Shown here piece by piece: positions 1-28,571 of a stretch of 28,571 nt of DNA; the first letter of the stretch is position 1; every line of letters begins with the position of its first letter. The DNA lies in the IMG/VR virus record IMGVR_UViG_3300036781_000820, positions 1 to 28,571 of that record. One strand, given 5' to 3'. This DNA is from a virus. A program made the position numbers and the translations under genes. The notes beneath the pieces were generated by a model that made no database searches, was not told the DNA's origin, and was given only the letters and a program-made list of their open reading frames with translations.

Positions 1-147
1 CTCGATCACGTCGTCGGTCTCCGACGACATGGCGATCTCCATCTTCGGCGCGTTGAACAACCAGCGCGTCTTGCTGGCATTGCCGTTGGCATCGCGATCG
101 GCCAGCCAGACTTCGCCCTGGAGCGAGAAATAGTTTTCGTTACTCAT
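1..147 (-). CDS. Tail-tube-like protein, N-terminal fragment (cut by window edge)
   Basis: Only the first 49 codons are inside the window; the gene runs off the left edge. It starts at an ATG at 147 that overlaps the stop of the preceding small gene. The visible start, MSNENYFSLQGEVWLA, followed by a short Asp/Asn/Gly stretch and RWLFNAPKMEIAMS, resembles from memory the N-terminus of major tail (tube) proteins of Mu-like siphophages. Position supports this, since it follows the DUF1834 and DUF7210-like genes as tail tube genes do. With so little sequence the call is tentative; another small virion protein is possible. Confidence 0.55.
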   Translation of the reverse strand, partial: MSNENYFSLQGEVWLADRDANGNASKTRWLFNAPKMEIAMSSETDDVIE

Positions 148-319
148 GAGCGGATGACTCCTTGCTGCCGGCAGCCTTGCCGGTGGTGGTGGCGGGCAGC
201 GGCGCGATCACGTTGTGACCGGCCAGCCAGGCGGCGGTGGATGCGTCGACTTCGACGCGCTCGCCGACGGCATGGTCGTTGCCGGCGAGCGTGAGGGGTT
301 TGAGCAGGGTCACTTTCAT
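140..319 (-). CDS. Small DUF7210-like phage protein
   Basis: A 59-residue protein beginning MKVTLLKPLTLAGNDH. The pattern 'MKVTLLKP...G..V.V....A.WL...NVI' fits the small DUF7210-type proteins that sit between the tail completion and tail tube genes in Mu-like phages. No enzymatic motif is visible; the tail is Ala/Ser/Lys rich. The frame is open further upstream, but the ATG at 319 forms a clean ATGA overlap with the stop of the upstream gene, so it is preferred. Function is unknown; it is presumably co-translated with the tail genes. Confidence 0.65.
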   Translation of the reverse strand: MKVTLLKPLTLAGNDHAVGERVEVDASTAAWLAGHNVIAPLPATTTGKAAGSKESSAHE

Positions 320-783
320 GCGGGATCGACTCCGATGGTTTGAGCGGTTTGCCAAACGTCTGTCCACAGGGCGACGCCGGCGTTGTAGTCAGTGAGGTCG
401 CCCTGCACGTGTAGACAGGGCCGCGCGCCGGCTACATCGGGCACAAAGCCCAGCAGCACGTCACGGATCGCGCCGAGGATCAGCTGCAGCTGGGGCGTGA
501 TCTGCGCGCCGCGCTGCTCGCGGTAATTGCTCACGACAACGATCACGCCGAACGTCACGCGCTGATCTTGGGCAACGGCGACTTGCTGGCCACGGGGCGC
601 ATAGCCCACGTTGATCGCGTCGCTCTTGTCGCGTGCCAACACCACGTAAACGCAGGGCGCGGGGTAATCGTTGAGGCTCTTCACCGCGGCGAAGTCCGCC
701 GCACCGGCCACCTGACGCAACACGCTCACCTTGGCGCGGATGCGCTCGATGATCGGCGTGACGTCGAACGGCGCAGTGCTCAT
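316..783 (-). CDS. Mu gp37-like (DUF1834) tail completion/terminator protein
   Basis: 155 residues from MSTAPFDVTPIIERIRAKV. Features typical of the DUF1834/gp37 family are visible: an N-terminal helix 'I..RI...', a central segment with SLNDYPAPCVYVVLARD, a GQQVAVAQDQRVTFGVIVVVSN strand region, and a C-terminal 'D..AGVALWTDVWQT' segment. Family members lie between DUF1320 and the tail sheath/tube genes and are thought to act at the head-tail joint or tail terminus. The ATG at 783 overlaps the stop of the DUF1320 gene by four bases; the longer open frame upstream is read-through in the DUF1320 region and was not used. Confidence 0.8.
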   Translation of the reverse strand: MSTAPFDVTPIIERIRAKVSVLRQVAGAADFAAVKSLNDYPAPCVYVVLARDKSDAINVGYAPRGQQVAVAQDQRVTFGVIVVVSNYREQRGAQITPQLQLILGAIRDVLLGFVPDVAGARPCLHVQGDLTDYNAGVALWTDVWQTAQTIGVDPA

Positions 784-1307
784 GTGCCAAAGTCCCGCAG
801 CGTGTCGAGCGTAAACAGGCGCTCCGGCGCGCAGAACTCCGGCGCACCCGCACCCGGCGGCGGCAGCGGATCGTCCGCGCCCAGGGAAAACTTGCCATCG
901 GCGGTGAGCTGCAGGAAACGCAGCGCCTCCTTGTAATCGCGCACGACCGGATCGGTGGCCTCGGCGGTGTTGACGCGGTCCTTGTGCAGCAGATAGCGCG
1001 CGATCCAGCGCGACCACACCGCCACGATGCCAGGCACGGGATCAAGCGGCACCGTATAGGCCACCGGCTTGCGGTTGCGCAGGTAGCCATTGATCACGCT
1101 GTCGGCATCGGCGATCGCCTTGGTGATGTGCACCAGGGCGTCATCCGCCAACAGGATCTGATCGGCGGGCCACGACGAGCGATCCGCGTCGCGCAGGCTG
1201 GCTTCCATCAACGCGTCGTCGATGACGACGGCACTGTCGGCGGTGGCCACCTGGGCCAGCTCCCGGGAGAGCTTGGCGTCAGCGAGCTGGACGAGGGTCG
1301 CGTACAT
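780..1307 (-). CDS. DUF1320 family protein (Mu gp36-like head-tail connector)
   Basis: 175 residues beginning [24 protein letters not shown]1320/gp36 proteins are small helical adaptors encoded directly after the major capsid region of Mu-like phages and are thought to form part of the head-tail connection. The central helical core 'A...I..ADSVINGYLRNRKPVAYTVPLDPVPGIVAVWSRWIARYLL' fits the family pattern of a DDE-poor helical bundle with 'I..YL..RY.LPL..VP..L'. The C-terminus is Pro/Gly rich. It starts inside the stop of the gp49-like gene and ends inside the start of the gp37-like gene, so it is translationally coupled at both ends. Confidence 0.82.
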   Translation of the reverse strand: MYATLVQLADAKLSRELAQVATADSAVVIDDALMEASLRDADRSSWPADQILLADDALVHITKAIADADSVINGYLRNRKPVAYTVPLDPVPGIVAVWSRWIARYLLHKDRVNTAEATDPVVRDYKEALRFLQLTADGKFSLGADDPLPPPGAGAPEFCAPERLFTLDTLRDFGT

Positions 1308-1732
1308 CAGCCCTTCTCACCACCCAAGCCAATCGGGCATGGGTCCGCCACGCACGTATGGCAATAACGGAATGGCGCCGCGTGCGGGCAATCGGTTTGG
1401 GTCGTTGACTCGGCACCGCGCGACTGCGCATACAGGACGTAGCCTTCGAGCTCCCACAGTTTGTCGCGAGCGGCGCCCTGGGCTTTCTCGCGAGCGATAC
1501 GCTCGCCGATAGCCGCATCGAAATTCGACGGATCGATGCATGCCGACATGCCGCTGGCCAGGAAGAAAGCACCGTCGAGAAACGCATGTGCGAACGTGGC
1601 CGTGCTATCGCCGGGGCGCTGCACGATGACGTACTGCACGCGAGCCATTGCCGCATCGATCTGTTCGACGCGAATGCGGCGTGTCGAAGGGCCAGTGGCA
1701 AGGATGGCTTTCTCGATCTGCCGGTCGGTCAT
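1307..1732 (-). CDS. N4 gp49 / Sf6 gp66-like phage protein with Cys-rich C-terminus
   Basis: 141 residues from [15 protein letters not shown]. The core with [20 protein letters not shown], then [18 protein letters not shown] and [12 protein letters not shown], matches the widespread N4 gp49/Sf6 gp66 family (function unknown). Odd here is the last ~35 residues, which carry four cysteines and two histidines ([20 protein letters not shown]), unlike the usual short family tail; this could be a small metal site. The start at 1732 is preferred to an upstream in-frame codon because only from there does the protein match the family. Placement among head-tail genes is unusual, as the family is often found in early regions. 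Confidence 0.75.
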
Positions 1733-1733
1733 G

Positions 1734-1949
1734 TCAGCTGGCCTTCTTGGCAGAGGGCTTCTTTGCCGCATCCTTGGCATCGTCGGCGGTCTGGGCTTTC
1801 TCAGCGGCCTCGCGAAGCTCCGCAGACGCGCCGAACAGATAGCCGCCAGCCATCAGGCGATCGCCTTCCTCGACCTCGAACTCCACGACGCTGCCGACTT
1901 TGAGCGGCTTGCCGTCGCGCTTGATGCTGCCTGTCACCAGGTACTTCAT
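1734..1949 (-). CDS. FluMu/HI1506-like small protein
   Basis: 71 residues beginning [20 protein letters not shown]. The N-terminal half ('Y.VTG.I...G..L..G..VE......RL..GGYL') resembles the short N-terminal domain of HI1506/FluMu gp35-type proteins encoded right after the Mu-like major capsid gene. The C-terminal half is a low-complexity Ala/Lys/Glu helix ending in repeated 'KK.SAKKAS'. A GGGAGA ribosome binding site lies just before the ATG at 1949, which is why the longer open frame was not used. Role in the virion is not established; the position suggests a head or connector accessory. Confidence 0.6.
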
Positions 1950-2107
1950 GTGATTCTCCCGAGGGTCGGGACGCCGGCCAATTCCGGCGCCCCGTGCTGC
2001 TGCTGTCATGCGGGAATGTCCCGCCGCGCGCTGGCTTTCATTTGTTGCCGTGCTCTCCGGCTGTCACGTCTGGATACACGGCGACGTTCCCTTTCCCCGG
2101 CGTTCGA

Positions 2108-3052
2108 TTACGCAGGCGAAGCGCCCGCGCCCTGAATCAGGAAGCCCGCGGTGATGCCGGACAGCACGGGCGTGTTGTCGAAGCTGACGCCGTAGATCCA
2201 GCTTTTGGCGCTGTTGTCCCAGTACGGCTGTTCGACCAGCGGATGCCCCTCGATCACGTAGGTGTACGCGAAGCTGGGCTCTTCCACGTTCGGGTCGGTG
2301 CTGACGTTCGTATAGGCCAGGATCACGTCATCGCCCCAGACGTCACCGAAACTTTCGGCGGCATCTGCCACTACGGCTTCGCCAACTTCAACCTTGGCCA
2401 GGCCCCAGAGCCGCGCGAGGATGTCAGTGGTGATCGAGTCCTTGCTGGTGTACTTCGTGCGGTCCAGGATCTTCGCGTTCTCCTGGGCTGCGGAGAACGC
2501 CGAGGCGGACAAGATCGCCGTGTTGGGATACACACCGATGGTCTGACGAACCGCTTCCTTGCCGTCGCGAATGTCACCACTCGGATCGCCAGCGCTGCCA
2601 GACCAGCGGCTGGTGCCGGTCAATGCAACTTTGTGGCCGGCGTCGTAGTTCGATGCATTGCGGGCCAGCTGCGCAGCCTCGTATTCGTGCTCAAGGTTGA
2701 GCGCGCGCAATACGGTGTTCACCGCGCGACTGGCCAGGTTGATGCCCGGCACCTGGGTGGCATCGCGCATCAGCTCACGCGGCACCGGTGCTTCGAGGGC
2801 GCTGGGCACGATGGCGTAAGGCTTGCCCTGGTAGCCGAACTGGATGCGCTTGGTGTTGGTGCCCGGCGCGCGCTTGGAGTTGTAAAGCTTGAACGCACTC
2901 TTGTCGAACTCGGTCACCTTGCCGCCGTACATGGCAACGTCGGCCAACGGGAACAGCGTGCGAGCGACAAGGCCCGCCTGGCGATAGCCGAGAGCGTGGG
3001 TCGACAGAACGGGGTCGACAATGCGCGCCTGGCCGGGAGTCATCTGATTCAT
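2108..3052 (-). CDS. Major capsid protein
   Basis: 314 residues starting MNQMTPGQARIVDPVLSTHALGY. Length, single-domain composition, and a position between a DUF2190-type decoration gene and the connector genes fit a phage major capsid subunit. Segments such as 'ARTLFPLADVAMYGGKVTEFDKSAF' and 'RRWSG..GDPSGDIRDGKEAVRQTIGVYPNTAILS' (approximate pattern) resemble capsid proteins of transposable siphophages, expected to have an HK97 fold. There is no obvious N-terminal scaffold domain; scaffold is instead supplied by the protease gene. An AGGAGA ribosome binding site precedes the ATG at 3052. Very high confidence on role from context, less on subfamily. Confidence 0.88.
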   Translation of the reverse strand: MNQMTPGQARIVDPVLSTHALGYRQAGLVARTLFPLADVAMYGGKVTEFDKSAFKLYNSKRAPGTNTKRIQFGYQGKPYAIVPSALEAPVPRELMRDATQVPGINLASRAVNTVLRALNLEHEYEAAQLARNASNYDAGHKVALTGTSRWSGSAGDPSGDIRDGKEAVRQTIGVYPNTAILSASAFSAAQENAKILDRTKYTSKDSITTDILARLWGLAKVEVGEAVVADAAESFGDVWGDDVILAYTNVSTDPNVEEPSFAYTYVIEGHPLVEQPYWDNSAKSWIYGVSFDNTPVLSGITAGFLIQGAGASPA

Positions 3053-3081
3053 GGATCTCTCCTGAGGAGTTGAGTGACCGA

Positions 3082-3432
3082 TCAGGCCGCGAGCGGGCAG
3101 TTCGGGAGCAGGTAGACCTCGATCACGTCGCCGGCAGCGGCGGCCGCTTCGAGGGCGATACCGACGGCGACGCCGGTGCTATAGGTGACCGCCTTGCCGC
3201 CGGTAGCCACCTGGACGAAGGCGCCCTTGGCGATCGCCGCGCTGGCGATCACCTGGGCAGTGCCCAACACGTCGGTCGGCACCAGGTCACCGATAGCGCC
3301 ATCCGTGCGCGCCACACCGAAGGCGTTGCCGGCAGCGGTGGCCACCGCACCGCCGGCGGTGATGAAGGTGTTGGCAGAGAGCGCAGCCGCGGCGGCAACC
3401 GCGAGCGCGAAAAGAGAACGGGACTGCGACAT
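3082..3432 (-). CDS. DUF2190-like capsid decoration (cement) protein
   Basis: 116 residues, very rich in Ala, Gly and Val. The C-terminal half 'IAKGAFVQVATGGKAVTYSTG...GIALEAAAAAGDVIEVYLLP' is the hallmark of DUF2190 proteins, small beta-rich proteins that stabilise phage heads. The N-terminus (MSQSRSLFALAVAAAAALSA) looks like a signal peptide, but Ala-rich starts are common in this family and an exported head protein makes no sense here. It sits directly upstream of the major capsid gene on the same strand, with an AGGAG site before the ATG at 3432. Confidence 0.78.
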   Translation of the reverse strand: MSQSRSLFALAVAAAAALSANTFITAGGAVATAAGNAFGVARTDGAIGDLVPTDVLGTAQVIASAAIAKGAFVQVATGGKAVTYSTGVAVGIALEAAAAAGDVIEVYLLPNCPLAA

Positions 3433-3456
3433 GGTCGGCTCCTGGGAAAAGTGGAA

Positions 3457-3945
3457 TCAGCCGCCGACCGCACGCACAGCGGCGAGCCAGTCAACGGTGG
3501 GGTTCTGCGCCTGATAGGCCTTGGCGCGCGCGTAGACATCAACGCGGCCGGCGTCGACGGTGGTGCCGAGCGGCGCGGCAAACTCGGCCGCACTCGGGGC
3601 GTTCTGGGCGGTAGCCTTCTCGGCGTAGTCGACCTGTTTGGGCAAGCTGTCCAGCAGGTCGCGCAACACGTCCGCGCCGGGTTTCTTGACCTGGGCGCCG
3701 CCCTCGGCGAATTCCAGCGGCTGGTCCACCGGCAGCGCGAGCAACAACTCGATCACCGGCTCTTTGTGGCGCGGCAAAACTTTGCCGTCGGCGACCAGCT
3801 GGTCGGCGAAGGTCACAGCTTCCTCGCGGCGAGCCTTGCCCTCGCGATTGGCAATGGCGCGCTCGCGCGTTTCAAGTTCGTTCTGGCGGGTGGTGAGGGC
3901 CGTTTCGCGCTCGGCGAAGTCGGCCGACGTGTCTTGGTTCGGCAT
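3457..3945 (-). CDS. Nested in-frame scaffold protein (Mu Z-like)
   Basis: Within the protease gene, an ATG at 3945 (codon 216) starts MPNQDTSADFAERETALTTR. On the minus strand GGAG lies six bases before this ATG, a better site than that of the full-length gene. The 162-residue product would be the coiled-coil scaffold without the protease. In Mu and lambda the scaffold is likewise made from an in-frame start inside the protease gene. The internal site is seen directly; that it is used is inference from those families. Confidence 0.7.
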   Translation of the reverse strand: MPNQDTSADFAERETALTTRQNELETRERAIANREGKARREEAVTFADQLVADGKVLPRHKEPVIELLLALPVDQPLEFAEGGAQVKKPGADVLRDLLDSLPKQVDYAEKATAQNAPSAAEFAAPLGTTVDAGRVDVYARAKAYQAQNPTVDWLAAVRAVGG

Positions 3946-4590
3946 ATCGATCTCCAGGGTGGTGGCGCCGGCGTTGTGCTCGGCATAAGCGGGCACGACG
4001 GTGTCGTCAGTGCGCGAAGCAATCTCGTCCAGGCTGCGGATCTGCCACTGTGGGATGATCAAGTCGGCTTTCTCGGCGCCCTGCGTCTCGACGAACCAGT
4101 CGCGAACACGCTGCAACACGTCGACCAGGACATTGCCGATCGCGTAGCCCGGCATCGAGAACTCGACCGCGCCGTCGCCCTCGGCGAACTGCGCGTTCGG
4201 CAGACCCTTTACCGCCGGCGCGGCCGCGCCGAGGAAACCGATGTGCCGCAGGTAGAGCTTGCCGGGCGTCGGGTTTCCGGGCGTATCGCGCAGGTAGATG
4301 GATGCGCTGCGGTTCTTGAAGCGACCGGTGTTGACCAGGTTGGCGAATTGCTCTTCCACCTGGTGCGGCTCGGCGTACAACATGCCGCCGTCGACGCGCA
4401 GCGATTTCGCCCAACCGTAGGCGGGCGCATCGAGCTTCGGGTGACCGACAACCATCGGCGCCTCGGCGAGGGCCGGGTTGTAGCTCGCAGCGATCTCCGC
4501 GATATCCGCGTCGCTGAATTCAATCGAGCGTCCATCCGTACTGACATGGGTGCCAGCACGAAAGATCGCGAGTCCGGGGGCGTTCTTCAT
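3457..4590 (-). CDS. Mu gpI-like prohead protease with C-terminal scaffold domain
   Basis: 377 residues. The first ~140 match the Mu I protease family: 'PMVVGHPKLDAPAYGW' contains the candidate catalytic His50, and 'RFKNRSASIYLR' contains candidate catalytic serines Ser95/Ser97. The segment 'LYLRHIGFLGAAAPAVKGL' follows as expected. Residues ~216-300 form a charged coiled coil (ERETALTTRQNELETRERAI), the scaffold part, and the C-terminus is Ala-rich. The protease matures the prohead after scaffold-directed assembly. An internal ribosome binding site and ATG inside the gene probably make the scaffold alone. The SD before the ATG at 4590 is weak, and a 216-bp gap separates it from the upstream gpG gene. 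Confidence 0.87.
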   Translation of the reverse strand: MKNAPGLAIFRAGTHVSTDGRSIEFSDADIAEIAASYNPALAEAPMVVGHPKLDAPAYGWAKSLRVDGGMLYAEPHQVEEQFANLVNTGRFKNRSASIYLRDTPGNPTPGKLYLRHIGFLGAAAPAVKGLPNAQFAEGDGAVEFSMPGYAIGNVLVDVLQRVRDWFVETQGAEKADLIIPQWQIRSLDEIASRTDDTVVPAYAEHNAGATTLEIDMPNQDTSADFAERETALTTRQNELETRERAIANREGKARREEAVTFADQLVADGKVLPRHKEPVIELLLALPVDQPLEFAEGGAQVKKPGADVLRDLLDSLPKQVDYAEKATAQNAPSAAEFAAPLGTTVDAGRVDVYARAKAYQAQNPTVDWLAAVRAVGG

Positions 4591-4806
4591 GGGGCCATCG
4601 TCGCGATGACGGCCGCCGGGGTCATTGGCCCCAGTTCACAACATCGACCGGCTACGCGCGGGCGCGAGCGGCGGTGCGTGATGGAAGGTGCGCTTGCGGG
4701 CGGCCAACGCGGCCCACAAACCGCTGTCTGACACTTTTGCGGGGTTGGCTCCGCACACTGACGCCGGGCGCGGCCCTGAAAGCCGCGTGCGCGCGCTCAG
4801 CGCATA
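4591..4806 (-). other. Non-coding gap between gpG and the protease gene
   Basis: No credible gene on either strand. It contains a six-base inverted repeat CGCGGC/GCCGCG (4769-4774 with 4782-4787) and an odd palindrome TGTCTGACA at 4725-4733. Neither is followed by a T tract on the minus strand, so a terminator is not clear. The gap may hold a promoter or a processing site for the capsid half of the late transcript; no confident -35/-10 pair was found. Confidence 0.4.
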
Positions 4807-5259
4807 TTACGATTCCGGCAGACCGGCGAGCAGATGGTCGCGTGTGATGAGAACGATCTCTTCGTCATCTTCGTCACTGACGCCGAGCCATACGCGGGCT
4901 GGCGGTCCGAACTGGTGCTTCGCACCGTAGATGGCATTGGTGCCGATATCCACCGCAGCGTCACCATCAAGCTGGAACGTGAACTGATCGCCGATCATGT
5001 GGTTGTCGAACTTCAGAATCGGCACACCCGGACGCTTCTTTTGTTTCCAGCGCGCATAGGCTGGCGACAGCGCCCTCCACCGGCGGCCGTCTGGATCGAC
5101 TTGTCGCGCCGCGCGATCGCGCGTCGACCCAACCATGTACTCGCCAATATGCGACAGCAGCAATTGCCGGCCGTCGCTGTCGAGCCGACTGCTCACATAG
5201 TCGAGCGCCGCGATCGTCGTGCTGGCGTCATAGTCAAGATGGATCTTCGCGCCGGCCAT
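4807..5259 (-). CDS. Phage virion morphogenesis protein (Mu gpG-like)
   Basis: 150 residues starting MAGAKIHLDYDASTTIAALDY. The family signature is visible: 'IGEYMVGSTRDRAARQVDPDG' then 'RWRALSPAYARWKQKK' and 'ILKFDNHMIGDQFTFQ', ending with 'IYGAKHQFG' followed by a short acidic stretch. gpG acts in tail/head morphogenesis in Mu and is a member of the virion morphogenesis (tail completion) family. Length is normal. Its ATG overlaps the stop of the gpF-like gene. Confidence 0.9.
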   Translation of the reverse strand: MAGAKIHLDYDASTTIAALDYVSSRLDSDGRQLLLSHIGEYMVGSTRDRAARQVDPDGRRWRALSPAYARWKQKKRPGVPILKFDNHMIGDQFTFQLDGDAAVDIGTNAIYGAKHQFGPPARVWLGVSDEDDEEIVLITRDHLLAGLPES

Positions 5260-6443
5260 CAGAGCTTCCCCTTCACCAGTTGCAGATCGCCAGTGAGCAA
5301 CCGAGCGCGCAGCGTCGGCAGGTTCGCCGTGTCGACGCCGGCATAGCTGTTGACGGCCTCGCCCAGGTGCACGTTGGTCACCGTTCCCTTGTCCACGTAG
5401 AGCAACGTGCCACTGGCGCGATCGAACAGCACGGCCGTGGCATCGCGCAGCGCGGCCGGCAGATTGGGCGATGCGGCCGCGATCGCGGCCGCGTCATCGG
5501 CTGCGATCGAGGCGCTCGATGGCGTGATGCCCAACTCCTGCAATGCACGCACCAGCAGCGGATCGAGCGCGCCGATCATCAGCGCGGCATCGGCTGTCGT
5601 AGTGCTCACCTTCACCGCTACCTGCAGCGCGGTGAAGGCGGTATCGAGCGCGGTATGTGCACGCGGCAGATCCATGATCGGTTGCAATGCGCTGGCGCCG
5701 AGTGCGGCGGGCAGCTTCGTCGCCTTGGTCAGCGTACCCTGCGCGAGCTGCTCGAACGCCGACTTGCCGGGAATGTAGCCGAAGCCAGGATCGACACCCG
5801 CCGGCGTCGACACGGTGAATGGGTGAGGACCGTTCTTGCCGACGACCACTTCCTGCATGTCTTCCGGCGGCGCCTTGTCGGGACCGCTCTTGCCCAGGCG
5901 CTTGAGGCCGCGCGCATCGGTGCCTTCGACGGTGCACTGGCAGCCCCAGCCGTTCGGGCCGAAATGCGTCCGCCACCACGGATCATCCGCGAGCAGCACC
6001 AGATTGTTCCAGGACAGATGCAGGGGGCGCGGATGCATTACCGCATCGCTGTGGCGATAGCGCCAGTACGGCATCACCCGCTTCAGCTTCTGCAGCTGCG
6101 CGTAACGGCCGGCGGCATAGCTGGTGCGCAGGTTGGTCTCGAAGATGACACGCGTGCGCCAGTTGCGGCCGCCCGTGTATTCCCAGCCGTACTTCGCGAC
6201 GATCTTGTCGAAGTCGTGGCGGAATGCCGACAGGCCGGTGCCGTCGGCGATCGCGCGATCGATCGCCGCGCGCAGATCCACCAGCAGGTCGATGCGGTTG
6301 GCGCCGGCCACCATGAAGCCGTGGTCGTGCATCTCCAGCCATAGATCCGTCCAGCTGGTGGTGAGTACGTTGCGCTTCGCGCGGAAGAACGCGATCTGCT
6401 CCTTGAACGGGAGCGAGCCGTAGATGGCGCCGCCGTCAGCCAC
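5259..6443 (-). CDS. Minor head protein, Mu gpF-like head morphogenesis protein
   Basis: 394 residues with a GTG start at 6443. Residues ~80-200 carry the family core: 'RVIFETNLRTSYAAGRYAQL' then 'MPYWRYRHSD', 'RPLHLSW', 'DDPWW.THFGPNGWGCQCTVEG'. gpF-like proteins are a few-copy component of the prohead next to the portal. The C-terminal ~150 residues are Ala/Thr rich and have no recognised domain; the last part ('GTLLYVDKGTVTNVHLGEAVN') may be a small beta domain. The start overlaps the end of a 46-residue small gene, consistent with translational coupling. Confidence 0.9.
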   Translation of the reverse strand: MADGGAIYGSLPFKEQIAFFRAKRNVLTTSWTDLWLEMHDHGFMVAGANRIDLLVDLRAAIDRAIADGTGLSAFRHDFDKIVAKYGWEYTGGRNWRTRVIFETNLRTSYAAGRYAQLQKLKRVMPYWRYRHSDAVMHPRPLHLSWNNLVLLADDPWWRTHFGPNGWGCQCTVEGTDARGLKRLGKSGPDKAPPEDMQEVVVGKNGPHPFTVSTPAGVDPGFGYIPGKSAFEQLAQGTLTKATKLPAALGASALQPIMDLPRAHTALDTAFTALQVAVKVSTTTADAALMIGALDPLLVRALQELGITPSSASIAADDAAAIAAASPNLPAALRDATAVLFDRASGTLLYVDKGTVTNVHLGEAVNSYAGVDTANLPTLRARLLTGDLQLVKGKL

Positions 6444-6576
6444 CGCGCGTCGCCCGCTTGATCAGCGACGCCAGCCAGTCGGCGTGACGCCAATCCCAGG
6501 CGGAAGGCTTCAGCCCCAGGCGTGCCGCTTCGCGACGAAGCCGGCGCAGCGTCACCCGGCGCTGGCGAGCGTTCAT
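6436..6576 (-). CDS. Small basic hypothetical protein (46 aa)
   Basis: A 46-codon frame starting at an ATG that overlaps the portal stop (ATGA) and ending just inside the start of the gpF-like gene. The product begins MNARQRRVTLRRLRREAARL and is strongly basic, with a Trp-rich centre (AWDWRHADWL). The perfect chaining with both neighbours argues that it is real, since otherwise gpF would begin 129 bp after the portal. No family is recognised; a DNA-binding or structural linker role is guesswork. Confidence 0.55.
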   Translation of the reverse strand: MNARQRRVTLRRLRREAARLGLKPSAWDWRHADWLASLIKRATRGG

Positions 6577-8039
6577 GCGCCAGACTCCTGCAGGACGTCA
6601 TACCGCCCGGCCAACGCGGCGGCGGTCAACCCTTCCTGCATGGCCGCGGCATACTGCTCCAGGCTCAGATCCGGCAGCATCTGCAGCAGACCCTCGCGTA
6701 GCGCCTCGAGCGACTCCACCTCACCGGCCAAGGCACGCACCTGGTCAAGCCATGCCCCGGCGGCGGGCGCCACGTTATCGCTGAGCTGGTCGACCATCTG
6801 CGCCGGCGGATCTTGCACGACCGTGCCGGGCTCAGCGAACTGGGCGTCCGGCAGCGCATTCGGATCGACCGGAGGCGTTTCACTGACGGGTTCCCAGCCG
6901 GGTCCATACGTGTCAGTTACGTATTGCAGCGTCGGCTTGTAACCGAGTGTCTTGACCTTGCCGTCGCGATCGGCTCGCTCGGTCAGATCCTCCGGCTCGT
7001 CGGTCACGCGGAACACGCGCGGCACGGCGGCACCAGGGAAGTTCCAGGCGGTGAGCCAGCGCGCGGGGCCCATGTTCCAGCTCTCGCACACCAGGTCCGC
7101 ATCCGCCTTGATGATGTCCGCGCGCACATCGCCCTGCAGGTTGTCGTTACCCAGCTTGCCGGGCGTGCCGCTGGTGCTGGCGGTCTGGCCCAGCACCACC
7201 TTGGCGATCGTGGCGTTCATCGCGTCCTGCAGCGCCTTGTAATCAGCGGTGCCGCTGCGGGCAGCTTCGAGCAATTCTATCGTCATGCCCGCGGGCATGA
7301 TGATGCCGCTGTCCGTCTGGATGGCACGCACCGCCTGCAGCAGCTTGTTCTTCTCGCCATCGCTGGCGGCGCTGTCGTATTTGCCCACGCCGGTGGGCAT
7401 GCCGAACTTCTCCAGGAAGATCAGCCAGAACTTGAGGCCGTTGCGCTTGAACAGCACGGGCCAATACAGCCAATGCGCCAGGCCGAGGCCATAGGGCTCG
7501 TCGTCATTGTCCGCGCCGGTGCTGAAACTCCAGAAGTACGGCGCCTCGGCCGGGATGCCTTCGAGCATCTTGTCGTAGGTCAGCAGCCGTAGGTCCATAT
7601 CCTTGCCGAAGCGGAAGCGGCGGCGATTGCGCACCTTCACCTGCTTGATGCCGATGCGGTTGCCCTGCACCTCATAGAGCTGCTCGGCCACGGCATAACC
7701 GTAGAACACACCGAACAGCATTTTGCGGGTGATGTTGTCCCAGCCGATTTTCTGGATCTGTTCCCGCATGAAATCTGCGGCGGCCTTGTCGATCGCGCGC
7801 TTGCCGCCCGCGTCCACCTGCCACTCGCACGACACCACGGCGAGCTGGCGCTGATCGAAGGCGCTCTTCACTTCCGGGTCGGAATAGACCTGCTCGTAGA
7901 GGGTCAGGTCGCCGCCGCGGTTGCGCAGCACGGAGTCATAGGGCGCCAGCAGCGGGCCGGTGTAGCCGCGGGTGATGTCGATGCCATCGGCGGTGGTGGC
8001 GATCTCGCGATCGAGCTGGGGTTTTGCCTGTTCGCTCAT
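6573..8039 (-). CDS. Portal protein, DUF935 (Mu gp29-like)
   Basis: 488 residues from MSEQAKPQLDREIATTADGI. DUF935 features in order: 'YEQVYSDPEVKSAFDQRQLAV' then 'FMREQIQKIGWDNITRKML' and 'FGVFYGYAVAEQLYE', 'KVRNRRRFRFG', 'NGLKFWLIFLEKFGMPTGVGKY', and the long 'LVLGQTASTSG' type segment (here KVVLGQTAS). The portal is the dodecameric vertex ring through which DNA is packaged. Length is normal for the family (~500). The C-terminal ~80 residues are acidic and helical. It overlaps the large terminase stop at its 5' end. Confidence 0.93.
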   Translation of the reverse strand: MSEQAKPQLDREIATTADGIDITRGYTGPLLAPYDSVLRNRGGDLTLYEQVYSDPEVKSAFDQRQLAVVSCEWQVDAGGKRAIDKAAADFMREQIQKIGWDNITRKMLFGVFYGYAVAEQLYEVQGNRIGIKQVKVRNRRRFRFGKDMDLRLLTYDKMLEGIPAEAPYFWSFSTGADNDDEPYGLGLAHWLYWPVLFKRNGLKFWLIFLEKFGMPTGVGKYDSAASDGEKNKLLQAVRAIQTDSGIIMPAGMTIELLEAARSGTADYKALQDAMNATIAKVVLGQTASTSGTPGKLGNDNLQGDVRADIIKADADLVCESWNMGPARWLTAWNFPGAAVPRVFRVTDEPEDLTERADRDGKVKTLGYKPTLQYVTDTYGPGWEPVSETPPVDPNALPDAQFAEPGTVVQDPPAQMVDQLSDNVAPAAGAWLDQVRALAGEVESLEALREGLLQMLPDLSLEQYAAAMQEGLTAAALAGRYDVLQESGA

Positions 8040-9481
8040 GACGCGAAGCCTCCGAAATCATTGCCGCCTGGCACGGTGCCGAAGCCATCCGAGCCAAAGC
8101 CGCTACCGAGTGTGGCCACGACGCTGGCGCGCTGACCGATGGATTGATAATCGATCTGCGCGGCCGGCGAGCTGGCGGCGTGCACCGCCAGCGCCAGCCC
8201 CCAGAAGCGGTCGGCGTGGCCGTCCGGCGTACGCTCGGCGGTGAAGCGGATGTTGCCGGCGGCGGTGGTTTGCTTGGTGACCGAGCGCAGATCGGCGCGA
8301 ACCTGTGCGTCATAGGGAATGCGCAGCGTGCGGTCCTGCATGCGCCCGCGCACCGGGTAGGCCAGCGCCTCCTTGGTTTTCGGCGTGAAGGTCACCGCTT
8401 CAATGCGATGTTCCCCGAATTTGTCCTGGGCATCGTCTGCCCAGCCGATGCCCAAGCCGGTGGCGTCGATGCATACCCGGCTGCAGCGGGCAAACCACGG
8501 GTACAGGATCTTCTCCTGATCCGACTTGCGCATTTTTTGCATCGAAATGACGGCGCGCGTGTAGAGCACGTCGCCCAGGCGCTCCATGATCCAGAGTACG
8601 GTGAGGTCTTTCTTGCGACCGATGTCGACGCCGGCATACAGCTCGCGGCCTTCGATCAGTTCCCAGTTCGCGTTCTGGGCGTACTCACAGCTGGCGATCA
8701 GATCGTATTCCAGGAAGGCGACGTCGTCGTCGGCCGCCCGGCACATGTACTCCTGCTGGAACGATTCCTCGTCGGCGCAACCGGCGCGCACGAAGTCGAA
8801 GTACTCCGCCTCGGCCATCGCCTGGCGTTCGTCGTCGGTCGGCAGCTTCTGCTGCAGCTTGTAGAGCAAGCCCTGGTCGAGCGCGTCCTGCAACGTGACG
8901 GTGTGCAGGCTGATCTTTTTCGGGTTGCCGTTTTCCTTGATCTCGCGGATCAGCGCGTTGAAAAAGTTGTGGCTGCCGCGGTGCGTGCTGAACGCCTCCA
9001 GGCTGCCGCCCCAGGTGATGCCGGGATAGGCGATCGACCACAGCTTGCGCGGATCGGGGTGCAACGCGAATTCGTCCAGCACGCGGCCACCGCGCTTGCC
9101 GGCCTGCGCGTCCGGGTTGCTGGACATGCTGTGGATGCGCCGCTTGTTGGCGAACTCCAGTACCTGGGCCGTCTCGCGGCTTTTGTTGTCGATGATCTGC
9201 TCGCCGAGATCTTTGGCGGCCAGCTGCACCACCCCGGTGAACAGCTTGCAATCTTCGATGAACAACCGCGCCTGCAAGTCGTCGCGGCTGGATACCCATT
9301 GATCCCACATCGCGCCGCGCAGCCCGGTGCGCCGTACACAGGCATAGGCGGCGGTCCAGCTCCAACCGATCTGGCGCGACTTCTCCCCGAGCTTCAGGCG
9401 GCTGGTGTCGTTGATCCAGCACGACTGGAACGGCAGGAAGATGGCCTTCGGATCAGCGGGGATGCAGCGGGCGTTACCCAT
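8036..9481 (-). CDS. Terminase large subunit (Mu gp28-like)
   Basis: 481 residues from MGNARCIPADPKAIFLPFQS. ATPase part: a deviant Walker A 'GEKSRQIGWSW' at ~32-42 and Walker B-like 'GGRVLDEFALH'. Nuclease part: 'YAGVDIGRKKDLTVLWIME' and 'VCIDATGLGIGWADDA', with Asp residues fitting the RNase H-like metal site. It pumps DNA into the prohead and cuts it. The frame is open far upstream, but the ATG at 9481 shares ATGA with the small terminase stop and opens the family-like N-terminus, so the longer version was rejected. The C-terminus is Gly/Ser rich. Confidence 0.92.
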   Translation of the reverse strand: MGNARCIPADPKAIFLPFQSCWINDTSRLKLGEKSRQIGWSWTAAYACVRRTGLRGAMWDQWVSSRDDLQARLFIEDCKLFTGVVQLAAKDLGEQIIDNKSRETAQVLEFANKRRIHSMSSNPDAQAGKRGGRVLDEFALHPDPRKLWSIAYPGITWGGSLEAFSTHRGSHNFFNALIREIKENGNPKKISLHTVTLQDALDQGLLYKLQQKLPTDDERQAMAEAEYFDFVRAGCADEESFQQEYMCRAADDDVAFLEYDLIASCEYAQNANWELIEGRELYAGVDIGRKKDLTVLWIMERLGDVLYTRAVISMQKMRKSDQEKILYPWFARCSRVCIDATGLGIGWADDAQDKFGEHRIEAVTFTPKTKEALAYPVRGRMQDRTLRIPYDAQVRADLRSVTKQTTAAGNIRFTAERTPDGHADRFWGLALAVHAASSPAAQIDYQSIGQRASVVATLGSGFGSDGFGTVPGGNDFGGFAS

Positions 9482-10026
9482 CACACGATGCCCATCAGGC
9501 GCGCGTCGATCGCCTTCATCGTTTCCGGCGACACGCCGGCATCGCTGGCGATTTGCTGGATCTCGGCCGTGGCGGCTTCGACCTTCTTGCGCAGTTCCAC
9601 CGCCCACTTGTTGCGGGTCACGCTCGCGCGGGTGAGCGTGGCGATATTCTTCGCGGCCTTGCCCAGCACCTCGATGCGCTTGGCCGGATTCGGTTCCTCC
9701 TCGGCTTCCTGCAGGGCGAGCATGCAATCGAAGATTTCGGTCTGCACCATGCTGATGATCGCGTTGCTGCGATCGTCTGCGTCGTCGGGCGCGGCTTCGG
9801 TGATCATGCGCGCGGCTTCCGTGCTCGCCCTCACCGCCGACAGACGACGGGACAGCTTGGCGCCATACCGTTGCACGCTGCTCTTGCCCCCGGCATCGAC
9901 GCCGAACTCGTCACGGATGCGCTCAGCCAGCCAGTCGTAACCGGCGAAGCCGGCCTTGATCAACAGGCGATCGATCTGGGCGCGGATCTCCGCCGGCTGC
10001 TGTTCGATCTTGGATCGACGCGGCAT
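9481..10026 (-). CDS. Terminase small subunit, DUF3486 (Mu gp27-like)
   Basis: 181 residues from MPRRSKIEQQPAEIRAQIDR. DUF3486 hallmarks are the N-terminal 'LP...R..ID.LL...GF..YD.L...I...FG' helix-turn-helix segment (here AEIRAQIDRLLIKAGFAGYD) and 'SSVQRYGAKLSRRL'. The C-terminal half is helical (EEEPNPAKRIEVLGKAAKNIA) and likely oligomerises. It should recognise phage DNA for headful packaging. The open frame upstream of 10026 overlaps a winged-helix gene and was excluded. Confidence 0.88.
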   Translation of the reverse strand: MPRRSKIEQQPAEIRAQIDRLLIKAGFAGYDWLAERIRDEFGVDAGGKSSVQRYGAKLSRRLSAVRASTEAARMITEAAPDDADDRSNAIISMVQTEIFDCMLALQEAEEEPNPAKRIEVLGKAAKNIATLTRASVTRNKWAVELRKKVEAATAEIQQIASDAGVSPETMKAIDARLMGIV

Positions 10027-10034
10027 GGCGGCGG

Positions 10035-10343
10035 TCACCAGTACTTCGGCGGGCGGGCGATACCCGGCAGGCAGTCGACGGTGTACTCCGCGACGTCGAC
10101 ACCGTAATGGGTCAGCTCGGCGCGCCAACGACCGCCAGGCTCTTTGACGACCTCGACCAGTTTGCGATCGTCCAGATAGTCCATCTCGCGCCGCACTTCC
10201 AGCGCGCTGGCGTCGGGGTAAACCGCCTGCACCACGGCAAGCACCACCTCCTCGTAGAGGTAGGTCGGCCGGCCGTTGTTGAGGGTCAGCAGGATCGTCC
10301 ATCGGATGGATTCCCGCCGCACCTTTGCCATATCCACGTTCAT
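10035..10343 (-). CDS. Winged-helix phage protein, VpaChn25_0724-like (Mu gp26 position)
   Basis: 102 residues. The pattern 'R..IL..LN...PTYLYEEVVLAVVQA....AS...VRREMDYLDDRKLVEV.....GRWRAELTHYGVDVA' is a winged helix and matches the small proteins annotated as the VpaChn25_0724 family, found between the DUF2730 and small terminase genes of Mu-like phages. It ends '...CLPGIARP', also typical. Function is unproven; DNA binding is inferred. It overlaps the preceding gene by four bases (ATGA at 10340-10343). Confidence 0.75.
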   Translation of the reverse strand: MNVDMAKVRRESIRWTILLTLNNGRPTYLYEEVVLAVVQAVYPDASALEVRREMDYLDDRKLVEVVKEPGGRWRAELTHYGVDVAEYTVDCLPGIARPPKYW

Positions 10344-10660
10344 CGCTGATTCCCCTGTTTGGCACCATCAATCTGCACACGCTTCAGCTCGCTGGCGATG
10401 GCATCCAGCTTCGCCTCGATCACCGACTGGCCACGCACGTAGTCCTCACGTCGGACGTATTGCACGGCCATCTCTGCCTGGAATTTGAGGAACTCGCGTT
10501 CCAGGTTCTGCCAGGACGTTGCCTGGCCTTCGACAGTTGCGAAGCGCCTATCCAGCGAGCGCTCGACCTGGGCCAGCAACGTCTTGCCCAAACCAATTAG
10601 CACGGCCAGCAAGGTGAGCAAGAGGCTGATCAGCTGCCACAGTTCGAGCTCGAATTTCAT
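10340..10660 (-). CDS. DUF2730-like membrane-anchored coiled-coil protein (Mu gp25 position)
   Basis: 106 residues from MKFELELWQLISLLLTLLAVLIG. One N-terminal transmembrane helix (~8-28) is followed by a charged helical tail (LLAQVERSLDRRFATVEGQA, ending KRVQIDGAKQG). This architecture and position fit the DUF2730/gp25 group of Mu-like phages, whose role is not established. It could take part in lysis or morphogenesis at the membrane. The ATG at 10660 overlaps the stop of the TraR/DksA-type gene; longer upstream frames are shadows. Confidence 0.7.
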   Translation of the reverse strand: MKFELELWQLISLLLTLLAVLIGLGKTLLAQVERSLDRRFATVEGQATSWQNLEREFLKFQAEMAVQYVRREDYVRGQSVIEAKLDAIASELKRVQIDGAKQGNQR

Positions 10661-10896
10661 CGGGCTATCCTCGTGCGCTGCTCGAACTGGCGGGCGCAAT
10701 CGGCACAGCGACTGGTCGTGCCGCGCAGCGCCGCAAGGCGCGCGGGTTCGATGGGCAAGTCGCAATCGATGCAGATGCCGTCGAGTGTCATATCGCGGGG
10801 CGACAGCGCAGCGGCAATGCGGGCCTGGGTATTCGCGACCGCGACGTCGCGATCGAAGCTGTCGAGTGTCTGCGCGCGATCCATGTCATCCGCCAT
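10657..10896 (-). CDS. TraR/DksA-type C4 zinc-finger protein
   Basis: 79 residues from MADDMDRAQTLDSFDRDVAV. Two CxxC pairs (GICIDCDLPI and RCADCARQFE) separated by ~20 residues form the C4 zinc finger of TraR/DksA proteins, after a short N-terminal helix rich in Asp/Arg. TraR-size relatives bind the RNA polymerase secondary channel and shift promoter output; many Mu-like phages carry one here. The start at 10896 was chosen because it opens with the usual 'M.D..DRA' helix; it overlaps the end of the Rz1-like gene by 11 bases. Confidence 0.85.
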   Translation of the reverse strand: MADDMDRAQTLDSFDRDVAVANTQARIAAALSPRDMTLDGICIDCDLPIEPARLAALRGTTSRCADCARQFEQRTRIAR

Positions 10897-11218
10897 GCGG
10901 TGTTGCCCCTTCGCCGCTGATCCGTGCAGCCGTTTGCCGGTCGGCGTTAGCCTGCTGGAGCACGCCGCGCCATTGTTCAATCCATGCCAGTGCGTCCGAC
11001 ACGCATACCGCGGGTTGCTCGCGCAGCATGCAATGGGCCACCGGAGGTGCCGGCTCAGACAGCGGCGCGGTCAGCGCAGCTGGGATCGGCACATAGACCT
11101 TGACGGGCACATCAATAAGCTGGGGGCGTGTCATGACCTGCGACTTCGCCCCACAGGCGGTTAGCAAGAGCAGCGCACACAGGCATGGCAGCCAACGGCT
11201 GGCAGTCGGGAGTTTCAT
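10886..11218 (-). CDS. Rz1-like outer-membrane spanin lipoprotein
   Basis: 110 residues with a lipoprotein signal, MKLPTASRWLPCLCALLLLT then the lipobox ending at Cys22 (LLTACGAK). The mature part is proline-rich (PVKVYVPIPAALTAPLSEP), as expected for outer-membrane spanins. The gene starts 107 bp inside the 3' end of the Rz-like gene in another frame, the classical embedded Rz/Rz1 arrangement. Together they would fuse inner and outer membranes in the last step of lysis. The C-terminal ~50 residues are longer than in lambda Rz1. Confidence 0.78.
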   Translation of the reverse strand: MKLPTASRWLPCLCALLLLTACGAKSQVMTRPQLIDVPVKVYVPIPAALTAPLSEPAPPVAHCMLREQPAVCVSDALAWIEQWRGVLQQANADRQTAARISGEGATPHGG

Positions 11219-11531
11219 GAGTCACCTTCTTGGCTGCGCCTTCGCGCGCAGCGGCTGTGTCTGAGAGCTTCTGGGCCAAAGCATCGCGTTGCCCCAGCGC
11301 CGTAGCCGCGAGCAGGCGAAGCGCTTCGAGCTGTGCTTTATCGTCGGCAGCACGTGCCTTGAAATTACCGATGGCGATGGCCTGGTCGGCGGAGGCGTCC
11401 TTGCACGTTTGCAGATCCGTGCGTGCGACAACGAGATCCGCAGATTGGTGTTGCGCCTGCCAGGCCACGCCGCCGCCGACACCGATGCCCAGCAGCGCCA
11501 GCGCGATGGCGATCCATGCGAGCGCGTTCAT
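11112..11531 (-). CDS. Rz-like inner-membrane spanin
   Basis: 139 residues from MNALAWIAIALALLGIGVGG. One N-terminal transmembrane helix (~4-25) is followed by a periplasmic helical region (LQTCKDASADQAIAIGNFKA to LAQKLSDTAAAREG), which fits an i-spanin. The start at 11531 overlaps the stop of the endolysin-like gene (ATGA). The Rz1-like frame begins within its last third. No enzymatic motif is seen. Paired overlap with a lipoprotein gene is the main support, since spanins diverge too much for motif recognition. Confidence 0.78.
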   Translation of the reverse strand: MNALAWIAIALALLGIGVGGGVAWQAQHQSADLVVARTDLQTCKDASADQAIAIGNFKARAADDKAQLEALRLLAATALGQRDALAQKLSDTAAAREGAAKKVTHETPDCQPLAAMPVCAALANRLWGEVAGHDTPPAY

Positions 11532-12217
11532 GCGTGCACGGCTCGCAACGCGCGGCGCTGGCGCCACCAAGCGACGCCGGCCGCGGCGAGCGAGGCCAGC
11601 ACCAGCAATGCGCCGAACAGGCGCAACCATTGCGGCCAACCCGCCGTGGCGTTGACCACCTGGCCGGTGGCCTGCAATAGGGGCTGCACTTGCTGGATGG
11701 CTGCCACCACGGCAGCGCTGCCGCCTGCGGTGGCAGCCACGGCGACCGGCGACGGCACCTTGCGCGCGGCAGGCTTCACCACGCCTGCTAGGCGCAGGCC
11801 TTCATCCAGGGTGATGGCGTCGTACCAATCGACCGCCTGGTCGTGCCAGTCAACGGGATTGCCGTTTTCGTGACGGATGATCGCGCGCACCAGGGGCGCC
11901 ATCACCGCGTAGTCGTGCACGTTGATCGTCGCGCCATTGCTTACGCCGATCGCCGCGGCGACCGCGTTGATGTAGGCGATGGTGTCGTTCTCGCTGGGTG
12001 GAGCCCAGCGCATGATCATGCCGGTGACCGTGTGCAGGTCGTGCTTGTCCTGGTACGTGATCAGCGTGATCGCCAGTGCACGAATGCCCCACGCCGGCGC
12101 GGCGAACTGGCAGAAGTCCTTGTCGGTGCGCTGTGCCTCCGGCACCAGCCCTTGCCAGGGATCGCCCCAGCGCAGATTGCCCGGATTGTTGTTGCGGATG
12201 CCGCGGGGCTTGTCCAT
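11528..12217 (-). CDS. Endolysin-like (P5-type) protein with C-terminal membrane anchor
   Basis: 229 residues starting MDKPRGIRNNNPGNLRWGDP. The N-terminal ~140 residues match phage proteins with 'RGIRNNNPGN', 'WQGL', 'FCQFAAPAWGIRALAITLIT', 'RWAPPSENDT' and 'IIRHENG', variously annotated as lysozyme-like or structural protein P5. It is taken as the cell-wall hydrolase because it heads the lysis cassette. The C-terminal part has a Gly/Ala-rich linker and a transmembrane helix (~195-217, LRLFGALLVLASLAAAGVAW) with a basic tail. No separate holin gene is visible. GGAG lies six bases before the ATG at 12217, next to a terminator hairpin. Confidence 0.72.
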   Translation of the reverse strand: MDKPRGIRNNNPGNLRWGDPWQGLVPEAQRTDKDFCQFAAPAWGIRALAITLITYQDKHDLHTVTGMIMRWAPPSENDTIAYINAVAAAIGVSNGATINVHDYAVMAPLVRAIIRHENGNPVDWHDQAVDWYDAITLDEGLRLAGVVKPAARKVPSPVAVAATAGGSAAVVAAIQQVQPLLQATGQVVNATAGWPQWLRLFGALLVLASLAAAGVAWWRQRRALRAVHA

Positions 12218-12230
12218 CACCGTCTCCGAA

Positions 12231-12273
12231 TAAAAAAGACCGGCGACGGCGATCAGGGGAACCGCCGCCAGTC
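12231..12273 (-). terminator. Intrinsic terminator at the end of the lysogeny cluster
   Basis: Read on the minus strand, GACTGGCGGCGG (12273-12262) pairs with CCGTCGCCGGTC (12249-12238) as a 12-bp stem with two G-T wobbles, followed at once by six Ts (12237-12232). This is a strong intrinsic terminator for leftward transcription. It ends only four bases before the GGAG of the endolysin-like gene, so late mRNA cannot start downstream of it with a normal leader. Confidence 0.82.
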
Positions 12274-12275
12274 AA

Positions 12276-12289
12276 CGTGCCGAAGCACG
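12276..12289 (-). other. UUCG-tetraloop hairpin upstream of the terminator
   Basis: On the minus strand CGTGC-TTCG-GCACG forms a five-bp stem closed by a UUCG tetraloop, two bases upstream of the terminator stem. Such hairpins are very stable in RNA. It may assist termination, protect the 3' end of the repressor-operon mRNA, or be part of a readthrough (antitermination) element; none of these is shown. Confidence 0.55.
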
Positions 12290-12452
12290 ACTGTCGGAGT
12301 TCAGTGTCGGGTGGGATGGCGTTGGAGTCTTTGGCCCGTGTTCACAAGACCGCAGCTCGCGCGCGCGCGAAGGTGTACGCCCGCGGTTGGCGAGGGTCAC
12401 ATCATGCGAAGGGCTGAAGTCGTGCGATTACATGCCGCCGCGATACGCGCGG

Positions 12453-12926
12453 CTAAGGTCGCTCCGGATGCGCGGTTGTCGGAAGCTCGGAGGTCGATCG
12501 ATCATCTGGTGGCCAGGGGAGCTTCATGGCGTACAGCATCCAGATCATTGCGGCACCTGTTAGCGCGCTGGTTGGCAGCGTCTCGGGAAGAGACATCACG
12601 GAGTTTCCGCTCGCTTCGTTGAGCATGGCCACCATCAGGGATTGCTGGTGTCGTTCGAGCAATACACGCAGCGTTTCCACGCTGACCAATCCCCACTGAG
12701 TGTTGTCGAGGTAACGTTCGATCGCGGCATCGGCACGTAGTTCGTAGGCTGCCTGATATCGCAAGCCCCGCACGGAAAGGTAATTGGGCCGAAACGCCTC
12801 ATTCAACGGCCACAGCGCTTCGACCACCTGCCATCCGGTTATCGGTGCAGGCGTCAACGTATCCATCGGCGCCTGGCAATGGCGTTCGCACCAGACGGTG
12901 AGGAGTTCGATCGCGCGCGGATGCAC
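12453..12926 (-). CDS. Hypothetical protein in the lysogeny cluster
   Basis: 157 residues from a GTG at 12926, just after the stop of the secreted-protein gene. The product is not recognised. It begins V/MHPRAIELLTVWCERHCQAP, has a helical middle (LNEAFRPNYLSVRGLRYQAA) and a hydrophobic stretch near the C-terminus (LTGAAMIWMLYAMKLPWPP) that could be one membrane helix. The frame is open back to 12974, and an ATG at 12866 is a shorter option; GTG was chosen because the residues between look coding and it avoids a 44-base overlap. It sits upstream of a terminator, so it is probably expressed with the repressor. Confidence 0.55.
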   Translation of the reverse strand: MHPRAIELLTVWCERHCQAPMDTLTPAPITGWQVVEALWPLNEAFRPNYLSVRGLRYQAAYELRADAAIERYLDNTQWGLVSVETLRVLLERHQQSLMVAMLNEASGNSVMSLPETLPTSALTGAAMIWMLYAMKLPWPPDDRSTSELPTTAHPERP

Positions 12927-12930
12927 GCGA

Positions 12931-13383
12931 TCAGTCCATGACGCCGGCGAGCTTTGCCTCCAGTTGCATGGCATTGGCCCTGCTATCCAGGTCTGCTTTC
13001 AGCCTGGCCTGCGTAGCCTTGAGCTGGATAGCCTCGGGTGCCGGGCGCGAGTCGTAAGTCACCGGGTCGAAGGTGGGCAATGGCACCGGCGTGAGGGCCG
13101 AATCAAAATAGGTTTTCGCCGCGATGTAGAACGTCTTGATCGCGACCGTCAGGTCAGCATGACCGTGCGCTGCGTCGATGGCCGCGGGCAGCAATCGATC
13201 CAGATCCTTCTGGGCGCTCGACGCATCGTCGACGCCCGCCGCCGTGTCGGCATGGCCGGCGAACGTGTAAGCATCGCGGAGAATCGTCGTGCGAAAATCG
13301 TGGACAGCATTGCTGGGCTCCGCCGTCTGTGCCTGTGCCGCTCCAACAAACAGCAACAGCACGGCGATGATGATCTTCTTCAT
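12931..13383 (-). CDS. Small exported protein of unknown function (prophage accessory)
   Basis: 150 residues with a clean signal peptide, MKKIIIAVLLLFVGAAQA, predicted cut before QT. The mature part is helical and hydrophilic, with no cysteines seen, and ends in a coiled-coil-like segment (KATQARLKADLDSRANAMQL). GGGAG lies six bases before the ATG at 13383; a longer open frame upstream was rejected because it would bury the signal peptide. No family is recognised. A periplasmic protein encoded behind a phage repressor is a typical lysogenic-conversion or superinfection-exclusion candidate, but that is inference from position only. Confidence 0.72.
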   Translation of the reverse strand: MKKIIIAVLLLFVGAAQAQTAEPSNAVHDFRTTILRDAYTFAGHADTAAGVDDASSAQKDLDRLLPAAIDAAHGHADLTVAIKTFYIAAKTYFDSALTPVPLPTFDPVTYDSRPAPEAIQLKATQARLKADLDSRANAMQLEAKLAGVMD

Positions 13384-13430
13384 GGTGTTGCTCCCCTTCC
13401 GTTGTGAGTCAATCCTTGGTGTGGCGCGAA

Positions 13431-13829
13431 TCAGAGCACGTGCAGCGCTCGATTGATGTCGGCGATCGCCTCGTTGTGATAGCGCCACTCGGCGGCGCAT
13501 GCGCGTTGCACGTGTTGAAACAAGCCGTAGGAAAATAGAGCCCAGGCCCCAGCGACCAACGACAGCGACAAACTCACCGCGCTTCCGAAAACCAGGTGGC
13601 CTTCCCACACCAGCGCAAGGAAGGCGGCCATGCCAGCGCCGAACCACCACAAATAGGGATTGGCCCAGCGGCGTCGTTGGGCGGCACTGCGCAAGGCAAT
13701 GTGCTCTTGCTGGCGCGCCACGAGATCGTTCCAGCGCTCTTGACGATCAATATTGCTTTGCCGGTCGCCACGATTACGGATATCGCCGGCGGCCACCTGG
13801 CCGACCGGACCATAAAAATTCTGTGCCAT
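13431..13829 (-). CDS. Two-helix membrane protein with N-terminal NFYGPVGQVAAGDI motif
   Basis: 132 residues. The N-terminus (MAQNFYGPVGQVAAGDIRNR) is a Gly/Val-rich motif also present at the C-terminus of the adjacent repressor. A basic linker (QERWNDLVARQQEHIALRSA) follows. Then come two transmembrane segments (~60-78, around WWFGAGMAAFLALVW, and ~83-105, around SLSLSLVAGAWALFSYGLF) and a C-terminal helix. The ATG at 13829 shares ATGA with the repressor stop and has a G-rich SD upstream. No known family is recognised. The layout suggests a membrane effector or sensor tethered to a short interaction motif; function is unproven. Confidence 0.7.
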   Translation of the reverse strand: MAQNFYGPVGQVAAGDIRNRGDRQSNIDRQERWNDLVARQQEHIALRSAAQRRRWANPYLWWFGAGMAAFLALVWEGHLVFGSAVSLSLSLVAGAWALFSYGLFQHVQRACAAEWRYHNEAIADINRALHVL

Positions 13830-13900
13830 CACCGCCCCCTGCGGTCCTTGTTGATGATGTTTCCGGCGGCAACCTGGTCAACCGTATGGTTGAAATTCTG
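13786..13900. repeat. Pair of 38-nt imperfect direct repeats encoding the shared motif
   Basis: Segments 13786-13823 and 13863-13900 are each 38 nt, start with CCGGCGGC and end with AAATTCTG, and match at 29 of 38 positions by eye. They encode the motif at the start of the membrane protein and at the end of the repressor, in the same strand and phase. Duplication of the motif-coding DNA, or strong shared selection, would explain the match. Confidence 0.75.
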
Positions 13901-14389
13901 CTGCACCTTCGGACCTTTCGCGGGTTTAGGCGGCGAGTGCGCGTGAGGTCCGTTGACTGCCAGCGACGCAGCAGCGGCAAGGATGGCGGGTTTCATCGCA
14001 GCATCCGCAGCTCGGTAGTGCTTGAGCAGTTGCTGCTCATCATCCCGCAACGACTCCATGCTGGCCTGAAAAATGGCGGCCTGCACCTGGGACTGTTGCT
14101 TGGTACTCAGGCCGGCTATGGCGATGGCAGCGGCCGTCGCATCGCGCACTAACCGCAGACGTCGCTCCAGTTCGATTTCGCCAGGCGCCAGTCGCTCACC
14201 GGTGACGATGTAACGCACGTCCACGCCGTGATCAGCGATCGCTTTCAGATAAGCGGCATCGGGAGCGCGCGCGTCCTGCTCGTAATTGATCTGCGCACGC
14301 TTCTGCACGCCACCAATGGCAGCGAAGTCCGTTTGGCTGAGACCAAGGCTCCCCCGAGCCTCTCTCAGCCGTTCTCCCAAAGTGGTCAT
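13829..14389 (-). CDS. XRE-family phage repressor with C-terminal motif extension
   Basis: 186 residues from MTTLGERLREARGSLGLSQT. Residues ~4-62 are a lambda-repressor-like helix-turn-helix ('L..R...LGLSQTDFA...GV.KRAQINYEQ.ARAPDAAYL'). Then comes 'GVDVRYIVTGER', usual in phage XRE repressors that contact pyocin-type operators, and a long helical segment. There is no LexA-like Ser/Lys peptidase domain. Residues ~165-186 carry NFNHTVDQVAAGNIINK, echoing the next gene's N-terminus. It faces the early operon across a ~90-bp switch region and is the likely lysogeny repressor. The start at 14389 has only a weak SD. Confidence 0.85.
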   Translation of the reverse strand: MTTLGERLREARGSLGLSQTDFAAIGGVQKRAQINYEQDARAPDAAYLKAIADHGVDVRYIVTGERLAPGEIELERRLRLVRDATAAAIAIAGLSTKQQSQVQAAIFQASMESLRDDEQQLLKHYRAADAAMKPAILAAAASLAVNGPHAHSPPKPAKGPKVQQNFNHTVDQVAAGNIINKDRRGR

Positions 14390-14409
14390 CCGTGCACCAT
14401 TAAAGGGTG

Positions 14410-14439
14410 TTGACAGGTGTTCAAATGTACACCTATGAT
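14410..14439 (+). promoter_or_regulatory. Predicted early promoter
   Basis: TTGACA (14410-14415), an 18-base spacer, then TATGAT (14434-14439): a near-consensus sigma-70 promoter pointing into the Ner-like gene and the early operon, ~40 bp upstream of its ATG. Matching on sight only; no other comparable promoter was found in the early block. Confidence 0.78.
14415..14434. promoter_or_regulatory. Candidate repressor operator inside the early promoter
   Basis: AGGTGT (14415-14420) and ACACCT (14429-14434) form a perfect six-base inverted repeat with an eight-base spacer, filling the space between the -35 and -10 boxes. A further GGTGTT copy sits at 14407-14412, in direct repeat with 14416-14421. 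Binding here by the XRE repressor or the Ner-like protein would block early transcription. Confidence 0.65.
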
Positions 14440-14479
14440 TAGTCATGTGGTTAGAACGAAAGGAACAGGAGCATATCGC

Positions 14480-14692
14480 ATGAAAGACTTGCATGCCCCG
14501 AGCAGAAACCTGATGCAGCAGGTCCGCGCCGGGTTCATCACTCAGGGCACTACCTTCACGGACTGGTGCCGCCGACACGAGATCCGGCACACCAGCGCGC
14601 GACAGGCCATCTACGGCAGCTGGGACGGGCCAAAGGCCAAAACGCTGCGCGCCCGCATCGTCCGCGCTGCCGGCGTCGGAGCAGCCGCATGA
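14480..14692 (+). CDS. Ner-like early regulator (small HTH protein)
   Basis: 70 residues from MKDLHAPSRNLMQQVRAGFI. The pattern 'F...G.TFTDWCRRHEI.HTSARQAIYGSWDG.KA..LR.RI..AAG' is the small DNA-binding protein found first in the early operon of many transposable phages, functionally like Ner/Cro. It would repress the repressor and early promoters after induction. AGGAG lies eight bases before the ATG at 14480. An in-frame ATG at 14425 lies inside the promoter/operator, upstream of any likely transcript start, and was rejected. Confidence 0.8.
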   Translation: MKDLHAPSRNLMQQVRAGFITQGTTFTDWCRRHEIRHTSARQAIYGSWDGPKAKTLRARIVRAAGVGAAA

Positions 14693-14889
14693 ACGCGCGC
14701 TTCCCCGGCCAATGGACGGTGCGCACCGAGCAGCCCTGGGGCTTCGATGTGACCCGAGCGCTGGGCAACTATCAATCCGAATGGTTGCGCACGACGGGCG
14801 GCGAAGAGCTGGTATTCGACACGGAGGCAGAAGCCCAAGTCGCCGCTGACTACGCTAACAACGCATTGCCGCAGCAGGCCGCGGCATGA
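14689..14889 (+). CDS. Hypothetical early protein (66 aa)
   Basis: Starts ATGA-overlapped with the Ner-like stop. The product (MNARFPGQWTVRTEQPWGFD ... FDTEAEAQVAADYANNAL) has a small alpha/beta look with a final helix; no family is recognised. Coupling to both neighbours and a long G/C third-position run support it as real. Confidence 0.65.
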   Translation: MNARFPGQWTVRTEQPWGFDVTRALGNYQSEWLRTTGGEELVFDTEAEAQVAADYANNALPQQAAA

Positions 14890-15098
14890 ACGCGCCGATG
14901 CCACTCCCCGAGCTCAAGGCTCGCCAGCAGGCGGTCTACCGCGCTGTCGACGCAGCCACAGACAAGCGTTTCAGCCTGCGCCGCAACACGCCGGAAAGCA
15001 TCGAGTGGGCGCTGATCGGTGAGGCCTGCGCAAGGGAGGCCACGCGTCTGCACCGCATCTGGCGGCGCTGGTACGCGTCGAAGGAGCAGATCGCATGA
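14886..15098 (+). CDS. Hypothetical early protein (70 aa)
   Basis: Overlaps the previous and next genes by four bases each. Helical and basic at the C-terminus (EATRLHRIWRRWYASKEQ). No family is recognised. Part of the run of small early genes between the Ner-like gene and the transposase. Confidence 0.65.
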   Translation: MNAPMPLPELKARQQAVYRAVDAATDKRFSLRRNTPESIEWALIGEACAREATRLHRIWRRWYASKEQIA

Positions 15099-15391
15099 GC
15101 CAGCTATCTGCCCAGCGCGCGCTGCGCGTCCTCAAGGCGCTACGCGGCGCCACCTTCACCGGCCTGTCCAACACCGACGTCGCCAAGGCGCTCGGCGAAA
15201 CGCCCAGCAACGTCTCGCGCTCGCTGGCCGTCCTGGTCGAGGAGGGCTTCGTTCTTCGCCTGGACAACGGTCGCTACGCACACAGCGTGGCGCTGCTGCA
15301 GATCGCCCAGGCCCACGCCGACCACACCGCGCGTCTGCAGGCGCGTATGTCCGAAACCACCCAGCGCATTGCCGCGGGTTCTCTTTCCTGA
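15095..15391 (+). CDS. IclR-like winged-helix regulator (phage early)
   Basis: 98 residues. The first ~65 form a winged helix of the IclR/MarR-like type ('A.RVLKALRG..F.GLSNTDVAKALGE.PSNVSRSLAVLVEEGFVLRLDNGRYAHS'), followed by a helix. Such proteins are commonly encoded just upstream of MuA in transposable phages of high-GC hosts. It lacks the IclR ligand domain, so is probably a plain DNA-binding protein. Targets are unknown. Confidence 0.78.
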   Translation: MSQLSAQRALRVLKALRGATFTGLSNTDVAKALGETPSNVSRSLAVLVEEGFVLRLDNGRYAHSVALLQIAQAHADHTARLQARMSETTQRIAAGSLS

Positions 15392-15403
15392 TCAGGGGGC
15401 AAC

Positions 15404-16342
15404 ATGGCACGTAAGACAACCAGCGCAGCAGCACCCGCAGAAACGGCACCGCTACCGGCACAGCAGATCGAACAGGGCCAGCAGCTGATGGCCCAGGTCG
15501 CCGGCAGCTACGTCGACGAACGCGACGTGGTCAACCAGCTACTCGGTCAGATCCAGATGGCGAACTCCATCGCCAAATTCTCCGACGTAATAGGTTTGAG
15601 CAAGCTCAAGCACATCAAGGAAACCAAGGCGTACCGGGCGCTCAGCGGCAAAAAGGGGGTTGCGCCGGACGGTAGCGAAATCTCCGACGTCGGAACTTTT
15701 GAAGGTTTCTGCCGCGCCCTAGGCATGTCGTACTCCAAGGTCGACGAGGATCTGAAGAACCTGGATACGTTCGGTGAGGAGGCGCTGCGGCAGTTGTCGG
15801 CGGTGGGCGCCGGCTACCGCGAGCTGCGCGCCATGCGCAAGCTGCCCGAGGACGAGCGCGCGCTGATCGCCGCCGCACCGGATCGCGAATCCCTGGTCGA
15901 GCTGCTGGAAGAGCGCGCCGCCGCCCATGCTGCGGAAAGGGAGCAACTGACCAGCGAGCTCACCGAGGCGCGGGCCACTGCCGAGGACAAGCAGACGCGC
16001 ATCAGCGTGCTATCCACCAAGCTGGAAAAGACCGAGGGCGAGCTGAGCAAGGCGAAGCGCCGATGGCGTGCGGCCACGCCCGACCAGCAGCGCGCCGACC
16101 TGGAGCGCGCCGTGAACGAGGCCGCGCTGGCGGTGCGCGTGGCGATCGCCGCCGACGATTCCTATGACAGCGGCCTGCGCGGCGCGGTGAAGGCGCTGTC
16201 TGAGCATGCGTACGAGCACAACCTTGACGTCGGCGATTTCCTCGGCGATGTGTTCGGCCAGTTGCTGACCGCGGTGCGCGTGGTGCGCGACGACGAGCGG
16301 TTGCCGATCGCGATCCCGCTGCGCCAGAACGAGGAGGGCTGA
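15404..16342 (+). CDS. Coiled-coil early protein of unknown function upstream of MuA
   Basis: 312 residues. The N-terminal ~40 are Ala/Pro/Gln-rich. Residues ~50-130 are a globular helical region (IAKFSDVIGLSKLKHIKETK; GTFEGFCRALGMSYSKVDED). Residues ~165-225 are a long charged coiled coil (LLEERAAAHAAEREQLTSEL and onward), and the C-terminus (residues ~240-312) is helical. Similar genes occur before MuA in other transposable phages, but no function is known to me. AGGGGG lies before the ATG at 15404, and the stop is three bases before the transposase ATG, so it is co-transcribed with transposition genes. Confidence 0.7.
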   Translation: MARKTTSAAAPAETAPLPAQQIEQGQQLMAQVAGSYVDERDVVNQLLGQIQMANSIAKFSDVIGLSKLKHIKETKAYRALSGKKGVAPDGSEISDVGTFEGFCRALGMSYSKVDEDLKNLDTFGEEALRQLSAVGAGYRELRAMRKLPEDERALIAAAPDRESLVELLEERAAAHAAEREQLTSELTEARATAEDKQTRISVLSTKLEKTEGELSKAKRRWRAATPDQQRADLERAVNEAALAVRVAIAADDSYDSGLRGAVKALSEHAYEHNLDVGDFLGDVFGQLLTAVRVVRDDERLPIAIPLRQNEEG

Positions 16343-16345
16343 TCC

Positions 16346-18142
16346 ATGCCCGTCGACTCTCGCATCGAGGCCGCCGCCGCCGAACTGCTGGCGTCGCCGC
16401 ATGGACGCAAGGGCGCGATCGTGACTTCCCTGGCAACGCAGATGGATATCAGCGTGCCGACCGCTTATCGCCGGCTCAACAAAGTGCTGGCTACCTTGCG
16501 CCCACGCAAGCGCCGCAGCGACGCCGGTCAGTGCGTGGTGAGCCGCGAGGAAGCGCTGCACATCGCCGCGCTCACCGAGGAAACTCGCCGCCTCACCGGC
16601 ACCGGCACGCTGCCGCTGGAAGAGGTCGTGGGCATGGCCCGCGCCAATGGCTTGATCGATGCCGGCCACGTCGACACGACCACCGGCGAGTTCACGCCGG
16701 TCAGCCTGTCCACGGTGCGCCGCGCGCTGCGCCAGCACCACGTGCACGCCTCGCAGCTCAATGCGCCGACGCCGGCCGCATCGCTATCCAGCCCTCATCC
16801 GAACTGGTGCTGGCAGATCGACGCATCGGTGAGCCGTCAGTTTTACCTGGCCGACGACGGCGCGCATGTGATGCCACAGCGCGAGTTCTACCGCGGCAAG
16901 CCGCAGAACTTCGAGCGCATCGCCGACCGTCGCCTGTGGCGCTACGTGGTCACCGATCACGCCTCGGGTGCCTTCAGCCTGTTCTACGTGCAGGGCGCCG
17001 AGAGCGCGGTCAATCTGCTGGCGTCGCTGATGCACGCGATGATCGATCACCCCGGCGGCACGATGCACGGCGTGCCGCACATCCTGATGACCGACCCCGG
17101 CAGCGCGATGACCGCGGCGACCACGCGCAACTTCTGCGCGGCGCTGAACATCCGCCTGCAGATCAACGCCGTGGGCAATGCCCGCGCCAAGGGCCAGGTG
17201 GAAAACGGCAACTACCTGGTCGAGCGCCACTTCGAGGCGGGCCTGAAATTGTGCGCGCCTGTAACCAGCCTGGAAGAGATCAACACGAAGGCTCAGCAAT
17301 GGTCCTACGCGTACCAGGCCACCCGCACGCACAGCCGTACCGGCATGACCCGCCGCGACGGGTGGTTGCGCATCACGCCCGAGCACCTGCACGTGGCGCC
17401 CGATATCGACGTGTTGCGCGCGCTGGCCAACAGCGAGCCGAAGCCGTGCACGGTGCGCAATTGCCGCATCAAGTTCCGCAGCGCGGAGTGGGACGTCTCC
17501 GGCGTCGATGGGCTGATCAACGGCGAGAAGGTCGACGTAATCCGCAATCCGTTCGACGGCGACGCCAGCGTACGCATCGTGCGCGCCGGCGACGACGGCC
17601 AACTGGTGCATCTGCTGGCGCCGCGCATCGAGACGGGCGCGTTCGGCTTCCGGATCGGCTCTGCCGAGATCGGCACGTCGTACCACGCGCCAAGGGCGAC
17701 ACCGGCCGATGCGGCGCGCGCCGAGATCGAGCGCCTGGCGATGGACGTGCGCACCGACGCCGAGGCGATGGTGGCGCGCAAGGCCAAGCGACTGGCGTTC
17801 AAGGGCACCATCGACCCGCACAAGCATCTGTTGGATGCCGCAGTGACCCAGCACCTTCCGCGTGCCGGCACGCCGGCCACGGTGACCGCACCGACGACGA
17901 TGGCGGCACCCGCGCGCGTCGAGCCGATGGCGATTCGGCCGGAGTATCCACCTCTTAACCACGTCGAAGCTGCGCGCGCGGTGAAGCCGCTGGTGGAGCG
18001 TGCAGGCGGCACCTGGTCGGCCGAGCTGTACCAGCGCACGGCGCAGCGCTGGCCCGATGGCTTGCCGCTTGACCAGGTCGAAGCCTGGGCGGCCGAGCTG
18101 GCCCAGGGCATGCGACTGCGCGTTGTTGGCGGTGCGGCATGA
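16346..18142 (+). CDS. Mu-type transposase A (DDE recombinase)
   Basis: 598 residues. N-terminal helix-turn-helix ('IVTSLATQMDISVPTAYRRLNKVL') binds ends or enhancer. The catalytic core shows Asp159 (WCWQIDAS), Asp250 (LMTDPGSAM) and Glu286 (AKGQVENGNY), a DD35E spacing as in Mu/Tn7/IS3-type integrases. A Mu-type C-terminal beta-barrel follows (~390-460), then a helical tail that should contact the B protein. It cuts phage ends and joins them to target DNA in integration and replicative transposition. Slightly shorter than Mu A (663), mainly at the N-terminus. Confidence 0.95.
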   Translation: MPVDSRIEAAAAELLASPHGRKGAIVTSLATQMDISVPTAYRRLNKVLATLRPRKRRSDAGQCVVSREEALHIAALTEETRRLTGTGTLPLEEVVGMARANGLIDAGHVDTTTGEFTPVSLSTVRRALRQHHVHASQLNAPTPAASLSSPHPNWCWQIDASVSRQFYLADDGAHVMPQREFYRGKPQNFERIADRRLWRYVVTDHASGAFSLFYVQGAESAVNLLASLMHAMIDHPGGTMHGVPHILMTDPGSAMTAATTRNFCAALNIRLQINAVGNARAKGQVENGNYLVERHFEAGLKLCAPVTSLEEINTKAQQWSYAYQATRTHSRTGMTRRDGWLRITPEHLHVAPDIDVLRALANSEPKPCTVRNCRIKFRSAEWDVSGVDGLINGEKVDVIRNPFDGDASVRIVRAGDDGQLVHLLAPRIETGAFGFRIGSAEIGTSYHAPRATPADAARAEIERLAMDVRTDAEAMVARKAKRLAFKGTIDPHKHLLDAAVTQHLPRAGTPATVTAPTTMAAPARVEPMAIRPEYPPLNHVEAARAVKPLVERAGGTWSAELYQRTAQRWPDGLPLDQVEAWAAELAQGMRLRVVGGAA

Positions 18143-18381
18143 GCACTCGCATGTCCGCACTAACCATCATCGATCGTGACCTGGCTCGCAAGGAAGCCAC
18201 TGGCAATAAGTTCGCCAAGGAGATCCGCCAGGCACGTGACGCCGTGGCCGAGCTATTCGAAGCACTCGGCAAAATGCCGACGATGGAAGTCCGTATCGGG
18301 TGCACGTGTCGCGAATGCGAAAGCAAACGCCGGCTCGCCGCCGCGTACACCCGCTTCAAACGCGCCGGCGGTGCCGCATGA
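18139..18381 (+). CDS. Small Cys-motif protein between MuA and MuB
   Basis: 80 residues. Overlaps the transposase stop and the MuB start (ATGA both sides). An N-terminal helix (LARKEATGNKFAKEIRQARD) is followed by 'IGCTCRECESKRRLAAAY', a CxCxxC cluster that may bind zinc. No family is recognised. Being wedged between A and B suggests a role tied to transposition, but this is only position. Confidence 0.65.
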   Translation: MSTRMSALTIIDRDLARKEATGNKFAKEIRQARDAVAELFEALGKMPTMEVRIGCTCRECESKRRLAAAYTRFKRAGGAA

Positions 18382-19535
18382 CGCTGCACCTCAAGTCCGC
18401 CCTGGTCAGCGCCGGCATCAAGCAGGGCGCTGTCGCCGCTGCGGCCGGTATCTCGCGCCCGGCCTTCAACGCTTTCATCAACCGCGGCCATCTGCCGCTG
18501 GGCACCGATCGCGCGGCGGTCGAGCGCTCCATCACTGCGTTCGTACACCGGCACGGCGGAAGCACCGTCGGCCTTTTCGAAGTGGCGGCACCGTGCGCTA
18601 ACACGGTGCCGCCGGTTTCCCCGCCAGACCCGGCAAAAGATCAGGAGGAGATGTCCATGTTACTGCGTAAGCAAACCCTCACGCCGGCCGCGCGCCGGCA
18701 CTTCAGCCTGCAGCGTGATCCATTCGCGGACCCGACCACCGCCGAGGACGTGTTCCTGTCGCCCGATATCCGCTACGTGCGGGAAGCGATGTACCAGGTG
18801 GCCCGCCACGGCGGCTTCATGGCAGCGATCGGCGAGAGCGGCGCGGGCAAATCCACGCTGCGCGAGGAGCTGGTCGACCGGTTGAACCGCGAAGAGCAGG
18901 CGGTGATCGTCGTGGAGCCCTACGTGCTGGCGATGGAGAGCAACGACAGCATCGGCAAAACCCTCAAGGCACAGCACATCGCCGAGGCGATCATGTCTGC
19001 GGTGTCGCCGCTGGCCAAGGCCAAAAGCAGCCCACAGGCGCGCTTCGAGCAGTTGCACGCGGCGTTGCGCGACAGCGCCCGCAGCGGCCACAGCCATGTG
19101 TTGGTGATCGAGGAGGCACATAGCCTGCCGCTTGCCACGCTGAAGCACCTGAAGCGCTTCCGCGAGTTGAAGGATGGCCTGCGCCCGTTGCTATCGGTCA
19201 TCCTGATCGGCCAGTCGGAGCTGGCGGTCAAGCTCAGCGAACACAACCCGGAAGTGCGCGAGGTCGTGCAACGCATCGAGATCGTCACGCTGCCCGCGCT
19301 CGACAAAGACCTGGACGCCTACCTCACGCACCGCTTCAAGCGCTCCGGTACGCCGATCGACCAGGTGCTGGCCAAGGGCGCCATCGATGCCTTGCGCACC
19401 AAGCTCACGCCCACGCGCGCGGGAGGCACCTTGTTGTACCCGCTGGCCGTCCACAACGCGCTCACTGCCGCGATGAACCGCGCTGCCGATCTCGGCGTGC
19501 CGCTGGTCAACGCTGACGTTATTGGAGGCGTGTGA
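18378..19535 (+). CDS. MuB-like transposition ATPase
   Basis: 385 residues from MTLHLKSALVSAGIKQGAVA. An N-terminal HTH (~10-45, 'VAAAAGISRPAFNAFINRGHLP') is followed by a Pro-rich linker. The AAA+ core has Walker A at ~152-160 (GESGAGKST) and Walker B 'HVLVIEEAH'; the segment 'LLSVILIGQSEL' fits sensor 1. B proteins form filaments on target DNA, stimulate the transposase and give target immunity. Longer than Mu B (312), because of the linker and an insertion before the core. An upstream open frame was not used because the ATG at 18378 overlaps the preceding stop. Confidence 0.93.
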   Translation: MTLHLKSALVSAGIKQGAVAAAAGISRPAFNAFINRGHLPLGTDRAAVERSITAFVHRHGGSTVGLFEVAAPCANTVPPVSPPDPAKDQEEMSMLLRKQTLTPAARRHFSLQRDPFADPTTAEDVFLSPDIRYVREAMYQVARHGGFMAAIGESGAGKSTLREELVDRLNREEQAVIVVEPYVLAMESNDSIGKTLKAQHIAEAIMSAVSPLAKAKSSPQARFEQLHAALRDSARSGHSHVLVIEEAHSLPLATLKHLKRFRELKDGLRPLLSVILIGQSELAVKLSEHNPEVREVVQRIEIVTLPALDKDLDAYLTHRFKRSGTPIDQVLAKGAIDALRTKLTPTRAGGTLLYPLAVHNALTAAMNRAADLGVPLVNADVIGGV

Positions 19536-19536
19536 C

Positions 19537-19737
19537 ATGGCGCAATCCCAACCGATTACCGTGCGACGCGTCTCCGATGGCTGGCTCCGCGTGAGTGGGC
19601 TCGATATCGACGGCGACACCCTGGTCAGCGACATCGATTCCAGGTCGCTCGTCGAGCAGATCGGCGTGGCACTGCATATGCCGCCACCGGCACCCGTCCT
19701 CGACGACCACCTTTTCGGTCCGCCAGACCGCCTGTGA
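19537..19737 (+). CDS. Hypothetical early protein (66 aa)
   Basis: GGAGG eight bases before the ATG at 19537 and a stop at 19737. The product (MAQSQPITVRRVSDGWLRVS ... DIDSRSLVEQIGVALHMPPP) is a small acidic alpha/beta protein. No family is recognised. Directly follows MuB. Confidence 0.65.
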   Translation: MAQSQPITVRRVSDGWLRVSGLDIDGDTLVSDIDSRSLVEQIGVALHMPPPAPVLDDHLFGPPDRL

Positions 19738-19746
19738 GGTAAGGCC

Positions 19747-20130
19747 ATGCAAGCCGATCTGTTCGCGTCTGACGTCATTTCACTGAACTCAGTGCTGGAC
19801 GCGCTGCGCGGACGTGTCGGCCAGGCGAACGGGTGCACGGCGCGCGAACTGGTGCTGGCGATCAATGGGCGGTTCAGCACGGGTGACGAGCGCCGGTTGC
19901 GCAAGGTGATCGTCGCGTTGCGACTCGCGGGGCACCCGGTCTGCGGCACGCCGGACACCGGCTATTTCATCGCGTCAAACGCGGCCGAACTGGATAGCAC
20001 CTGCGGGTGGTTGTACGGCCGATCGATGACGACATTGCGGCAAGTGAGTGCGATGAAACGCGTCACCTTGCCGGATCTACGCGGGCAGTTGGGTCTGCCC
20101 ATAGGAGCAAACCATGAATCCCATGAATGA
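19747..20130 (+). CDS. Phage helical/winged-helix protein of unknown function
   Basis: 127 residues. 'GCTARELVLAINGRFSTGDERRLRKVIVALRLAGHPVCGTPDTGYFIASNAAELD' reads as a winged helix (approximate pattern), then 'WLYGRSMTTLRQVSAMKRVTLPDLRGQLGLP', a helix-loop typical of small phage proteins found after MuB in transposable phages. Likely DNA-associated, but function is not established. AAGG lies before the ATG; its 3' end overlaps the next gene by 17 bases. Confidence 0.68.
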   Translation: MQADLFASDVISLNSVLDALRGRVGQANGCTARELVLAINGRFSTGDERRLRKVIVALRLAGHPVCGTPDTGYFIASNAAELDSTCGWLYGRSMTTLRQVSAMKRVTLPDLRGQLGLPIGANHESHE

Positions 20131-20401
20131 AATTCTGCGCACGGCCACCAACAAGGCGATGGGTGCGCTGTTCTTCCTAGACGATGCCGGCGCCACGGTG
20201 ACATCGGTCGAGGTGCGCGGCGGGCGTCCGCTGATCCGCCTGGACGGTGCGCCGGGCCAGTTCGTCCAGGGCGCCATCCGCAAGAGCCACAAGGTCGGCG
20301 CGCTGCGCGAGCACGTGATGGTGGCGATGGTGCAAGGCTGCCAGGTGGAGTGGATCGTTTGCACTCGGCGTGGCGATATGGCCGCGCGGGCGGGTGCGTG
20401 A
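20114..20401 (+). CDS. Hypothetical early protein (95 aa)
   Basis: AGGAG lies before the ATG at 20114, inside the previous gene. The product shows a small beta-rich pattern ('GATVTSVEVRGGRPLIRLDG..G...QGAI') and a short basic tail. No family is recognised. The last base is the first base of the next gene's ATG. Confidence 0.65.
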   Translation: MNPMNEILRTATNKAMGALFFLDDAGATVTSVEVRGGRPLIRLDGAPGQFVQGAIRKSHKVGALREHVMVAMVQGCQVEWIVCTRRGDMAARAGA

Positions 20402-21060
20402 TGGATTCCATGCGCAGAGACATCTTGTTGTACCTGCGATGCGCCAAGGCGCCGATCACTGCGCAGGTCGTCGCCCGCACGGTCGCCACGCCGGCAGACA
20501 TTAACCTGGTCTATTCACACTTGGGCCATCTGGTGCGCGCCGGAGCTGTGACACGGCAGCACCACCCGGACGGCATGCTGCGGTATGCGATTGCGGGCGA
20601 TGGCGAACAGTCCGCAAAGTCTTTCGCACCACCGAATGCACGGCCGCCCGTCAAGCGCCACCGTCCGGCACCCCTGGCCGATATCGTCTTCGCGGCGATG
20701 GGCGATGAGGCTATGTCAGTGGCCGAGATCCATGCGGCTTGCAAGGGCCAGCTCACCGTCAAGCAGGTGAGCAATCTGCTGCAATTGCTCAAGCAGCGAG
20801 GTCAGGTCTCTAAGACCTATGGCTACCAGAATGCGCAGTGGATTCGTACCGAGCAGCTGGCGACGGTAGACCAGGTAAAGCGCGCCGTGATCATCACGAT
20901 CAGCGATGACGATATCGACAGCGGCGCGATCACGATCAACCTGACGTTCGATCCGCCCATTGAAGCGGACGATCGGCAGACGCCCGCGACCGCCGCGGCG
21001 CTGGCCGCGTTCGAGCACCTGCAGTCTCGCAGCACCGTGCTGTCCGAGAGGGCCGGCTGA
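20401..21060 (+). CDS. Tandem winged-helix protein (early)
   Basis: 219 residues from MDSMRRDILLYLRCAKAPIT. Two winged-helix-like units are visible: residues ~3-60 (ILLYLRCAKAPITAQVVART ... LVRAGAVTRQ) and ~97-145 (IVFAAMGDEAMSVAEIHAAC ... LLKQRGQVSKTYG). The C-terminal third is acidic with a beta-like segment (AVIITISDDDIDSGAITINL). It should bind DNA, perhaps as a replication or regulatory factor; the target is unknown. The start at 20401 overlaps the preceding stop; a longer open frame was ignored. Confidence 0.72.
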   Translation: MDSMRRDILLYLRCAKAPITAQVVARTVATPADINLVYSHLGHLVRAGAVTRQHHPDGMLRYAIAGDGEQSAKSFAPPNARPPVKRHRPAPLADIVFAAMGDEAMSVAEIHAACKGQLTVKQVSNLLQLLKQRGQVSKTYGYQNAQWIRTEQLATVDQVKRAVIITISDDDIDSGAITINLTFDPPIEADDRQTPATAAALAAFEHLQSRSTVLSERAG

Positions 21061-21236
21061 TGCTCAAGCACGACACCACGTTGCCGCCCATCCTGGCGCA
21101 ACAGCAGCGCCAACCGCTTCCTATCGATTACGACGACGATCTGCCGCCTTGGCTCGGTCAGCGCGTGCGCGACACCACTTTCCATATCCACCGCGCCGCC
21201 GCCGAGACGGCCCACGACTCCGAGGACGCAGCATGA
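21060..21236 (+). CDS. Small hypothetical protein (58 aa)
   Basis: A short frame that fills the space between the tandem winged-helix gene and DUF3164, overlapping both (TGATG at its start, ATGA at its end). The product (MLKHDTTLPPILAQQQRQPL, then IDYDDDLPPWLGQRVR) is Pro/Gln-rich. No family is recognised; it is supported by perfect chaining with its neighbours. Confidence 0.55.
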   Translation: MLKHDTTLPPILAQQQRQPLPIDYDDDLPPWLGQRVRDTTFHIHRAAAETAHDSEDAA

Positions 21237-21856
21237 ACGCCGCCATCGATACCACCATTCCACCTGGCCACCGCCGCGATGCCAAAGGTCGCCTGGTGCC
21301 GGACTCCCAGATCAAGGCCATCGACAGGACGCGCGACGAGCTCGTGCGAGAGCTGTGGAAAAAGGCTGAGGTAGTCAACAAAGTGCTGGCCGATTTCAAG
21401 CGTGACGCCTTCGCGGACATTGCCGCTTTCGTGTCCCTGTCCGCTGGTGAATACGGCGTCAACCTCGGCGGCGACAAGGGCAACGTTTCGCTCCTCAGCT
21501 TCGACGGCGAGCTGCGCATCCAGCGCGCGATCGCAGAACGCATCGTGTTCGACGAGCGCCTGCAGGCGGCGAAGGAGCTGATCGACGAGTGTCTGACCGA
21601 GTGGACGGTCGACGCTCGCCCGGAGATCGCGCTCCTGGTGCAGGATGCCTTTCGTGTCGATAACGCGGGCAACATCCGCACCGGCAACGTGCTGGCGATC
21701 AAGCGCCTGGCGATCGAAGACAAGCGCTGGGTGGAGGCAATGGACGCGATCGGCGACGCCGTGCAAGTGGTCGGAAGCAAGAGCTACGTGCGCTTCTACC
21801 GCCGCGACAAAAACGGCAACTATCAGGCGATGAGCCTGGATCTTTCGGGGGTGTGA
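21233..21856 (+). CDS. DUF3164 family protein
   Basis: 207 residues. Signature segments: 'GRLVPDSQIKAIDRTRDELVRELWKKA', 'FVSLSAGEYGVNLGGDKGNVSLLSFDG' and 'VGSKSYVRFYRRDKNGNYQAMSLDLS', which match the DUF3164 family common in the early regions of Mu-like phages. Family function is unknown. It starts within the previous stop and ends one base before the next GTG. No Gam-type nuclease inhibitor was recognised nearby, although DUF3164 occupies that general place in the operon. Confidence 0.88.
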   Translation: MNAAIDTTIPPGHRRDAKGRLVPDSQIKAIDRTRDELVRELWKKAEVVNKVLADFKRDAFADIAAFVSLSAGEYGVNLGGDKGNVSLLSFDGELRIQRAIAERIVFDERLQAAKELIDECLTEWTVDARPEIALLVQDAFRVDNAGNIRTGNVLAIKRLAIEDKRWVEAMDAIGDAVQVVGSKSYVRFYRRDKNGNYQAMSLDLSGV

Positions 21857-21857
21857 C

Positions 21858-22091
21858 GTGGCTATCCGGATCACCAAGAGCCGTGGCGGCACAAGCATCC
21901 GCGCCACCGGCGCCGATGCCCAAGCGCTGTTCAACGCCATCGCCGGTAGCGTCCTCGACGACGCCACCAAGCCCAACGTCCGCACCTGCCGCGTCTGCGG
22001 TTGCACCGACATGCACGCATGCGAGGGCGGCTGTTCCTGGGCCAATGCCAATACCTGCAGCCGCTGCGTCGGCAAGGAAACGCAACCATGA
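21858..22091 (+). CDS. Small Cys-rich zinc-finger-like phage protein
   Basis: 77 residues from a GTG at 21858. The C-terminal half (CRVCGCTDMHACEGGCSWAN, then CSRC) has eight cysteines in a pattern common in small phage and plasmid proteins, probably a zinc-binding site. GTG is chosen since it directly follows the DUF3164 stop and is the first start in frame. Role unknown. Confidence 0.75.
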   Translation: MAIRITKSRGGTSIRATGADAQALFNAIAGSVLDDATKPNVRTCRVCGCTDMHACEGGCSWANANTCSRCVGKETQP

Positions 22092-22426
22092 GCCAGCTCC
22101 ATGCCGATCCGGCCGCCACTGTCGATGCGCTCTTCGATGCATTCAACGGTGCCGACGCTCAACCGAAAGGCACCATTCTGCCGCGTAGCCCGTGGCAACC
22201 AGTGACAGCCGACCAGCCGCCCGCGCTGCAGGATGTCATGGTCAGCGCCTATGCACCCGACGACAAGGTGCCGCATACGTTCATGGCCTGGCGCGGCACG
22301 ACGCCTGGTGGGCACAAGGTGTGGATGATCAGCGGTGTTGACTGTGAAGAGCTGCGAATGGTGGTCTACGCCTTCGCTCCGATCATCGAGCCTGCGCCGA
22401 TGCCGGCGTGGAAGGCAAGCGCATGA
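22088..22426 (+). CDS. DUF551-like hypothetical protein
   Basis: 112 residues. 'PWQPVTADQPPALQDVMVSAYAPDDKVPHTFMAWRGTTPGGHKVWMIS' (approximate pattern) resembles the small 'W..V....P..G..VLV....' DUF551-type proteins of phages, but the match is weak and by eye only. Overlaps both neighbours by four bases. Confidence 0.6.
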   Translation: MSQLHADPAATVDALFDAFNGADAQPKGTILPRSPWQPVTADQPPALQDVMVSAYAPDDKVPHTFMAWRGTTPGGHKVWMISGVDCEELRMVVYAFAPIIEPAPMPAWKASA

Positions 22427-22980
22427 ACTGCGCGGCTACCCTCGCAGCGCGTGGCCTGCGCCCTGCCAGTGAATTGGCGGCAAATCGCTCGCACGGCGAT
22501 CGCCTGCGCTACATCGCGGGCTGCCGCTGTGATGCCTGCCGCAAGGCCAATAGTGCCTATGAAAACGCGCGCCAGCGTGCCCGCAAGGCCGGGGACTGGA
22601 ACGGTATCGTGCCGGCTGCGGCGGCACGTCAGCACATGCTCAAGCTGAGCCGTCGCGGCATCGGCCGGCGTGCTATCGGCGCCGCAACCGATATCGCCGA
22701 TACCGTGCTGTCGGAGATCCACACCGGCCGCAAACAGCGCATTCGTGCACGCACCGAGCGGCTGATCCTGGCCGTCACGCCGGCCATCGCCTCCGACCAC
22801 GCCTACATCTCGGCAGCCCGCACACACCAGCTGATCGCTGAACTGCTGGATGAGGGCTACAGCGAGCAATTCCTTGCCCAGCGCCTCGGCTACGCCGGCC
22901 GCTATCTGCAGTTCGGCGACCGCATCACCGTCCGCAACGCGTACCGCATCGAACGCCTTCATCGGGAGTTGACCACATGA
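22423..22980 (+). CDS. CxC-type helical DNA-binding-like phage protein
   Basis: 185 residues. 'HGDRLRYIAGCRCDACRKAN' gives a CRCxxC site as seen in a widespread group of phage proteins, followed by 'LSRRGIGRRAIGAATDIADTVLSEIHTGRKQ', an HTH-like segment, and a second repeat-like region near the C-terminus (RLGYAGRYLQFGDRITVRNA). I have seen similar uncharacterised proteins in phages of high-GC hosts. Probable DNA binding; role unknown. Coupled to its neighbours through ATGA. Confidence 0.68.
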   Translation: MNCAATLAARGLRPASELAANRSHGDRLRYIAGCRCDACRKANSAYENARQRARKAGDWNGIVPAAAARQHMLKLSRRGIGRRAIGAATDIADTVLSEIHTGRKQRIRARTERLILAVTPAIASDHAYISAARTHQLIAELLDEGYSEQFLAQRLGYAGRYLQFGDRITVRNAYRIERLHRELTT

Positions 22981-23114
22981 GATACGGCCTTCTGATCAGC
23001 CCATGCAGTTTCTGGATCGGCGCGCATTGGTCGCGGTATCACAGGCGCCTGTGCATCAACCTGATTCCGTTCCTGACGATCTGGATCGTCTGGCCCGGCG
23101 GCGACACGCCGTGA
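22977..23114 (+). CDS. Small membrane-like protein (45 aa)
   Basis: A 45-codon frame beginning at an ATGA overlap (22977) and ending where the next gene starts with GTG (GTGA at 23111). The product begins MRYGLLISPCSFWIGAHWSR and has a hydrophobic segment (LCINLIPFLTIWIVWPGG), so may be a one-helix membrane protein. No family is recognised. Chaining at both ends is the support. Confidence 0.55.
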   Translation: MRYGLLISPCSFWIGAHWSRYHRRLCINLIPFLTIWIVWPGGDTP

Positions 23115-23662
23115 AGACCGTTCATACCTGCCACTGGCCCAATTGCACACAGCGCGTTCCGCCGGCTCGCTGGGGCTGCCGCAAGCATTGGTTCGCGCTG
23201 CCGTTGCGCCTGCGCAACCGGATCTGGGCGACGTATGTGCCCGGTCAGGAAACCACCAAGTCGCCCTCGGCCGCATACATCGCGGCGGCCAAGGAAGCAC
23301 AGCAGTGGATCGCCGAGCGCGAACTTGTTGCTGACAACAAGTTGCCGCGTGATCAGCAACGGCGTGCAGCGCCGGCCGTTGAACAACCGCAGCTCTATCG
23401 GCCGCCGAACGGCACCGAGGGCGACTGTTTCATTTCCGCCTGGTGCCAAACGTGCGCCCTCGACGTGGACGAGAACTGCCCGATCCTCGCGCGCACGTTC
23501 CAGCATGCCATTACCGATCCGGCATACCCGCGTGAGTGGTGCTACGACGACGCCGGCCAGCCGCAGTGCACGTCCTATATCCCGGAGGGTGATCCCGTGC
23601 CGCCACCTCGTTGCGAGCGCACCACCGACATGTTCGGCTTCCCGAACGGAGGTGGTCAGTGA
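23111..23662 (+). CDS. Cys-rich hypothetical phage protein
   Basis: 183 residues from a GTG at 23111. The N-terminus (HTCHWPNCTQRVPPARWGCR, then KHWFALP) contains a CxxxxC-x-C-x2-H-type cluster, and the middle (CFISAWCQTCALDVDENCPI) a second Cys group. The pattern suggests one or two metal sites. Residues ~60-100 are helical and charged. No function is known; two other Cys-rich genes lie just upstream. Confidence 0.7.
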   Translation: MKTVHTCHWPNCTQRVPPARWGCRKHWFALPLRLRNRIWATYVPGQETTKSPSAAYIAAAKEAQQWIAERELVADNKLPRDQQRRAAPAVEQPQLYRPPNGTEGDCFISAWCQTCALDVDENCPILARTFQHAITDPAYPREWCYDDAGQPQCTSYIPEGDPVPPPRCERTTDMFGFPNGGGQ

Positions 23663-24294
23663 CCGGCAAAGACGCCCTGCAAGCAAAGCGCCGTCGCAAT
23701 GCGATCGCCGCGATCCACGTCGCGCGCGCGCAGCTTAAATTGGAGGAGCCCGACTATCGCGCGATCATCCGTCGCGTCTCGGCGGCGACCGGCACCGAAA
23801 CCGACAGCTCGGCCAAGCTCGACGACAAACAACGCCAGGCGGTACTGGATGAGTTCCGCCGCCTCGGCGCCGTCCGGCTCGGCCGTCCTGGTGACTATCG
23901 CGGCAAGCCGCACAATTTCCATTCCTCGGCGATGCCCCAGATGATCATCAAGATCGAGGCGCAACTGGCCGATATGAAGTTGTCGTGGGCATACGCCGAC
24001 GCGATCGCCAAGCGCCAGTGCGGCATCGCAAAGGTCGCCTGGGTCCGAAAGGAAGAGCAGCTGAAGGGCATCATCGCTGCATTGGACGTGGAACAGTCCA
24101 AGCGTGGTTGCAATGCCTACATCGACGAGTCGCTGCAACGCCTAGGCATGGGTGACAAGCAGTTCGCCGAGTTGACGGCAAAACTTCCCAAGAACTGGCG
24201 CCGCCAGCTCCGCTATTTGAAGTCGGTGTGCGACCACCTGGGCGCGCGCATTGACATGCTCGATCAGAAAGAGTCCGAGGGAAGCGAAGCGTAA
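23659..24294 (+). CDS. GemA / Mu gp16-like regulator
   Basis: 211 residues from GTG at 23659 (MTGKDALQAKRRRNAIAAIH). The family core is clear: 'IAAIHVARAQLKLEEPDYRAIIRRVS' followed by 'LDDKQRQAVLDEFRRLGA', matching the gp16/GemA family. A C-terminal domain with 'AWVRKEEQLKGIIAALD' is present. In Mu, gemA/mor are the last genes before middle transcription and GemA alters host gene expression and DNA topology. Here it lies three genes before mor. Confidence 0.85.
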   Translation: MTGKDALQAKRRRNAIAAIHVARAQLKLEEPDYRAIIRRVSAATGTETDSSAKLDDKQRQAVLDEFRRLGAVRLGRPGDYRGKPHNFHSSAMPQMIIKIEAQLADMKLSWAYADAIAKRQCGIAKVAWVRKEEQLKGIIAALDVEQSKRGCNAYIDESLQRLGMGDKQFAELTAKLPKNWRRQLRYLKSVCDHLGARIDMLDQKESEGSEA

Positions 24295-24548
24295 TGGTCG
24301 CGCGAGTTCACAAGCTGGACGTCAGCAACCTACGAAACATCCCGGCCATGCTGGAACAGTGGGCGACTTGGTTGCGCGATGGCGCCGAAGAACAGCCGGA
24401 AACGCTGCTGATGATCCTGATTCCACTGGACGAGGGTGCGCCGGAGCTGTGCATCTTCGGCGAAGACATGAAGCGATTCGAGCTCGCTGGCTGCCTGTTG
24501 GCTATGGCGAATCAGCATGTGCGTCTCGATCAGGAGGAAGAGGATTGA
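24294..24548 (+). CDS. Hypothetical early protein (84 aa)
   Basis: Overlaps the GemA stop by one base (TAATG) and ends overlapping the next TTG start. The product (VHKLDVSNLRNIPAMLEQWA ... LLMILIPLDEGAPELCIFGE) is a small acidic alpha/beta protein. No family is recognised. Confidence 0.65.
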   Translation: MVARVHKLDVSNLRNIPAMLEQWATWLRDGAEEQPETLLMILIPLDEGAPELCIFGEDMKRFELAGCLLAMANQHVRLDQEEED

Positions 24549-25135
24549 TTCGCTTCACTTGCCCGTGCTGCGGCTCCGACTTCCCTTGGGAGGCCGGCTT
24601 AGTTGAGGCCGATGCAAAGCGCCTCGGCGCTGTCCTTGGCGACATGGAGCCACCTCTGGCCCGCGCCGCCATGTCATATCTGCGCCTGTTCAAGCCACCA
24701 AAGACGGCGCTGCGTCTGCCGCGTGCCACGAAGCTTCTGCAGGAATTGGCCATCCTGGTCGGCGAAGGCACGGTATGCCGCGACGAGCGATCTGGCGTCC
24801 GCCGACCGGCGCCGGCATCGGCTTGGGTCGCCGGCATCGAGCAGATGCTGCAGCAAGTCGACCGCCTTACGCTGCCACTGACCGCACATGGCTATCTGCG
24901 TCAGGTAGTTTTCGGCATCGCCGATGCCGCCGACGCCGCCGGCGAGAAGGTGCGCGAGAAGGATCTACGCGAGGGTCGCCGGCCAGCCGGGCCGAGTCCT
25001 TCGCGGCAGGTCGAGGACAAGCTGACCAACGAGCTGGCGTACCTGGACCAAATGCGCCGCTACGGGAAAATCAACCAGATCGAACACGACACGCTCGCCG
25101 CCACCGCGCGGGAGCGATTCGGGGGCTCACCATGA
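24545..25135 (+). CDS. Zinc-ribbon-like early protein (TTG start)
   Basis: 196 residues if read from the TTG at 24545, which overlaps the preceding stop (TTGA) like all its neighbours. N-terminal 'IRFTCPCCGSDFPWE' is half of a zinc ribbon; the rest is helical, with 'LRLFKPPKTALRLPRATKLLQEL' and a basic C-terminal third (KVREKDLREGRRPAGPS). This resembles proteins found just before Mor in transposable phages. Upstream open frame overlaps two genes and was excluded. Function unknown. Confidence 0.7.
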   Translation: MIRFTCPCCGSDFPWEAGLVEADAKRLGAVLGDMEPPLARAAMSYLRLFKPPKTALRLPRATKLLQELAILVGEGTVCRDERSGVRRPAPASAWVAGIEQMLQQVDRLTLPLTAHGYLRQVVFGIADAADAAGEKVREKDLREGRRPAGPSPSRQVEDKLTNELAYLDQMRRYGKINQIEHDTLAATARERFGGSP

Positions 25136-25479
25136 GCACGCGGATGGAAGATCTGCGCAACGAGTTGCTGTCCGACGTCGCCGCGCATGCGGCCGTCGTG
25201 CTGCAGGACCACGGCGTCGCTGACGACGTGGCCGACCAGGCTGGCGCCGCGATCGCCGACCATCTGGCCAGCCACTGGGGCGGACAGGTGCTGACCGTGC
25301 CGAAGGACTACGCTTTCCGCCTCGCGCTCCGCGATCAGATGATCCTAGACGAGTTCAACGGCTCCAACCTGCAGGAGCTGGCCAAGCGCTACGATATGAC
25401 CGAGCGCGGCGTCCGCAAGCTCCTCGCCCGCGCGCACAAGCGCCAGCGCGACCTGTACCAGGGCAAACTCTTCGACTGA
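25132..25479 (+). CDS. mor: Mor-family transcription activator
   Basis: 115 residues. The C-terminal half 'DQMILDEFNGSNLQELAKRYDMTERGVRKLLARAHKRQ' is the Mor/C helix-turn-helix, and the N-terminal half is the dimerisation region (LSDVAAHAAVVLQDHGV ... AIADHLASHWGG). Mor activates the middle promoter after early transcription and thereby the late programme; here it is the last gene of the early operon, while its targets lie on the opposite strand, ~12 kb away. No further phage gene follows. Symbol assigned by family. Confidence 0.85.
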   Translation: MSTRMEDLRNELLSDVAAHAAVVLQDHGVADDVADQAGAAIADHLASHWGGQVLTVPKDYAFRLALRDQMILDEFNGSNLQELAKRYDMTERGVRKLLARAHKRQRDLYQGKLFD

Positions 25480-25625
25480 TCGGCGCCTTTTTCTGTTGCA
25501 TACTCTGCAACAACTTTGCACAGCCCATCCCGCCCAGCCCCAATTCAACCCGCTTCTTCCCGCGCTTTTCTCAGTCTTCCTTGTGGATATATCTCAGCTG
25601 GGAACAGCAAGAGCAACAGCACCCT
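25480..25625. other. Non-coding junction between phage and plasmid-like DNA
   Basis: 146 bp with no gene. It holds a perfect seven-base inverted repeat, then a pyrimidine-rich stretch (~25520-25575), and then the relaxase ATG. In this phage layout the phage end should fall here or slightly inside mor. The exact end cannot be read because the other end is outside the window. Confidence 0.7.
25494..25525. repeat. Inverted repeat: candidate oriT or phage terminus
   Basis: TGTTGCA (25494-25500), TACTC, TGCAACA (25506-25512), then ACTTTGCACAGCC. An inverted repeat followed by a short T/G/C motif upstream of a MobA/MobL gene is the usual shape of a MobQ oriT. The CA at 25511-25512 would also suit a Mu-type phage terminus. 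The sequence alone does not decide. Confidence 0.4.
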
Positions 25626-27140
25626 ATGGCGATTTTTCACCTTTCCGCGCAGATCATCGGCCGCACCGCTGGACGCAGTTCTGTAGCGGCGGCAGCCTAT
25701 CGGCACGGCGAGCGATTGGTCGATGAGCGCACCGGGTTGGTTCACGACTACTCCCGTAAAGCCGGGGTGAGTGAGGTTGTCGTTCTTGCCCCAGATAATG
25801 CTCCGGAGTGGGTTCACACTCCGGAGTTGTGGCAGCGCGTGGAAGCGAGCGAAACGCGCAAGAACAGCCAAACTGCACGCGAGATCAACATTGCTCTACC
25901 CGTGGAGTTGAACCCGGAGCAACGGCGCGGGTTGATGCTGGGATATTGCCGGGAACAGTTTGTAAGCCGAGGCATGGTGGCCGATGTGAGTTTTCACGAC
26001 GACAACTCGGAAAATCCGCACGCCCACATCATGCTCACGACCCGGAGCATTGGGCTGGACGGGTTTGGCCCAAAAGTGCGCGAGTGGAACGCGCCGGAAG
26101 CGTTGGGGCTGTGGCGCGAGCAATGGCAGGCACATGCAAACACGGCGCTAGAAGCGGCGGGGCTGGATGTGCGGATTGATCACCGGAGGCTTGAAGCACA
26201 ACAGGCCGACGCGCTGGAACGAGGTGAAGAACTGGTAGCGATGAAACTCAACAGGGGGGCGCAGGTTCATGAAGGACCCAAGCCGAGCGAGCGCGTCCAG
26301 GTCGAGAACCGGACCGCAGCGCAGGAACTGGCCGAAGCACAGGCCAAGGCGGCGCTGTGGGAGCAGGCAAACCCGGAGGTTGTGGCGGCCATGAAGGCAC
26401 GCGCAGAACAAGAGCGGGTTCGGCGGGAAGAAGCAGAAAAAGACAGGGCGTGGAGCGGTTTGGCGGCGTCCGCAGTCGCGGACACCAAGAGCCGGGCCGA
26501 GGCGCTGGGGAAGTGGGTGGCCGTGCTGGACGGAGAGCGAGCCGAGGCGGTGGCACGCGAGACAATGGCGCGGTCAGATGCGAGCAGCGCACACGCTCGC
26601 CGGATGCTGGCAGAACCGAACTACGACCGGGCCAAGCAAGAGCGGCGGGCATGGGAGAAGGCTCACCCGTGGCGTGTGCGGCTGGATGAGTGGGGTTTGA
26701 AAAGCGGCAGGCGGGCGGAACTGATCGAGACGCACGACAAGGCACGGGCCGAGTTGAAAGCGGCCAGCGCGGAGAAAAAACAGACCTACGCCGCACACGA
26801 TGAGCAGGCCAAAACGATGCGCGAGGCCATGCGGAAGGTGGAACAAGCCACCAAGCAGGCCGAGGCAGCCCGCAAGGCTTACGAGCGTGCACGGGAGCGA
26901 CTGGCCGACATTGAGGCGGGCAGGCTCTCCCGGCAGCACGAGGAAGCCACTCAACGGGCATGGGAACAAGCGAAGGAACAGGCCAGCACGGAACGGCGGC
27001 AGACGTTGGAGCGGAGGCCCCAAGGCCCAGCCGCACCCATGCCACGTTTACGCGATGAGGTGGCCACCACGCCACGCCTCCGGACAGTGCCACGGCTCCG
27101 GCCACCCGGCTACGACGGTGGGCGCGGGATGGGCCGGTAA
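25626..27140 (+). CDS. MobA/MobL family relaxase
   Basis: 504 residues from MAIFHLSAQIIGRTAGRSSV. Relaxase motifs: Tyr25 in 'RSSVAAAAYRHGERL' (likely nicking tyrosine) and the HUH-type motif 'FHDDNSENPHAHIM' with His124, His132 and His134. Residues ~220-480 are a long charged coiled coil with many Ala/Glu/Arg, no primase domain. It would nick oriT and pilot plasmid DNA during mobilisation by a helper conjugation system. The in-frame GTG at 25581 upstream is ignored because family members start MAIFH. SD is weak. Codon use differs from the phage genes. Confidence 0.92.
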   Translation: MAIFHLSAQIIGRTAGRSSVAAAAYRHGERLVDERTGLVHDYSRKAGVSEVVVLAPDNAPEWVHTPELWQRVEASETRKNSQTAREINIALPVELNPEQRRGLMLGYCREQFVSRGMVADVSFHDDNSENPHAHIMLTTRSIGLDGFGPKVREWNAPEALGLWREQWQAHANTALEAAGLDVRIDHRRLEAQQADALERGEELVAMKLNRGAQVHEGPKPSERVQVENRTAAQELAEAQAKAALWEQANPEVVAAMKARAEQERVRREEAEKDRAWSGLAASAVADTKSRAEALGKWVAVLDGERAEAVARETMARSDASSAHARRMLAEPNYDRAKQERRAWEKAHPWRVRLDEWGLKSGRRAELIETHDKARAELKAASAEKKQTYAAHDEQAKTMREAMRKVEQATKQAEAARKAYERARERLADIEAGRLSRQHEEATQRAWEQAKEQASTERRQTLERRPQGPAAPMPRLRDEVATTPRLRTVPRLRPPGYDGGRGMGR

Positions 27141-27178
27141 CACTTCCAGAGGCCCACAGAGCGTTGTGGCGCAGGATT

Positions 27179-27208
27179 TTGAGTGTTGAGTGCCTTGCAC
27201 GCTATGCT
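27179..27208 (+). promoter_or_regulatory. Candidate promoter of the lipoprotein gene
   Basis: TTGAGT (27179-27184), 18 bases, TATGCT (27203-27208), ~32 bases before the lipoprotein ATG. Reasonable sigma-70 match by eye, in a 100-bp gap after the relaxase stop. Confidence 0.5.
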
Positions 27209-27240
27209 CACCCCACCAAGGACGAACAGGGGAAACAAGC

Positions 27241-27702
27241 ATGAAAAAACTCAACCTTTTGCTCGGTGCGTTTGCAGTGAGCATCATGGCCGGCTGCACC
27301 AGCATCGCAGCGAAAGAGACACCCATCGTGCCGGACATGGCTCATGCCAATTTCGGCCCCTATCCGACAGACTACGAGGGGCTCATCAAAACTTGGGCCG
27401 AGTTGAAACTCAAAGATCCGGAATCGGCCCGTTACGTGCAGTTTTCTAAGCCGCGAAAGGAGTGGGCGGTGGCGGATAGCCAGCCCATCTACGGATGGTC
27501 GGTTTGCGCCACGATCAACGCGAAGAACAGTTATGGCGGCTACTCAGGCGCACAGGTTTATTGGTTCTTTTTTCGGGACGGCAAGATTTTCCGTGGTCGG
27601 AACATTGAAGAAGATGCTGGCATTCCGGGTGTCATTAGCATTCCGGGCAACCGAATTTCCGTGGGACACGATGTGAACTGTGATGATGGGGATGCCCAAT
27701 AG
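27241..27702 (+). CDS. Small plasmid-encoded lipoprotein
   Basis: 153 residues with a lipoprotein signal: MKKLNLLLGAFAVSIMAGC, lipid-attachment Cys19. The mature part has 'PYPTDYEGLIKTWAELKLKDPESARYVQFSKPRKEWAV' then 'IYGWSVCATINAKNSYGGYSGAQVYWFFFRDGKI', a pattern seen in uncharacterised small lipoproteins (approximate quote). AGGGGAAA lies upstream of the ATG at 27241. Lipoproteins next to mobilisation genes sometimes act in entry exclusion, but nothing here proves it. Confidence 0.8.
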   Translation: MKKLNLLLGAFAVSIMAGCTSIAAKETPIVPDMAHANFGPYPTDYEGLIKTWAELKLKDPESARYVQFSKPRKEWAVADSQPIYGWSVCATINAKNSYGGYSGAQVYWFFFRDGKIFRGRNIEEDAGIPGVISIPGNRISVGHDVNCDDGDAQ

Positions 27703-27779
27703 GGAAACCCCCTTGCATCCCCCAAGACAAAAGAGAAAGAAGAAAAGTCCTCACGAGGTTGCGTAGTGCCTCAATGTCA

Positions 27780-27860
27780 TTCCCGTTAGACGGGAAAGCG
27801 TTTCCTACAAAACGGGAATTTTTTCCCGTTAAACAGGAAAGCAAAAGCGCAGAACGGGAA
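27780..27860. repeat. Iteron-like ACGGGAA repeats, candidate plasmid origin
   Basis: The 7-mer ACGGGAA or its complement occurs five times in 81 bp: 27780-27786 (complement), 27790-27796, 27812-27818, 27823-27829 (complement), 27854-27860. The first two and the middle two form perfect inverted repeats (three- and four-base loops). A degenerate sixth copy is near 27832. Clustered repeats just upstream of a replication gene are typical of an origin or Rep-binding region. Confidence 0.65.
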
Positions 27861-27920
27861 AAGCGGAAAGAGCAGAGGCGCGGCCGATGGGCCGCGCTGG
27901 GTCCCTTATGGCGTGCATGG

Positions 27921-27980
27921 TTTCCGGGTTGTCCCGGAAATCATTCTTTTTTCCGGGTGGGGCTTGACGAAAGCCGGAAA
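27921..27980 (+). promoter_or_regulatory. Attenuator-like leader of the replication gene
   Basis: Segments 1 TTTCCGGG (27921-27928), 2 CCCGGAAA (27933-27940), 3 TTTCCGGG (27950-27957) and 4 CCGGAAA (27974-27980) allow alternative hairpins 1:2, 2:3 or 3:4. The 1:2 hairpin is followed by a T-rich run ending at 27952. Segment 4 lies ~40 bases before the repL ATG. This is the layout of a transcriptional or translational attenuator; use is inferred. Confidence 0.55.
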
Positions 27981-28019
27981 CCTGCGCGGGATGGAGTAAG
28001 CCCCTTTGAGACTGATCCC

Positions 28020-28571
28020 ATGTTGTTTACCAACCCCTTTTTGGACACCCTTGGTGTTGAAACGAAGCGCAAGACCGACCGGCGAGCCGAGCAGACGTTC
28101 GGTGAACTCGATGCGCAGGCTGTCGAGGTTTCCGCTGTCCACTTTGTCGATAAAACCACGTTCGTAAAAGTCATGTCCCGAGCCATGCGCGAAGGCTTCG
28201 GGCTGGGCCTGAAAGCTCAGCGCATGTGGTGGATCGTGCTGGATGTAATCGGCAAGGAAGCCATAGGGCAGGATGAGTTCTACCTCACGCACCAACCCAG
28301 TTTTCAGCTCGGCGACGATAAGGCGGGGCAGGTCGAAATCACGAAAACGACCTTTTACGATGGACTGGCGGAGTTGCGGGCGGCGGGTTTCATCGCCAAA
28401 CAACCGCACCGCTCCGGCTGGTATTGGATCAATCCGGCGATGGTTTGGAACGGCGACCGGGTTCGGTTCATCAATGAGTATCGGGTCAAGCACGGAGGCG
28501 CCGGGCCGAAGGTGCTTTATCCACGGGCACGGCGGCGAGAAACTGCCCAGCCCAAGGCCAGAGCCGTGTAG
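28020..28571 (+). CDS. RepL-like plasmid replication protein
   Basis: 183 residues from MLFTNPFLDTLGVETKRKTD. The C-terminal half is a winged helix with 'ITKTTFYDGLAELRAAGFIAKQPHRSGWYWINPAMVWNGDRVRFINEYR' (approximate quote), the RepL-type signature in which an 'INP...NGDR' strand follows the recognition helix. It probably binds the upstream repeats to start or control replication. The frame is open 87 codons further, but those codons lie in the repeat/hairpin region, so the ATG at 28020 is preferred. The stop is the last base triplet of the window. SD is weak, in line with leader control. Confidence 0.75.
   Translation: MLFTNPFLDTLGVETKRKTDRRAEQTFGELDAQAVEVSAVHFVDKTTFVKVMSRAMREGFGLGLKAQRMWWIVLDVIGKEAIGQDEFYLTHQPSFQLGDDKAGQVEITKTTFYDGLAELRAAGFIAKQPHRSGWYWINPAMVWNGDRVRFINEYRVKHGGAGPKVLYPRARRRETAQPKARAV

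Follow-up and report, generated by a model that had tools for sequence, protein, structure and literature searches.

In the DNA analysed here, an entire IMG/VR record (IMGVR_UViG_3300036781_000820; 28,571 bp, classed linear; hereafter the window), a relaxase gene of the kind carried by mobilisable plasmids closely follows the early genes of a transposable phage, which raises the question of whether both belong to one viral genome or to a phage and the plasmid that it has entered. Approximately 25.6 kb of the record belong to a transposable phage of the B3/phiSHP3 type, and the 2,965 bp after it are plasmid-type DNA. As judged from the sequence, the most probable reading, to which we assign a probability of roughly 80%, is that a small mobilisable plasmid of the MobQ/RepL kind carries an inserted prophage of this type 19 bp upstream of mobQ.

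The phage part (1-25606) is incomplete, as revealed by collinear DNA matches to two related IMG/VR records of 37,950 bp (IMGVR_UViG_3300024996_000120) and 36,191 bp (IMGVR_UViG_3300012942_000088). Base 1 of the window corresponds to base 24,993 of the former, and thus about 12-13 kb of the phage, comprising tail-side genes, and the other phage end are absent from the window. The left edge falls inside the major tail gene, where the encoded peptide matches B3 ORF43, the major tail protein. From the middle of the phage to this edge, the minus strand encodes the large terminase (8036-9727; PF17289 and PF03237; DNA about 77-78% identical to B3 and Lsp-JY19), the Mu-type portal protein (6573-8039; PF06074, E = 4.7e-102), a gpF-like protein, the head maturation protease (3457-4590; phrog_976, E = 8.9e-119), the major head protein (2108-3052; phrog_1005, E = 2e-91), and neck genes. 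Also on the minus strand, an HTH repressor-like gene (13829-14527, start approximate; PF01381, E = 2.4e-5) diverges from the early operon, which runs on the plus strand through transposase A (16346-18142; DDE, MuA-like; rve domain, E = 1.1e-7, slightly under the Pfam cut-off), the transposition ATPase B (18372-19535; AAA_22, E = 9.8e-18), and small early genes to mor (25132-25479; PF08765, E = 1.1e-29), the gene for the late transcription activator. B3-type phages are characterized by a DDE transposase A and an ATPase B in the early operon and by an outermost mor that reads toward the phage end, with the repressor and the late genes on the opposite side, and the window has this arrangement throughout. 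Its transposase A is 91% identical to that of the 36,191-bp relative, 60% to that of phiSHP3, and 37% to that of B3, while its Mor is 97%, 61%, and 54% identical to the Mor proteins of three related phages, the first two being the 37,950-bp and 36,191-bp records. As a side observation, Leptolyngbya phage Lsp-JY19 (PP438411.1) is named a cyanophage, yet its genes follow the B3-type order and 2.8 kb of its DNA are 78% identical to the window; our guess is that it may come from a proteobacterium in a non-axenic culture.

An earlier note on this DNA pointed to early genes that stop at mor, to a gap of 146 bp before the relaxase, and to a shift in codon use. The first of these is true here but is no anomaly, because mor is terminal in B3-type phages and the late genes lie past the repressor: mor is the outermost gene of both B3 and phiSHP3, where its coding sequence reaches base 124 and base 116 from the phage end, respectively, and in the B3 map it is the first gene, with the late genes beyond the repressor in both phages. 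The gap, from the mor stop at 25479 to the start of the MobA_MobL/MobQ relaxase gene at 25626, is as described, and the shift is real, GC at third codon positions dropping from 0.77-0.89 across ten phage genes to 0.64-0.71 across the three genes that follow the joint.

Within the 146-bp interval, the joint is off-centre, with 127 bp of phage end on the mor side and 19 bp of target DNA leading up to the relaxase ATG. The phage terminal region (25480-25606) ends 127 bp beyond the mor stop, placing the joint at 25606/25607; read inward, the terminus is TGTTCCCAGC, with subterminal repeats TGAGATATATCC at +11 and TGAGAAAAGCGCGG at +34, and it matches the ends of the 36,191-bp relative, phiSHP3, and B3. 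The 36,191-bp relative stops exactly at ...GGGAACA (inward TGTTCCCGCC-TGAGATATTC) and starts exactly at TGTAGCGCGGCGCGATAAATC, the first 15 bases of which are common to the other end of B3; given that both edges are phage-type ends, this record represents an entire phage, from terminus to terminus. Beside the TGTTCCCAGC-TGAGATATATCC of the window, the inward reads are TGTGCAGGGG-TGAGATATATC in phiSHP3 and TGAGAGAGAG-TGAGAAATACC in B3. The window and the 36,191-bp relative agree in 16 of the first 18 terminal bases and share TGAGA repeats at +11 and +34, and phiSHP3 has its repeats at +11 and +33, the second being TGCGA. This agreement with the relatives in sequence, in repeat spacing, and in distance from mor indicates that the phage ends at 25606 and that target DNA begins at 25607. 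The one end present in the window thus has a B3-type terminus, which starts with TG (here TGT) and carries subterminal repeats. A candidate end at 25520 (TTGCA, inward TGCAAAG) was dropped because the relatives put the end at 25606. When the terminus pattern was searched in genome_contigs and viral_contigs, only the 36,191-bp relative also had Mor, and the remaining matches look like chance.

That phages of this type enter plasmids is illustrated by a complete B3-like prophage of 39,459 bp, identified here in the Pseudomonas aeruginosa plasmid pFYJ1051 (CP151894.1, 62000-110000; L059, 3555-43013), which served as a positive control. Termini of the same kinds bound it, and each is flanked by GCTTGC, a 6-bp duplication. 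In related Pseudomonas plasmids, the rejoined site occurs intact: 33 records match at least 80% of its length, and the best six are identical to it across all 300 bp. Together, the prophage, the duplication, and the empty site indicate that natural insertion of B3-type phages into plasmids does occur and generates a 6-bp duplication. From the position of the terminus and this 6-bp duplication, the plus-strand interval 25607-25625 of the window would be target DNA from the phage end to the relaxase ATG, and by analogy 25607-25611 or 25607-25612 (GCAAG or GCAAGA) is predicted to be one copy of the target duplication. A search with the pattern of the predicted other joint, GCAAG plus the right phage end, gave a single match, in L058, which has no similarity to mor, transposase, mob, or rep and was rejected as chance.

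The exact position of the joint also bears on the main rival explanation, an assembly chimera at the phage end, according to which the sample contained phage copies at numerous sites and one abundant plasmid contig was linked to the phage end during assembly. The record is a metagenome record without reads, its composition shifts at the joint, and phage ends are branch points in the assembly graph because every insertion has another flank, all of which would suit such an artefact. Nevertheless, a random chimera would rarely fall at the phage terminus to the base, and a graph path leading from the terminus into a plasmid normally needs some reads across it; the base-exact position in particular makes chimerism unlikely.

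By its gene content, the DNA from 25607 onward is plasmid-like, with a MobQ relaxase, a RepL-like protein, and repeats upstream of rep. The MobQ-family relaxase (504 aa; 25626-27140, plus strand) scores 247 bits with NCBIfam NF041496 MobQ, for which the curated cut-off is 200 bits, and matches PF03389 (E = 5.2e-59) and the solved nicking enzyme 4ht4 (E = 2.2e-27). Its relaxase domain carries the motifs AYR near residue 24 and HAH at 132, and across the first 218 residues it is up to 55% identical to plasmid MobQ proteins. At 28020-28571 on the plus strand (start at 28020 or upstream) lies a gene for a RepL-like plasmid replication protein, an assignment made by weak homology, as tblastn to small-plasmid RepL proteins gave 27-35% identity with E values down to 4e-14 and no Pfam family matched. 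A relaxase and, by this weak homology, a replication protein are thus both present, as in mobilisable plasmids. A repeat search revealed iteron-like repeats upstream of rep (27780-27865; TTCCCGTTAGACGGGAAAGC and relatives), which are a possible replication origin. Between relaxase and rep, a lipoprotein-like gene (27241-27702, plus strand), with an N-terminal lipobox-like ...SIMAGC read from the translation, has relatives on small plasmids and in phrog_2320 (E = 3.8e-25), a PHROG of unknown function; this lipoprotein family is common to phages and plasmids and, as a guess, may be exclusion-related. A scan of 25607-28571 for a nic site, allowing at most two mismatches to one MobQ-type consensus, gave no match, and oriT may lie beyond the other end of the phage. 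The flank gave no megablast-level DNA match, and blastn returned only short matches inside the relaxase; no close plasmid relative was found, nor, for lack of a DNA match, the host and the unoccupied site. At the protein level, the flank resembles plasmid NZ_CP146346.1 of Pseudomonas sp. ML2-2023-3, which has RepL and MobQ as its main genes, although the proteins are only about 30-32% identical to those of the window and the plasmid carries no prophage. That genes of this kind can constitute a plasmid is evident from a RepL/MobQ plasmid with a unit of 2.97 kb, which was deposited in dimeric form.

It is also conceivable, though less so than chimerism, that the flank is part of a chromosomally integrated element, either mobilisable or derived from a plasmid, and that the prophage lies inside it. 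The record is open-ended, its final base being that of the rep stop codon, and both edges of the 37,950-bp relative coincide exactly with stop codons, one of them that of mor, illustrating that IMG/VR records can be trimmed at gene ends; the parent contig of the window may therefore go on. IMGVR_UViG_3300024996_000120 in fact starts exactly at the mor stop codon and has lost its phage termini, presumably through gene-based provirus trimming. What makes a chromosomal location improbable is that a rep with iteron-like repeats beside MobQ is the usual content of small plasmids and that the 2,965-bp flank contains neither an integrase nor a chromosomal gene.

Mu-like virions carry host DNA at their ends. 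The flank could accordingly be host DNA packaged by a headful mechanism as in Mu and sequenced from virions rather than from a lysogen, and the record does come from a virus collection. Flanks of this origin vary between particles, however, so that one 3-kb flank would assemble only if one insertion dominates, and even then a plasmid insertion in the producing cell would be implied; this origin is accordingly quite improbable.

The close spacing of relaxase and rep to mor and their shared direction might suggest that they are phage genes, making the record a genuine phage-plasmid or a phage equipped with a transfer gene of its own, but this is scarcely credible, as both lie outside the phage terminus, B3, phiSHP3, and the IMG/VR relatives have neither at this place, neither matches any PHROG, and searches of viral_contigs for relaxase and RepL relatives and of genome_contigs for RepL relatives returned none. 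Linkage of the relaxase to many unrelated phages, proposed in the earlier note as the sign of a phage gene, likewise did not appear: B3, phiSHP3, and the two closest IMG/VR phages, including the 37,950-bp record with its nearly identical Mor, have no relaxase at the mor end. For the same reason of position, the window is not a P1-like phage-plasmid, in which the replication genes lie within the phage genome, given that rep and mob here lie outside the phage. The suggestion in that note that a Mu-like phage had inserted in a mobilisable plasmid is thus supported, with a joint that is base-exact at the expected terminus and a flank of plasmid type.

For the insertion of the prophage in the plasmid, a straightforward course of events can be proposed. 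At a staggered cut in the plasmid, the two phage ends would have been attached by transposase A with ATPase B, and a target duplication of 5-6 bp would have arisen, with 25607-25611/12 as one of its copies. The mor-side phage end would thereby have come to abut plasmid DNA at 25607, with 19 bp separating it from the relaxase ATG, and the plasmid would be circular, with a second joint at the other phage end. Provided that oriT and mobQ remain functional, the prophage could then be carried by a helper conjugative system.

Because the prophage cuts mobQ off from all upstream DNA, the gene may no longer have its promoter and may rely on transcription that reads through from the early operon. The phage early operon and mobQ point the same way, and a simple scan revealed no sigma-70-like promoter and no terminator-like site between mor and mobQ, so read-through would be possible. 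A further step, in which mobQ is under the control of the phage early operon and phage induction also triggers mobilisation of the hybrid plasmid, providing a phage-controlled conjugative second route of spread, is highly speculative and probably incorrect.

The window offers a base-level view of a transposable phage in an environmental small mobilisable plasmid. Phage-plasmid hybrids can bring phages into hosts closed to receptor-based infection and let phages reshape plasmids, and the terminus sequence is now usable to look for more cases. There is also a warning here, in that virus catalogues can count plasmid genes as viral where a record runs past the phage end.

Two deposited sequences considered in this context were rejected. 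NZ_CP124623.1 is labelled a P. aeruginosa plasmid, but it is linear, has phage-type ends, and follows the B3-like gene order, starting with mor at base 124; by its layout it seems to be a phage genome under a wrong label rather than a plasmid with an insertion. E. coli NZ_CP132021.1 (40.5 kb, circular) has a Mu-like phage and metabolic genes, with no rep among its annotated genes, and for this reason was not counted as a precedent.

Among known systems, Stenotrophomonas phage phiSHP3 and Pseudomonas phage B3 share with the window the gene order with mor outermost and the same end architecture, but they are isolated phages without a plasmid flank. The pFYJ1051 prophage is, as in the window, a B3-type phage inside a plasmid and joined at exact termini, whereas its carrier is a 117-kb IncU plasmid of P. 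aeruginosa, known as a complete sequence. A natural precedent in a small plasmid is pBH6::Phage BH9 of P. aeruginosa (GenBank CP029714), in which a Mu-like prophage sits within a plasmid of 3.65 kb and the 5-bp duplication is GGATG, the whole element being about 41 kb and the phage ends starting with TGT (Galetti et al. 2019; PMC6435834). Both cases involve a Mu-like prophage transposed into a small plasmid and TGT phage ends; both joints and circularity were shown for pBH6::Phage BH9, while the window contains one joint. Moreover, Phage BH9 resembles JBD26/PaMx73 and pBH6 carries a resistance gene, as opposed to a B3/phiSHP3-type phage and a MobQ/RepL target here. RP4::D3112 and related hybrid plasmids, laboratory classics, carry transposable phage between species (PMC3564109); they resemble the window in having a transposable phage on a transferable plasmid but are laboratory constructs on a self-transmissible plasmid. 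With pBH6::Phage BH9 and RP4::D3112 as precedents, phage transposition into plasmids is already known, and the window represents a further case of this phenomenon, adding a different phage type and a MobQ/RepL plasmid to the few natural cases described.
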